Origin: an uncultured Candidatus Actinomarina sp.
GTDB taxonomy: Bacteria > Actinomycetota > Acidimicrobiia > Actinomarinales > Actinomarinaceae
NCBI GenBank assembly: GCA_902576605.1
Contig: CACGVI010000006.1
Span: 1 to 54,246, forward strand
DNA: 54,246 nucleotides
Direction of reading: 5' to 3'
A model generated the notes under the pieces. It had not been told where the DNA came from. It was given only the letters and a program-made list of their open reading frames with translations, and did not search any database. This document shows, piece after piece, positions 1-54,246 of this stretch. Both the position numbers and the translations under genes were made by a program. Within the stretch, counting starts at the first letter, position 1, and every line of letters begins with the position of its first letter.

Positions 1-2
1 AA

Positions 3-1199
3 AGCACTACATATTATGACACCTCTTCATCAACAAGTTCTGGATGGTATATGGGACTAGGAACTGATCGTGAAGAGCACGTTCATGAAGGTATGCAGAC
101 ATCAGATTTAGGATTTATAGCTATAGGACATCACTGGGAAAAAGAAGAAGATCCGACTGGATTTACAGATATGATTGTATTAAAAACAGACTCTAATGGC
201 AAAGAATTATGGCAGACAATCATTGGAACCTCTGATAAGTTTGATGTAGGTTATGCAGTCAATGAATTATCTGATGGATATGTTGCTAGTGGAGGTCTAT
301 ATAAAGATGGAAATCAAAAAAGTGCAATAGTAAAGCTTGATTTTGATGGGAATATTCTTTGGAAAAAAATATTTAATCATACTGGTGTTGGCGCAATTAG
401 GGGTATAGAAGTTCTTGATAATGACGATATGGTTGTAACTGGGTATAAAGATGGAGATGACGAGGGATTTTTATTTATTTCAGATGGTTCTAAAGGTTTT
501 ATTACGAAAATTTCAACAAATGGAGATGTAATTTGGGATAAGGACCTATCTGCCATGCAAGGCACAAAGGTTAAGCAAACATCTAAAGGAGGTTTCGTAG
601 TTGGATCTGTTGAATGGGTTGACGAAGGTTTAAACGCATCCATTCATTATTTAGACGCAAATGGAAACACAATCTCAACTAAATTGTTCGGTGGAAACAA
701 TAATGTTCAATTATTTGATATGGATATCACGAATAAGGATTATGTTGTATTTACAGGTCATACGACAGGTTACAATACAGCCAATTGGGATTGCATTATC
801 ATGCTAATTGATGATCAAGGAAATGAAGTTTGGACTACTATTTTTGGCAATCCAAGAGGCTATGATCCTAAATTTATACTCGATGAGTGTTATGGGGTTA
901 GAGAGACTCTTGATGGGGGGTTTGTGGTAACTGGCGGTACCGGTGATCATTCAGATTATTATGGAACTGGACATCCAAACGGAACATCCGATGAGTGGAA
1001 AGTTTTACTTTCTGAGTTCGATAAGGATGGCAACATGACATCTATTAATGTTTTTGGCGGTGGTAATGATAAAGGGAATGATGCTGGAGAATTTATTGAC
1101 GTAACTAATGATGGAGGATATATAATTTTTTCAGATACAGACTCAAAAGGCTTAAAGGGACCAAATAATTTTGGGTTTTTATATATTAAAAATCCGTAA
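3..1199 (+). CDS. 5'-truncated secreted/repeat protein, probable beta-propeller-like repeats
   Basis: Frame is open from the window edge through ATG at 51 (STTYYDTSSSTSSGWYMGLG...); repeated units such as DSNGKELWQTIIG, DFDGNILWKKIF, STNGDVIWDKDL, DDQGNEVWTTIFG followed by DGGFVVTG/DGGYIIFS. Confidence 0.65.
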   Translation, partial: STTYYDTSSSTSSGWYMGLGTDREEHVHEGMQTSDLGFIAIGHHWEKEEDPTGFTDMIVLKTDSNGKELWQTIIGTSDKFDVGYAVNELSDGYVASGGLYKDGNQKSAIVKLDFDGNILWKKIFNHTGVGAIRGIEVLDNDDMVVTGYKDGDDEGFLFISDGSKGFITKISTNGDVIWDKDLSAMQGTKVKQTSKGGFVVGSVEWVDEGLNASIHYLDANGNTISTKLFGGNNNVQLFDMDITNKDYVVFTGHTTGYNTANWDCIIMLIDDQGNEVWTTIFGNPRGYDPKFILDECYGVRETLDGGFVVTGGTGDHSDYYGTGHPNGTSDEWKVLLSEFDKDGNMTSINVFGGGNDKGNDAGEFIDVTNDGGYIIFSDTDSKGLKGPNNFGFLYIKNP

Positions 1200-1445
1200 A
1201 TAACATTTTTTTCCTTACAAGGAAGAAGTCATAGGTTCAAAATTGTCATAATTCAAGTAAATTGGGAGAAAAGCAGTAAAAATGGTATTGATATCAATGC
1301 AAATGCAATATAAATTAAAAATGAAATAATAATTATTATTATTACTCCAATAAAAAATTTGTTTACATCCATTAAAAATATATATTAGAAACATCATAAT
1401 TTAACCAAAATTAAAAATATAAATCGCAGTAGCTGTATAGTTAAT

Positions 1446-1463
1446 ATGTCTTTTACAAGACAT
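1446..1463 (+). promoter_or_regulatory. 5'-UTR hairpin upstream of cold-shock gene
   Basis: Perfect inverted repeat ATGTCTT-TTAC-AAGACAT about 10 nt before AAGGAG ribosome-binding site. Confidence 0.4.
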
Positions 1464-1482
1464 GACGAAATTAAGGAGAAAT

Positions 1483-1680
1483 ATGCCGAAAGGCAAAGTT
1501 AAATGGTTTAACTCAACTAAAGGATATGGATTTATCGAACCTGAAGAAGGAGATAAAGATGTATTCGTACATATCTCAGCTGTTAAAAGTGCAGGTATGC
1601 AAGATCTTGATGAAGGTCAAGAAGTAGAGTACGACTTAGTAGAAAATAATGGAAAAACATCAGCTGAGAATCTTAAATAG
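1483..1680 (+). CDS. cspA: Cold-shock domain protein (CspA family)
   Basis: [43 protein letters not shown] before ATG 1483 (ORF-track start at 1462 is probably too far upstream). Confidence 0.95.
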
Positions 1681-1702
1681 ATAAAGTTAAACATGTTTTA
1701 CG

Positions 1703-1731
1703 ACCGGTAGCTAGTCTGCCGGTTTTTTTTA
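1703..1731 (+). terminator. Rho-independent terminator after csp
   Basis: ACCGGTA-gctagtc-TGCCGGT followed by T-tract. Confidence 0.75.
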
Positions 1732-2481
1732 TCCAAGTAGTATTCTTATAGACAAAAGTATTGAGACAATAACTAATACTGGCCTTACAACTTTCTCACC
1801 ATTTTTGATAGCAAATCTAGACCCTGTATAAGCACCTGCTATTTGAGCTACTGCCATAATAAGTCCTAGATACCAAATTACGTAACCTTGAAAAGCAAAA
1901 ATAATAAATGCTGCAAAATTAGATGATAAATTTAATAATTTTGTAATTGCAGTTGACTCCATAATATTTGCACCCTTAATTATGATGAAAGCTAAGACGA
2001 AGAATGAACCTGTTCCAGGTCCAAAAAAACCATCATAGAAACCAATCGCAAATACAACAAGATTAAATAAAATAATCAATTTTTCATTCTTTTTTACACC
2101 AGTTGGTCCTTTATTAGTGATAAAGAATATTGCGGCACTTATAAGAAGTATTGGAATTACGGATTCTAAAGTGTCGTTTGAAATCCTACTTACGAGTAAA
2201 GTGCCAACACCTGATCCTAAGAAAGATAAACCAGTATATAAAAACTTTTTTTTCTCAACAAGATAACCATTCTTGTAATAGTTGTAAGTTGAAGTAACTG
2301 TTCCAAAGCATGATTGAAACTTATTTGTTGCTAAAACATTTAGTGGAGACATGCCCACTAGAAGCATGGAAGGTGTAGTTAACAAACCACCGCCTCCAGC
2401 AATTGAATCAATTAATGAAGCAAAAAAAGCAACAACAAATAATATTGCATAAACAGTTGTTTCTTCGTATATGTACTCCAT
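1729..2481 (-). CDS. TSUP (TauE/SafE) family membrane permease
   Basis: SLIDSIAGGGGLLTTPSMLLVGMSPLNVLATNKFQSCFGT and GFYDGFFGPGTGSFFVLAF repeats typical of TauE/SafE. Confidence 0.9.
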   Translation of the reverse strand: MEYIYEETTVYAILFVVAFFASLIDSIAGGGGLLTTPSMLLVGMSPLNVLATNKFQSCFGTVTSTYNYYKNGYLVEKKKFLYTGLSFLGSGVGTLLVSRISNDTLESVIPILLISAAIFFITNKGPTGVKKNEKLIILFNLVVFAIGFYDGFFGPGTGSFFVLAFIIIKGANIMESTAITKLLNLSSNFAAFIIFAFQGYVIWYLGLIMAVAQIAGAYTGSRFAIKNGEKVVRPVLVIVSILLSIRILLG

Positions 2482-2617
2482 AGTTTGTCATTTAAGTGTA
2501 TCTTTATAATTTAATAACGTTATAAAATTGGAATATTGTTGTAAGAATAGACTTCAATAATTATTAAAAGGATAATGCGGTAGACATGTTGAATATACAA
2601 AATTTAAAATACATTTT

Positions 2618-4084
2618 ATGAAATATTTTGGCTGTATAGATCAAGGAACTACAAGTTCGAGATTTATAGTATTTAATGACAAGGGTCAAATTGTTGCTAG
2701 TCACCAACAGGAATTTACGCAGTATTTACCAAATGAAGTTTCTGTTGAACATGATCCAATAGAAATTTGGGATTCTGTTAAAAATTGTATTTCAAAAATA
2801 GATGATGAATTTTCAATAAATCAATTAGATAGTATTGGTATTAGTAATCAAAGAGAAACAACGCTTGCATGGCGAAAGTCAACTGGAGAGCCTTTACATA
2901 ATGCCTTAGTTTGGCAGGATACACGCACACAAGATATTTGTGATGAAATTAAGCAAATAGAGGAGTTGTCAGTTGAATTCACAAAAACAGGCTTACCTAT
3001 AGCAACATACTTTTCTCTTTCTAAAATATTGTGGCTTTTAAGAAATGTAGATGAGGTAAATAAAGCAAAATTAGACAATGATTTATGTTTTGGAACAATT
3101 GATTCTTGGCTTTTATACAAACTTACCGGTAATCATGTAACTGATGTAACAAATGCAAGCAGAACGTTATTAATGGATCTTCATACTTTAAATTGGATGG
3201 AAGATGCTATAAATAGACTAGATATTCCACTAGATTCTTTACCTTCTATAAAGCCTTCAATGTTTAATTACGGTACGAATGAAGGAATATTAAAGAATGT
3301 ACCAATTACAGCTGTTTTAGGAGACCAACAAGCTTCATTATTTGGACAAAACTGTATTTCTTCTGGTGATGTAAAAAATACATATGGCACTGGATGTTTT
3401 GCATTAACAAACACAGGTTCAGAAATAGTACATTCTAATAATGGCTTACTTAGTACAGTTGCATACCAAAAAGATGGTGATAAACCACAATATGCAATAG
3501 AAGGTTCAGTCTCAATTGCTGGTGCTGCAGTTCAATGGTTAAGAGATAACTTAAACATAATTAAAGAAAGTTCTGAAGTAGAAGCATTAGCAATGGGTGA
3601 AAAAGATAACGGTGATGTATATTTCGTTCCTGCATTCTCTGGATTATTTTCACCACATTGGGATGAGACTGCTAGAGGGGTGCTAGTTGGTCTTTCAAGG
3701 TTTTCAAATAAATCACATATAGCAAGAGCTGTTTTGGAATCAGTTGCATATCAATCTAATGAATTGCTTGAATCTATGGAAAAAGATATTGGAATAACAT
3801 TTGAATCGGTAAATGTAGACGGTGGAATGGTTATTAACAATCTTCTAATGCAATTTCAATCTGATATTTTTAATAAAAAAGTTATTTCTCAGGAAATTAA
3901 TGAGATTACAGCATTAGGAGCAGGTGCGGCCAGTTTTCTTTTCATTAATAACCTTGAATTAGAGAACATGAATTCATTCATTACTCAATCAAAGACATGG
4001 AATCCAAATATGGATAGTAAACAGCGTGAACATTATTTAGACAAATGGAATAAAGCTATTAACAAATCAAAACAGTGGAAATAA
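2618..4084 (+). CDS. glpK: Glycerol kinase
   Basis: FGCIDQGTTSSRFIVF, GISNQRETTLAW, NALVWQDTRT, GDQQASLFGQ, FVPAFSGLFSPHWDETARG. Confidence 0.97.
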   Translation: MKYFGCIDQGTTSSRFIVFNDKGQIVASHQQEFTQYLPNEVSVEHDPIEIWDSVKNCISKIDDEFSINQLDSIGISNQRETTLAWRKSTGEPLHNALVWQDTRTQDICDEIKQIEELSVEFTKTGLPIATYFSLSKILWLLRNVDEVNKAKLDNDLCFGTIDSWLLYKLTGNHVTDVTNASRTLLMDLHTLNWMEDAINRLDIPLDSLPSIKPSMFNYGTNEGILKNVPITAVLGDQQASLFGQNCISSGDVKNTYGTGCFALTNTGSEIVHSNNGLLSTVAYQKDGDKPQYAIEGSVSIAGAAVQWLRDNLNIIKESSEVEALAMGEKDNGDVYFVPAFSGLFSPHWDETARGVLVGLSRFSNKSHIARAVLESVAYQSNELLESMEKDIGITFESVNVDGGMVINNLLMQFQSDIFNKKVISQEINEITALGAGAASFLFINNLELENMNSFITQSKTWNPNMDSKQREHYLDKWNKAINKSKQWK

Positions 4085-4443
4085 CAAAAGTATTAATTTA
4101 CGTTTACGTACTCTTTTTCGTTGGGGCTGGATTGAATCATTTTTTGAATCCACAATTTTATGATGCAATAGTTCCAAGCTTTATTCCATATCCAAGATTT
4201 GTTCACCAATTTACCGGAATACTTGAAATATTAATTCCTCTTCTATTCTTTACAAAATATAGAAAAGAAGCAGCAATAATGATGATTATTCTTCTTGTTA
4301 TTCTTTACGGTGCAAATCTATATGTATGGATTAACAATCTTCCATATGGACGCAATTACTGGAGTAATCAACAACATTTTTTAAGATTTTTATTACAACT
4401 TTTCTATATTGGAATCGCATATATTATCTATTTATATGAGTGA
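4075..4443 (+). CDS. DoxX-like membrane protein
   Basis: Short 4-TM-like protein, FVGAGLNHFLNPQFYDAIVP...FTGILEILIPLLFF. Confidence 0.7.
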   Translation: MEITKVLIYVYVLFFVGAGLNHFLNPQFYDAIVPSFIPYPRFVHQFTGILEILIPLLFFTKYRKEAAIMMIILLVILYGANLYVWINNLPYGRNYWSNQQHFLRFLLQLFYIGIAYIIYLYE

Positions 4444-5704
4444 ACTAAAATTTCCTGATAAATTTCTTTTTGGTACAGCTGTTGCCTCATATCAGGTTGA
4501 AGGCGGCATTTATAATAATGATTGGACAATTTGGGAAAATAAATCTAATTCTGTTTGCGTAGAGCCATGTAATGAAGCATGCAAACATTACGAAATGTTG
4601 GATCAGGATATTGATCTTCTTGTAAAGCTTGGTATTAAAGCATTTAGATTTTCAATAGAGTGGAGCAGGGTAGAGCCAAATGAAGGTTTATTTGATCATG
4701 ATGCTATTAATCATTATGTTGAAAAAGCCAAAAAACTAATTTCTAATGATATTACTCCTATAATTACATTTCATCACTTCACTACGCCAGAGTGGTTATT
4801 CAACAAAGGCTCATGGCTAAACCCAAAATCTGATATTTATTTCAATTCTTATGTAGATAAACTAATGCAATTTTTACCAAAAGAGATTGTATATTACAAT
4901 ACAATAAATGAACCAGGAATATTTGCATTCTTTGGTTACTTTTCAACTAACAAATTCCCCCCTGGCATAGCTAGCGAGACAAAATTTATAAAAGCATCTG
5001 AAAATATCATGTCAGCTCATAAAAAAGCATTAAGAACAATCAAAAAACATAATCAAGACGCAAAAGTTGGTATGACACATGCTCTTCAGGAGTGGGAAGA
5101 CGAAGATAATAATAAATTAAAGGAATATTTGAAATATCATCTTGAGGATAAATTTTTGGACGCTTCTGTAGATGATGACTTTATCGGTTTACAAACGTAC
5201 ACAATTGTAAGATATCCGAAAAACATTTTTTTAAAACTTTCTAATGCTTTGCTTTTAAATATTGGATTTATTAGAAAATTTATTCTACCTCGAATTATTC
5301 AAATATTTGCTGGAAGGAATGGAGCAATTACGAGTGAAACACGAACAACAAAAATGGGGTATGAATACAGACCAGAAGCAGTTTTATATAATCTAAATAG
5401 ACTGAAAAAAATATTTCCTGATAAAGAAGTCTTTATAACAGAAAACGGAATTGCAACAGATAATGATGATGAAAGAGTTGAATTTGTAACTACAGTATTA
5501 AAAGATGTACACAAATTCCAAGAAGAACATAAAAATATAATAGGTTACTTATATTGGTCTTTGCTAGATAATTTTGAATGGGATCTTGGTTATCAAATGA
5601 ACTTTGGATTGGTCGAAGTTGATAAAAATGATTACTCACGCAAACCACATAAATCTGCGTATTGGTTTGGCAACATTTCTAAAACAAATAATTTATCAAA
5701 TTAA
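4436..5704 (+). CDS. Glycoside hydrolase family 1 (beta-glucosidase-like)
   Basis: FPDKFLFGTAVASYQVEGG, TINEPG (acid/base), VFITENGIA (nucleophile), GYLYWSLLDNFEWDLGY; ATG at 4436 preferred over 4409. Confidence 0.93.
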   Translation: MSELKFPDKFLFGTAVASYQVEGGIYNNDWTIWENKSNSVCVEPCNEACKHYEMLDQDIDLLVKLGIKAFRFSIEWSRVEPNEGLFDHDAINHYVEKAKKLISNDITPIITFHHFTTPEWLFNKGSWLNPKSDIYFNSYVDKLMQFLPKEIVYYNTINEPGIFAFFGYFSTNKFPPGIASETKFIKASENIMSAHKKALRTIKKHNQDAKVGMTHALQEWEDEDNNKLKEYLKYHLEDKFLDASVDDDFIGLQTYTIVRYPKNIFLKLSNALLLNIGFIRKFILPRIIQIFAGRNGAITSETRTTKMGYEYRPEAVLYNLNRLKKIFPDKEVFITENGIATDNDDERVEFVTTVLKDVHKFQEEHKNIIGYLYWSLLDNFEWDLGYQMNFGLVEVDKNDYSRKPHKSAYWFGNISKTNNLSN

Positions 5705-5727
5705 AAGTTAAATCTTAATATATAAAT

Positions 5728-6438
5728 ATGTACATTATTGCAGGATCTACAGGAACTTTAGGAACAGCTATCGTAAAAGAGTTATCTAATGACAATGAAT
5801 TGTTATTAATTGGCAGGGATGAAGACAAATTAAAGGAACAAGCATCTTTAGTAAATGCAAGCTATCAAGTAATTGATTTAAAGAATACAGTGGAGCCAAG
5901 AGAATTCGCAAAAATTGTTGATACAGAAACAGAAATAAAAGGCTTGATCAACTGTATAGGTTCAATTTTAATTAAACCTTTACATGGAACTTCTATAGAA
6001 GAGTTTAATGATGTTATAACTACCAATTTATTTTCCTCATATTTTCTTTTAGCAAGTTTTGCAAGAAGAATGAAAAACGGATCAGCTATATTTTTCTCTT
6101 CAGTAGCTGGATCAAAAGGTCTATCAAACCATGAAGCAATTGCAGCTGCTAAATCAGGTATTGAAGGGTTTGCTAGATCAGCAGCTGCTACTTATGCAAA
6201 AGATAATTTAAGAGTAAATGTTATAGCTCCAAGTATTATGGATTCAAAAATGTCAGAAAAAATACTTTCATCAGATGCTGCAAGAGAAGTATCTAAAAAT
6301 ATGCATCCTATTACGAAAATTGGAGATGCAGATGATATACTTCCTGTTATAAAGTGGTTATTGAGCCCAGATGCTAAATGGGTCACAGGTCAGACCATTC
6401 ATGTTGATGGCGGTCTATCTACTGTAAAGCCAAGATAA
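5728..6438 (+). CDS. Short-chain dehydrogenase/reductase
   Basis: N-terminal GSTGTLGTAIVKEL, central NCIGSI, SSVAGSKG, C-terminal TGQTIHVDGGLS. Confidence 0.88.
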   Translation: MYIIAGSTGTLGTAIVKELSNDNELLLIGRDEDKLKEQASLVNASYQVIDLKNTVEPREFAKIVDTETEIKGLINCIGSILIKPLHGTSIEEFNDVITTNLFSSYFLLASFARRMKNGSAIFFSSVAGSKGLSNHEAIAAAKSGIEGFARSAAATYAKDNLRVNVIAPSIMDSKMSEKILSSDAAREVSKNMHPITKIGDADDILPVIKWLLSPDAKWVTGQTIHVDGGLSTVKPR

Positions 6439-6452
6439 ATAGAGGGGAAACA

Positions 6453-6815
6453 ATGTCAGAAACAAAATACCTTGAAACACATGAATGGTACATAATTGAT
6501 GGTGATAATGTAACTGTTGGTATTTCTGACTACGCACAGGGTGAGCTTGGAGATATAGTCTTTGTAACATTACCTGAGGTAGGTCAAGAATTTAGCAAAG
6601 GTGATGCAATTGTAGAAGTCGAAGCAACTAAAACTGTTGCTGAAGCATATGCACCAATGAATTGTGTTATAACTGAAGTAAATTCGACTTTAGAAACTGA
6701 ACCAGAACTAATCAATAATGATCCAGTAGGTGAAGGCTGGATGGTTAAAGCAGAAATTAAAGAAATGGATGATTCTGGTATGTCTTACCAGCAATATGAG
6801 TCATTTATTTCTTAA
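6453..6815 (+). CDS. gcvH: Glycine cleavage system H protein
   Basis: THEWYIIDGDNVTVGISDYAQGELGDIVFVTLPEVG; lipoyl site EVEATKTVAEAYAP. Confidence 0.96.
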   Translation: MSETKYLETHEWYIIDGDNVTVGISDYAQGELGDIVFVTLPEVGQEFSKGDAIVEVEATKTVAEAYAPMNCVITEVNSTLETEPELINNDPVGEGWMVKAEIKEMDDSGMSYQQYESFIS

Positions 6816-7837
6816 TGTCAGAAAGTAAAACAACTTCTCTTTACGATTTCCATTTAAGTAAAAATGCAAAAATAATTGATTTTGCTGGTTGGTCTATGCC
6901 ATTTTCTTATGATGGTACATTAAAAGAGCATCATTATGTAAGAGAGTCAGCAGGATATTTTGATGTTTCTCATATGGGTAGACTTCGTTTAAATTATTCT
7001 CAAATTGATGAAATAAATTATTTAATCTGTTCAGATCTTAAAAATATAAGTAATACAAAAGCGCTTTATTCTATTTTTATCTCAGAAGAAGGTACTGCCA
7101 TTGATGATGTTATATTTTGGAAATTTGATGATGATTTAATACTTATCTGCAATGCAAGTAATACAAATAAAATTAAAACTCATTTAGATATACATTCAAT
7201 TAATTATGAAGATCTCACTAATTCTACAGATTTAATTGCTGTCCAAGGTAAGAATGCAATAGATATTGTTAGCAGTATTATGCCTGTTCCTGACAAATTC
7301 TCTACTTTAAAAGATGACAAATACATATATGCTAGAACAGGATATACAGGAGAGGATGGTCTTGAAGTAATGCTAGACACTAATGACACGCTTGGTTTTA
7401 TATCTAAATTAGAGGCCGAAGGAGTTAAACCTTGTGGTTTAGGGTCAAGAGATACATTAAGACTAGAAGCATCTTTACCGTTATATGGGTTTGAATTAAC
7501 TGATGACATTTCACCAATTGAAGCAGGGCTTAAATGGACTGTAACCAATAAAGATGACTATTTAGGAAAAGATGTTATTGATTATCAAATTGAGACTAAA
7601 GACCATAAGCACCTAAAAAGATTTAAGTTAAATGCTAAACAGATAGCACGTACCGGAACAATTTGTATCTCTGATGGGGTAGAAGGTATTGTAACATCTG
7701 GCAATATTTCACCCATATTAGGCTACCCAATTGGCTTTGTTTTATTCAAAAGTAATCCTGCTGACGATTTAGTAGAGTTTGATATTCGTGGTAATTTAAT
7801 AGAGGGAAATTTGTTATATAAGAGGTTTTTAAGTTAA
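6815..7837 (+). CDS. gcvT: Aminomethyltransferase (glycine cleavage T protein)
   Basis: FAGWSMPFSYDGTLKEHHYVRESAGYFDVSHMGR, YARTGYTGEDGLEV. Confidence 0.95.
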   Translation: MSESKTTSLYDFHLSKNAKIIDFAGWSMPFSYDGTLKEHHYVRESAGYFDVSHMGRLRLNYSQIDEINYLICSDLKNISNTKALYSIFISEEGTAIDDVIFWKFDDDLILICNASNTNKIKTHLDIHSINYEDLTNSTDLIAVQGKNAIDIVSSIMPVPDKFSTLKDDKYIYARTGYTGEDGLEVMLDTNDTLGFISKLEAEGVKPCGLGSRDTLRLEASLPLYGFELTDDISPIEAGLKWTVTNKDDYLGKDVIDYQIETKDHKHLKRFKLNAKQIARTGTICISDGVEGIVTSGNISPILGYPIGFVLFKSNPADDLVEFDIRGNLIEGNLLYKRFLS

Positions 7838-9144
7838 TGTTTGTACCACATTCAGAAATTGATTTAAAGAAAATGTTTGAAGAGCTATCTATAAGCTCTT
7901 TAGATGACTTATTTACACACATACCTGAAACATTAAAGTTGAATGATGGTTTAAATGTACCACCATCACTTTCTGAGCTTGAATCTATAAGTGACTTTGA
8001 GAATTTAGAATCTAAAAATATTCAAAATTTAATATGTTTTGCTGGTGGGGGACATTACGACGTTTATTTACCACAAACGGTTAAATCCTTAACAATGCGA
8101 CCGGAATTTATGACATCTTATACGCCATATCAAGCTGAGATTTCGCAGGGAATACTTCAGGTACTATTTGAATACCAATCACTTATATGTGATTTAACTG
8201 ATATGGAACTTGCAAACGCATCACTTTATGATGGTGCTACTTCAGTTGCAGAAGCAATTTCAGTCGCAATAAATAAAACAAAAAGAGATAATGTTGTTAT
8301 CTCTAATGGCTTTAATCCCAATACTAAGGAAGTTGTAAACACCCTTCTAGATAGGAAAAAATTTAATATTAATTACGTAGATTTAGTTAATTATTTATTT
8401 CCAGAAGATTATGTATTTTCACAAGACGATGCAGCATTTGTTGTTTCACTGCCTCATTATGAAGGTTCTGCACAAGATTTAACATCTATAGTTCACAACG
8501 CAAAAGCAGCAGGTGTAATTACAATCTGTTACGCGGATCCATCTATGCTTGGTATTTTAAAATCACCTGGATCAATGGGATTTGATATTGTTGTAGCAGA
8601 AGGCCAGTCAATGGGATCACCACTTTCATTTGGAGGGCCAACTGTTGGCTGGTTTGCAACTAGAAAAGAATTGGCAAGGCTTGTTCCAGGAAGAATTATC
8701 GGTGAATCTAGAGACTCAAATAATACTAAAACTTATGTTATGACTTTAAGAGCACGTGAGCAGGACATTAGGCGTGAAAAAGCTTCATCTAATATTTGCA
8801 CGAATCAAACATTAAATGCAATAGGTTCAACAATACACCTATCATGGTTAGGACCCGAAGGTCTTTATGAAATAGGATACCAAGCTATTCAAAAAGCTTC
8901 ATATATGAAACAATTACTAGCCGATAACAATTTTAATGTTTTAAATCACACTTCATCTTTAAGGGAATTTTTAATTGAAACTGATAAATCTGCAGAAGAA
9001 GTAATACTTGAAATGGGGGCTAAAGGTTTTTTAGCAGGAATAAAATATGATGATAATCAAATTTTGGTAGCTGTAACTGAGAAAAGAACTAAGGCTCAAA
9101 TAGATTATTACGTTGATTCTTTAGTGGAGGTTGATAATGCATAG
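7837..9144 (+). CDS. gcvPA: Glycine dehydrogenase (decarboxylating) subunit 1
   Basis: FAGGGHYDVYLPQTVKSLTMRPEFMTSYTPYQAEISQGILQVLFEYQS; ends as a separate ORF. Confidence 0.95.
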   Translation: MFVPHSEIDLKKMFEELSISSLDDLFTHIPETLKLNDGLNVPPSLSELESISDFENLESKNIQNLICFAGGGHYDVYLPQTVKSLTMRPEFMTSYTPYQAEISQGILQVLFEYQSLICDLTDMELANASLYDGATSVAEAISVAINKTKRDNVVISNGFNPNTKEVVNTLLDRKKFNINYVDLVNYLFPEDYVFSQDDAAFVVSLPHYEGSAQDLTSIVHNAKAAGVITICYADPSMLGILKSPGSMGFDIVVAEGQSMGSPLSFGGPTVGWFATRKELARLVPGRIIGESRDSNNTKTYVMTLRAREQDIRREKASSNICTNQTLNAIGSTIHLSWLGPEGLYEIGYQAIQKASYMKQLLADNNFNVLNHTSSLREFLIETDKSAEEVILEMGAKGFLAGIKYDDNQILVAVTEKRTKAQIDYYVDSLVEVDNA

Positions 9145-10642
9145 TGGCGGTAATGCTAGTTCACTACCTTTAGTAGGAGGAGCTCCTGAACCTACAATTA
9201 ATCAGCTATCTAAACCTGGTAGAAGAGCTTCTAGATTTCCTAAACTAGATGTTCCGGTAACTGAAATAAACAATTCAGCAATTAGAAATGATAAACCTAG
9301 TCTTCCAGAGGTTTCAGAACACGATTTAGTAATGCATTACTCAAGACTTGCACATAGAAATTTTGCTGTTGATGTAGGCTTTTATCCACTTGGTTCATGC
9401 ACTATGAAGTACAATCCTAGATTTGCTGATTATGTGGCAGGATTAAACACCTTTGCTAATTCTCATCCCTCAACACCGTCTGCATTCACACAAGGTAACT
9501 TAGAAGTATTACATGAATTAGAGAAATTTTTAATTGAAATAACTGGAATGGATAACGCTACGTTTCAACCACCAGCTGGTGCATCTGGCGAGCTAACAGG
9601 ATTATTAATTATTAAAAAATATTTAGAAGAAAATAATTTAACCAACAAAACAGATATTATTGTTCCAGATTCTGCACATGGTACAAACCCGGCTTCTGCA
9701 AAGATGGCTGGTTTTAATGTAGTAGAAGTATCTACAGACGTTAGAGGTATGGTTAACATTGACGAACTTAAAGAGTTAGTAAATGAAAATACAGCTGGAT
9801 TAATGTTAACAAATCCAAATACTGGAGGGTTATTTGAGGAAAACATTATGGAAATTTCAAATACTATCCACGAAAATGGTGGCTTAGTTTACTATGATGG
9901 AGCAAACTTAAATGCAATCGTTGGTGTATGTAGACCAGGAGATATGGGCTTTGACATCGTACATTCAAATCTACATAAAACTTTTGCAACACCTCATGGC
10001 GGAGGTGGGCCAGGATCTGGGCCAGTAGCAGTAAAAGCTTTCTTGAAAGAGTATTTACCTGGACCAATTGTAGAAAAGTATGAAAACAATTATGAATGGT
10101 ATATGCCAAAATTATCAATCGGACGTATGCATGGATATCATGGTAATTTCTTAGTAGCTTTAAGAGCGCTTGTGTATATGAAATTATTAGGTAAAGAAGG
10201 TTTAGATACTCTTGGTTCTTATGCGGTATTAAATGCTAGATACTTAAGTTCTATTATTTCTAAAGTTATACCTCTTGCATATAACGAACCATGCATGCAT
10301 GAATTCGTAGCTACAGTTAAAGATCTGAAGAAATCACATAAAATAAAAGCATATGATGTTGGAAAGGCTTTATTAGATAAAGGGTTTCATTCTCCTACAA
10401 TATATTTCCCTCTTATTATTGAGGAGGCACTTATGTTCGAACCTACAGAAACTCAAACTGTTGATACACTTGATGATTTAGCAGAGACTTTAAAGTTAAT
10501 TATTGATGAACTTCAAGGCGACGATGTTTCACTTGAAGAATATCCAAAAAATTTACCTGTTGGAAGGCCAAACGAGCTTATTCCAGCTAAACATTTAACA
10601 GTTAACTGGGGAGATTTTGAACTTCTTGAATTAACTGAATAG
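9137..10642 (+). CDS. gcvPB: Glycine dehydrogenase (decarboxylating) subunit 2
   Basis: PLGSCTMKYNPR, GASGELTGLL, PLP lysine region NLHKTFATPHGGGGPGSGPV; ATG at 9137 preferred. Confidence 0.95.
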   Translation: MHSGGNASSLPLVGGAPEPTINQLSKPGRRASRFPKLDVPVTEINNSAIRNDKPSLPEVSEHDLVMHYSRLAHRNFAVDVGFYPLGSCTMKYNPRFADYVAGLNTFANSHPSTPSAFTQGNLEVLHELEKFLIEITGMDNATFQPPAGASGELTGLLIIKKYLEENNLTNKTDIIVPDSAHGTNPASAKMAGFNVVEVSTDVRGMVNIDELKELVNENTAGLMLTNPNTGGLFEENIMEISNTIHENGGLVYYDGANLNAIVGVCRPGDMGFDIVHSNLHKTFATPHGGGGPGSGPVAVKAFLKEYLPGPIVEKYENNYEWYMPKLSIGRMHGYHGNFLVALRALVYMKLLGKEGLDTLGSYAVLNARYLSSIISKVIPLAYNEPCMHEFVATVKDLKKSHKIKAYDVGKALLDKGFHSPTIYFPLIIEEALMFEPTETQTVDTLDDLAETLKLIIDELQGDDVSLEEYPKNLPVGRPNELIPAKHLTVNWGDFELLELTE

Positions 10643-10651
10643 TATGTATAT

Positions 10652-12301
10652 ATGAATCCATCGAAGATTGATATAGACAGAAATATTAGTAAATTAAGAG
10701 TCAATTCTTCAGAATTTTTAAATTTAGATAAAGAAAATCTCATAACTATGCTCGATGAAACAATAAATAACATTAAAACTATCTCTTATTATTGGGCAAC
10801 TCTTGCTTCTGAAAAAAAGGGAATACTAAACAAATCAAAAGAAGGTGAAGAGTGGATTGGCGGTCCATTTGCATGTATTTTTGCAATACAATATTTTAAA
10901 GATTCATTAATGAATGAAGATGGTCTCGATAAATCGAAATTTAATGATTCAAGCAAAAGTTATAAAGCATTTCCAACAAAAAATATAGAGAAACTTTTAT
11001 TCCCTTTTCTAGAAGGTGAGGTTAGGTTTGGAAAAAACTTAAGTTTTGAACAAATAAATGAATATAGAGGTTTTGCTAATAGATTTAAAAATAATAAACC
11101 AAAAATTACTTTAGTTTTAGGTGCTGGTAATGTATCTTCAATTCCTGTTCTCGATGCTTTATATCATATGATCGCATATAAGTCAGTTATATACATGAAA
11201 TTAAATCCAGTCAATGATTATTTATTACCTATTTTTACTCAAATATTTGAACCATTTATATCAAGAGGATTCATGATTATCACAGAAGGAGATATGGAAG
11301 CGTCAGAATATCTTACTCAACATGATGGCTTCCATCAAACCCACCTCACAGGTTCAAATTTTACTTATGAAAATATTGTTTACGGAAGAATACTTGATGA
11401 TAGAGAACGATCTCTTAAAACTTTACCTAAAGTAAATAAAAAACCAATTACAACGGAATTAGGTAATGTAACTCCTATAATTGTTCATCCTGGAAATTGG
11501 TCTCGTTCTGAAATTAAACATCAAGCTAGAAAAATTGTAACTGCAAAATTAAATAATTCAGGATTTAATTGTATAGCTGCCCAAGTAGTTGTTTTACCAA
11601 AAGGTTGGAAACATACACAAAAATTAAAAGATGAAATTTGTTTCTACCTTAAAAAGGTAGGCGATACAACTTCATATTATCCTGGTTCTTCCGAGACTCT
11701 TAAAGATTTAATTGAAACTGATAATTACGAACAAATTAACAATCTTTCTTGCAATACTCCATTTTTAGTTAGTGATTTGGACTTAGAAAAAGAATATGCA
11801 AATAAAGAAGTATGGTCGACAGCATTATATTTTAAGGAGATATCATTTAGTAGTTATGAAAATTATGCTTTAAATTCTATTGATTATGTAAATAATGAAT
11901 TATGGGGCAACTTAGGAGTTACTGTTTTAATTAAAAATCATAAAAAGAAGACTAACGATGTAATTCTCAATACATATATTGAAGAACTTAAATACGGAAC
12001 TGTTGCAATCAACGAATGGTCAGCTCTTGGTTTTGTGATTCCTACATTACCATGGGGTGGGTATCCTGGTAACAAAGACAATGATATTCAAAGTGGACAA
12101 GGCTATGTTCACAATTCTTTATTATTTGAATCACCCCAAAAAGGTGTAGTTTATTCTAAATTTAGACTCTCTCTTTTAATTGACCCCCCATGGTTTGTTA
12201 CAAATAATAAAGCACACAAAATATTCAAATATCTAACGTATTATCAAGCTACAAATTCAAAAATAAATTTGATTAAATTAGTTTTTTCAACACTAATATA
12301 A
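10652..12301 (+). CDS. Divergent aldehyde dehydrogenase superfamily protein
   Basis: KPITTELGNVTPIIV (Glu motif) and LNNSGFNCIAAQVVVLP (candidate catalytic Cys), C-terminal ALGFVIPTLPWGGYPGN. Confidence 0.7.
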   Translation: MNPSKIDIDRNISKLRVNSSEFLNLDKENLITMLDETINNIKTISYYWATLASEKKGILNKSKEGEEWIGGPFACIFAIQYFKDSLMNEDGLDKSKFNDSSKSYKAFPTKNIEKLLFPFLEGEVRFGKNLSFEQINEYRGFANRFKNNKPKITLVLGAGNVSSIPVLDALYHMIAYKSVIYMKLNPVNDYLLPIFTQIFEPFISRGFMIITEGDMEASEYLTQHDGFHQTHLTGSNFTYENIVYGRILDDRERSLKTLPKVNKKPITTELGNVTPIIVHPGNWSRSEIKHQARKIVTAKLNNSGFNCIAAQVVVLPKGWKHTQKLKDEICFYLKKVGDTTSYYPGSSETLKDLIETDNYEQINNLSCNTPFLVSDLDLEKEYANKEVWSTALYFKEISFSSYENYALNSIDYVNNELWGNLGVTVLIKNHKKKTNDVILNTYIEELKYGTVAINEWSALGFVIPTLPWGGYPGNKDNDIQSGQGYVHNSLLFESPQKGVVYSKFRLSLLIDPPWFVTNNKAHKIFKYLTYYQATNSKINLIKLVFSTLI

Positions 12302-12306
12302 AAATT

Positions 12307-13422
12307 ATGAAAAAGATTCTATCTTTCATATTATTAATCTTATTAGTTGCCTGTAGTTCGACTAATGACTCTAATGCTGTAAACGAAGTAGATATAACGA
12401 CCACAACTTCTATTGCAACAACATCTACCTCAATAGATTCAAATGAACCTTTAACTACTATAGAACCAACGATACAATATGTATTCGATGTTGAAAGAAT
12501 GTCTCCATTTACTGGAAAAGAGTTGCCGCCAGAGACATGGCTTAAACGTCCAAAAAGAGTAATTGCTTTTAAAATTGATAACAATATAAATGCAAGACCA
12601 CAATCTGGTTTGCAGGAAGCAGATGCAGTACATGAAATACTTGTTGAAGGGGGGATGACAAGATTTTTAGCTTTTTTCTATGACAATACTTCAAAATACT
12701 TAGGCCCTATAAGATCCGCTCGACCAACAGATCCAACAGTAATAAGACCTTATGGTGGAACATTAGTTGTGTCTGGTGCAACTGCAGGATTAATTCCATC
12801 TATAAGAGACTTAGGTGTTCCAGTACTAGAAGAACAAAATTCTCCAGTAATGTTTCGTATATCAAATAGAAATGCTCCACACAATTTATATGCCGATACT
12901 GAATTAGTTAGAGAAAATATTGAAGAACGAGGTTTTTACTTTCTACAACCAGGACCAGGTCCTCTGTATCCGTTTGGATTAGATCAAAATAATTGGTCAG
13001 AAGGTGCTGATAAGATTACAGTCAAATACTCAGAATCTACAACAGTTATTTGGAAATTAGATGGTGAAAAATACTCTCGATTTATTATTGATAAATATTC
13101 AGAAAATAAAGAAGCAGTTGCACATAATTTTATATCTCAAGATGGGAATTATACAGATATATTACAAACGGAAACTGTAGTTGTGTTGCAAGGCCCTCTT
13201 TATAAAGATCCAGCCACTACGCTACCTAGTGTTTTGACAGTTGGAGTTGGTAATGCTTATATTATCAATAATGATAGGTATATTGAAGGAACCTGGAGAA
13301 GAGGAGATATTATTGAACCATTTGTTCTTACAGATATGAATGGAGTAGATATTCAAGTTCCCCCTAGTACTCAATGGATTCATATATTACCAAATGAAGG
13401 CGAAATAATAATAGATAACTAA
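12307..13422 (+). CDS. DUF3048 (YerB-like) lipoprotein
   Basis: Signal peptide with lipobox (LLVACSS), Thr-rich linker, then RPQSGLQEADAVHEILVEGGMTRFLAFFYDN...GPIRSARPTDP. Confidence 0.85.
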   Translation: MKKILSFILLILLVACSSTNDSNAVNEVDITTTTSIATTSTSIDSNEPLTTIEPTIQYVFDVERMSPFTGKELPPETWLKRPKRVIAFKIDNNINARPQSGLQEADAVHEILVEGGMTRFLAFFYDNTSKYLGPIRSARPTDPTVIRPYGGTLVVSGATAGLIPSIRDLGVPVLEEQNSPVMFRISNRNAPHNLYADTELVRENIEERGFYFLQPGPGPLYPFGLDQNNWSEGADKITVKYSESTTVIWKLDGEKYSRFIIDKYSENKEAVAHNFISQDGNYTDILQTETVVVLQGPLYKDPATTLPSVLTVGVGNAYIINNDRYIEGTWRRGDIIEPFVLTDMNGVDIQVPPSTQWIHILPNEGEIIIDN

Positions 13423-13431
13423 ACTTTAAAT

Positions 13432-15180
13432 GTGAATAATTTAATAGCAGGGCTGATATTTTCAATATTTATCTCACCTAGTAATTTATCAGATACATGT
13501 AAAAATTATTATCCCGAACATCCTGTTCGATCAAATATTATGTTACAAGTTGTACTCAAATCATATGGATATTACGAAGGAAAAATTGATGGAATATTTG
13601 GCAATGTTTCAAAAAAGGCACTAATTTCCTTACAGAAATTAAATAATCTTGATGCAGACGGAAAAATCGGACCTCAAACATGCTCTTTACTATTAAACAA
13701 ACGGACAATTGTCAAAAACAGTTTACTACTGACATCAAATGCCTCTATAGATAGTAAAAATTCTGACAACACGTATTCGCAAGAAATTTATGATGCACAA
13801 ATAATTTTGAAAGATCTTGGATTATATTTATCCACTATTGATGGTTTAAATGGTCCAGGTACCAAAAATGCAGTTAGAGAGTTTCAAACTAAAGCAGGTC
13901 TTGTATCTGATGGTGTTATCGGCAATAAAACAAAAGAAGCCTTAAGCAAAGGTGAAGATAGTTATGTAAACATTATTGAATCAACACAACAAAATACCGT
14001 TTCTTCACAACAGAATTCAGAAACTGTAATATATGGATTAGATTTAAGAAATTATGATCCATCAAAACCATGTGTCGAAGGCTATGTTGATACTCAAGGA
14101 ATATGGGTTCCAGATCCATGTTTTAAACCTGTTTTTGTGTATAGATTCGGTAAAACAGCTCAAGTAAATTCACAAAAAGAACTAGACGCATATCTTGCTG
14201 AAAGATGGTCACTTGAAAAGGAAAAAACTTTTGTAACCATTGGAAGAGTAAAAACTCAAAATTTTACTGACGGTATAAATTCACCAGTTAATGGTCTGAT
14301 TATGCCAAATGATGCTAATAATAAAATTGTAATCGGTATAAAAAATGATAATAATGTTCGCGCTAGACCTCAGTCAGGTCCTCAGAATGCAGATGCAGTA
14401 TTTGAAGTTTTAGTTGAAGGAGGAATGACTAGGCTGATAAATATTTTTTATGAATCTGATACCACATATCATGGTCCTATTAGATCCGCAAGACCTACTG
14501 ATCCAACAGTATTAAGGCCTTTAGATGGAGTATTGGTAGCTAGTGGAGCAACAGGGGGTTTAATTCCAGAGATTATTGATATAGGTGTCCCAGTAATTAC
14601 TGATAGACGTCCTGAGTTTTTTCGTATCTCATCTAGAAAGGCACCTCATAATCTTTATGCAGATACATATAAATTAAAAAATTTAGCTATTTCCAAAGGT
14701 TATAAAAAATCAAACAATCCGCAACCATTATTTCCGTGGGGAAATCCTAATCTTAATAATTGGTCAAATGGTAGAAACATAACACTAAAATTTTCATCTC
14801 AAACATCTACTACTTGGACCTGGAATGGGAGTAATTATGTCAGAACTTATTTTGATGCTTATAAAGGATCATCTTCTGGAATTCCACATAATTGGATAAA
14901 TCAAAATAATTCATCGGGTCAAATTGCTTTCCCTACGGTAATTGCTTTAATATGTGAACCATATATGCATCCTCTTCAATTACCATCTGTAAAAACTGTT
15001 GGCGAGGGAAGAGCAATTATTATGCATGCTGGAAAAATGATTGATGTAAATTGGAAACGTGGTTCTAATTTAGATCCATTTCATATTGTTGATTCAAATG
15101 GAAATACTGTATTTATACCTAAAGGAAAACCTTGGATTTCCTTAGTTCCTAGCACATTTTCACCTAGTTTTAACAATTAA
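13432..15180 (+). CDS. Peptidoglycan-binding repeats fused to DUF3048 domain
   Basis: Two PG_binding_1-like repeats (LKSYGYYEGKIDGIFGNVSKKALISLQK; LKDLGLYLSTIDGLNGPGTKNAVREFQTKAG) followed by RPQSGPQNADAVFEVLVEGGMTRLINIFYES. Confidence 0.85.
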   Translation: MNNLIAGLIFSIFISPSNLSDTCKNYYPEHPVRSNIMLQVVLKSYGYYEGKIDGIFGNVSKKALISLQKLNNLDADGKIGPQTCSLLLNKRTIVKNSLLLTSNASIDSKNSDNTYSQEIYDAQIILKDLGLYLSTIDGLNGPGTKNAVREFQTKAGLVSDGVIGNKTKEALSKGEDSYVNIIESTQQNTVSSQQNSETVIYGLDLRNYDPSKPCVEGYVDTQGIWVPDPCFKPVFVYRFGKTAQVNSQKELDAYLAERWSLEKEKTFVTIGRVKTQNFTDGINSPVNGLIMPNDANNKIVIGIKNDNNVRARPQSGPQNADAVFEVLVEGGMTRLINIFYESDTTYHGPIRSARPTDPTVLRPLDGVLVASGATGGLIPEIIDIGVPVITDRRPEFFRISSRKAPHNLYADTYKLKNLAISKGYKKSNNPQPLFPWGNPNLNNWSNGRNITLKFSSQTSTTWTWNGSNYVRTYFDAYKGSSSGIPHNWINQNNSSGQIAFPTVIALICEPYMHPLQLPSVKTVGEGRAIIMHAGKMIDVNWKRGSNLDPFHIVDSNGNTVFIPKGKPWISLVPSTFSPSFNN

Positions 15181-15215
15181 CTTTACTTTTTAACATTAAA
15201 AATGGTATATTAAGA

Positions 15216-15286
15216 GTGCGTTTCAATTAAGTGTGATACGCAGCCCTGTTGGGAAGCCCTCTTATATGGGGGCTTCCGATTTTTAG
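15216..15286 (+). ncRNA. Candidate small structured RNA ending in a Rho-independent terminator
   Basis: Weak promoter-like TTTACT (15182)/TATATT (15206); 5' stem TGCGT...ACGCA; terminator GGAAGCCC-tcttatatgg-GGGCTTCC then T-run. Could also be only the terminator of the upstream gene. Confidence 0.35.
15251..15286 (+). terminator. Rho-independent terminator
   Basis: GGAAGCCC/GGGCTTCC stem followed by GATTTTT between convergent genes. Confidence 0.75.
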
Positions 15287-16230
15287 GACTCAATCAATTC
15301 TGAAAGAATATTTAACGTATCACCCCACACAATATCAGGGATGTATGCAATAAGATAAGAGCAACCTTCGTTTTGGTATTGATTAAAAGTATTAAACACT
15401 TTATCTCTGATTCCAATAAGTGGACGGTCGTAATAATACTCTTTAGGTATGTTCGTGTATTCGGATAATTTAGAAATTTTATTATCGAGGTCCATTTTAT
15501 CTTTACCAATAAGTACGTTTGTATGAAGTGTTCTACCTATTTCCGTGTAATCTCGTTTCTCATTCACACAATGCTCTTGTAATATTTTTGATTTATGTTT
15601 AAAACCATCAACATCAACATCCCAGTTACCGTAATCTCCGTGACGTGCTAAAAGTTTAAGTGTTACTTTTTCACCACCCCCACAGACCCACAACGGTGGG
15701 TATGGTTTCTGTAATGGTTTGGGCTGGTTTATTGCGCCATCAATTTCATAATAAGTACCTTTAAATACTGGTTTGTCTTCTGTTGTCATAAGTTTATAAA
15801 TAATAAGTGATTCTTCTAACATTTTTAACCTGACGCCAGCAGAAGGATATTCATATCCGTAAGCTTTATACTCATGGTCATACCAACCTGCTCCGATAGC
15901 ATACTCTAGCCTTCCTCCAGACATCACGTCTATATTTGATGCTACTTTTGTTAAATAAGATGGGTTTCTATACGAGTTACAAGTGCACATTTGACCTAAA
16001 CGTACTTTACTAGTTGTTTGTGACAAAGCTGACATTAATGTCCAGCACTCAAAAGTTGGATCTTGTGTAGGTTTTGGAACAGTATGAAAATGATCATAAA
16101 CCCAGATAGATTCATAATTTAAGTTTTCGATATTTTTTGCACTGTTAATAATAGTATTCCATTGATCTTCAATCGGAATACCATTTAAATCCATTCGCCA
16201 GCCTTGTGGTACGAAAGAACCAATTTTCAT
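15283..16230 (-). CDS. LLM class (F420-dependent-type) oxidoreductase
   Basis: NYESIWVYDHFHTVP, RLGQMCTCNSYRNPSYLTKVASNIDVMSGGRLEYAIGAGWYDHEYKAYGYEYP. Confidence 0.9.
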   Translation of the reverse strand: MKIGSFVPQGWRMDLNGIPIEDQWNTIINSAKNIENLNYESIWVYDHFHTVPKPTQDPTFECWTLMSALSQTTSKVRLGQMCTCNSYRNPSYLTKVASNIDVMSGGRLEYAIGAGWYDHEYKAYGYEYPSAGVRLKMLEESLIIYKLMTTEDKPVFKGTYYEIDGAINQPKPLQKPYPPLWVCGGGEKVTLKLLARHGDYGNWDVDVDGFKHKSKILQEHCVNEKRDYTEIGRTLHTNVLIGKDKMDLDNKISKLSEYTNIPKEYYYDRPLIGIRDKVFNTFNQYQNEGCSYLIAYIPDIVWGDTLNILSELIES

Positions 16231-16243
16231 AAGTTAATTATAC

Positions 16244-16612
16244 CTATTTAGAATTTCGTCTTTTTAATATGTAAATTAAATCTGATAAGTCATCAGGCTT
16301 AACTCTTTTCCTGAAATACCTTAAACCAACTAAAGATACCAATATAAGAAAAATTAAAGTACTCGCGAAATTTATTAACTTTAGTACAGATGAGCTAATA
16401 CAGTTATTTTTATCCATACCTAAAGGTTTGAAATAATTATCGTTGCCTATATTTGACAAAATTTCAATTGCTGATCCACAATTAATCTCGAATTCTCTAT
16501 ATGATGTTAACGATATACCAATATATTTATAAGTTACATCATCGAATAGGTTAAAAATACTTAATAAAAATAAAAAAAATAAAATTGTAAAAAAAGATTT
16601 TTTATTAAACAT
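16244..16612 (-). CDS. Hypothetical small membrane protein (two hydrophobic segments)
   Basis: N-terminal and C-terminal TM-like stretches flanking a region with two Cys. Confidence 0.55.
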   Translation of the reverse strand: MFNKKSFFTILFFLFLLSIFNLFDDVTYKYIGISLTSYREFEINCGSAIEILSNIGNDNYFKPLGMDKNNCISSSVLKLINFASTLIFLILVSLVGLRYFRKRVKPDDLSDLIYILKRRNSK

Positions 16613-16633
16613 AAACTAAATACACTTTAATAA

Positions 16634-17203
16634 GTGGATGAAATAAAACTGTTAGAAAATCAATTAAAGAGAATGCGTAGTATGAATAGATTTTATCATT
16701 TACAGTTTTTAAATGATGTAAGGTATTTTTTTGTTATAGGATTAGTTTCTTTGATCATTTCGTTTTACAGCGAAAAAACATTGTATTTACTGCCTTTATT
16801 AGCATTATTTGGTAGTGTAATTCTTGCTTTTCATGCTTATTATTTGATTTTTTCAAGGAATTACTCAGAATTTATAGAAAAGAAGATAAATAAATTATTA
16901 AATAAGGAAACATATATTACACATAAATTAGAAAACTCGTATTTCTTTCCAATTCAAGATAAAAAAATTGTTGTAGCTAAATTTGGAAAAGATTTTTCAT
17001 GGTTCAGTTTTGTAACTTTATTTATTACTTTTTATGGTATATCTTTGTATGCATATGGAATGTACAATATATTCGTAACTCTTAACAGTAGTTATTTTTT
17101 TATATTTATAATATTTCTTACACTTGTAACATTTACAATAGGCTATTGGTGGTTTGTTAATAATGAAGGCGAATCAAGATTAAGAAGTATATATGACGAA
17201 TAA
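16634..17203 (+). CDS. Hypothetical membrane protein
   Basis: Four hydrophobic segments; GTG start; overlaps next gene. Confidence 0.6.
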   Translation: MDEIKLLENQLKRMRSMNRFYHLQFLNDVRYFFVIGLVSLIISFYSEKTLYLLPLLALFGSVILAFHAYYLIFSRNYSEFIEKKINKLLNKETYITHKLENSYFFPIQDKKIVVAKFGKDFSWFSFVTLFITFYGISLYAYGMYNIFVTLNSSYFFIFIIFLTLVTFTIGYWWFVNNEGESRLRSIYDE

Positions 17204-17576
17204 ATATTCAAACTTTGATGGTGATAATTTAGATAATTATCTTGGCCATAAAATGATCGAAATAAAAGAAAATTATGTTAAGTCTAAATTAGATATAAAA
17301 GATTACCACAAACAACCTATGGGGCTTGTACATGGGGGGATATATGCATCTTTATCTGAGACTATATGTTCTTATGGAGCTAATTATTTAGACGGGGGCA
17401 CATATGTTGGTGTAAATAATAATACAGATTTTTTATCTAGTGTTGAAAATGGAGAATTAATCTGTATTGCTAAACCTATTAAAATTGGTAGATCATATCA
17501 ACTTTGGGAAAGTAAAATATATCAAGACGATAAACTTTGCGCAGTATCTAAAGTAAGATTAAGTAAGATCAAATGA
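17193..17576 (+). CDS. PaaI-like hotdog thioesterase
   Basis: GLVHGGIYASLSETICSYGANYL; VGVNNNTDFLSSV hotdog pattern. Confidence 0.8.
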   Translation: MTNKYSNFDGDNLDNYLGHKMIEIKENYVKSKLDIKDYHKQPMGLVHGGIYASLSETICSYGANYLDGGTYVGVNNNTDFLSSVENGELICIAKPIKIGRSYQLWESKIYQDDKLCAVSKVRLSKIK

Positions 17577-18211
17577 AAAAATATATTGTATTATTTCTTT
17601 TACTAAGTTTTTGTACTACAAATAATCAAGAACCTATAGAAGAAGCTGAAGTACAAATTGAAACAACAACGACTATAGGAGTAGAAATGTCAGATAAAGT
17701 CTATGATAAGCAACCCGAAATGAACATAAATTCTGATAGTAGCTATACAGCTGTTATCAAAACTAATTTAGGTGATATGACTGTAGAGTTTTTTACAGAT
17801 GATGCCCCAATGACAGTTAATAATTTTATTTCACTATCTAAAGATGGATATTATGACAATGTTATATTTCATAGAGTTATCTCTGGATTTATGATCCAGG
17901 GAGGTGATCCATCCGGAACTGGTCACGGTGATTATGGAAAATATCCAGGATATGAATTTGAAGATGAGTTAAATAACCAAAGACCATATGAAAAGGGTAT
18001 ATTAGCTATGGCTAATAGAGGTCCTAACACAAATGGGAGTCAATTTTTTATTATGCATGTAGATTATCCACTTCCATACAGTTATACAATTTTTGGGCAA
18101 GTTGTAGATGGATTTGATGTCATCGATAAAATTGCATCTGTTGAAACAGATTCAGCTGACAAACCTACAACAGATGTTGTAATTAGCACAGTTGAAGTCA
18201 CAGAGAATTAA
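17573..18211 (+). CDS. Cyclophilin-type peptidyl-prolyl isomerase, exported
   Basis: VNNFISLSKDGYYDNVIFHRVISGFMIQGGDPSGTGHGDYGKYPGYEFEDE; hydrophobic N-terminus with Cys. Confidence 0.92.
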   Translation: MKKYIVLFLLLSFCTTNNQEPIEEAEVQIETTTTIGVEMSDKVYDKQPEMNINSDSSYTAVIKTNLGDMTVEFFTDDAPMTVNNFISLSKDGYYDNVIFHRVISGFMIQGGDPSGTGHGDYGKYPGYEFEDELNNQRPYEKGILAMANRGPNTNGSQFFIMHVDYPLPYSYTIFGQVVDGFDVIDKIASVETDSADKPTTDVVISTVEVTEN

Positions 18212-18758
18212 AATACTTTAAAGTTTTTTTACTAAATACTCCGCCTGGAACACCTGTTGTGTTTTTTAGCAAATACTTTTTTTCAAAGAGTTCTTTTGTT
18301 AGATTCTTAATATAATTTTCGGAATAATTTAATTTTTTAGCTAAAAATAGTGAATAATTATTGTGATTCGATTTGATATAGAAGTCGTAAACGTAAGCAT
18401 ATTGACACATTAATTCATTTCGATTTGTAGCACTTCTTGTATTTATATTTTTGATGAATTTAGATACATTAATTTTGGTAAAGTTTTTATTACCTGTTTT
18501 TTTAATAAAATAGTTATTGTCTACATCTGCCAAGTTAAATATTTGTTTCTGTGCTTTTTTGTTCAAACTATAAATATTTAATTTCCTTATATCTATCGAA
18601 CTAATTGCATTGTTTGATTTTGATGAGATTTTTATTGATGTATTTTGTAATTGATATTGATTAATAAAATCGTATGTAAGCTCTACACAGTATTTACCGT
18701 TTACACTAGAGAATTTATATAAAATATTAGAATTATTGAATTTTATATTATTCTTCAT
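18198..18758 (-). CDS. Hypothetical protein, possible C-terminal helix-turn-helix
   Basis: YVYDFYIKSNHNNYSLFLAKKLNYSENYIKNLTKELFEKKYLL resembles an HTH; convergent 14-bp overlap with PPIase gene. Confidence 0.5.
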   Translation of the reverse strand: MKNNIKFNNSNILYKFSSVNGKYCVELTYDFINQYQLQNTSIKISSKSNNAISSIDIRKLNIYSLNKKAQKQIFNLADVDNNYFIKKTGNKNFTKINVSKFIKNINTRSATNRNELMCQYAYVYDFYIKSNHNNYSLFLAKKLNYSENYIKNLTKELFEKKYLLKNTTGVPGGVFSKKTLKYFNSL

Positions 18759-18844
18759 ACAATCATTTTATTAGGAATATTTATAAATATTTTTAATTAA
18801 TTATGAAGTTCAGAGTTACATACAAGAGATATTATTATTAAATC

Positions 18845-20782
18845 ATGAATGTTGACATTACATTACCTGATGGATCAGTACGCAATTATGAATCACCCGT
18901 TACTGGTTATCAGATTGCTGAAAGCATAGGTCCTAGGTTACTCAAAGACGCTATTTGTATTGAAATAGATAATAAATTTCAAGATTTATCTTTTGAAATA
19001 TCAGAAAACATAAATATAAGAATAGTAACTACTAAAGATTTAGACGCCTTGCACATATTAAGACATTCCTCTGCACATATACTTGCTCAAGCAGTATTAA
19101 ATTTATATCCAAATGCACAGTTTGGAGTAGGCCCAAGTATCGAAAATGGATTTTATTATGATTTTCTCTTTGAAACTCCAATAAAAGAAAATGAACTTGA
19201 AAAGATAGAGAATGAAATGAAAAGAATTGCTAAAAGTGCACAAAGCTTCATTAGATCTCAAATAACAAAAAAAGAGGCTATAAAGATATTTAAAAATCAA
19301 AAATTAAAGTTAGAGCTAATTGAATCAGCAGAGTCTGATGAGGGTGTTGGTGAAGAGATAGTATCTACATATGCTAATGATGAATTTATTGATTTGTGCA
19401 TGGGACCGCATGTGCCATCAACAAGTGTACTTAAGCATTTTAAATTGACTAAAGTTTCAGGTGCTTACTGGCGTGGTGATGAATCTAATGTTCAACTACA
19501 AAGAATATATGGTACATCATGGTTCTCAAAAGAAGATTTAGATCAATACTTAATTCAACAAGAAGAAGCGGAAAAAAGAGATCATAGGAAGTTAGGTAAC
19601 GAATTAGATTTATTTACTTCAAGTGAAGAATTAGGTTCTGGAAATTTTCTATGGAAACCCAAAGGTGCTGTATTAAGAGATGTTATAGAAACTTATAGTA
19701 AAAAAGCACATCTACAAAATGGTTATTCTTTAGTAAATACTCCTCATATAGGTAAATCTATTCTATGGGAAACATCAGGTCATTTAGAACACTACAGCGA
19801 AAATATGTATCCTCCAATAAATCATGATGAAAACAATGAAACTTATTATTTAAAACCAATGAATTGTCCTTTCCACATACTCGTATATAAAAGCGACCTC
19901 CATTCATATAAAGAATTACCATTAAGATATTTTGAATTTGGTTCTGTGTATAGATATGAGAAAACTGGTGTTCTGCACGGATTGCTTAGACTTAGAGGAT
20001 TTACTCAAGATGATGCTCATATATTTTGTTCAACTGATCAAATAAATGATGAGGTAAAAACACTTTTATCATTTTCTGTAAATTTATTAGGAAGTTATGG
20101 CTTAACTGAAATTGAAGCGGACCTTTCCACAAAACCTAAAAAATATATTGGAAGTGATAAAGACTGGGATAATGCTACTAACAGTCTTAAGCAATCATTA
20201 ACAGAATTAGAGGTTCCATTTCAAACTGCTGAAGGAGAAGGTGCATTTTATGGTCCAAAAATTGACTTACACGCAAAAGATGCCATTGGAAGGAGATGGC
20301 AATTAAGTACAATTCAAATCGACTTTGCTCAACCAGATAATTTTGATATCGAGTATGTAAATTCTGATAATAAGAAATCCAGACCTGTAATGATTCATAG
20401 AGCACTATTAGGATCAGTAGAACGATTTACAGCTGTGTTATTAGAACACTATGCGGGTAATTTACCAGGATGGCTTTCACCAATTCAGATTGATGTTTTA
20501 ACTATAGGCAATGTTAATGAATATGCTCAAACCATTATTGAAGATTTAAAATCATACAGAGTTAATTTAGATGACAGAAATATTCGACTTGGTGAAAAAC
20601 TACATAACTCTGAAAAATCAAAAACCCCAATACAAATAATAATTGGTGAAAAAGACGCATCAAGCAATACTATGGCTGTAAATATTTTTGAAAAAGATAA
20701 CATGAAAGATGTTGATTATAAAAAGGCGATTAACACCATTAAGAAATCCTTAAAAGAACCGGAATTTAGTTTAGATGGTTGA
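18845..20782 (+). CDS. thrS: Threonyl-tRNA synthetase
   Basis: N-terminal TGS domain, MNCPFHILVYKSDLHSYKELPLRYFEFGSVYRYEKTGVLHGLLRLRGFTQDDAHIF. Confidence 0.97.
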   Translation: MNVDITLPDGSVRNYESPVTGYQIAESIGPRLLKDAICIEIDNKFQDLSFEISENINIRIVTTKDLDALHILRHSSAHILAQAVLNLYPNAQFGVGPSIENGFYYDFLFETPIKENELEKIENEMKRIAKSAQSFIRSQITKKEAIKIFKNQKLKLELIESAESDEGVGEEIVSTYANDEFIDLCMGPHVPSTSVLKHFKLTKVSGAYWRGDESNVQLQRIYGTSWFSKEDLDQYLIQQEEAEKRDHRKLGNELDLFTSSEELGSGNFLWKPKGAVLRDVIETYSKKAHLQNGYSLVNTPHIGKSILWETSGHLEHYSENMYPPINHDENNETYYLKPMNCPFHILVYKSDLHSYKELPLRYFEFGSVYRYEKTGVLHGLLRLRGFTQDDAHIFCSTDQINDEVKTLLSFSVNLLGSYGLTEIEADLSTKPKKYIGSDKDWDNATNSLKQSLTELEVPFQTAEGEGAFYGPKIDLHAKDAIGRRWQLSTIQIDFAQPDNFDIEYVNSDNKKSRPVMIHRALLGSVERFTAVLLEHYAGNLPGWLSPIQIDVLTIGNVNEYAQTIIEDLKSYRVNLDDRNIRLGEKLHNSEKSKTPIQIIIGEKDASSNTMAVNIFEKDNMKDVDYKKAINTIKKSLKEPEFSLDG

Positions 20783-21260
20783 GGGTATCGAAATTGATAA
20801 AGATATTGCGGAAGAAACTCTGCTACCTGATGATTTAAACTCATTAGCTGTTGGTAGTTATGTTGTTCCGGATCCTAGAAAGAGAAAACAGTATCCCTAT
20901 GTTGTACTAGGAGTTGTCCTATTAAGTTTTATAACATCCTTAATAATTGACTTTGTATCTTTTATCCCCGTAATAATTATTCTGAGTATTATTGCTTTGT
21001 TATTATTTCTTGTTAATAATAAATTCAAAATTCAACAGCAAGAAGTTATTGAAAGAATTACAGACAATATCGATCACTCAATTGGGTACTATTCAATTGC
21101 ATTGACATTTCAATTTACTTTTATGAATATATTGACACCTGTATGGACTGTTATAGTTTATTCCCATGAAAATCCACCTTTAAACAAAACAATAATTGAA
21201 ATTAACGCTTTTAGTGGAAAAGTTATTACTGAACCATATACTGAAAAATTAAATGCTTGA
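20775..21260 (+). CDS. Hypothetical membrane protein
   Basis: Hydrophobic central region; located between thrS and CDP-alcohol phosphatidyltransferase; overlaps both. Confidence 0.6.
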   Translation: MVEGIEIDKDIAEETLLPDDLNSLAVGSYVVPDPRKRKQYPYVVLGVVLLSFITSLIIDFVSFIPVIIILSIIALLLFLVNNKFKIQQQEVIERITDNIDHSIGYYSIALTFQFTFMNILTPVWTVIVYSHENPPLNKTIIEINAFSGKVITEPYTEKLNA

Positions 21261-21825
21261 GAAATATTTTAAAAATAGTTCCGAAGTTTTTGCTAAGCCA
21301 TTTATAAAGATATTAAAATATTTAAAGCTAAAACCTAATACAGTATCAATTTTTGGAATCGTTGTAATTATTGCAGGATCTTATTGCTTTTATCTTGAAA
21401 ATAGAAATCTTGGTATTGTATTAATATTTCTAGGTAGCGCAATTGACGGTCTTGACGGTCCTTATGCACGAGAAATCAATTTAGTTAGTGAAAGAGGTGC
21501 AATTCTTGATTCTCTTATAGACAGGATAGGAGAATTAATAATTTGGAGCGTTGTCGGGATTTCTTTTACAGACAGTGATGTTGAACTCTTTACAATATTT
21601 ACCATACTTGTTTCCTCAAATTTAATTCCGTACATGAGAGCAAAATCAGAATATTTTGGACTACAAAATAAAAAAGGTTTAGCTGCAAGGCCGGAAAGAG
21701 TTATATTCGCAGTGTTATTTATGTTTTTTGATTTTAACTTTCTCTATGTATACATATTCGCAGTTATAACATGGATAACAGCATTACAAAGATTTATATA
21801 TCTTTATCAACACTTATCAAAATGA
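21253..21825 (+). CDS. CDP-alcohol phosphatidyltransferase (PgsA/PIS-like)
   Basis: CDP-OH-P motif DGLDGPYAREINLVSERGAILDSLIDR. Confidence 0.9.
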   Translation: MLEKYFKNSSEVFAKPFIKILKYLKLKPNTVSIFGIVVIIAGSYCFYLENRNLGIVLIFLGSAIDGLDGPYAREINLVSERGAILDSLIDRIGELIIWSVVGISFTDSDVELFTIFTILVSSNLIPYMRAKSEYFGLQNKKGLAARPERVIFAVLFMFFDFNFLYVYIFAVITWITALQRFIYLYQHLSK

Positions 21826-22667
21826 AATTTTTAATAATTAAATTTATACATCGTCTTATTAGAAATATTAATTTACGTAAAATTTTGGTTCTATCTTATC
21901 CAATCGGATTCATATATTATGTTTTTACGCCAAGAAGCAACATCAAGCTTAATAAGCGAAAGAAGAATATTACAAACTACTCACCATTGCTTGTAAAAAT
22001 TAATTACGTTAAATACTGGATTGAAACTATTTGGCTATCAAAAGAAGGCTACGACTCCCAAATTTTACAAGATGTAGAAATAATTAATGAAGATGAAGTA
22101 AAAAAATTAAATAAAAATTTTAAATCGTTTATTATCGCTCTGCCACATGTAGGTAACTGGGAATTTGCTATTCCAATGGGTAAACCCTTAAACCTTAAAC
22201 TACTTGCGGTTGCAGAGCCTCTATCAGATATAAATATTCTTAAATGGTTTACAGACTTAAGAGAATCACTAGGTTGTAAAATAATATTAGGTGGAAAAGG
22301 TCAAAATACATACCAGCAATTAAGTAATCATCTTGATGAGGGATACCATGTGTGTTTACTTGCAGATAGACATGTTGGTAAAAGCGGAATAGGCGTAGAG
22401 TTCTTTAATCAATTAGCAGCATTTCCTAAAGGTCCAGTTTCTTTATCTCTAGAAAAACAAGTACCAATAATTCCAGCTACTTTTTTAAAAATAGATAATA
22501 AATATAAACTCGTTTTTGGAAAACCTTTTATAGTTCCTCACTTTGAAAATGATGCTCAAAGTATCCAGCATGGATTGAAAGTGTTGAGTAAAGAATTAGA
22601 AAAACTTATATTATTAGATCCGAACCAGTGGCATTCAATTCAACCTGTCTGGACTAGTGAGTATTAA
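21822..22667 (+). CDS. Lysophospholipid/PIM-type acyltransferase
   Basis: FIIALPHVGNWEFAIPMG; LLADRHVGKSGIGVEFFNQLAAFPKGPVSLSLEKQVPIIPATF; ATG at 21822 preferred. Confidence 0.85.
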   Translation: MKFLIIKFIHRLIRNINLRKILVLSYPIGFIYYVFTPRSNIKLNKRKKNITNYSPLLVKINYVKYWIETIWLSKEGYDSQILQDVEIINEDEVKKLNKNFKSFIIALPHVGNWEFAIPMGKPLNLKLLAVAEPLSDINILKWFTDLRESLGCKIILGGKGQNTYQQLSNHLDEGYHVCLLADRHVGKSGIGVEFFNQLAAFPKGPVSLSLEKQVPIIPATFLKIDNKYKLVFGKPFIVPHFENDAQSIQHGLKVLSKELEKLILLDPNQWHSIQPVWTSEY

Positions 22668-23646
22668 AGTACTTTTAGTAACTCCATATTCATTTCACAA
22701 ATACGGGGGAGTGCAGAACCAAGTAAATCTTATCGAAGATTATTTGTCTTCGCATGAAGAATTTGAAGTTAAGGTATTTGCATATGGTAAAACAGAATCA
22801 TTAGATTCGAATAAAGTTTTCAATATTCCATTTAACTCCTCTATATCATCAGTATTACTTTTTCCAAATAGGAAATTGTTATTTGATTATATAGATTGGG
22901 CAGATGTTGTCCATGTACATGAACCTTTCGTGCCTATATTTTTTTGGAAACTACCTAAAAATAAGAAATACATTTTTACACACCATGCTTCATTAGGAAG
23001 GATTATTACCAATATATTAAGTATTGTTTATAAATTTAATAGATATAGAAGCATAAGTACTTATGTAAGTAAATCGGCCGAATCCAACGCTCTATCCTTA
23101 AATAGTGAACCAGTATTGATTCCAAATATGATAAAAATTAATCAAAATATTTCTTTTAATAAAAGTCAAGGATATCTGTTTATAGGTCGTCAAGAAACTA
23201 GGAAGAACTATAGCTTTTTTGTAAAACTATCAAATAATAAGCAATTTACAAATAAATTATTTTATGCAGTAACAAATAAAGATAAATCTGATAAAAATAT
23301 TAAAATTTTTAAAAATCCAACTGATGAATTTAAAAATGAAATCTTTGGTAAATCTAATATCTATCTTGCTTTAAACACAAAAAGTGAAAGTTTCGGTATA
23401 ACTCTTTTAGAAGCAGTTAATAATGGGAATCTTGTAATTTCAAGTGATTTAACTTCTTTCATTAATGTATTACCAAATTCCTATATTGTATATAAAAATA
23501 ATAATTTTGACTCATTATGTAATGTATTGACAAACTTAGATTCTGAAGATTTAAATCTCCTGTGGAATAAACAATACGAAGATATACGTAAGTATGATAT
23601 AGAAGAAAATATGAAGAAGTTCATTTTATTATATTCAAACTTATGA
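22657..23646 (+). CDS. GT4 family glycosyltransferase (PimA-like by position)
   Basis: VLLVTPYSFHKYGGVQNQVNLIEDYL, VVHVHEPFVPIFFW, ESFGITLLEAVNNGNLVISSD. Confidence 0.85.
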   Translation: MSIKVLLVTPYSFHKYGGVQNQVNLIEDYLSSHEEFEVKVFAYGKTESLDSNKVFNIPFNSSISSVLLFPNRKLLFDYIDWADVVHVHEPFVPIFFWKLPKNKKYIFTHHASLGRIITNILSIVYKFNRYRSISTYVSKSAESNALSLNSEPVLIPNMIKINQNISFNKSQGYLFIGRQETRKNYSFFVKLSNNKQFTNKLFYAVTNKDKSDKNIKIFKNPTDEFKNEIFGKSNIYLALNTKSESFGITLLEAVNNGNLVISSDLTSFINVLPNSYIVYKNNNFDSLCNVLTNLDSEDLNLLWNKQYEDIRKYDIEENMKKFILLYSNL

Positions 23647-23661
23647 TGTAATATTAATGAT

Positions 23662-24546
23662 ATGAAAATCGAATCTACAAATAAAGTTAAAAAAGGCCTT
23701 GCGGAAATGCTTAAAGGTGGCGTCATCATGGACGTTGTAAATGCTGAACAAGCAAAAATTGCAGAAAAAGCTGGAGCAGTAGCTGTTATGGCTTTAGAAC
23801 GAATTCCTGCAGATATAAGAGCAGATGGTGGAGTAGCGAGAATGTCGTCTGTAGGTGTAATTCAAGAAGTAATGGACTCAGTCTCTATACCTGTAATGGC
23901 TAAAGCTAGGATTGGTCATTTTGTTGAAGCTCAAATTTTGGACTCATTGGGAATTGACTTTATTGATGAGTCAGAAGTATTAACACCAGCTGATGAGGTA
24001 AATCATATTAATAAACAAAATTTCAAAGCTCCATTTGTATGTGGTGCTACTGGATTAGGTGAAGCTACAAGAAGAATTGCTGAAGGTGCTTCAATGATAA
24101 GAACAAAAGGTGAAGCTGGCACTGGCAATGTTGTGGAAGCAGTAAGACATATGAGAACTATTACTAATGAACTAAATGAAGTAATCGCATGTGATGAAAA
24201 TGAACTTGTTGCTCTTAGTAAAAAGTTTCGAGCTCCTCTTAATGTGTTAGAAGAAATCAAAGAACAAAATAAATTACCAGTAGTCAATTTCGCTGCTGGT
24301 GGTATTGCAACACCTGCTGACGCTGCTTTAATGATGCAATTGGGATGCGATGGTGTTTTTGTTGGTTCTGGTATATTTAAGAGCGGTGATCCTGCTGAAA
24401 GAGCAGAAGCAATTGTAATTGCAACTACTAACTACAATGATCCGAAAGTTCTATCTGAAGTATCCAAAGACCTCGGTGAACCTATGGTAGGTATAAACAT
24501 TGATACATTATCTGAGGAAGAGAAATTAGCTAAAAGAGGTTGGTAA
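23662..24546 (+). CDS. pdxS: Pyridoxal 5'-phosphate synthase subunit PdxS
   Basis: [47 protein letters not shown]. Confidence 0.98.
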
Positions 24547-25128
24547 TTGAAAGTTGGGATACTTTCATTCCAAGGTAGTTTTCTTGACCATTCAAAAAGT
24601 ATTCATGAACTTGGTTATGAATCATTATTAATCAAACAATCTAAAGATTTAACGTCTGTGGATGCTTTAATTCTCCCTGGTGGTGAATCTACAGCAATGA
24701 AAAAGATTAATCAATTTAGTAATATATTAACTGATGTAGATCAACTTATTAAGGATGGTATACCTACTTTAACCACTTGTGCTGGAACAATACTTTTAGC
24801 AAAAGAAGTTATTGATGGTGAAGTAACCATTCCAAACATTGATATTGAAGTTACAAGAAATGCATATGGTAGACAGACAGAATCATTTGAAGGAAGTGTA
24901 AAGTTTTTTGAAAACGAAGATATTTATTGTTTTATAAGAGCACCAAAAATCTCAAAAATATTGTCTGATACAGTAAATGTGATTGCTCAACATAATGATG
25001 AGATAGTTGGAGTTGCTCAAAAAAATGTTGTTTCATTAACATTTCATCCCGAACTGAATAATGACGAATATTATTTAAATTGGTTAAACGATTTTATTAA
25101 AGAAGGTCAAAATGTCCGGTCATTCTAA
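24547..25128 (+). CDS. pdxT: Pyridoxal 5'-phosphate synthase glutaminase subunit PdxT
   Basis: LPGGESTAMKK, TTCAGTILLA, TFHPELNNDEYY; TTG start. Confidence 0.95.
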   Translation: MKVGILSFQGSFLDHSKSIHELGYESLLIKQSKDLTSVDALILPGGESTAMKKINQFSNILTDVDQLIKDGIPTLTTCAGTILLAKEVIDGEVTIPNIDIEVTRNAYGRQTESFEGSVKFFENEDIYCFIRAPKISKILSDTVNVIAQHNDEIVGVAQKNVVSLTFHPELNNDEYYLNWLNDFIKEGQNVRSF

Positions 25129-25855
25129 ATGGTCTACTATCAAAAGAAAAAAAGGTGCAAATGATGCAAAAAGAGGTAAATTATTTGCAAAGTTAATTAA
25201 AGGAATAGAAGTAGCTGCAAAAAACGGTGGTACTGATCCATCAGCAAATGCATCTCTATATCAAGCAATTTCAAAAGCGAAATCCAGTTCCGTTCCTAAT
25301 GACAATATTGAACGAGCTTTAAAAAGGATTGACGGAAATGCTGATACTGGAGAAATATTTGAACTAACGTATGAAGGTTATGGACCATTTGGAGTAGCTA
25401 TTTTAATTAACTGTCTAACTGATAATAAAAATAGAACATCCTCTGATGTTAGAGCTGCTTTAACTAAAAACAACGGTTCAATGGGCAATCCTGGTAGTGT
25501 TAATTATTTATTTGAAAGAAAGGCTATATTTCAATTCGACACATTCGATGATGAACTTATTGAAATGGGTATAAACAACAATTGTTTAGAAATTCAAGAA
25601 GATAAAAATTCATTAACATTCGAATACGATCCTAAGGATTTTAAGTTAATTTATGAACTTTTCAACTCAAGCCCTTACACACCATCCAATGCTGAAATAG
25701 CATATATACCTTCTTCATCAATAAATTTAAAAGCTGATCAATTCACTAAAGTAACCAAATTGATTGAGTCTCTAGAAGAACTTGACGATGTTCAAGACGT
25801 TTACGCAAATTTTGATATTGAAGAAAAAGAACTAGAGTCATTACTTTCTGAATAA
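25112..25855 (+). CDS. yebC: YebC/PmpR family protein
   Basis: MSGHSKWSTIKRKKGANDAKRGKLFAKLIKGIEVAAKNGG. Confidence 0.97.
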   Translation: MSGHSKWSTIKRKKGANDAKRGKLFAKLIKGIEVAAKNGGTDPSANASLYQAISKAKSSSVPNDNIERALKRIDGNADTGEIFELTYEGYGPFGVAILINCLTDNKNRTSSDVRAALTKNNGSMGNPGSVNYLFERKAIFQFDTFDDELIEMGINNNCLEIQEDKNSLTFEYDPKDFKLIYELFNSSPYTPSNAEIAYIPSSSINLKADQFTKVTKLIESLEELDDVQDVYANFDIEEKELESLLSE

Positions 25856-25874
25856 TAAAAAGTAATATTTAGAT

Positions 25875-26228
25875 ATGGTTAATAAAGCAAAAAAACAGGG
25901 AACTACGTACGAAACAAATATAGTAAATAGATTAAATAAAAATAATAAATTTAAATCACAACGATTTGCTGAAGGTGGATCGAAAGATTTAGGAGATGTC
26001 CAACTTTTCGTTGATGATGAAGAATATTTTATAGAAGCTAAATCCCGACAAAATTTAAACATTCATCAATCATTAGATAAAGCAATAGAAAAATCAGGAA
26101 GTGATAATACTGTTTTATTTTGGAAAAAGTTAAAAAAGAGAGATGGTAATTCTAGAAGATCATCAGACGGTATGCCAGAAGTTGTATCAATGTCATATGA
26201 TTTATTTATTAAATTATTAAATAAATAA
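25875..26228 (+). CDS. PD-(D/E)XK nuclease, candidate Hjc/actinophage-type Holliday junction resolvase
   Basis: GTTYETNIVNRL (E13)...RFAEGGSKDLGDV (D41)...EYFIEAKSRQ (E54, K56); lies between yebC and queA. Confidence 0.75.
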   Translation: MVNKAKKQGTTYETNIVNRLNKNNKFKSQRFAEGGSKDLGDVQLFVDDEEYFIEAKSRQNLNIHQSLDKAIEKSGSDNTVLFWKKLKKRDGNSRRSSDGMPEVVSMSYDLFIKLLNK

Positions 26229-27223
26229 TGCCTTTTGAGTCAAAGGTTTATAATTACAATCTTCCTAAAGAGTCTATAAACCAAACTCCATATACAGATC
26301 CAAATTTATCTAAATTATTAATAGCTGATACAAAACAAATTATTGAATTTAAAGATATAAGCTCAATAATAAAGAAGCCATCATTATTCATTCTGAACAA
26401 ATCTCAAGTACAAAGTGTAAGAGTTGTAAGTAAAAAATCTACTGGAGGAAAGATAGAAGTATTTGTTTTAGACGTTCAATCTACTTATATTGCTACATGT
26501 TTAATTAAATCCTCTGATAAAAAAGTCCTTAATAAAAAATATAAACTTCAAAATTTTAACTTCGAAATTATAAGAATCTTAAATGATACATATGAGATTA
26601 AATTTAATATTCCAGTGACAGAAATAATTAAAAGTTATGGACAAATTCCGTTGCCCCCATACATAAAAGATGATTCTTCTAAGTATGAATATTACAACAA
26701 CCAATTTGCTGAAGGTGGGTTTTCTGTTGCATCTCCAACGGCAGGTTTACATTTTTCTAATCAACAAATACATAAACTTACAAAAGAAGGACACAAATTT
26801 ATTTTTATCAATTTAGATGTGAATATAGATACTTTTAAACCTATAACCGAAAGATATTTAGAAGATCACAAAATACATAAAGAAAATTATCAAATCAGTA
26901 AAAATGATTTTGAAATAATTTTAGAAGCTAAAAGTTCAAATACAGATATTTATTGTATTGGAACAACATCATTAAGAGCTATAGAATCTGCTTATGTAAC
27001 TGGAGAGCTTTCAAGTTCTACAGATTATTTTATATATCCAGATACAAAAATTAACATCCCTAATTATTTGATAACTAATTTTCATGCACCTAATAGTTCA
27101 CTACTTTCAATAGTGGATTGTATATACGGGTCACAATGGAAAGATTTATATAATTTTGCTATTGATTCTGAATTAAAATTTTTAAGTTTTGGTGATGCAG
27201 TACTATTTAATGTAAATGAATAA
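26228..27223 (+). CDS. queA: S-adenosylmethionine:tRNA ribosyltransferase-isomerase
   Basis: YNLPKESINQTP, GGFSVASPTAGLHFS, TSLRAIESA, TNFHAPNSSLLSIVDC. Confidence 0.95.
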   Translation: MPFESKVYNYNLPKESINQTPYTDPNLSKLLIADTKQIIEFKDISSIIKKPSLFILNKSQVQSVRVVSKKSTGGKIEVFVLDVQSTYIATCLIKSSDKKVLNKKYKLQNFNFEIIRILNDTYEIKFNIPVTEIIKSYGQIPLPPYIKDDSSKYEYYNNQFAEGGFSVASPTAGLHFSNQQIHKLTKEGHKFIFINLDVNIDTFKPITERYLEDHKIHKENYQISKNDFEIILEAKSSNTDIYCIGTTSLRAIESAYVTGELSSSTDYFIYPDTKINIPNYLITNFHAPNSSLLSIVDCIYGSQWKDLYNFAIDSELKFLSFGDAVLFNVNE

Positions 27224-28301
27224 GATTAACTTAAAAACAATCGGTACAGATGGTAAAGCTAGAGTTAATGATGTAATAATTAATGGTAAATCTCTTCAAA
27301 CTCCTACATTCATGCCAGTTGCAACAAGAGGAGCAATTAAATCTCTCCCTCTTAATTATTTAGAAAAAACTGATGTTCTTTTAGCTAATACCTACCACCT
27401 CTATTTAAGGCCTGGGCTTGATGTAATTAAAGAGTTTGAAGGACTACATAATTTTATTGGTTGGGATAAATTAATACTGACTGATTCTGGTGGTTTCCAG
27501 GGATGGTCAATTCCAAATAAGTTAAATGAAGATGGTATAGAGTTTAAAAATATTTATGATGGATCTAAATTTTTTATGGATCCAATTTTATCAATGGATA
27601 TACAAAATACTTTAAATAGTGATATCGCAATGATTCTAGATTCCTTAGTGGATATAGATAAAGATTATAACAATCAGCTTGAATCTATAAATACAACAAA
27701 AAAATGGGCTGAAATTGCTCGTGAATATCATTCGAATAACAATCAATCATTATTTGGAATTGTGCAGGGAGGTAAGTTTCTTGAATTGAGAGAAAAATCA
27801 TCTATCGATATGGTTTCATTAAATTTTGATGGTTACGCAATAGGTGGACTAGCAATTGGTGAAACTCCGGAGGAGAGAAAAAGCATAGTAGATTTTACTG
27901 TAGATTTTCTTCCAAAAGATAAATTAAGGTATGTAATGGGCTTAGGTGATATTGAAGGAATGCTTAATCTAATAGATTCAGGGATAGATATGTTTGATTG
28001 CGTATGGCCTGCTCGTTTAGCACGACACGGAAAAATAATTAATAAAGGTAAATTCTTTAATCTGAAAAATAGTCAATATAAAAACGACACAGAACCTATG
28101 GTTTTAGACTGTGATTGTTTAGTCTGTGAAAAATATTCAAAAGCATATTTAAGACATTTACTTATAAATGAATCTACTTCAGCATGGCTATATTTGACTT
28201 TACATAATATATCTCAGACTGAAAATATACTTTCCGAAGTTAGAAAAAGTATATTAAACTCAGAATTTGAAAACTATAAAGAAAGTATCATAAATGGATG
28301 A
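27216..28301 (+). CDS. tgt: tRNA-guanine transglycosylase
   Basis: TPTFMPVATRGAIKSL, TDSGGFQ, GIVQGG, YAIGGLAIGE, YVMGLGD, FDCV, C-D-C-x2-C zinc motif. Confidence 0.95.
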   Translation: MNKINLKTIGTDGKARVNDVIINGKSLQTPTFMPVATRGAIKSLPLNYLEKTDVLLANTYHLYLRPGLDVIKEFEGLHNFIGWDKLILTDSGGFQGWSIPNKLNEDGIEFKNIYDGSKFFMDPILSMDIQNTLNSDIAMILDSLVDIDKDYNNQLESINTTKKWAEIAREYHSNNNQSLFGIVQGGKFLELREKSSIDMVSLNFDGYAIGGLAIGETPEERKSIVDFTVDFLPKDKLRYVMGLGDIEGMLNLIDSGIDMFDCVWPARLARHGKIINKGKFFNLKNSQYKNDTEPMVLDCDCLVCEKYSKAYLRHLLINESTSAWLYLTLHNISQTENILSEVRKSILNSEFENYKESIING

Positions 28302-28542
28302 TTTAATTGCCCTTTTACCGTTAGTAACGGTTTTCTTATTGTTTTATTTAATCCTTTACATACCTCAAAGAAGACGCCAAAAAAAACATAAATCTTATAT
28401 TGAAGCATTAAAAATTGGCGATGATGTTGTCACTGATTCTGGTATATACGGTAGAGTTACCAATATAAAAGAAGAGAGCATAACGCTTGTCCTTAAAAAA
28501 GGTGAAATTGAAATATTAAAGAGCAAAATACTTCATAAATAA
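28294..28542 (+). CDS. yajC: Preprotein translocase subunit YajC
   Basis: Single TM then PQRRRQKKHKSYIEALKIGDDVVTDSGIYGRVTNI. Confidence 0.92.
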   Translation: MDDLIALLPLVTVFLLFYLILYIPQRRRQKKHKSYIEALKIGDDVVTDSGIYGRVTNIKEESITLVLKKGEIEILKSKILHK

Positions 28543-28545
28543 ATC

Positions 28546-29991
28546 ATGAAACGAATCATAAAACTTTTATTTTTACCATTACTTTCTGCAGGTTTGTTAA
28601 CTTATGTATTCATGAATTCAATACAACCTAAACTAGGCCTTGATCTCCAGGGTGGTATATCAGTTATTCTGACAGCTGAAGAAGATACTGAACCAGAACT
28701 AATTGAACAAGCTGTTGAAATTATGAGAACAAGAATTGCAGCATTTGGAGAAGTGCAAGAACCTGAAATATCAATAAGTGGAGAAAACTCTGTATTAGTT
28801 CAACTACCAGGTTTAACTGACCAGGAAAAAGCATTAGAAGCAGTAGGGACAACGGGTTTATTAACATTTCGGCCAGTTATTAGTTCTTCAATGCAATCTG
28901 GTTATTCGCCAGCTTTAACTATTACTGAAAATCCTGATGATCCAGAAAATCCTATAATTACAGCAGTTCCCGGTGTAAATGAATTAACAGGATTGTCTAT
29001 AAATGATGACCCTTCAACTACTTCTTATTTATTATCAATCAGAGATGGATTCCCAGTTATTTATGAATTAGGCCCAGCTGAGTTAACAGGTAATGATATT
29101 GACGATGCTTTAGCTGTGTATCCGCAAAACGAATGGGTTGTACAATTAAATTTTAAGGATGAATCTGCTGATAAGTTTACTGAGTTAACAAAAGTTCTAG
29201 CATCTAATATTGGAGACCAACGTAAATTAGCAATAGTTTTAGATGAGGAAGTAATTTCTGCTCCTCAAGTAGCCTTTGATGTTAATCCAGATATTGGTAT
29301 TACAGGAGGAACTGCATCTATTTCTATGGGTAATGTTGATCAAGGTGAATCTGCAAATAACCTTGCAGTTATATTACGCTATGGTGCTTTGCCAGTTTCA
29401 TTTGAAAGATCTTCAATTCAAAAAGTATCAGCTACTTTAGGTGAAAATACACTTAATTTAGGTCTACAAGCTGGATTAGTAGGTCTTATTATCGTAAGCA
29501 TATTTTTATTACTTTATTACCGTCTTTCTGGCTTAATAGCGATTGTTGGCTTAGCATCTTTTGGTGCTCTATTTTACTCAGTTATTTCACTTCTTGGTGA
29601 ATGGCAAGGATACACGTTAACTCTTGCTGGAATAGCGGGTGTTATTGTATCAATTGGACTTACAGCTGACTCATATATAGTGATATTTGAAAAACTTAAA
29701 GATGAATTAAAAATTGGACGTTCTTTCAATTTTGCTACTGAAAAAGCAGTTAAAGAAGCTTGGAAAACAATATTAGTAGCTGACTTTGTTTCAATCATTG
29801 CAGCTATCATTCTTTACTTACTAGCTGTAGGGCCTATTAGAGGTTTTGCTTTAACTCTAGGATTAGCAACAGTATTTGATTTGTTTTATACAAGAATGTT
29901 CATATCAACTGCAGTGCCTGTTGTTGGTAATATGACTGATAATCCAAGATTTTATTTTCCTTTGAATAGAAAGGATATTGAGAATGTTTAA
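28546..29991 (+). CDS. secD: Protein translocase subunit SecD
   Basis: LGLDLQGGISVILTAEE, VQLPGL, SIGLTADSYIVIFEKLKDEL. Confidence 0.96.
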   Translation: MKRIIKLLFLPLLSAGLLTYVFMNSIQPKLGLDLQGGISVILTAEEDTEPELIEQAVEIMRTRIAAFGEVQEPEISISGENSVLVQLPGLTDQEKALEAVGTTGLLTFRPVISSSMQSGYSPALTITENPDDPENPIITAVPGVNELTGLSINDDPSTTSYLLSIRDGFPVIYELGPAELTGNDIDDALAVYPQNEWVVQLNFKDESADKFTELTKVLASNIGDQRKLAIVLDEEVISAPQVAFDVNPDIGITGGTASISMGNVDQGESANNLAVILRYGALPVSFERSSIQKVSATLGENTLNLGLQAGLVGLIIVSIFLLLYYRLSGLIAIVGLASFGALFYSVISLLGEWQGYTLTLAGIAGVIVSIGLTADSYIVIFEKLKDELKIGRSFNFATEKAVKEAWKTILVADFVSIIAAIILYLLAVGPIRGFALTLGLATVFDLFYTRMFISTAVPVVGNMTDNPRFYFPLNRKDIENV

Positions 29992-30892
29992 AAGATTATT
30001 TCTTGGTACTACACAAATTGACTTTAAAGATATAGGTCCAAGATTTTATAAAATATTCGTCGTTGAAATGTTAATATTTGGAGCAATTCTAATAGCTTCT
30101 CTTTTTGGTTTCTTGTCATTAAATTTATCTGTTGATTTTACTGGTGGAACAACATATCAACTAGATACTGAATATTCTGATAATGATATTGCAGATGTTT
30201 TAGACAACTCTATCTTAGAAGTTTCTCGTTATCAAACATTTGAAAACTCTAATACATTAATTTTTAGAGCTGTAGAGTCCACACAAGATAATGAAACAGA
30301 ATTTTTAAATTATCTAGGTAATAAATTTGATGTACCAACTGGAGAAATAGATTTTCAAAGAGTTGGCCCAACTTTTGGTCAAGATATCACTGAGAAAGGT
30401 ATTAGGGCATTAGTTATATTCCTTACAATAATCGCTTTACTTATTTCGCTAAGATATGAATACAGGTATTCCTTTATTGCTCTAGTTGCGTTACTACATG
30501 ACTTATTGTTAACTTTCTCAATTTATATTCTTATAGGTCTTGAAATTACGCCTTCAACAGTAATAGCACTTTTAACTATTCTTGGTTATTCCCTCTATGA
30601 CACAGTTATATTATTTGATAAATTAAGTGACTCGCAAAAAGTATTTAAGTTAAATAGTTTAAATAAAGATGTACTAAACAAAACATTTAATGAAGTATTG
30701 ATGAGAAGTATTAACACATCATTAACATCTGCTATACCTATAATTTCAATTATTGTCATTGGTAATTATTTAGGAATTGAAGGCAATCTTGCTGATTTCG
30801 CAATACCATTGCTAATTGGTATAGTTTCCGGTACGTATAGTTCTATATTTGTTACTGTTCCATTTTTATCAAAAATTATTAAAACCAAATAA
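29978..30892 (+). CDS. secF: Protein translocase subunit SecF
   Basis: LSVDFTGGTTYQL, VGPTFGQDITEKG, LLTILGYSLYDTVILFDKL, MRSINTSLTS. Confidence 0.95.
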   Translation: MRMFKRLFLGTTQIDFKDIGPRFYKIFVVEMLIFGAILIASLFGFLSLNLSVDFTGGTTYQLDTEYSDNDIADVLDNSILEVSRYQTFENSNTLIFRAVESTQDNETEFLNYLGNKFDVPTGEIDFQRVGPTFGQDITEKGIRALVIFLTIIALLISLRYEYRYSFIALVALLHDLLLTFSIYILIGLEITPSTVIALLTILGYSLYDTVILFDKLSDSQKVFKLNSLNKDVLNKTFNEVLMRSINTSLTSAIPIISIIVIGNYLGIEGNLADFAIPLLIGIVSGTYSSIFVTVPFLSKIIKTK

Positions 30893-30910
30893 ATTTAGTA
30901 CCATTAAGTT

Positions 30911-33076
30911 ATGGCAACTATAAGCCCATCAAAAGAAGTAAATAAACTATACGACAAATTATTAGGTTATTTTAATCCTAAGGATCAGGCATATATAAAT
31001 AGAGCATTTCAATATGCCTATAATGGTCACAATGGACAAAATAGAAAATCTGGTGAGCCCTATATTACACATCCATTACATGTTGCATTATATTTGTGTG
31101 AGTTAAATTTTGATAAAGAAACGATTGCAGCAGCATTACTACATGATCTAATAGAAGATACTGATATAACATATGAAGATTTAAAAAAAGAATTTGGAGA
31201 AGAAGTTGCTGAAATAGTAGATGGGGTCACCAAATTAGATAAGATCAAATACAGCAGTAACGAAGAAGCAAAAGCGGATGCTATAAGAAAAATGGTTATC
31301 GCTATGTCAAAGGATATACGAGTATTAATACTTAAATTAGCTGACAGATTGCACAATATTCAAACTATAGAATATCACCAAGATTGGAAACAAGAAAAGA
31401 TCGCTAATGAAACATTGTATGTTTACGCTCCACTGGCTCACAGATTAGGTTTTCAATCAATAAAGCATGTTCTTGAAGATAAATCATTCAAAATCTTACA
31501 TGCAAATCAAGATAAAGAAATAAAAGATATGATTACAGAGACAAATCCTGACCGTGATTCTCAAATAGGAAGTGCTATTGAAATTATAAAAACTCTTTTG
31601 AACGATAATTCTATGTCTGCTGAAGTATATGGAAGACCAAAACACAATTATTCAATATATAAGAAAATTGTTAACCAAGGACTTACTTTCAGTGAAATTA
31701 ATGATCTTATTGGAATAAGAATAGTGACAGATGATGTTAAAAATTGCTACACAATACTTGGTCTAATTCATGCTAACTTTCAACCTGTACTTGGTAGATT
31801 TAAAGATTTTATTTCAATGCCAAAATTTAATCTCTATCAAAGTTTACATACAACAGTGTTAACTAGTGATGGAACCAAGATGGAGATACAAATAAGAACA
31901 CATGATATGCACTACAGAGCAGAATATGGTGTAGCCGCTCATTGGAAATATAAAGAAAAACCATCAAATGACCTTACATCATGGACTAATGAGTTATCAG
32001 AAATTTCAAATGAATACCCAGATCCAAATGAATTCTTACAACACATGAAACTTGATCTGTATGAAAATGAAGTATTTTGCTTAACCCCAGAAGGAGATGT
32101 TATTTCTTTACCTCAGGGATCAACGCCAGTAGATTTTGCTTTTGCTATTCATACGCAAGTAGGTGAAAAATTAATAGGAGCAAAAGTAAATGGAAAATTA
32201 GTAAATTTAAGCAATCTCTTAAAATCTGGAGACACAATTGAAATATTAACTAGTAAAGATAAAGACAAAGGACCAAGTAGAGATTGGTTAAATATTGTAA
32301 AGACCTCAAGAGCAAGGTCAAAAATCAAACAATGGTATCAAAAACAAATGAAAAATGAAGACATTCAAAAAGGTAAAACTACATTGAATACTTGGTTAGA
32401 TGAAAATCCTGTAATATTAGAAACTACTTCAAAAGATCAATTGATGGATGAACTATTAAAAGATTTGAAATTACCTAATTTAGAAACACTTTATCAAAAT
32501 CTTGGAAATGGTAACACTGGAATTAATTCAATAAGTAATAGGATTAACAAAATTGTATTCCCTGGTGAAATATCCGTTGACGAAGATCTATATTCTCCTG
32601 AAATTAAAGAAGATTCAAAATCAGATTTAGTTATTGTTGAAGGATATGATGACATAAAAGTTCGAATGGGTAAGTGTTGCGTACCCGTACCAGGTGATGA
32701 CATACTTGGCTTTGTAACTATTTCTAATGGTATAGCAATACATAGATCTGATTGTTTAAATGTACAAATAGATTCAACAAAAGGTGAACGAATAATTGAT
32801 GTAAGTTGGGGATACACAGGAAATACAGGAATTATAGTATGGTTAGAGATTGAAGCTATTGATAGACCTTATCTACTTAGAGATGCAACAATAGCTATTT
32901 CTGATAATGGTGGAAATATATTGGTAGCTAAATCTGTAACAAGTAGTAAGCGAATCGTTAACCTAATATTTCAAGTTGAAATAAGCGACAATGATCAATT
33001 AGATGCAATTATTAATGATGCTAAGAATATCGAGAATGTATTTGATGCTTCCCGGATTTACCCAGGCAGAAAATGA
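30911..33076 (+). CDS. rel: RelA/SpoT (Rel) (p)ppGpp synthetase/hydrolase
   Basis: HD-type ALLHDLIEDTD, synthetase YQSLHTTVL, TGS VISLPQGSTPVDFAFAIHTQVG, ACT domain. Confidence 0.95.
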   Translation: MATISPSKEVNKLYDKLLGYFNPKDQAYINRAFQYAYNGHNGQNRKSGEPYITHPLHVALYLCELNFDKETIAAALLHDLIEDTDITYEDLKKEFGEEVAEIVDGVTKLDKIKYSSNEEAKADAIRKMVIAMSKDIRVLILKLADRLHNIQTIEYHQDWKQEKIANETLYVYAPLAHRLGFQSIKHVLEDKSFKILHANQDKEIKDMITETNPDRDSQIGSAIEIIKTLLNDNSMSAEVYGRPKHNYSIYKKIVNQGLTFSEINDLIGIRIVTDDVKNCYTILGLIHANFQPVLGRFKDFISMPKFNLYQSLHTTVLTSDGTKMEIQIRTHDMHYRAEYGVAAHWKYKEKPSNDLTSWTNELSEISNEYPDPNEFLQHMKLDLYENEVFCLTPEGDVISLPQGSTPVDFAFAIHTQVGEKLIGAKVNGKLVNLSNLLKSGDTIEILTSKDKDKGPSRDWLNIVKTSRARSKIKQWYQKQMKNEDIQKGKTTLNTWLDENPVILETTSKDQLMDELLKDLKLPNLETLYQNLGNGNTGINSISNRINKIVFPGEISVDEDLYSPEIKEDSKSDLVIVEGYDDIKVRMGKCCVPVPGDDILGFVTISNGIAIHRSDCLNVQIDSTKGERIIDVSWGYTGNTGIIVWLEIEAIDRPYLLRDATIAISDNGGNILVAKSVTSSKRIVNLIFQVEISDNDQLDAIINDAKNIENVFDASRIYPGRK

Positions 33077-33699
33077 GTTCTGTAATATATACATTTACAA
33101 GCTTCACAACATCAAATTCATATATAGTAAAGCCATTTAACGATGAAAAATGTTTTATAGTAGATCTTCCACCAGATTTAGATAGTGTTATTGAATTTAT
33201 TAATAATAAAAATCTAACTGTCGCTGGTGCGTTAATAACACACGGTCATTATGATCACTCACTAGGCCTCTCAAGCTTTGAAGGAAAAGCATATATTAAT
33301 TTAGACGATGAATTTTTAGCTAGAAACCCACAAGATCAAATTAGATCATTATTAGGAAATTCGTTTGAAGTAGGAGAGTACACAGGCGATTTATTTTCCA
33401 CTTCAGAACTACCAAGTGACATCGTTAAAGTTCATACAAATCCAGGTCATACCAAAGGAAGTGTTTCGTATGAATTCCCTGACGAAGGCTTGATATTTAC
33501 AGGAGATTTTGTATTTAAAGATGGTATCGGCAGAACAGATCTATTTACAGGCTCTATGGACGAAATGAAAAAGTCCATCAACAATACATTTCTAAATTTT
33601 AATGAAGAATATGAACTTTTACCGGGTCATGGCCCTTCAGATAAGGTAAAAACAATAAAAGAAAATAATGAATTTATTAAGATGTTTATAGATGATTGA
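33073..33699 (+). CDS. MBL-fold metallohydrolase
   Basis: THGHYDHSLG, HTNPGHTKGSVSYEFP, FTGDFVFKDGIGRTDL, LLPGHGP. Confidence 0.92.
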   Translation: MSSVIYTFTSFTTSNSYIVKPFNDEKCFIVDLPPDLDSVIEFINNKNLTVAGALITHGHYDHSLGLSSFEGKAYINLDDEFLARNPQDQIRSLLGNSFEVGEYTGDLFSTSELPSDIVKVHTNPGHTKGSVSYEFPDEGLIFTGDFVFKDGIGRTDLFTGSMDEMKKSINNTFLNFNEEYELLPGHGPSDKVKTIKENNEFIKMFIDD

Positions 33700-34864
33700 A
33701 CAAGTAAAAGGTACAAGAAATATCGCAAATGAAGATTCTGCGAAATTTTTACATGTTAAAAATAGTTTTATTAATAAGTTTTCTGATTATGGATATAAAT
33801 ATATTCAAACTCCTTTGCTTGAATATAAGGAATTATTCGATAAATCTATTGGAGAATCTTCTGAAATTGTTACTAAACAAATGTATGAACTAAAAGATAA
33901 GAGTGGTAGGGATTTAGTTTTAAGACCTGAAGGTACGTCTAGTGTAGTAAGGTATCATGCTGAGTTTAATAAAGATAATACAAGTAAATATTCTTATTTT
34001 GGATCTATGTTTAGATATGAGAATCCTCAAAAGAATAGATATCGAGAATTTAATCAAGCTGGTGCTGAAATAGTTGGATTAATTGATATTTATTCTGATT
34101 TTCAAATTATTAGTGATTCTCTAAATTTTATTGATAACTTATTACCCGGAACAAAACTAAAAATCAATACTATAGGAAGCACAGAAGATAGAGAAGCTTA
34201 TGTAAAAGTACTTTATGAATATTTTTCTAAAAATAAAGACAAATTATCAAAGGAGAGTTTAGAAAAAATTGAAAACAATACATTGAGAATTCTCGACTCC
34301 AATAACTCAGAGGATAAAGAAATTATCAATAACGCACCTACAATTAACGAATATATAAACAGTGATTCAAAAGAAAATTTCGAGGCCTTACTAAGATTGC
34401 TTGATAATTCCCAAATAAATTATGAAATAGACAACTCACTAGTTAGAGGCTTAGATTACTACAACGATTTAACCTTTGAATTTCACACCCAACAAAGTGT
34501 AGTAGTTGGTGGGGGCGGTAGATATGATAATCTAGCCAAAATACTCTCCATCGGAAACTTTAACGGTGTAGGTGTTGCGTTTGGTGTGGAAAGAATAATG
34601 AATTTAATCTCTGAAATTAAAACATCATCTAAGTACTATCTGCTTGGCACAAATATTGATAATCTAACTAAATACTCAAAAATTTTGGATGAAAATAACA
34701 TCAATTACAATAAACCATCAAGAATTTCTAAAGAAAATTCACAATTTAAAGAAGCTAAAAAGTTAAATGCAAAATATTTAATAAATGCAGATGAAGATAC
34801 AATTAAGAACTTAATAACAAACGAGACGAAGGCTTTTGATATAGAGGTTATCCTTGAACATTAA
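33692..34864 (+). CDS. hisS: Histidyl-tRNA synthetase
   Basis: VKGTRNI, RPEGTSSVVR, FRYENPQKNRYREFNQAGAEIVG, LVRGLDYYNDLTFEF. Confidence 0.95.
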   Translation: MIEQVKGTRNIANEDSAKFLHVKNSFINKFSDYGYKYIQTPLLEYKELFDKSIGESSEIVTKQMYELKDKSGRDLVLRPEGTSSVVRYHAEFNKDNTSKYSYFGSMFRYENPQKNRYREFNQAGAEIVGLIDIYSDFQIISDSLNFIDNLLPGTKLKINTIGSTEDREAYVKVLYEYFSKNKDKLSKESLEKIENNTLRILDSNNSEDKEIINNAPTINEYINSDSKENFEALLRLLDNSQINYEIDNSLVRGLDYYNDLTFEFHTQQSVVVGGGGRYDNLAKILSIGNFNGVGVAFGVERIMNLISEIKTSSKYYLLGTNIDNLTKYSKILDENNINYNKPSRISKENSQFKEAKKLNAKYLINADEDTIKNLITNETKAFDIEVILEH

Positions 34865-36557
34865 AGATTTAGAAAATTTAAAAGACGGACAGGAAGTAGT
34901 AGAACTTACCGGTTGGGTTGATAATATACGAGACCATGGTGGTTTAACTTTTGTTGATTTACGCGATTTTACAGGTCTAATTCAACTAGTTTTTGATAAA
35001 AGTGGTGACGTAAATACAAAATTGAAAAATGAATTCTATATATCAATTAATGGTTCATTCAAAAAAAGAGACGAAGGACTAAAAAATGATAAAATTCTAT
35101 TCGGCGATTACGAAATAGAAGTAACAGACCTAATAATTATTAATCAAAGTAAAACACTTCCATTTCAAATTGAAGATTCAATAGAAACTGATGAAAATAT
35201 ACGACTTAAATATAGGTATTTAGATTTAAGACGACAACCTATGAAAGTTAACATCATGACACGTTCGAACACCTTTAAAAGTATTAGATCCATTATGAAT
35301 CAATTAAATATATTTGAAATAGATACGCCAACTCTTATTAAATCAACACCAGAAGGTGCAAAGGATTTCTTAGTACCATCGCGTAAATCCCCAAGTAATT
35401 TTTATGCTCTACCACAATCCCCACAAATGTATAAACAGTTATTTATGATGTCAGGTTTCCCTAATTATTATCAAATAGCTAAATGTTACAGAGATGAAGA
35501 TTCAAGAAAAGATAGGCAACCAGAGTTTACTCAATTAGATTTAGAATTTTCTAACGCAAATCCAGAATTAGTAAAATCAAAAGTTGAAGAGATTATTAAG
35601 TTTGTATTTAGTGATGCTTATGATTGCAAAATTAAAACACCATTTAATACACTTACTTATGAAGAAGCAATTAATTTATATGGTACTGATAAACCAGATT
35701 TAAGAATTGAAGAAACAATATTTGACATCACAGATATTTTTACTGAAACATCTATTAATTTCCTTAAGGATATTTTGTCTTCACAAGGAACTATTAAAGC
35801 TTTGCACACAAAAGAATTACTAACTAGAAAACAAATAGATGATTTAGACACTGAAATTAAGGAACTAGGTTCTAATGGTTTAGGTTGGTTTAAAATTGAA
35901 GACACTACTATCAGTGGTCCGTTAGCAAAATTATTAAATGACAATGAAAAATCAAAATTACTTTCATACGGAACAGGCACTTTATTATTTCAAGCAGGAA
36001 TTGTTAAAGAAATTGCAAACTATTTAGACGTAATTAGAAGGTCTTTATTTCAACCCTTAAATAAAGATGTTTATTCATTCGTTTGGATTGAAGATTTTCC
36101 ATTTTTCGAAGTTGAAGATGGTGAACTACAACCTTCTCACCATCCTTTTACTTCGCCTAAAAGCAATGAAATATTTAAAGATGACCCAACTAATGCAACA
36201 GCACTTCATTACGACCTTGTATTAAATGGAGTAGAGCTTGGCTCTGGTTCTCAAAGAATTAATAATCCTGAAATACAAACTTTAGTTCTTGAAAAGTGGG
36301 GTTTAAGTAAAGAAGAAATAACAGAAAGATTTGGATGGTTTATAGAGGCTCTCTCATACGGAACACCTGTGCATGCTGGTTTCGCTATAGGTATAGATAG
36401 ACTTATCGCTGAAGTATTAAATCAACCATCTATAAGAGACGTCATACCATTTCCTAAAACACAATCAGGGTTAGATCCTCTTACAAACGCTCCAGCTTAT
36501 ATTGAAGAAGAAGTTCTTGAAGAATATAATCTTAAATATATAAATAAAGATGAATAG
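34854..36557 (+). CDS. aspS: Aspartyl-tRNA synthetase
   Basis: GWVDNIRDHGGLTFVDLRDFTG, YRDEDSRKDRQPEFTQLD, HHPFTSPK, GFAIGIDRL. Confidence 0.96.
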   Translation: MNIKDLENLKDGQEVVELTGWVDNIRDHGGLTFVDLRDFTGLIQLVFDKSGDVNTKLKNEFYISINGSFKKRDEGLKNDKILFGDYEIEVTDLIIINQSKTLPFQIEDSIETDENIRLKYRYLDLRRQPMKVNIMTRSNTFKSIRSIMNQLNIFEIDTPTLIKSTPEGAKDFLVPSRKSPSNFYALPQSPQMYKQLFMMSGFPNYYQIAKCYRDEDSRKDRQPEFTQLDLEFSNANPELVKSKVEEIIKFVFSDAYDCKIKTPFNTLTYEEAINLYGTDKPDLRIEETIFDITDIFTETSINFLKDILSSQGTIKALHTKELLTRKQIDDLDTEIKELGSNGLGWFKIEDTTISGPLAKLLNDNEKSKLLSYGTGTLLFQAGIVKEIANYLDVIRRSLFQPLNKDVYSFVWIEDFPFFEVEDGELQPSHHPFTSPKSNEIFKDDPTNATALHYDLVLNGVELGSGSQRINNPEIQTLVLEKWGLSKEEITERFGWFIEALSYGTPVHAGFAIGIDRLIAEVLNQPSIRDVIPFPKTQSGLDPLTNAPAYIEEEVLEEYNLKYINKDE

Positions 36558-39072
36558 TAATAAAATACGAGAAAGCTTTTTAAGTTTTTTTGAATCAAAA
36601 GGACACAACATAATTCCTTCCTCTTCACTAATTCCTCATGACAATTCTCTTTTATTTACAGCTGCAGGAATGGTTCCTTTAAAAGATTATTTTTTAGGTA
36701 ATAAACAAACAGACACCCCAAATATGGTCTCTTCACAAAAATGTATAAGAACTATTGATATAGACATCATTGGAGAGACTGATAGGCATTTATCTTTTTT
36801 TGAAATGTTAGGGAACTTTAGTGTAGGTGAATATTTTAAAGAAGATGCGATTAAATATTCTTACGAATACATAACAGAAGTTCTTAAAGTAGATAAAGAT
36901 AAATTGTGGTTCACTGTTTATAAAGATGACGATGAAGCGTATGATATCTGGAAAAATGTCATTGGTGTACCAGAAAAACGTATCCAAAGAGGAAATGAGG
37001 ATAATTTCTGGCATATGAACATACCTGGACCATGTGGTCCATGTTCAGAAATTTTTATTGATAGAGGATCAAAATATGGAGAAGATGGCGGCCCAATTGG
37101 TGGTGGTGAAGATAGATTCATTGAAATATGGAATTTGGTATTTATGGAATCTATTCAAGACCAACCATTTCAAGTTATAGATGAGCTACCCAAAAAGAAT
37201 ATAGATACCGGTATGGGACTTGAAAGAATTGCAATGATAATGCAAGACAAAGATAATTTATTTGATACTGATTTATTCAAACCATTACATGATGCATTAT
37301 TATCAAAAATAACTGTAAACGATAATAAATATGAAAAAATAATTATTGATCATATTAAATCATCGACTTTCATGATCTCTGATGGTGTAGTCCCAACAAA
37401 TGAAGGAAGAGGTTATGTACTAAGAAGATTAATTAGACGTGCTATTAGGGCTTACAATCAATTAAATTCATCAAATACAAGCCTTACTTTCTTAATAGAA
37501 ATAGTAATAGATATGTATGCATCTTCATATCCAGAACTTCAAGACAATAAAGATAAAATCTTAAAGTTATTTATAAAAGAAGAAGAGATATTTCAAAAAA
37601 CACTTAATAAAGGATTACAAGAAATTAACAATCTAATATCTTCAAATAAATCAATAACTCCTAAAGATGCCTTTTATTTATTTGAAACTTTTGGATTCCC
37701 TTACGAACTGACTAAAGAAATATCTACTGAAAATAATATTGATATTGATGACGAAGACTTTAATAAGTTATATGATGAGCACAAGGAGAAATCTAAAGCT
37801 GAAAAATCATTAGGAAATGAGAATATGGATATAGAAGTTGAGTTGAATGAATTTGTTGGTTATGAAAACACAGAATCTACATCAAAAATATATCAAGTTG
37901 AAACTTATGACGATAAATTTATAATCTTTACAGAAGAAAACCCATTTTATTATGAAGCCGGGGGTCAAATATCAGACAAAGGTGTAGTAACAGTAGATAA
38001 TACCTCTATTGAAGTAATCAATGTTTTTCAAGCAAGCAATGGAGCAACTGGTCTTATCGTTGATTCTGATATTTTCAAAGTGGATCAAGAAGTGAAACTA
38101 TCCGTTAACAAAAGTTTTAGATCAGGTGTTTCTAAAAGTCATACAGGAGCACATATAGTTCATTCAGCATTGCGTAATATTCTTGGTGATCACGTTGCTC
38201 AAGCAGGGTCGAATGTTACACCTGGTAAATTTAGATTTGATTTCAGTCATACCGAAAAAGTTTCTCAGGAGGAGTTAGATGAAATATTTACCTTATCTAA
38301 TAGTGCAGTGTTTGAGGACTATGAAGTTAATACCAATATTATGAATATTGATCAAGCTAAAAATGAAGGTGCGTTAGCTTTTTTTGGTGATAAATACGAT
38401 GATGATGTACGAGTTGTAAATATTGGTGATTTTTCAAAAGAATTATGTGGTGGAACACATGTGCATAATTCACATGATGTTGGACTTATTGTTCTGTTAC
38501 AGGAATCTTCTATTGGATCAAACCTTAGAAGGGTAGAGATGCTTTCAGGTAAACTAGCTTATGAATTTTTATCTAATGCATACAAGTCATATAAATCTGT
38601 ATCGAATATTTTAAAGGTAAGTGTTGACGATGTTCAAAATAAACTTCAATCACAATTAGAAACTTTAGAAACTTATGAAGAAAAATTTAAAAAAGTTAGA
38701 GAACAAGAAATATCAAATCTTGTAAATAATATTGATGAGCACATAGAAGAAATAAATAATTACAAAGTATATATTGAAGAAGTATCTCTCGATAGCGCAA
38801 ACGAACTTCGTAATTTAGCACTACAAATAATCAATGAATCTAATGTTGATATAACTTTAATATATGCATCTATCAATGGAAAAAATTCTATAGTAGGAGC
38901 TACAAAAAATAATGTGTCATTAAACATCTCAACTTTAGTTACTGAAGTATCAAAATTATACGGTGGTGGAGCATCCAAAGATCCTAATCTTTCGATAGGT
39001 GGAGGTCCTAATAATTATAAAACAGCTGATGCATTGAAATTAGCTAAAGAGCTAATTCTTAAAGACAAATAA
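36550..39072 (+). CDS. alaS: Alanyl-tRNA synthetase
   Basis: IRESFLSFFESKGHNIIPSSSLIP, MVPLKDYFLG, GPCGPCSEIF, SKSHTGAHIVHSALR, ELCGGTHV. Confidence 0.97.
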   Translation: MNSNKIRESFLSFFESKGHNIIPSSSLIPHDNSLLFTAAGMVPLKDYFLGNKQTDTPNMVSSQKCIRTIDIDIIGETDRHLSFFEMLGNFSVGEYFKEDAIKYSYEYITEVLKVDKDKLWFTVYKDDDEAYDIWKNVIGVPEKRIQRGNEDNFWHMNIPGPCGPCSEIFIDRGSKYGEDGGPIGGGEDRFIEIWNLVFMESIQDQPFQVIDELPKKNIDTGMGLERIAMIMQDKDNLFDTDLFKPLHDALLSKITVNDNKYEKIIIDHIKSSTFMISDGVVPTNEGRGYVLRRLIRRAIRAYNQLNSSNTSLTFLIEIVIDMYASSYPELQDNKDKILKLFIKEEEIFQKTLNKGLQEINNLISSNKSITPKDAFYLFETFGFPYELTKEISTENNIDIDDEDFNKLYDEHKEKSKAEKSLGNENMDIEVELNEFVGYENTESTSKIYQVETYDDKFIIFTEENPFYYEAGGQISDKGVVTVDNTSIEVINVFQASNGATGLIVDSDIFKVDQEVKLSVNKSFRSGVSKSHTGAHIVHSALRNILGDHVAQAGSNVTPGKFRFDFSHTEKVSQEELDEIFTLSNSAVFEDYEVNTNIMNIDQAKNEGALAFFGDKYDDDVRVVNIGDFSKELCGGTHVHNSHDVGLIVLLQESSIGSNLRRVEMLSGKLAYEFLSNAYKSYKSVSNILKVSVDDVQNKLQSQLETLETYEEKFKKVREQEISNLVNNIDEHIEEINNYKVYIEEVSLDSANELRNLALQIINESNVDITLIYASINGKNSIVGATKNNVSLNISTLVTEVSKLYGGGASKDPNLSIGGGPNNYKTADALKLAKELILKDK

Positions 39073-39074
39073 TT

Positions 39075-39452
39075 TTGAACAATATTTTATCAATCGATTT
39101 TGGTGAAAGGTACCTAGGCATAGCTGTAAGAACTGAAAAAACTATTATTCCAATAGCTATAAATGTTATTGATTCAAAAAAAGATGAACCAATATCTGCG
39201 GTAATGAAGTATGTAAATGAGTATCAGATTCAATTGATTGTTGTTGGATATCCTATAGGGTTAAATAGTTCCGAAAATCGTATGACGAACTTAGTTGATC
39301 AGTTTATTAAAGAGTTAGATACATTAAATTTAGAGGTTCATAAAATAGACGAAAGATTGTCTTCAAAACTTTTTAATAATAATAAAAGTGAAAGAATCGA
39401 TGATCTTTCAGCATTGGAAATATTGGAAAGCTATTTGTCTCAAAGTGAATAA
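39075..39452 (+). CDS. ruvX: RuvX/YqgF family (RNase H-fold) protein
   Basis: ILSIDFGERYLGIAV, LIVVGYPIGLN, DERLSSKL; downstream of alaS. TTG start. Confidence 0.9.
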   Translation: MNNILSIDFGERYLGIAVRTEKTIIPIAINVIDSKKDEPISAVMKYVNEYQIQLIVVGYPIGLNSSENRMTNLVDQFIKELDTLNLEVHKIDERLSSKLFNNNKSERIDDLSALEILESYLSQSE

Positions 39453-40515
39453 TTTTTATTTACAAAATCGTACTTATATACAGTTATTTGTCACGGTAAT
39501 TTCAATTTATACTGTGTACAACATTGTAACAAGTTCTGCTGATTCTATTGAAAGCAGTAATATAAACAATGAAATTTCAGAAACAAACATAGAGATAATT
39601 ACTGTAAATATACCTCAAGGATCTGCAGCTGCTGAAATTTCAAGTATTCTAGATGCTACTGGAGTAATATCATCAAAATTAGCTTTTGAACTATACCTAA
39701 GAAATGAAAATTTAACTGATAAATTACGTGCTGGCACCTACGAACTTCCTAATAATTTATCTTTTGAAGATTTAACAGCATTATTGCTAAAGGGTCCTCC
39801 TCTAAAAACATACACAATTACTATCCCAGAAGGTTTATGGATTTCTGAAACTTTAGAAACCTTATCAGCACAAACAGGTTACGAAGTAATTCAACTTGAA
39901 AATTCATTAACTTCTGGTCAGGTTGTAAGTAAGCATTTAACAAATGAACAATCTCAAGTATTACAAAATTGGGAAGGATTGCTTTTTCCAAACACTTATC
40001 AGATCGATATAGAAGCTAATGGAGAAGATATTCTACAAATTCTAGTAAATGAACTTGAAGCTAGATACGATTCACTTCTATCATCAAATTCTCTGCCAGA
40101 ATGGATTAATGATGCAAATGAATTTTTTACGATTGCAAGTCTTATAGAAGCTGAAGCCAAGCTAGAAGAAGATAGACCGCTAGTTTCATCTGTAATAAAA
40201 AACAGGCTTGAAGAAGATATGTTATTACAAATTGATGCTGCAGTTCTTTACGCTTTGCAAAAAAGGAAATCTCAAGTTTTATTGATAGACTTGCAAGTTG
40301 ATAGTCCTTACAACATTTATAAATATACAGGATTACCACCAACACCAATATCTGGATTTGGTGAAAGAGCTATGCAAGCAATTTTCAACACACCAGAAAA
40401 TGATTTTATATACTATCTATTAACGGATGTGAATGGAAAAATGACTTTTACAAATAATTATGAAGAATTCATAAACTTAAAAAATAAAGCAAAAGAAGAA
40501 GGAGTAATTCCATAA
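39445..40515 (+). CDS. mltG: MltG/YceG-like endolytic transglycosylase
   Basis: IPQGSAAAEISSIL, IPEGLWISETLETL, ASLIEAEAKLEEDRPLVSSVIKNRL, YNIYKYTGLPPTPIS; GTG at 39445 likely start. Confidence 0.92.
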   Translation: MNNFYLQNRTYIQLFVTVISIYTVYNIVTSSADSIESSNINNEISETNIEIITVNIPQGSAAAEISSILDATGVISSKLAFELYLRNENLTDKLRAGTYELPNNLSFEDLTALLLKGPPLKTYTITIPEGLWISETLETLSAQTGYEVIQLENSLTSGQVVSKHLTNEQSQVLQNWEGLLFPNTYQIDIEANGEDILQILVNELEARYDSLLSSNSLPEWINDANEFFTIASLIEAEAKLEEDRPLVSSVIKNRLEEDMLLQIDAAVLYALQKRKSQVLLIDLQVDSPYNIYKYTGLPPTPISGFGERAMQAIFNTPENDFIYYLLTDVNGKMTFTNNYEEFINLKNKAKEEGVIP

Positions 40516-41072
40516 TGGTATCTACAAATGATATGAGACCTGGCCAATCAATTATTGTTGATAATGTCTTGTATCAAATACTTGAATATCAACATGTGAA
40601 ACCAGGTAAAGGTAAAGCTTTTGTTAAAACTAAACTTAAAAATTTATCAAATGGTGGAAACATAGAAAAAACTTTCCGTGCAGATGAAGATGTACAGCAA
40701 GCATACATAGATAAACAATCATTTCAATTTCTATACAGCGACTCAGATGAATATTATTTCATGAATAATGAATCATTTGAACAAATTTCAATTGACCGAA
40801 CTGTTCTGGATGGCCAAGAAATCCTATTAAAACCAAATGAAGAAGTTACTATTGCAATGCATGAAAATAATCCAATAGATATAATCCTTCCTACAACGGT
40901 AACTTTGCAAGTTACAAAATCTGAACCTGCAGTAAAAGGTGATTCCGTCAATTCATCTACAAAAGAAGTAACGTGTGAAACTGGATTTACACTACAGGTG
41001 CCTATGTTTATAGAGGAAAATGAATTTATAAAAATTGATACTAAAACCTATACTTACATAACTCGCGCATGA
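40515..41072 (+). CDS. efp: Elongation factor P
   Basis: MVSTNDMRPGQSIIVDNVLYQILEYQHVKPGKGKAFVKTKLKNL. Confidence 0.97.
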   Translation: MVSTNDMRPGQSIIVDNVLYQILEYQHVKPGKGKAFVKTKLKNLSNGGNIEKTFRADEDVQQAYIDKQSFQFLYSDSDEYYFMNNESFEQISIDRTVLDGQEILLKPNEEVTIAMHENNPIDIILPTTVTLQVTKSEPAVKGDSVNSSTKEVTCETGFTLQVPMFIEENEFIKIDTKTYTYITRA

Positions 41073-41449
41073 AAAATGATTTTAGACATTATTGTCTTGT
41101 TTCCTTATTTTCATTAGATGAAATTGATGCTGTAAAACTTGTTAATAATGATCTGTCTGATAATCAATTATTAAGAGCAGAACAATTATTAAAAAATACA
41201 AAAGACAATATTGATACAATCTTGAATGTCTTAGAAGAAAATTCGCTTAATTGGAGTGTTGAAAGGATTGGAAAAGCAGAAAAGACTTCACTTATTCTTG
41301 GTATATCTGAATTAATGCTAAATCTAACTCCTTTTAAAGTAATAGTTGCTGAATGGACTAAATTAACAGATAAACATGCTTCTTCGGACGGTGCAAAGTT
41401 TGTAAATGCTATCCTTGATAATATAAGTAAAAATCATGAATTTACATAA
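41069..41449 (+). CDS. nusB: Transcription antitermination factor NusB
   Basis: RIGKAEKTSLILGISELML, VIVAEWTKLTDKHASSDGAKFVNAILDNI. Confidence 0.9.
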   Translation: MKNDFRHYCLVSLFSLDEIDAVKLVNNDLSDNQLLRAEQLLKNTKDNIDTILNVLEENSLNWSVERIGKAEKTSLILGISELMLNLTPFKVIVAEWTKLTDKHASSDGAKFVNAILDNISKNHEFT

Positions 41450-41714
41450 AGAGATACAAGAAATTAAATTAAAAAGAGATCAATTTTTAAAATCGTTCGC
41501 TCCAGGTGAAGTAGAAGCAAATGATATTGTAAATGCTTCAAAAGATATTTATTTACAATCAATAAGAGTTCACAAATTCCTTACAAGCAATGGTGAAATA
41601 GGGAAGGTCGCTACAGCTAAATTTCTAGACTCTATAGATTTAAATGAAAACACTAAATTAATTGAATTAGACAACACACAGATAGAAGCCATTATCGAAT
41701 ATGTTAAGCACTAA
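41436..41714 (+). CDS. Candidate divergent actinobacterial integration host factor (mIHF-like)
   Basis: Immediately before gmk; LTSNGEIGKVATAKFLDSIDLNENTKLIELDNTQIEAI resembles the mIHF C-terminal pattern (PGxGKxxAxxxMExxxIxExRRxxGLGxxQ). Confidence 0.6.
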   Translation: MNLHKEIQEIKLKRDQFLKSFAPGEVEANDIVNASKDIYLQSIRVHKFLTSNGEIGKVATAKFLDSIDLNENTKLIELDNTQIEAIIEYVKH

Positions 41715-42248
41715 ATGATATATATAATTACAGGTCCCTCAGGTGTTGGTAAAAATACAATTATTAATGAATTGTCTAATCATTTAGACTTTTACTTTTC
41801 AGTTTCTCACACTACAAGACCACGTAGAGAAAACGAAGTTGATGGTAAAGATTATTATTTTATTACAGAGGAAGAGTTCGAAAATTTAATTAAAAATGAA
41901 CAAATGATTGAATACGAGCAATATGGTGATTTTTATTATGGAACTAGTAAGGATGAGCTCTCAAACAATGCCCAAATAATTATTTTAGATCTTGAAGTGA
42001 ACGGAGCTACGAAACTATTAGAGGAGGATAATAATTTTAAAGGAATATTTATAGATATAGATGATTATGAACTTATAAATAGACTTAAAAATAGAGGTCA
42101 TGATGCAGCTTTTATTAAAAAACGTATGAAGTTAGCTAATTTACAACGAGAAAAAAAAGAGTTGTACCAATATCACGTCGACAATGAGGATATAAAAACT
42201 TCCGTTAATCAGATACTTGATATAATATATGAATTGGAGGAATCATGA
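41715..42248 (+). CDS. gmk: Guanylate kinase
   Basis: ITGPSGVGKNTIINEL, VSHTTRPRRENEVDGKDYYFI. Confidence 0.96.
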   Translation: MIYIITGPSGVGKNTIINELSNHLDFYFSVSHTTRPRRENEVDGKDYYFITEEEFENLIKNEQMIEYEQYGDFYYGTSKDELSNNAQIIILDLEVNGATKLLEEDNNFKGIFIDIDDYELINRLKNRGHDAAFIKKRMKLANLQREKKELYQYHVDNEDIKTSVNQILDIIYELEES

Positions 42249-42472
42249 TAAAACCACCTATTGAAGAATTACTAAAAGAAACACCTGGTAGATTTGCATT
42301 AGTTATAACTGCTGCACGTAGAGCAAGAAATATTAACTCATACTTTAACCAACTTGGCGAAGGTATTGGTGCATACACACCACCTCAAGTACAAAGTTTA
42401 AGTAGAAAACCTCTAACTGTTGCATTTGAAGAAATTGCAGCAGGAAAGGTCGAAGTTTCAGACCAAGATTAA
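42245..42472 (+). CDS. rpoZ: RNA polymerase omega subunit
   Basis: PPIEELLKETPGRFALVITAARRARNINSYF. Confidence 0.93.
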   Translation: MIKPPIEELLKETPGRFALVITAARRARNINSYFNQLGEGIGAYTPPQVQSLSRKPLTVAFEEIAAGKVEVSDQD

Positions 42473-43584
42473 TGAAAAAGAAAATACTACTTGGATTATC
42501 AGGTAGTGTTGCATGCTCTAAAGCTGAACTGTTCGTAAATCAGAATTCAGAAAAATTTGAGTTTAAATTCCTTTCTTCTCATAATGGATTAAATTATCTA
42601 TCTGAAGAGTTTATTAACTCTAATAATATTTACTCTGATTGGAGTGAGTTATCAGGTTCCCCTCATATCGAATTAGCTAGATGGGCTGATGAAATTATTA
42701 TATATCCTGCATCAGCAAATTTAATATCAAAAATTTCATCTGGAATTGCAGATGATTTACTGACGTCAACAATATTAATGTTTTCTAAACCTATATATAT
42801 ATGCCCAGCAATGCACGAGGAGATGTATGTGAATTCCCAAATTCAATCTAATGTTTTAAATTTATCAAAAAATCATTATATTGTAGGCCCAAGATATGGG
42901 AACTTAGATATTGGCGACAAGGGATTAGGCAGACTTATAGAGCCAGATGAATTATTGGGAGTGCTAAATAAACAAAAAGGTAAAATCATAGTTACTTCAG
43001 GACCTACGTATGAAGAAATTGATGATGTAAAAGTTGTAACAAACAAATCATCAGGAAAACAAGGAAGAGCATTAGCAATAGAACTAAGTGCAAGAGGTTA
43101 TGAAATAATTTATATACATTCTGCTTCTATTGATCATATACCTGGATTAGATAATGTATCATTTCATAGTTCTAATGATTTAAAAAATAAAATTATAGAA
43201 AATATTAATAACACTGATGCGATATTTATGACTGCTGCTGTATCTGATTTTACTGTAAAAAAATCATCTGGAAAAATAAGTAGAAGCAACGGTAATATAA
43301 CACTTGAATTTATACCTAACGAAGACATCATTGCTTCTATCAAAACCTCATATCCAGAAATTAAATGTATAGCATTTTCAGCACAAGTAGATGATGAATT
43401 AAATTTCAATAAAATCAACACAAAGAATGTAGATTATTTAGTAATCAACAATATATTAAAAAATAAATTTGGAAGTGATACTAACAAAGTGTCGTTAATC
43501 GATCAACAACATCTTATATTTGAATCTGAAGAATTAGATAAAAATGAAATATCTAGAGATATCCTCGATGCATTAGAGTATTGA
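42472..43584 (+). CDS. coaBC: CoaBC bifunctional phosphopantothenoylcysteine decarboxylase/synthetase
   Basis: LLGLSGSVACSKA, SPHIELARWADEIIIYPASANLISKISSGIADDLL, VTSGPTYEEIDDVKVVTNKSSGKQG. Confidence 0.95.
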   Translation: MKKKILLGLSGSVACSKAELFVNQNSEKFEFKFLSSHNGLNYLSEEFINSNNIYSDWSELSGSPHIELARWADEIIIYPASANLISKISSGIADDLLTSTILMFSKPIYICPAMHEEMYVNSQIQSNVLNLSKNHYIVGPRYGNLDIGDKGLGRLIEPDELLGVLNKQKGKIIVTSGPTYEEIDDVKVVTNKSSGKQGRALAIELSARGYEIIYIHSASIDHIPGLDNVSFHSSNDLKNKIIENINNTDAIFMTAAVSDFTVKKSSGKISRSNGNITLEFIPNEDIIASIKTSYPEIKCIAFSAQVDDELNFNKINTKNVDYLVINNILKNKFGSDTNKVSLIDQQHLIFESEELDKNEISRDILDALEY

Positions 43585-43585
43585 A

Positions 43586-44929
43586 ATGTATGTTGATGTA
43601 GAGTTAATTTCGAATAATACGTATCAAAATAGTACATTTACATACCAAGTCCCAAATAAGCTAAAAGATAAAATTAATGTTGGATCTATTGTTATTGTGC
43701 CATTTAGAAATAGAGACTACAAAGCAATAATTGTGTCAACATGGAACGAATCGTTAATCAAAAATCCAAAACCAATAAAAAAATATTTAGACCTTACTCT
43801 AAATAGTAATCAAATTAAATATCTTCAACAATTAGCAATATCGTATCGATTAAATACAGGTATTTTGTTATATAATTTTGTTGATATCTCTACTTTAAAG
43901 AAGCAGAAAGTATTAAATATAAAACAGATAAAAAATATCGCAATTAATGACTTCAATGATTTTGATAACAAAAAAAACAACGTGTTCTTCGTCCCATCCT
44001 TAAAAATTGGTAAAGAACTTTACAATTATATGTCTGATTACTTACATATTGATTTTTATCAACGATATGGAGGTAAAGAGGAAATTAATTTATTTAAGAA
44101 TAATAAATTAAAGAATGTTATCTTACTAAATACAAACTTTGATAAATTAATTATTGATAACAATACGAACTATTATTTTTATGATTCAAACAACGCTGCA
44201 TGGAAATTACCAAAACTAAACAATTTTAATGTTGTAGAAGCAGCGTATATAAAAAATAAAATTTTCGGCGGTAACTTTAGTTTTGTTAATTACTTTCCAA
44301 ATTTAGAGTTTCATAATGAAAAAGTTGAACTAAACAACAATTTCTCATATGAAATTGAGTACTTCTACGGGAATAGCATTCAAGATTGTATTGATTTATA
44401 CACCATTAAACATAAAGGAGAGCAAAAACATTTTTATTCCAACAACAAACTACCCGGTGTTCAACAATTAACTTTTGCTGAAAAATTAACAGAAAAAGAA
44501 GTGAAAGGACTTCTTATAGTAAATCCAACATTACTAACTAACAATATATTAAATTCATATAAGGTAATTTATCTACTATCTCTTTTAAATTATGCTCAAC
44601 AAAATAATATCAATATTGTTGTATTCTCTACATCTGAAATTGACGTTAATAAAGTACTCAACAGTAAAAGTATGAGTAAATGGATTATAAAAGAACAAGA
44701 TACAAGAATAAAATTTGGACCAAGTTTGTTAAACAAAGTATTTACCTTCAAGACGTCAAAGAAGATTAGTGTTGATAATACTGAATATGTTCGTGGCCCT
44801 ATTGAATTAAATGATGACTTTATATATGAAATCAACATAGATTTAAATAAAAGTTATGATTATTTAAAAATTATGAAAATGTTTAAAAATCTTAAAGATT
44901 ACGAAATAAATAGAGCAAGGTTTATTTAA
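43586..44929 (+). CDS. priA: Degenerate PriA-like primosomal protein N'
   Basis: N-terminus VDVELISNNTYQNSTFTYQVPNKLKDKINVGSIVIVPFRNRDYKAIIVS; position between coaBC and def; no Walker A/B, one Cys only. Confidence 0.65.
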   Translation: MYVDVELISNNTYQNSTFTYQVPNKLKDKINVGSIVIVPFRNRDYKAIIVSTWNESLIKNPKPIKKYLDLTLNSNQIKYLQQLAISYRLNTGILLYNFVDISTLKKQKVLNIKQIKNIAINDFNDFDNKKNNVFFVPSLKIGKELYNYMSDYLHIDFYQRYGGKEEINLFKNNKLKNVILLNTNFDKLIIDNNTNYYFYDSNNAAWKLPKLNNFNVVEAAYIKNKIFGGNFSFVNYFPNLEFHNEKVELNNNFSYEIEYFYGNSIQDCIDLYTIKHKGEQKHFYSNNKLPGVQQLTFAEKLTEKEVKGLLIVNPTLLTNNILNSYKVIYLLSLLNYAQQNNINIVVFSTSEIDVNKVLNSKSMSKWIIKEQDTRIKFGPSLLNKVFTFKTSKKISVDNTEYVRGPIELNDDFIYEINIDLNKSYDYLKIMKMFKNLKDYEINRARFI

Positions 44930-45423
44930 TGTCTGAGATAGTTGTATTTGGACATCCATCATTAACATCAAAATCCGTAAATGTTGAAAATATTGATGAC
45001 TACATTGTTTCATTAACAAAAAAAATGATTCAGATAATGTATGATGCACCAGGCGTTGGTTTAGCAGCCCCACAAATAGGAATCAATAAAAATATATTTG
45101 TATTTGATGCTGGTGATGGTCCTAAAGTAGCAATCAATCCAAAACTTGAAGATTTACAGGGGAGTGTTGTCTTTATGGAAGGTTGTTTATCTTTACCAGG
45201 TTATTACTGGGATATTGAAAGATATGAATATGCGAAACTGACATGTTTAAATCAAAATGGTGAAGAAGTAACTTATGAAGGTGAAGATTTACTTGGTAGA
45301 GTACTGCAGCATGAATATGATCATCTACAAGGCCAATTATTGCTAAAACAACTAAAAAGAAAAGTAAGAAAAGAAGCATTAAAAGAAATCTCTATAAAAG
45401 GTTTTCCAGGTGACAAAATATAA
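44929..45423 (+). CDS. def: Peptide deformylase
   Basis: GVGLAAPQIG, EGCLSLPGYY, QHEYDHLQG. Confidence 0.97.
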   Translation: MSEIVVFGHPSLTSKSVNVENIDDYIVSLTKKMIQIMYDAPGVGLAAPQIGINKNIFVFDAGDGPKVAINPKLEDLQGSVVFMEGCLSLPGYYWDIERYEYAKLTCLNQNGEEVTYEGEDLLGRVLQHEYDHLQGQLLLKQLKRKVRKEALKEISIKGFPGDKI

Positions 45424-46225
45424 ATATTTTTTTGGTTCAGATTTTAGGAGCATTCCTTATCTAACTACTATCAATAACTCCGAAGAAGCTATTACTGTAG
45501 TAACAACTAAGCCTGTTAGGAGTGGACGAGGAAAAAAACTTATTGTAAATCCTGTAGAAGAATTTTGTAAATCAAACAATATTGAATTTAAATACTTTTC
45601 ACAAGATGCGGTCTATAGCAATATGGATATAGGTATAAGTGCAAGTTTCGCAAAAATATTTTCTACAAAATTTCTTAAATCAAACAATAGAATTTTTAAT
45701 ATACATTTAAGTTTGTTGCCTGAACTAAGAGGTCCTTCACCAGTTGAAACTGCAATATTAAATAATTACACTACAACGGGATTTACTGTTTTTCATATCG
45801 ATGAAGAAATAGACACTGGGAGAATTATATTTCAAAAAGCTGTATCTATATCGGATGACGATTATGCATCAAATATATATGAAAAGTTATCAAAATGTTT
45901 TAATGATAATTATAAAGAAATAGACTTTCTAACCACAGGACAACAACAGCCTCAAAATAGTTCTAAAACATCTAAATTTTCAAAAAGCGATTTCAATATA
46001 AGTGAAGATTCTCTTTTAAATGCTAAAACAAAAATCAGAGCATTTAACGTAATGGGCCCATCTTTTACTTCGCATAAAAATAAGATTCTGAAGATCCATA
46101 GTTATACAGAAGAGAGTAATTCAGAAGGTATAATGTATAAAGAAGGTGTTCTATATCCAGAATATGTTACTCCTGAGGGAAAAAATAAAATGTTATTTCC
46201 TGATTATTTAAGAGGCTTAAAATGA
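45410..46225 (+). CDS. fmt: Methionyl-tRNA formyltransferase
   Basis: FNIHLSLLPELRGPSPVETAILNNYTTTGFTVFHIDEEIDTGRI. Confidence 0.92.
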   Translation: MTKYKYFFGSDFRSIPYLTTINNSEEAITVVTTKPVRSGRGKKLIVNPVEEFCKSNNIEFKYFSQDAVYSNMDIGISASFAKIFSTKFLKSNNRIFNIHLSLLPELRGPSPVETAILNNYTTTGFTVFHIDEEIDTGRIIFQKAVSISDDDYASNIYEKLSKCFNDNYKEIDFLTTGQQQPQNSSKTSKFSKSDFNISEDSLLNAKTKIRAFNVMGPSFTSHKNKILKIHSYTEESNSEGIMYKEGVLYPEYVTPEGKNKMLFPDYLRGLK

Positions 46226-46809
46226 AAATTTCAGCAAGTATTCAGGCTGCTAATCAATTAGATCTTTTGAATCACATAGATAGCAATAATATAAAATTTG
46301 ACCAGTTACATATTGATATTACGGATGGACATTTTGCCGAGAATATAAGCATGTCATTTAAAGTCATTGAGATGCTAAAAAAAAATACAGATTATTATTT
46401 AGATGTTCATTTGATGATTAATGACAATCTAAAATATGGAGAAATAGCATTCGACTGTGGTGCAGACTTAGTAACAGTTCATAAAGAGTCAACAGAGTTA
46501 AAAGACTTTATTAAGCTTTCTGAATTTAATAAAAATATTGGTATAGGTCTTTTACCGGGTACATCAAATTCAGAACTTGATGAATATTTAGAATATGCAC
46601 ACTCTGTGTTGTTATTAGGTGTAAATCCTGGGTTTTCTAATCAAAGTCAGGCTATTGATTTACCTAGAAAAGTTAATGACTTTAATACTAGTTTTCCTAA
46701 TTTTTCTGGTGAAGTCATTGTGGATGGTGGTGTTAAAAACGAAGATTTAGAAATATTTGAGAAAATTGGTGTTGATGTAGTAGTACAAGGTGGTGCAATT
46801 TTTGGATAA
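46222..46809 (+). CDS. rpe: Ribulose-phosphate 3-epimerase
   Basis: LHIDITDGHFAENISMSF, DVHLMI, GVNPGFSNQS, VIVDGGVKNED; short C-terminus. Confidence 0.92.
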   Translation: MKISASIQAANQLDLLNHIDSNNIKFDQLHIDITDGHFAENISMSFKVIEMLKKNTDYYLDVHLMINDNLKYGEIAFDCGADLVTVHKESTELKDFIKLSEFNKNIGIGLLPGTSNSELDEYLEYAHSVLLLGVNPGFSNQSQAIDLPRKVNDFNTSFPNFSGEVIVDGGVKNEDLEIFEKIGVDVVVQGGAIFG

Positions 46810-47836
46810 TCCTCTGTCATATTTAAACTATTCAAAATTTATGCAGGAAGCAATAATTGCAGCATTAAACACAAAAGCATTTCCAAATCCGAAAGTTGCT
46901 GCTGTTCTTACTGACAACAAAGGAAATATAAAGTCTACGGGTGTTCATCATGGCCCAGGCACAAATCATGCTGAAATAGATTTATTAACCAAAACTACTA
47001 TTGATACGGATGATGTATTATACGTCACTCTTGAACCATGTTTTCATGCTGATAGTTCGCCTTCGTGTGCAGTTGAATTACTCAATACATCATTAAAAAA
47101 TATTGTTATAGGCGATAAAGATGTTGATCCACGAACTAATGGAAAAAGTATTGAACTATTTAAAAATAATGGTCTTAATATTCAATTTGAATACAATGCA
47201 AATAATTTAATTAATCCTCACTACTTAAACCAAAAAATAAATAAGAATTCAAACACAATAATTGGAAAGATTGCAAGTTCACAAAATAATTATATCTACA
47301 ATGATCAAACAGAAGATAAATATATATCTAATGATATATCGTTAGCTCTTACACACATACTACGTGCGAGTGTTGATGCGATAGCAATAGGGAAAAATAC
47401 ACTTTTAATTGACAGTCCAAAACTTGATGTAAGAAATGTAAATATTAAAGATAGCAATCCAATAAAAATCGTTTTTTGGGGAGCTGATCCAAATATTGAC
47501 TCACACATATCAAAACATTCAGACATCTATTTTTTAACATCTTTTACACATAAGTCAGATAATGTTATTCCAATAATTGATGTGAATTTTGATTTGAATA
47601 AGTTATTTAAAAATTTAAACATCAATTCATTGTTAGTTGAAGGTGGTAACTACATACACAAATACTTCACAGCTAATGCATTATATGATAAGTTTTATTG
47701 GTTTAAAAGTACAGACAATATACATAGTGGAGTTAAATTGAGCGATGAAGTTATTGAGTCATTAAAAAATAGATATAAACCAATTAATAAATTTCTTCTT
47801 AAAGATAATCAATTAACAACATATACTTGTATGTAA
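46790..47836 (+). CDS. ribD: Riboflavin biosynthesis bifunctional deaminase/reductase RibD (start uncertain)
   Basis: NHAEIDLL, YVTLEPCFHADSSPSCAVELL; C-terminal NSLLVEGGNYIHKYF. Confidence 0.9.
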   Translation: MVQFLDNPLSYLNYSKFMQEAIIAALNTKAFPNPKVAAVLTDNKGNIKSTGVHHGPGTNHAEIDLLTKTTIDTDDVLYVTLEPCFHADSSPSCAVELLNTSLKNIVIGDKDVDPRTNGKSIELFKNNGLNIQFEYNANNLINPHYLNQKINKNSNTIIGKIASSQNNYIYNDQTEDKYISNDISLALTHILRASVDAIAIGKNTLLIDSPKLDVRNVNIKDSNPIKIVFWGADPNIDSHISKHSDIYFLTSFTHKSDNVIPIIDVNFDLNKLFKNLNINSLLVEGGNYIHKYFTANALYDKFYWFKSTDNIHSGVKLSDEVIESLKNRYKPINKFLLKDNQLTTYTCM

Positions 47837-48411
47837 TGTTTACTGGGATTATTAACGATATAGGTACAGTTGTAGATCTAAATGAAGATATTTTAACTGT
47901 TAGTTTTAATAACAACATTTACACAAATTTAGATCCAGGTACAAGCATTGCAATTGACGGGTGCTGCTTGACTCTGAAAGAATATAGAGATGGAAATTTA
48001 GTTTTTCAAGTGTCAAATGAAACATTTACCAGAACTGCTTTGAACAATAATCATTGTGGATTTGTTAATTTAGAGCTTCCAGCAACTTTAGATAGTTTTT
48101 TAAGCGGTCATATAGTCCAGGGACATGTAGATTCAACAATAAATATTCATGAAATTAATGAACTTGAAAATAATATGTGGAACTTCAAATTTAAAGATGC
48201 AAGTAGTAAATATATTGTTGATAAGGGATCAATAACGATTAATGGTATTTCATTGACTATAGTTAACCCTGTCAAAGATATGTTTGAAGTTGCTGTAATA
48301 GATGAAACATATAATAGAACAAACTTAAAGCATTTAAATATTGGAAGTGCAGTTAACGTTGAATACGACATAATAATAAAATATTTAGAGAAAATTAATC
48401 ATGATAACTGA
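47827..48411 (+). CDS. ribE: Riboflavin synthase alpha chain
   Basis: FTGIINDIGTV, GCCLTL, HIVQGHVDSTI, KGSITINGISLTIV; ATG at about 47836 may be the actual start. Confidence 0.94.
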   Translation: MYVMFTGIINDIGTVVDLNEDILTVSFNNNIYTNLDPGTSIAIDGCCLTLKEYRDGNLVFQVSNETFTRTALNNNHCGFVNLELPATLDSFLSGHIVQGHVDSTINIHEINELENNMWNFKFKDASSKYIVDKGSITINGISLTIVNPVKDMFEVAVIDETYNRTNLKHLNIGSAVNVEYDIIIKYLEKINHDN

Positions 48412-49603
48412 TATAAAAAATATTATTAAATCATTTAAAGATGGCGAGATGATCATCCTTGTTGATGATGAAGATAGAGAAAATGAAGGTGATTTAATAA
48501 TTTCAGCTGAACATTTAACTGCTGAACATATAAATTTTATGATTACATTTGGTAAGGGTTTAGTTTGTGCGCCAATATCATCTAAAATTTCTAAAAAATT
48601 AGAACTGCCATTAATGCAAGGTGTAAATAATGAAATGCAGACTGCATACACTGCTTCAGTGGATTTAAAAGGTAACGGAGTAACAACTGGAATATCAGCT
48701 GATGATCGTCATAAAACTATAAAAGGTTTACTAAATGAAAACTCTACAAGAGACGACTTTAATGTTCCAGGTCACATATTTCCTTTACAAGCAATGGATG
48801 GTGGAGTATTAAGGCGTGCTGGACACACAGAAGCCGCAATAGACCTTTGTAAACTTTCGGGTCACAAAGAAGTTGCTGTTATTTGTGAAATAATAAATAA
48901 AGATGGTTCTATGGCAAGAATGGATGATCTAATTGAGTTTTCAAAAGTTCACAATATTAAAATTGGTACAATCAAAGATCTTATTCAACACAGATTAGAT
49001 AGTTCAAACCCTGTTGAATTTGTATCGAAATCAAAAATCCCTACTCATTATGGTGAATTTACAGGTCATGTCTATAAAGATACTGTAGACAATACTGAAC
49101 ATATTGCATTAACATTTGGAGATTATCTCGATAGCGAAGACACAATGGTTAGAGTTCACTCAGAGTGTTTAACTGGAGATACTTTATTTTCTTCAAAATG
49201 TGATTGTGGTTCTCAGCTATCTAATGCTTTAAACACAATTTCAAAAAATGGAAGTGGCGTTCTCTTGTACATGAGAGGTCACGAAGGAAGAGGTATTGGA
49301 TTAGGCAACAAAATAAAAGCATACTCACTTCAAGATGAAGGGGATGATACTGTTGATGCAAATCTTAAACTTGGTTTTAAAAACGATCAGCGAGATTATG
49401 GAACCGGTGCATTAATTTTAAGATCACTTGGAATTGAGAAAATGAACTTATTAACTAACAATCCATCAAAAAGAGCAGGGCTTGAAGGTTATGGCCTAAG
49501 TATTACAAAAAGAACGCCGTTACTTGGACAAACAACACCAGAAAATGAAAAATATCTAGAAACTAAGGAATCAAAAATGGGACACGTATTCAATGAAGAG
49601 TAA
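48401..49603 (+). CDS. ribBA: 3,4-DHBP synthase/GTP cyclohydrolase II fusion
   Basis: DDEDRENEGDLIISAEHLTAEHINFM, RAGHTEAAIDL, RVHSECLTGDTLFSSKCDCGSQL, RGHEGRGIGLGNKIKAY. Confidence 0.97.
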   Translation: MITDIKNIIKSFKDGEMIILVDDEDRENEGDLIISAEHLTAEHINFMITFGKGLVCAPISSKISKKLELPLMQGVNNEMQTAYTASVDLKGNGVTTGISADDRHKTIKGLLNENSTRDDFNVPGHIFPLQAMDGGVLRRAGHTEAAIDLCKLSGHKEVAVICEIINKDGSMARMDDLIEFSKVHNIKIGTIKDLIQHRLDSSNPVEFVSKSKIPTHYGEFTGHVYKDTVDNTEHIALTFGDYLDSEDTMVRVHSECLTGDTLFSSKCDCGSQLSNALNTISKNGSGVLLYMRGHEGRGIGLGNKIKAYSLQDEGDDTVDANLKLGFKNDQRDYGTGALILRSLGIEKMNLLTNNPSKRAGLEGYGLSITKRTPLLGQTTPENEKYLETKESKMGHVFNEE

Positions 49604-49994
49604 GGTAGCCATAGTTGCAGCAAATTATTACGAAAATATAACTTCTGATTTAATTGATGGTGTTAAAAATAATCTTAATGTAAGTTTTGATACGAATACA
49701 TTCTTTGTAGATGGTGCATGGGAGATAATCTATAAAATAAACGATCTCTCAGTAAATGAATCTATAGATAAATTTGTTGCTATTGGTGTAATAATAAAAG
49801 GTGAAACAGATCACTATGAATATATCTCAAAAGGTGTGGTTGATGGATTAATTAATCTAACTATTAAAAATAATATTTATATTGCAAACTGTGTGTTAAA
49901 TGTATTGAACATTGATCAAGCAATAGCCAGAACTAAAGGTGATAAAAATAAAGGGATTGAAGCTGCTTCAGCTTTAAATAATCTTTTTGTATAA
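49593..49994 (+). CDS. ribH: 6,7-dimethyl-8-ribityllumazine synthase
   Basis: VDGAWEIIYKIN, FVAIGVIIKGETDHYEYIS, NCVLNVLNIDQAIART. Confidence 0.93.
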   Translation: MKSKVAIVAANYYENITSDLIDGVKNNLNVSFDTNTFFVDGAWEIIYKINDLSVNESIDKFVAIGVIIKGETDHYEYISKGVVDGLINLTIKNNIYIANCVLNVLNIDQAIARTKGDKNKGIEAASALNNLFV

Positions 49995-50091
49995 ATAAAT
50001 TAATAATTAGCTATAATTATCTCAAGCGAACGATGTTCCACCCACTGTGAACAATAGTGAGGTAGTAAAACAGCTTCGTGCTGTTTTTTTT
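49987..50091 (+). promoter_or_regulatory. Promoter and structured leader of infC-rpmI-rplT
   Basis: TATAAT at 50012 with TTGTAT-like -35 near 49987; leader with GTTC/GAAC and CACT/AGTG alternative stems. Confidence 0.5.
50067..50091 (+). terminator. Intrinsic terminator/attenuator just before infC
   Basis: AAAACAGC-TTCG-TGCTGTTTTTTTT, immediately before the RBS GGAAGGAG (50095-50102). Confidence 0.75.
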
Positions 50092-50107
50092 ATTGGAAGG
50101 AGAAAAT

Positions 50108-50623
50108 ATACCTGAATTAAAGATAAACGAAGGAATTCGTGCAAAGAAGTTACTTGTTATTGCACCAGATGGTGTTCAAATTGGTGAACTAGAACTGAAA
50201 AAAGCACTAATTGTCGCTGAACAACTAGATCTAGATTTAGTGGAAGTATCGCCTGATAGTAAACCGCCAGTCGCAAGACTAATGGATTACGGAAAATACA
50301 AATATGAACTTGCTCAGAAAGCAAAAGAATCAAAGAAAAAACAAGTAAAAATTTCAGTTAAGGAGATTCAACTTAAACCTAAAATCGATACAAATGATTT
50401 CAAAATTAAGTTAAATAAGTCACGAAAATTTCTTGATTCGGGGGATAAGGTTAAATTCACTATGAGATTCAGGGGAAGAGAAGCAGAACATCCAGAGTTT
50501 GGCCAGAAAGTATTAGATAATTATATTGAAGAACTAAGTGATATAGCAATGGTTGAGTCTACTTCAAGTCCTGATGGAAAGTCTTTATCAATGGTGCTCG
50601 CACCTTTAGGAGGAAAAAAATGA
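50108..50623 (+). CDS. infC: Translation initiation factor IF-3, likely AUA start
   Basis: PELKINEGIRAKKLLVIAPDGVQIGELELKKALIVAEQLDLDLVEVSPDSKPPVARLMDYGKYKYE; ATA at 50108 is 5 nt after GGAAGGAG; upstream GTG at 50078 is inside the terminator. Confidence 0.93.
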   Translation: MPELKINEGIRAKKLLVIAPDGVQIGELELKKALIVAEQLDLDLVEVSPDSKPPVARLMDYGKYKYELAQKAKESKKKQVKISVKEIQLKPKIDTNDFKIKLNKSRKFLDSGDKVKFTMRFRGREAEHPEFGQKVLDNYIEELSDIAMVESTSSPDGKSLSMVLAPLGGKK

Positions 50624-50808
50624 AACAAAAAACTCATAAAAGTATGAAAAAAAGAGTAAAGGTTACTGGAACTGGTAAATATATGAGACGTAGATCCCAC
50701 AGATCTCACTACAAATTAGCAAAAAGTTCTGGTACTTGGAAAAGGCTAAAGCGAGATGTGGAAACATCTAGTGGTGATAGTAAGAAAATCAGAAAGTTGT
50801 TAGGTTAA
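50620..50808 (+). CDS. rpmI: Ribosomal protein bL35
   Basis: MKQKTHKSMKKRVKVTGTGKYMRRRSHRSHYKLAKS. Confidence 0.95.
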   Translation: MKQKTHKSMKKRVKVTGTGKYMRRRSHRSHYKLAKSSGTWKRLKRDVETSSGDSKKIRKLLG

Positions 50809-50809
50809 T

Positions 50810-51169
50810 ATGGTACGAATTAAAAGTTCAGTTCAAAGTAAAAAATCTAAGAAGAAAGTATTAAAGAAAGCTAAAGGTTATACGGGAGCTAGAAGTAAAA
50901 GACTAAGAGCTGCAAAAGAACAGGTAATGCACGCAGGTGCTGATTCTTTTACGCACAGAAAAGATAAGAAATCTGATTATAGAAAACTATGGATTTCAAG
51001 AATAAATGCAGCTTCAAGACAACATGATCTTGCTTATTCTAAATTTATTAATGGTTTAAACAACGCAGGTATAAAAGTTGATAGAAAAATACTCGCAGAC
51101 TTAGCTGTAAATGATCCTAAAGGTTTTAAAAAACTTGTCGATCTTGCTAAGAAAAATTTAAATGCCTGA
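50810..51169 (+). CDS. rplT: Ribosomal protein bL20
   Basis: VLKKAKGYTGARSKRLRAAKEQVMHAG...RDKKSDYRKLWISRINAASRQHDLAYSKFINGL. Confidence 0.97.
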   Translation: MVRIKSSVQSKKSKKKVLKKAKGYTGARSKRLRAAKEQVMHAGADSFTHRKDKKSDYRKLWISRINAASRQHDLAYSKFINGLNNAGIKVDRKILADLAVNDPKGFKKLVDLAKKNLNA

Positions 51170-52154
51170 ACTAAATTTCGATAAAGTACTAGCATCTCTC
51201 AAACTACGATTAGACGAAGTTGTTGATGAATCAGAGTTTGATGAGATTTTAAAAGAATATGCAGGAAAAGACTCGTTACTTTCAGTTGAAAGAAAAAATT
51301 TATCTAATCTTTCTAATGAAGACAAAAAAGTTTACGGTGAAACTTTAAATAATGTTAATAAATCAATCGTTACAAATATAAAAAAAGCTAAAGAAGAATT
51401 TATTAACAATAAATATGCTTCATTAGAAGATGAAGAAAATGATGATATAACAATAGATTGGATCACTAATACTGGAACCCATAGACATATTCTTTCACAA
51501 GTTATGGATGAGGTTGTAAACATTTTTGCTTCCATAGGGTATAAAGTAGCTTATGGACCAGAAGTTGAAACATCTTGGCACAACTTTGATGCATTAAACA
51601 CCCCAGACTGGCATCCTGCGCGTTATGAATCTGACACTCTTTATACAGATAATGATTTGGAAACTTTACTGAGAACTCAAACTAGCACTGTACAGATTAG
51701 ACATATGGAAGAAAATGACCCACCTGTTTATATAGTTGCACCAGGTAGAGTTTTTAGATCAGACCAACTTGATGCTACTCATTCGCCTGTTTTTCATCAA
51801 CTTGAAGGTCTAGCAGTTGATAAAAACTTGAAATTTACAGATCTTAAAGGCACATTGGAGTACTTTGTTAAGCAATTTTTTGGTGAGGATATTGAAACAA
51901 AATTTATTCCACATTTTTTCCCTTTCACTGAACCCTCAGCTGAAGTTCTAGTCAAGTGGAAGAATGGTGAGTGGTTAGAAATATTAGGATGTGGAATGGT
52001 AGATCCAAATGTATTAAATCATGTAGGTTACTCAGATGAATATCAAGGATTTGCCTGGGGAGTAGGTATAGAAAGGCTAGCTATGCTTAAGTACCAAGTT
52101 GACCACATTAAAAACTTTTATGATAATGATTTAAGATTTTTGGAGCAATTTTAA
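51162..52154 (+). CDS. pheS: Phenylalanyl-tRNA synthetase alpha subunit
   Basis: HRHILSQVMDEVVNIFASIGYKVAYGPEVETSWHNFDALNTPDWHPAR, LRTQTSTVQIRHM, GIERLAMLKY. Confidence 0.97.
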   Translation: MPELNFDKVLASLKLRLDEVVDESEFDEILKEYAGKDSLLSVERKNLSNLSNEDKKVYGETLNNVNKSIVTNIKKAKEEFINNKYASLEDEENDDITIDWITNTGTHRHILSQVMDEVVNIFASIGYKVAYGPEVETSWHNFDALNTPDWHPARYESDTLYTDNDLETLLRTQTSTVQIRHMEENDPPVYIVAPGRVFRSDQLDATHSPVFHQLEGLAVDKNLKFTDLKGTLEYFVKQFFGEDIETKFIPHFFPFTEPSAEVLVKWKNGEWLEILGCGMVDPNVLNHVGYSDEYQGFAWGVGIERLAMLKYQVDHIKNFYDNDLRFLEQF

Positions 52155-54246
52155 TGAAAATATTAAAATCTTGGTTAAATGATTGGATAGACCTTGAGGC
52201 TATCAATACTGATGATATATCTGAAGCTTTAGAATCACTAGGATTTGAAATTGAGTCTAGGACAGATAAAACTCCAAACTACAAAAATATAACGGTTGGT
52301 AAAGTATTAGAAATATACGAACACCCCAATGCCGATAAAGTTCGAGTTACTAAAGTTGATGTAGGTTCAAAAACATATGAAATAGTTTGTGGAGCTTGGA
52401 ACTTTGATGTTGGTGCAGTTGTACCTGTAGCGTTACCTAAAAGTGAAATTAAAGATGGATTTAAAATTGATAAACGAGATATACGTGGTGTTGAATCTAA
52501 TGGCATGATATGTTCAGCTTCAGAACTTGATTTATGGGATGATCATGCAGGAATTTTAAAACTTTCAGATGAAACAAAATTAGGTTCTGATTTTTCAAAA
52601 ATATACAACTCTACTGATACTTTATGGGAAATTGGTGTTACTCCAAATAGGGGGGACTGTATGTCACATTTAGGAATCGCTAGAGAGTTATCTAATTATT
52701 TCAACCTGACACTTAAAGAAAATTTACAATCACTTAAATCTAACATTGAAAGTGTAATAAAAGTTAACAGTGGCAAAATAAAAGCATGTAATTCATACCA
52801 ATCAATTGAAATTGAAAATTTTACTTTAAGTGATTCAAATTTAAATATCAGGTACAGACTTTCATCTATTGGTGTCCGCGTTATTAATAATGTTGTAGAT
52901 TACACCAATTACGTACTTCACGATATTGGTCAGCCCTTGCATGCATTTGATAGAGATAAATTATTTGGAACCATTTCTGTCAGATTCGCAAAAGATAATG
53001 AAAAATTGAAAACATTAGATGAACAAGAGAGAAAGTTAACATCTGAAGATTTAATTATTACAGATAACGATAAGCCAATTGCACTTGCAGGAGTTATGGG
53101 AGGGTACGATACCGAAGTCACTGATACAACTACTAATCTTTTAATAGAGAGCGCTTATTTTGATAAAGTATCGATTATGAAAACGTCGAGAAGATTAAAT
53201 CTAATATCAGATGCATCAATCAGATTTGAAAGAGGTATTGATTTCAATTTGCAAAAACAGGGGCTACAGAGATTCGTTAATCTTTTTGAATACGATCAGG
53301 AAATAAATTATTCAAGCATAATAGATAGCAGTAAAAATGGAATTACTTATGATTCAATATCATTCGATAAAAATGAAATTGAACAAATATTAGGAGTAGA
53401 TCTAGATGATAATTTAATTAGAAACACTTTGATAAAACTACAAATTGAATCAGAAGTTTCTGATAAAAAAATTAAGTTCAAATCTCCTTCATGGAGATAC
53501 GATTTGGAAAGACCAATAGATCTCATCGAAGAACTTGCTAAGCATTATGGGTTTAACAATTTTAAATCAACACTTCCAATAGGTAATAACCTAAACTCAA
53601 CGGGGGACTACTGGGAAAAACGTCTTTATTTATCTGAAAAATTATCATCTACAAACTTTTATGAAATTCAAACACTTTCATTCACTGATTCATTATCAAA
53701 CGAATTATTCACACCTGAAAAAAAATCTGTAAGCGTGATAAACCCCATAGATCAAACACAAGAAAATTTAAGAACAAATTTACTTACATCATTAATAAAT
53801 ACATATAAATTTAACCTTGAAAGTAATGGTAAGTCACATAGGTATTACGAAATTAATAATGTATACGATGATTCAAAACATAAGAAATTTAAGATGATAC
53901 CAAATCAAGAATACTCTCTTGGTTTACTCATACCTGAAAATGAATCAGTGGAAGATCGTAAAGGAAAAACAAAAACAAATAACATAAATACTCTAGCCAA
54001 TGTTATTAAAAACCTTTTTCCCTCTTCTGAATTAGAACACCTTACACGACCAGGGTTTCATAAGAATTATTCATATTTAATAAAACTTGATAATAAAATT
54101 TTAGGATTTATGGGTAAACTTTCGTACAAAATTCAATCTGAGTTAGAACTACATGATTCACTTTATATTGCACAAATTAACACTGAGAATTTTAATTTTG
54201 ACCAATTGAAAGCTTTCACTTATAAGCCATTGTCTGCTTATCCATT
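52154..54246 (+). CDS. pheT: Phenylalanyl-tRNA synthetase beta subunit, 3'-truncated by window
   Basis: Open frame from ATG 52154 to the window end, absent from ORF track because no stop: MKILKSWLNDWIDLEAINTDDISEALESLGFEIES...EHPNADKVRVTKVDVG. Confidence 0.96.
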   Translation, partial: MKILKSWLNDWIDLEAINTDDISEALESLGFEIESRTDKTPNYKNITVGKVLEIYEHPNADKVRVTKVDVGSKTYEIVCGAWNFDVGAVVPVALPKSEIKDGFKIDKRDIRGVESNGMICSASELDLWDDHAGILKLSDETKLGSDFSKIYNSTDTLWEIGVTPNRGDCMSHLGIARELSNYFNLTLKENLQSLKSNIESVIKVNSGKIKACNSYQSIEIENFTLSDSNLNIRYRLSSIGVRVINNVVDYTNYVLHDIGQPLHAFDRDKLFGTISVRFAKDNEKLKTLDEQERKLTSEDLIITDNDKPIALAGVMGGYDTEVTDTTTNLLIESAYFDKVSIMKTSRRLNLISDASIRFERGIDFNLQKQGLQRFVNLFEYDQEINYSSIIDSSKNGITYDSISFDKNEIEQILGVDLDDNLIRNTLIKLQIESEVSDKKIKFKSPSWRYDLERPIDLIEELAKHYGFNNFKSTLPIGNNLNSTGDYWEKRLYLSEKLSSTNFYEIQTLSFTDSLSNELFTPEKKSVSVINPIDQTQENLRTNLLTSLINTYKFNLESNGKSHRYYEINNVYDDSKHKKFKMIPNQEYSLGLLIPENESVEDRKGKTKTNNINTLANVIKNLFPSSELEHLTRPGFHKNYSYLIKLDNKILGFMGKLSYKIQSELELHDSLYIAQINTENFNFDQLKAFTYKPLSAYP

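What the first reader, a model, noticed from the sequence alone, without database searches (positions are those of the whole stretch)
25875..26228. Hjc/actinophage-like resolvase candidate in the exact slot of ruvC-ruvA-ruvB
Seen: a 117-aa ORF with PD-(D/E)XK signature (GTTYE13, RFAEGGSKDLGD41V, EYFIE54AK56S) sits between yebC and queA-tgt-yajC-secD-secF. Known: in many bacteria yebC-ruvC-ruvA-ruvB(-queA-tgt)-yajC-secD-secF is a conserved order. The RxxxxGSKxxxD...IExK pattern resembles archaeal Hjc, and the overall layout (GTxxE...GDxxxx...EAK...KR...) resembles small resolvase/endonuclease proteins found in actinophages. Inference: RuvC, and possibly the RuvAB branch-migration motor, has been replaced in situ by a small virus-derived resolvase in a streamlined genome.
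Basis: partly seen in the sequence, partly recalled or inferred. Interest (0 to 1): 0.8.

Follow-up and report, generated by a model that had tools for sequence, protein, structure and literature searches.

The report
Virus-type resolvase replaces RuvABC in Actinomarina
In a whole order of tiny free-living ocean bacteria the near-universal machine that cuts crossed-over DNA (RuvABC) is missing, and exactly in its place on the chromosome sits one small gene of a type otherwise found in viruses that looks like an archaeal junction-cutting enzyme.

Summary
The window is from Candidatus Actinomarina. The 117-aa ORF (X) is a real gene under purifying selection, present in 37 of 42 Actinomarinales genomes (8 of 8 that are at least 90% complete), between yebC and queA in every locus read. 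RuvC, RuvA and the RuvB C-terminal domain are absent from all 42, whereas RuvC is found in 152 of 156 other genomes of the class; in the three read in full the same slot holds ruvC-ruvA-ruvB. RecA and RecG remain. Searches return Holliday junction resolvases: the Foldseek top 20 are all Hjc/Hje (best E 1.9e-4), the Actinomarina-only profile's best four PDB hits are Hjc, and PHROG 244 (phage resolvases) matches at E 1.4e-10. E13, D41, E54 and K56 align with the Hjc active site. The closest relatives (34-52% identity) are in some 99 viral contigs, not in classical actinophages. Best reading: in-situ displacement of the whole ruvCAB cassette by a virus-type Hjc-like resolvase, probably working with RecG. 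Cleavage is unproven, the direction of transfer is inferred, and RuvX/YqgF remains a possible co-resolvase.

The parts
25875..26228 (+). X: 117-aa Hjc-like PD-(D/E)XK protein, proposed Holliday junction resolvase (predicted active site E13, D41, E54, K56)
25112..25855 (+). yebC, upstream neighbour; flanks ruvC in sister genomes
26228..27223 (+). queA, downstream neighbour (overlaps X by 1 base); flanks ruvB in sister genomes
27216..28301 (+). tgt, rest of the conserved order
28294..30892 (+). yajC-secD-secF, rest of the conserved order
24547..25128 (+). pdxT, upstream conserved order (pdxS-pdxT-yebC)
39075..39452 (+). ruvX/yqgF, the only other resolvase-named family seen in the window; possible second resolvase
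   Evidence: PF03652 E 3.9e-25; TIGR00250 over cut-off

Best explanation
X is a small PD-(D/E)XK Holliday junction resolvase of the archaeal Hjc type that an ancestor of Actinomarinales took from a virus and that came to occupy the ruvCAB slot, RuvC and the RuvAB motor being lost. Shown: the gene, its near-universal presence in the order, the loss of ruvA/ruvB/ruvC, the exact slot, homology to phage resolvases and to Hjc, conservation of the Hjc active-site residues, presence of RecA and RecG. Inferred: X acts as a homodimer, each subunit binding Mg2+ through D41 and E54 (with E13) and using K56 to cut one strand on opposite arms of the junction made by RecA; branch migration is done by RecG instead of RuvAB; X is not coupled to a branch-migration motor as RuvC is.
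For: Ortholog survey; ruvC 0/42, ruvA 0/42, RuvB_C 0/42 with positive controls; weak RuvB_N hits examined are DnaX, ClpX, FtsH and DnaA; ruvC in 152/156 other genomes of the class; slot holds ruvC-ruvA-ruvB between yebC and queA in L048, L050, L052 (L048 identities by NCBIfam); RecG, RecA 39/42. PHROG 244 resolvase E 1.4e-10 over residues 1-116. Actinomarina-only profile: best four PDB hits are Hjc, E 0.045-0.33; wider family profile: Hjc 1hh1 E 4.3e-7, A. fulgidus Hjc, phage Tth15-6 resolvase. AlphaFold model pLDDT 83.6 with alpha-beta3-alpha-beta core; Foldseek top 20 all Hjc/Hje, best E 1.9e-4. Closest homologues lie in viral recombination/replication/packaging modules: exonuclease, Erf-like annealing protein, terminase, DnaB; a more distant one next to phage RecA. 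Homologous recombination in Actinomarinales is inferred to be strong from population genomics (PMC7771536).
Against: No biochemical test. Foldseek TM-scores are modest (about 0.39-0.50) and the E-values of the Actinomarina-only profile to Hjc are individually weak. RuvX/YqgF is present and could also resolve junctions. RecU and RusA were not searched genome-wide. No closed genome was available (best 94% complete). The tree does not prove transfer direction.
Confidence: 0.8

Rival explanations
1. X is a PD-(D/E)XK nuclease with another job (flap or branched-DNA endonuclease, repair nuclease), and junctions are resolved by RuvX/YqgF or removed by RecG and topoisomerases without a resolvase.
For: RuvX is present; PD-(D/E)XK nucleases are functionally diverse and the weak Pfam hit is to PDDEXK_15, a putative phage endonuclease of unstated specificity.
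Against: All top structural and profile hits are junction resolvases, not restriction or repair nucleases. RuvX co-occurs with RuvC/RecU in most bacteria, so it is not a simple substitute (PMC1193525). The gene sits in the vacated ruvCAB slot.
Confidence: 0.13
2. X is an Hjc-like resolvase but was acquired directly from an archaeal Hjc gene rather than from a virus.
For: Fold and active site are Hjc-like; in a first tree lacking the close viral relatives a single partial Hjc joined the Actinomarina branch.
Against: PF01870 (Hjc) does not match X even at E 10, PHROG 244 does at 1e-10, and dozens of viral proteins are 34-52% identical over the full length. Actinomarina and these viral proteins form one clade with 100/99 support against PHROG 244 phages.
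Confidence: 0.05
3. Viruses took the gene from Actinomarina-like hosts, so the bacterial copy is older than the viral ones.
For: The tree does not fix the order: viral monophyly is not rejected (AU p 0.51).
Against: The family is widespread and deeply diverse in viruses and nearly absent from cells: outside the order one weak hit in the class and 10 sporadic, mostly partial hits among 396 other genomes of the phylum with PHROG 244. The slot held ruvCAB in relatives.
Confidence: 0.06
4. The absence of ruvABC is an artefact of incomplete genomes or of poor profile sensitivity in AT-rich genomes.
For: All genomes are single-cell or metagenome assemblies; the window's own is 63% complete.
Against: 0 of 42 assemblies including 8 at 90% or more, against 127 of 129 equally complete relatives; the syntenic slot itself is assembled and holds X; RecA and RecG are found by the same method.
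Confidence: 0.02

Closest known systems
Archaeal Hjc (PF01870; PDB 1hh1, 1gef, 2wcw)
   Same: Predicted fold, small size, motif I glutamate, motif II D, motif III E-x-K aligned to E12, D42, E55, K57 of S. solfataricus Hjc; proposed reaction
   Different: Below Pfam detection for PF01870; bacterial chromosomal gene; conserved AEGGS and RQxLN signature shared with viral relatives rather than with Hjc
PHROG 244 actinophage 'RusA-like Holliday junction resolvase' (e.g. Microbacterium phage Caron gp47)
   Same: Full-length homology, same catalytic residues (E or Q at the third position), annotated resolvase, located among replication and recombination genes
   Different: About 19-28% identical (relatives in viral contigs); a separate clade with 100/99 support; phage gene rather than fixed chromosomal gene
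AEGGS-type viral subfamily in IMG/VR contigs (L138-L143, L145-L230; no name found)
   Same: 34-52% identity, shared KxQGT...RxAEGGSxDxGD...E(A/G/C)KxRxxLN signature
   Different: Carried by viruses near exonuclease, annealing protein, helicase and terminase genes, not in the yebC-queA slot
Phage Tth15-6 Hjc_15-6 (PDB 7bgs, 7bnx; PMC8805305)
   Same: Archaeal-type resolvase carried by a bacterial virus, E-xD-ExK motif; junction cleavage shown experimentally
   Different: Distant sequence (E 0.0039 with the wide profile); phage gene
RecU replacing RuvC in Firmicutes (PMC1193525, PMC3403352)
   Same: Non-orthologous displacement of RuvC by an unrelated resolvase across a bacterial lineage
   Different: There RuvAB is kept and RecU lies elsewhere in the genome; here RuvA and RuvB are lost too and X sits in the vacated slot

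Membership tests
Hjc-type Holliday junction resolvase (function class) | Alpha-beta-beta-beta-alpha-beta nuclease core matching Hjc | tested here: met
   Model pLDDT 83.6; Foldseek top 20 all Hjc/Hje, best E 1.9e-4, TM about 0.39-0.50
Hjc-type Holliday junction resolvase (function class) | Active-site constellation E...D...ExK | tested here: met
   E13, D41, E54, K56 invariant in 15 orthologues and aligned to Hjc E12, D42, E55, K57; motif definitions in PMC8805305
Hjc-type Holliday junction resolvase (function class) | Cleavage of four-way junctions as a dimer | not testable with these tools
   Needs purified protein
Pfam Hjc PF01870 (sequence family) | Match over the curated cut-off | tested here: not met
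   No match up to E 10 for X; 2 of 19 members of the wider set match PF01870, best E 0.0019
PHROG 244 (phage resolvases) | Significant full-length profile match | tested here: met
   E 1.4e-10, residues 1-116; other orthologues 1.7e-11 and 4.5e-10
RusA (PF05866) | RusA profile match | tested here: not met
   Not among matches up to E 10
RuvC (PF02075) | RuvC profile match | tested here: not met
   X not matched; no RuvC in any of 42 genomes
Genomic replacement of RuvABC | ruvA, ruvB, ruvC absent genome-wide and X in their slot | tested here: met
Virus-derived gene | Bacterial clade nested inside viral clade | tested here: inconclusive
   Viral rows are one clade in only 13% of bootstrap trees but viral monophyly is not rejected, AU p 0.51
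Sole resolvase of the genome | No RecU, RusA or RuvX | tested here: not met
   RuvX is present at 39075-39452; RecU and RusA not searched genome-wide

The most novel reading that the evidence does not exclude
An entire order of abundant free-living marine bacteria completes homologous recombination without any RuvABC resolvasome, using a virus-derived Hjc-type resolvase uncoupled from a dedicated branch-migration motor.
Probability: 0.68. Interest if true: 0.82.

Novelty: new variant of a known kind. Interest (0 to 1): 0.74.

Why it matters
RuvA and RuvB are absent from under 2% of sequenced bacteria, mostly parasites (PMC3403352), and in a 117-species survey from only two RecA-bearing genomes (PMC1193525). 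Here a free-living, strongly recombining lineage lost them, and a single 354-base viral-type gene occupies the vacated slot of about 2 kb. It makes two questions directly testable: whether a stand-alone resolvase plus RecG suffices for bacterial recombination, and whether viral recombination genes can take over a core cellular function in streamlined genomes. It also points to a large, apparently unnamed family of viral resolvases. No held paper mentions it; the main Actinomarinales genome paper has no occurrence of 'ruv' or 'resolvase'.

Tried and rejected
The first AlphaFold model, from orthologues alone, was poor (pLDDT 63.5) and its Foldseek hits (protein kinases) were meaningless; adding distant viral relatives fixed it. 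A viral scan with the orthologue alignment found nothing because of its peptide patterns; one scan was wasted on a wrong frame; a degenerate DNA pattern for RxA(E/Q)GGSxDxGD found the close viral relatives, one of whose 15 hits (L144) is probably chance. The first tree, without these relatives, joined Actinomarina to a partial Hjc by long branches. RuvB_N hits in the order were considered as possible RuvB and rejected: those examined are DnaX, ClpX, FtsH and DnaA. A classical actinophage as the direct donor was rejected. Tblastn of X against plasmids found nothing.

Full report
What is there. The ORF at 25875-26228 is a genuine 117-codon gene in a tightly packed run pdxS-pdxT-yebC-X-queA-tgt-yajC-secD-secF-relA. 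The window belongs to Candidatus Actinomarina (named relatives with up to 100% identical X, including single-cell genomes and MAGs from several projects). Orthologues occur in 37 of 42 Actinomarinales genomes and in 8 of 8 that are at least 90% complete. In all 30 loci examined the order is pdxT-yebC-X-queA-tgt. The five genomes without X, and the one with a truncated copy, also lack yebC, which fits gaps in the assemblies (no positive genome was in that run, but the same query matches its orthologues). pN/pS is about 0.19 in frame.

What it replaced. RuvC (PF02075), RuvA (PF01330) and the RuvB C-terminal domain (PF05491) have no match in any of the 42 genomes, while control genomes ring. The general AAA domain RuvB_N gives only weak matches; examples of the match types are DnaX, ClpX, FtsH and DnaA. 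RuvC is present in 152 of the 156 other class genomes sampled, and in 127 of 129 of those at least 90% complete (with counts). In sister genomes read in full (L048, L050, L052) the same slot reads yebC-ruvC-ruvA-ruvB-queA (L048 genes confirmed by NCBIfam equivalogs), and further loci show the same pdxS-pdxT-yebC...queA-tgt frame, some with a gap of that size and some with extra genes. So one gene of 354 bases stands where three genes of about 2 kb stand in relatives. RecA (39 of 42) and RecG (full-length in most) are kept.

What it is. PHROG 244, a family of phage Holliday junction resolvases, matches X over residues 1-116 at E 1.4e-10. The PHROG label 'RusA-like' looks misleading: X does not match RusA in Pfam and carries PD-(D/E)XK motifs. 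A profile of Actinomarina sequences alone has archaeal Hjc as its four best PDB hits (E 0.045-0.33); a profile with phage relatives reaches Hjc at 4.3e-7 and also the experimentally verified phage resolvase Hjc_15-6 (PMC8805305). A model made with the wider alignment (pLDDT 83.6) returns Hjc or Hje for the first 20 Foldseek hits (best E 1.9e-4, TM about 0.39-0.50). The Hjc residues E12, D42, E55 and K57 fall on E13, D41, E54 and K56, which are invariant in 15 orthologues. Published mutants of P. furiosus Hjc at the D, E and K positions are inactive (cited in PMC8805305).

Where it came from. Classical actinophage resolvases are distant. A degenerate DNA pattern for the AEGGSxDxGD signature found close relatives in IMG/VR, and an alignment-based scan then found 99 stretches with relatives (80 kept); these are 34-52% identical to X. 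In the contigs looked at they lie near phage exonuclease, Erf-like annealing protein and terminase (L205, L220), exonuclease and DnaB helicase (L139) or a replication initiation protein (L154); a PHROG 244 relative (L106) lies directly before a phage recA. In the tree Actinomarina plus this viral subfamily form one clade (100/99) apart from PHROG 244 phages, and Actinomarina is one clade (100/100). The order of the deep branches is unresolved: the viral rows form one clade in only 13% of bootstraps, but a tree with them together fits equally well (AU p 0.51). Viral origin therefore rests mainly on distribution: the family is broad in viruses and nearly absent from other cells of the class and phylum.

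How it most likely works (inferred). RecA makes joint molecules, RecG moves the junction, an X dimer cuts two opposing strands with Mg2+ at E13/D41/E54/K56, ligase seals. [quoted passage not shown] RuvX/YqgF at 39075-39452 could share the work; in other bacteria it co-occurs with RuvC or RecU rather than replacing them (PMC1193525).

Novelty. Displacement of RuvC by RecU is known, and prophage-encoded resolvases have been suggested to fill the role (PMC1193525). What is different is the loss of RuvA and RuvB as well, the exact slot, the Hjc-type enzyme and fixation across an order of free-living bacteria. I found no paper describing it; the library holds only open-licence papers. Not tested: cleavage, RecU/RusA/RadA content, closed genomes.

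Noticed in passing
L138-L143, L145-L230 (IMG/VR contigs): A large family of viral AEGGS-type resolvases in uncultured viral contigs, many of 34-41% GC; one member (L139) has no match at all in 50,697 phage records, so this viral group looks absent from cultured phages.
   Followed up: partly
L106:3001-3396 and the following ORF (IMGVR_UViG_3300050821_009780): A PHROG 244-type resolvase lies immediately before a phage-encoded RecA (TIGR02012 over cut-off) on a 143-kb viral contig.
   Followed up: partly
PHROG 244: The family label 'RusA-like' seems wrong: members are PD-(D/E)XK and Hjc-like; the PHROG profile also rings in the Haloferax volcanii and Sulfolobus acidocaldarius control genomes, presumably on Hjc.
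   Followed up: partly
L118:1501-1845 (G239): A different small PD-(D/E)XK phage-like protein (KRQERLNIW motif) in another actinobacterium matches PHROG 244 at 2.4e-19.
   Followed up: no
L028:1874-2924 (MAG UBA1281): yebC next to X is split by about 400 bases in this MAG, probably an assembly error.
   Followed up: no
Four class relatives without a RuvC match (handles missing from its list: G081, G134, G184, G191): Four of 156 non-Actinomarinales class genomes gave no RuvC match; whether this is incompleteness or further loss was not checked.
   Followed up: no
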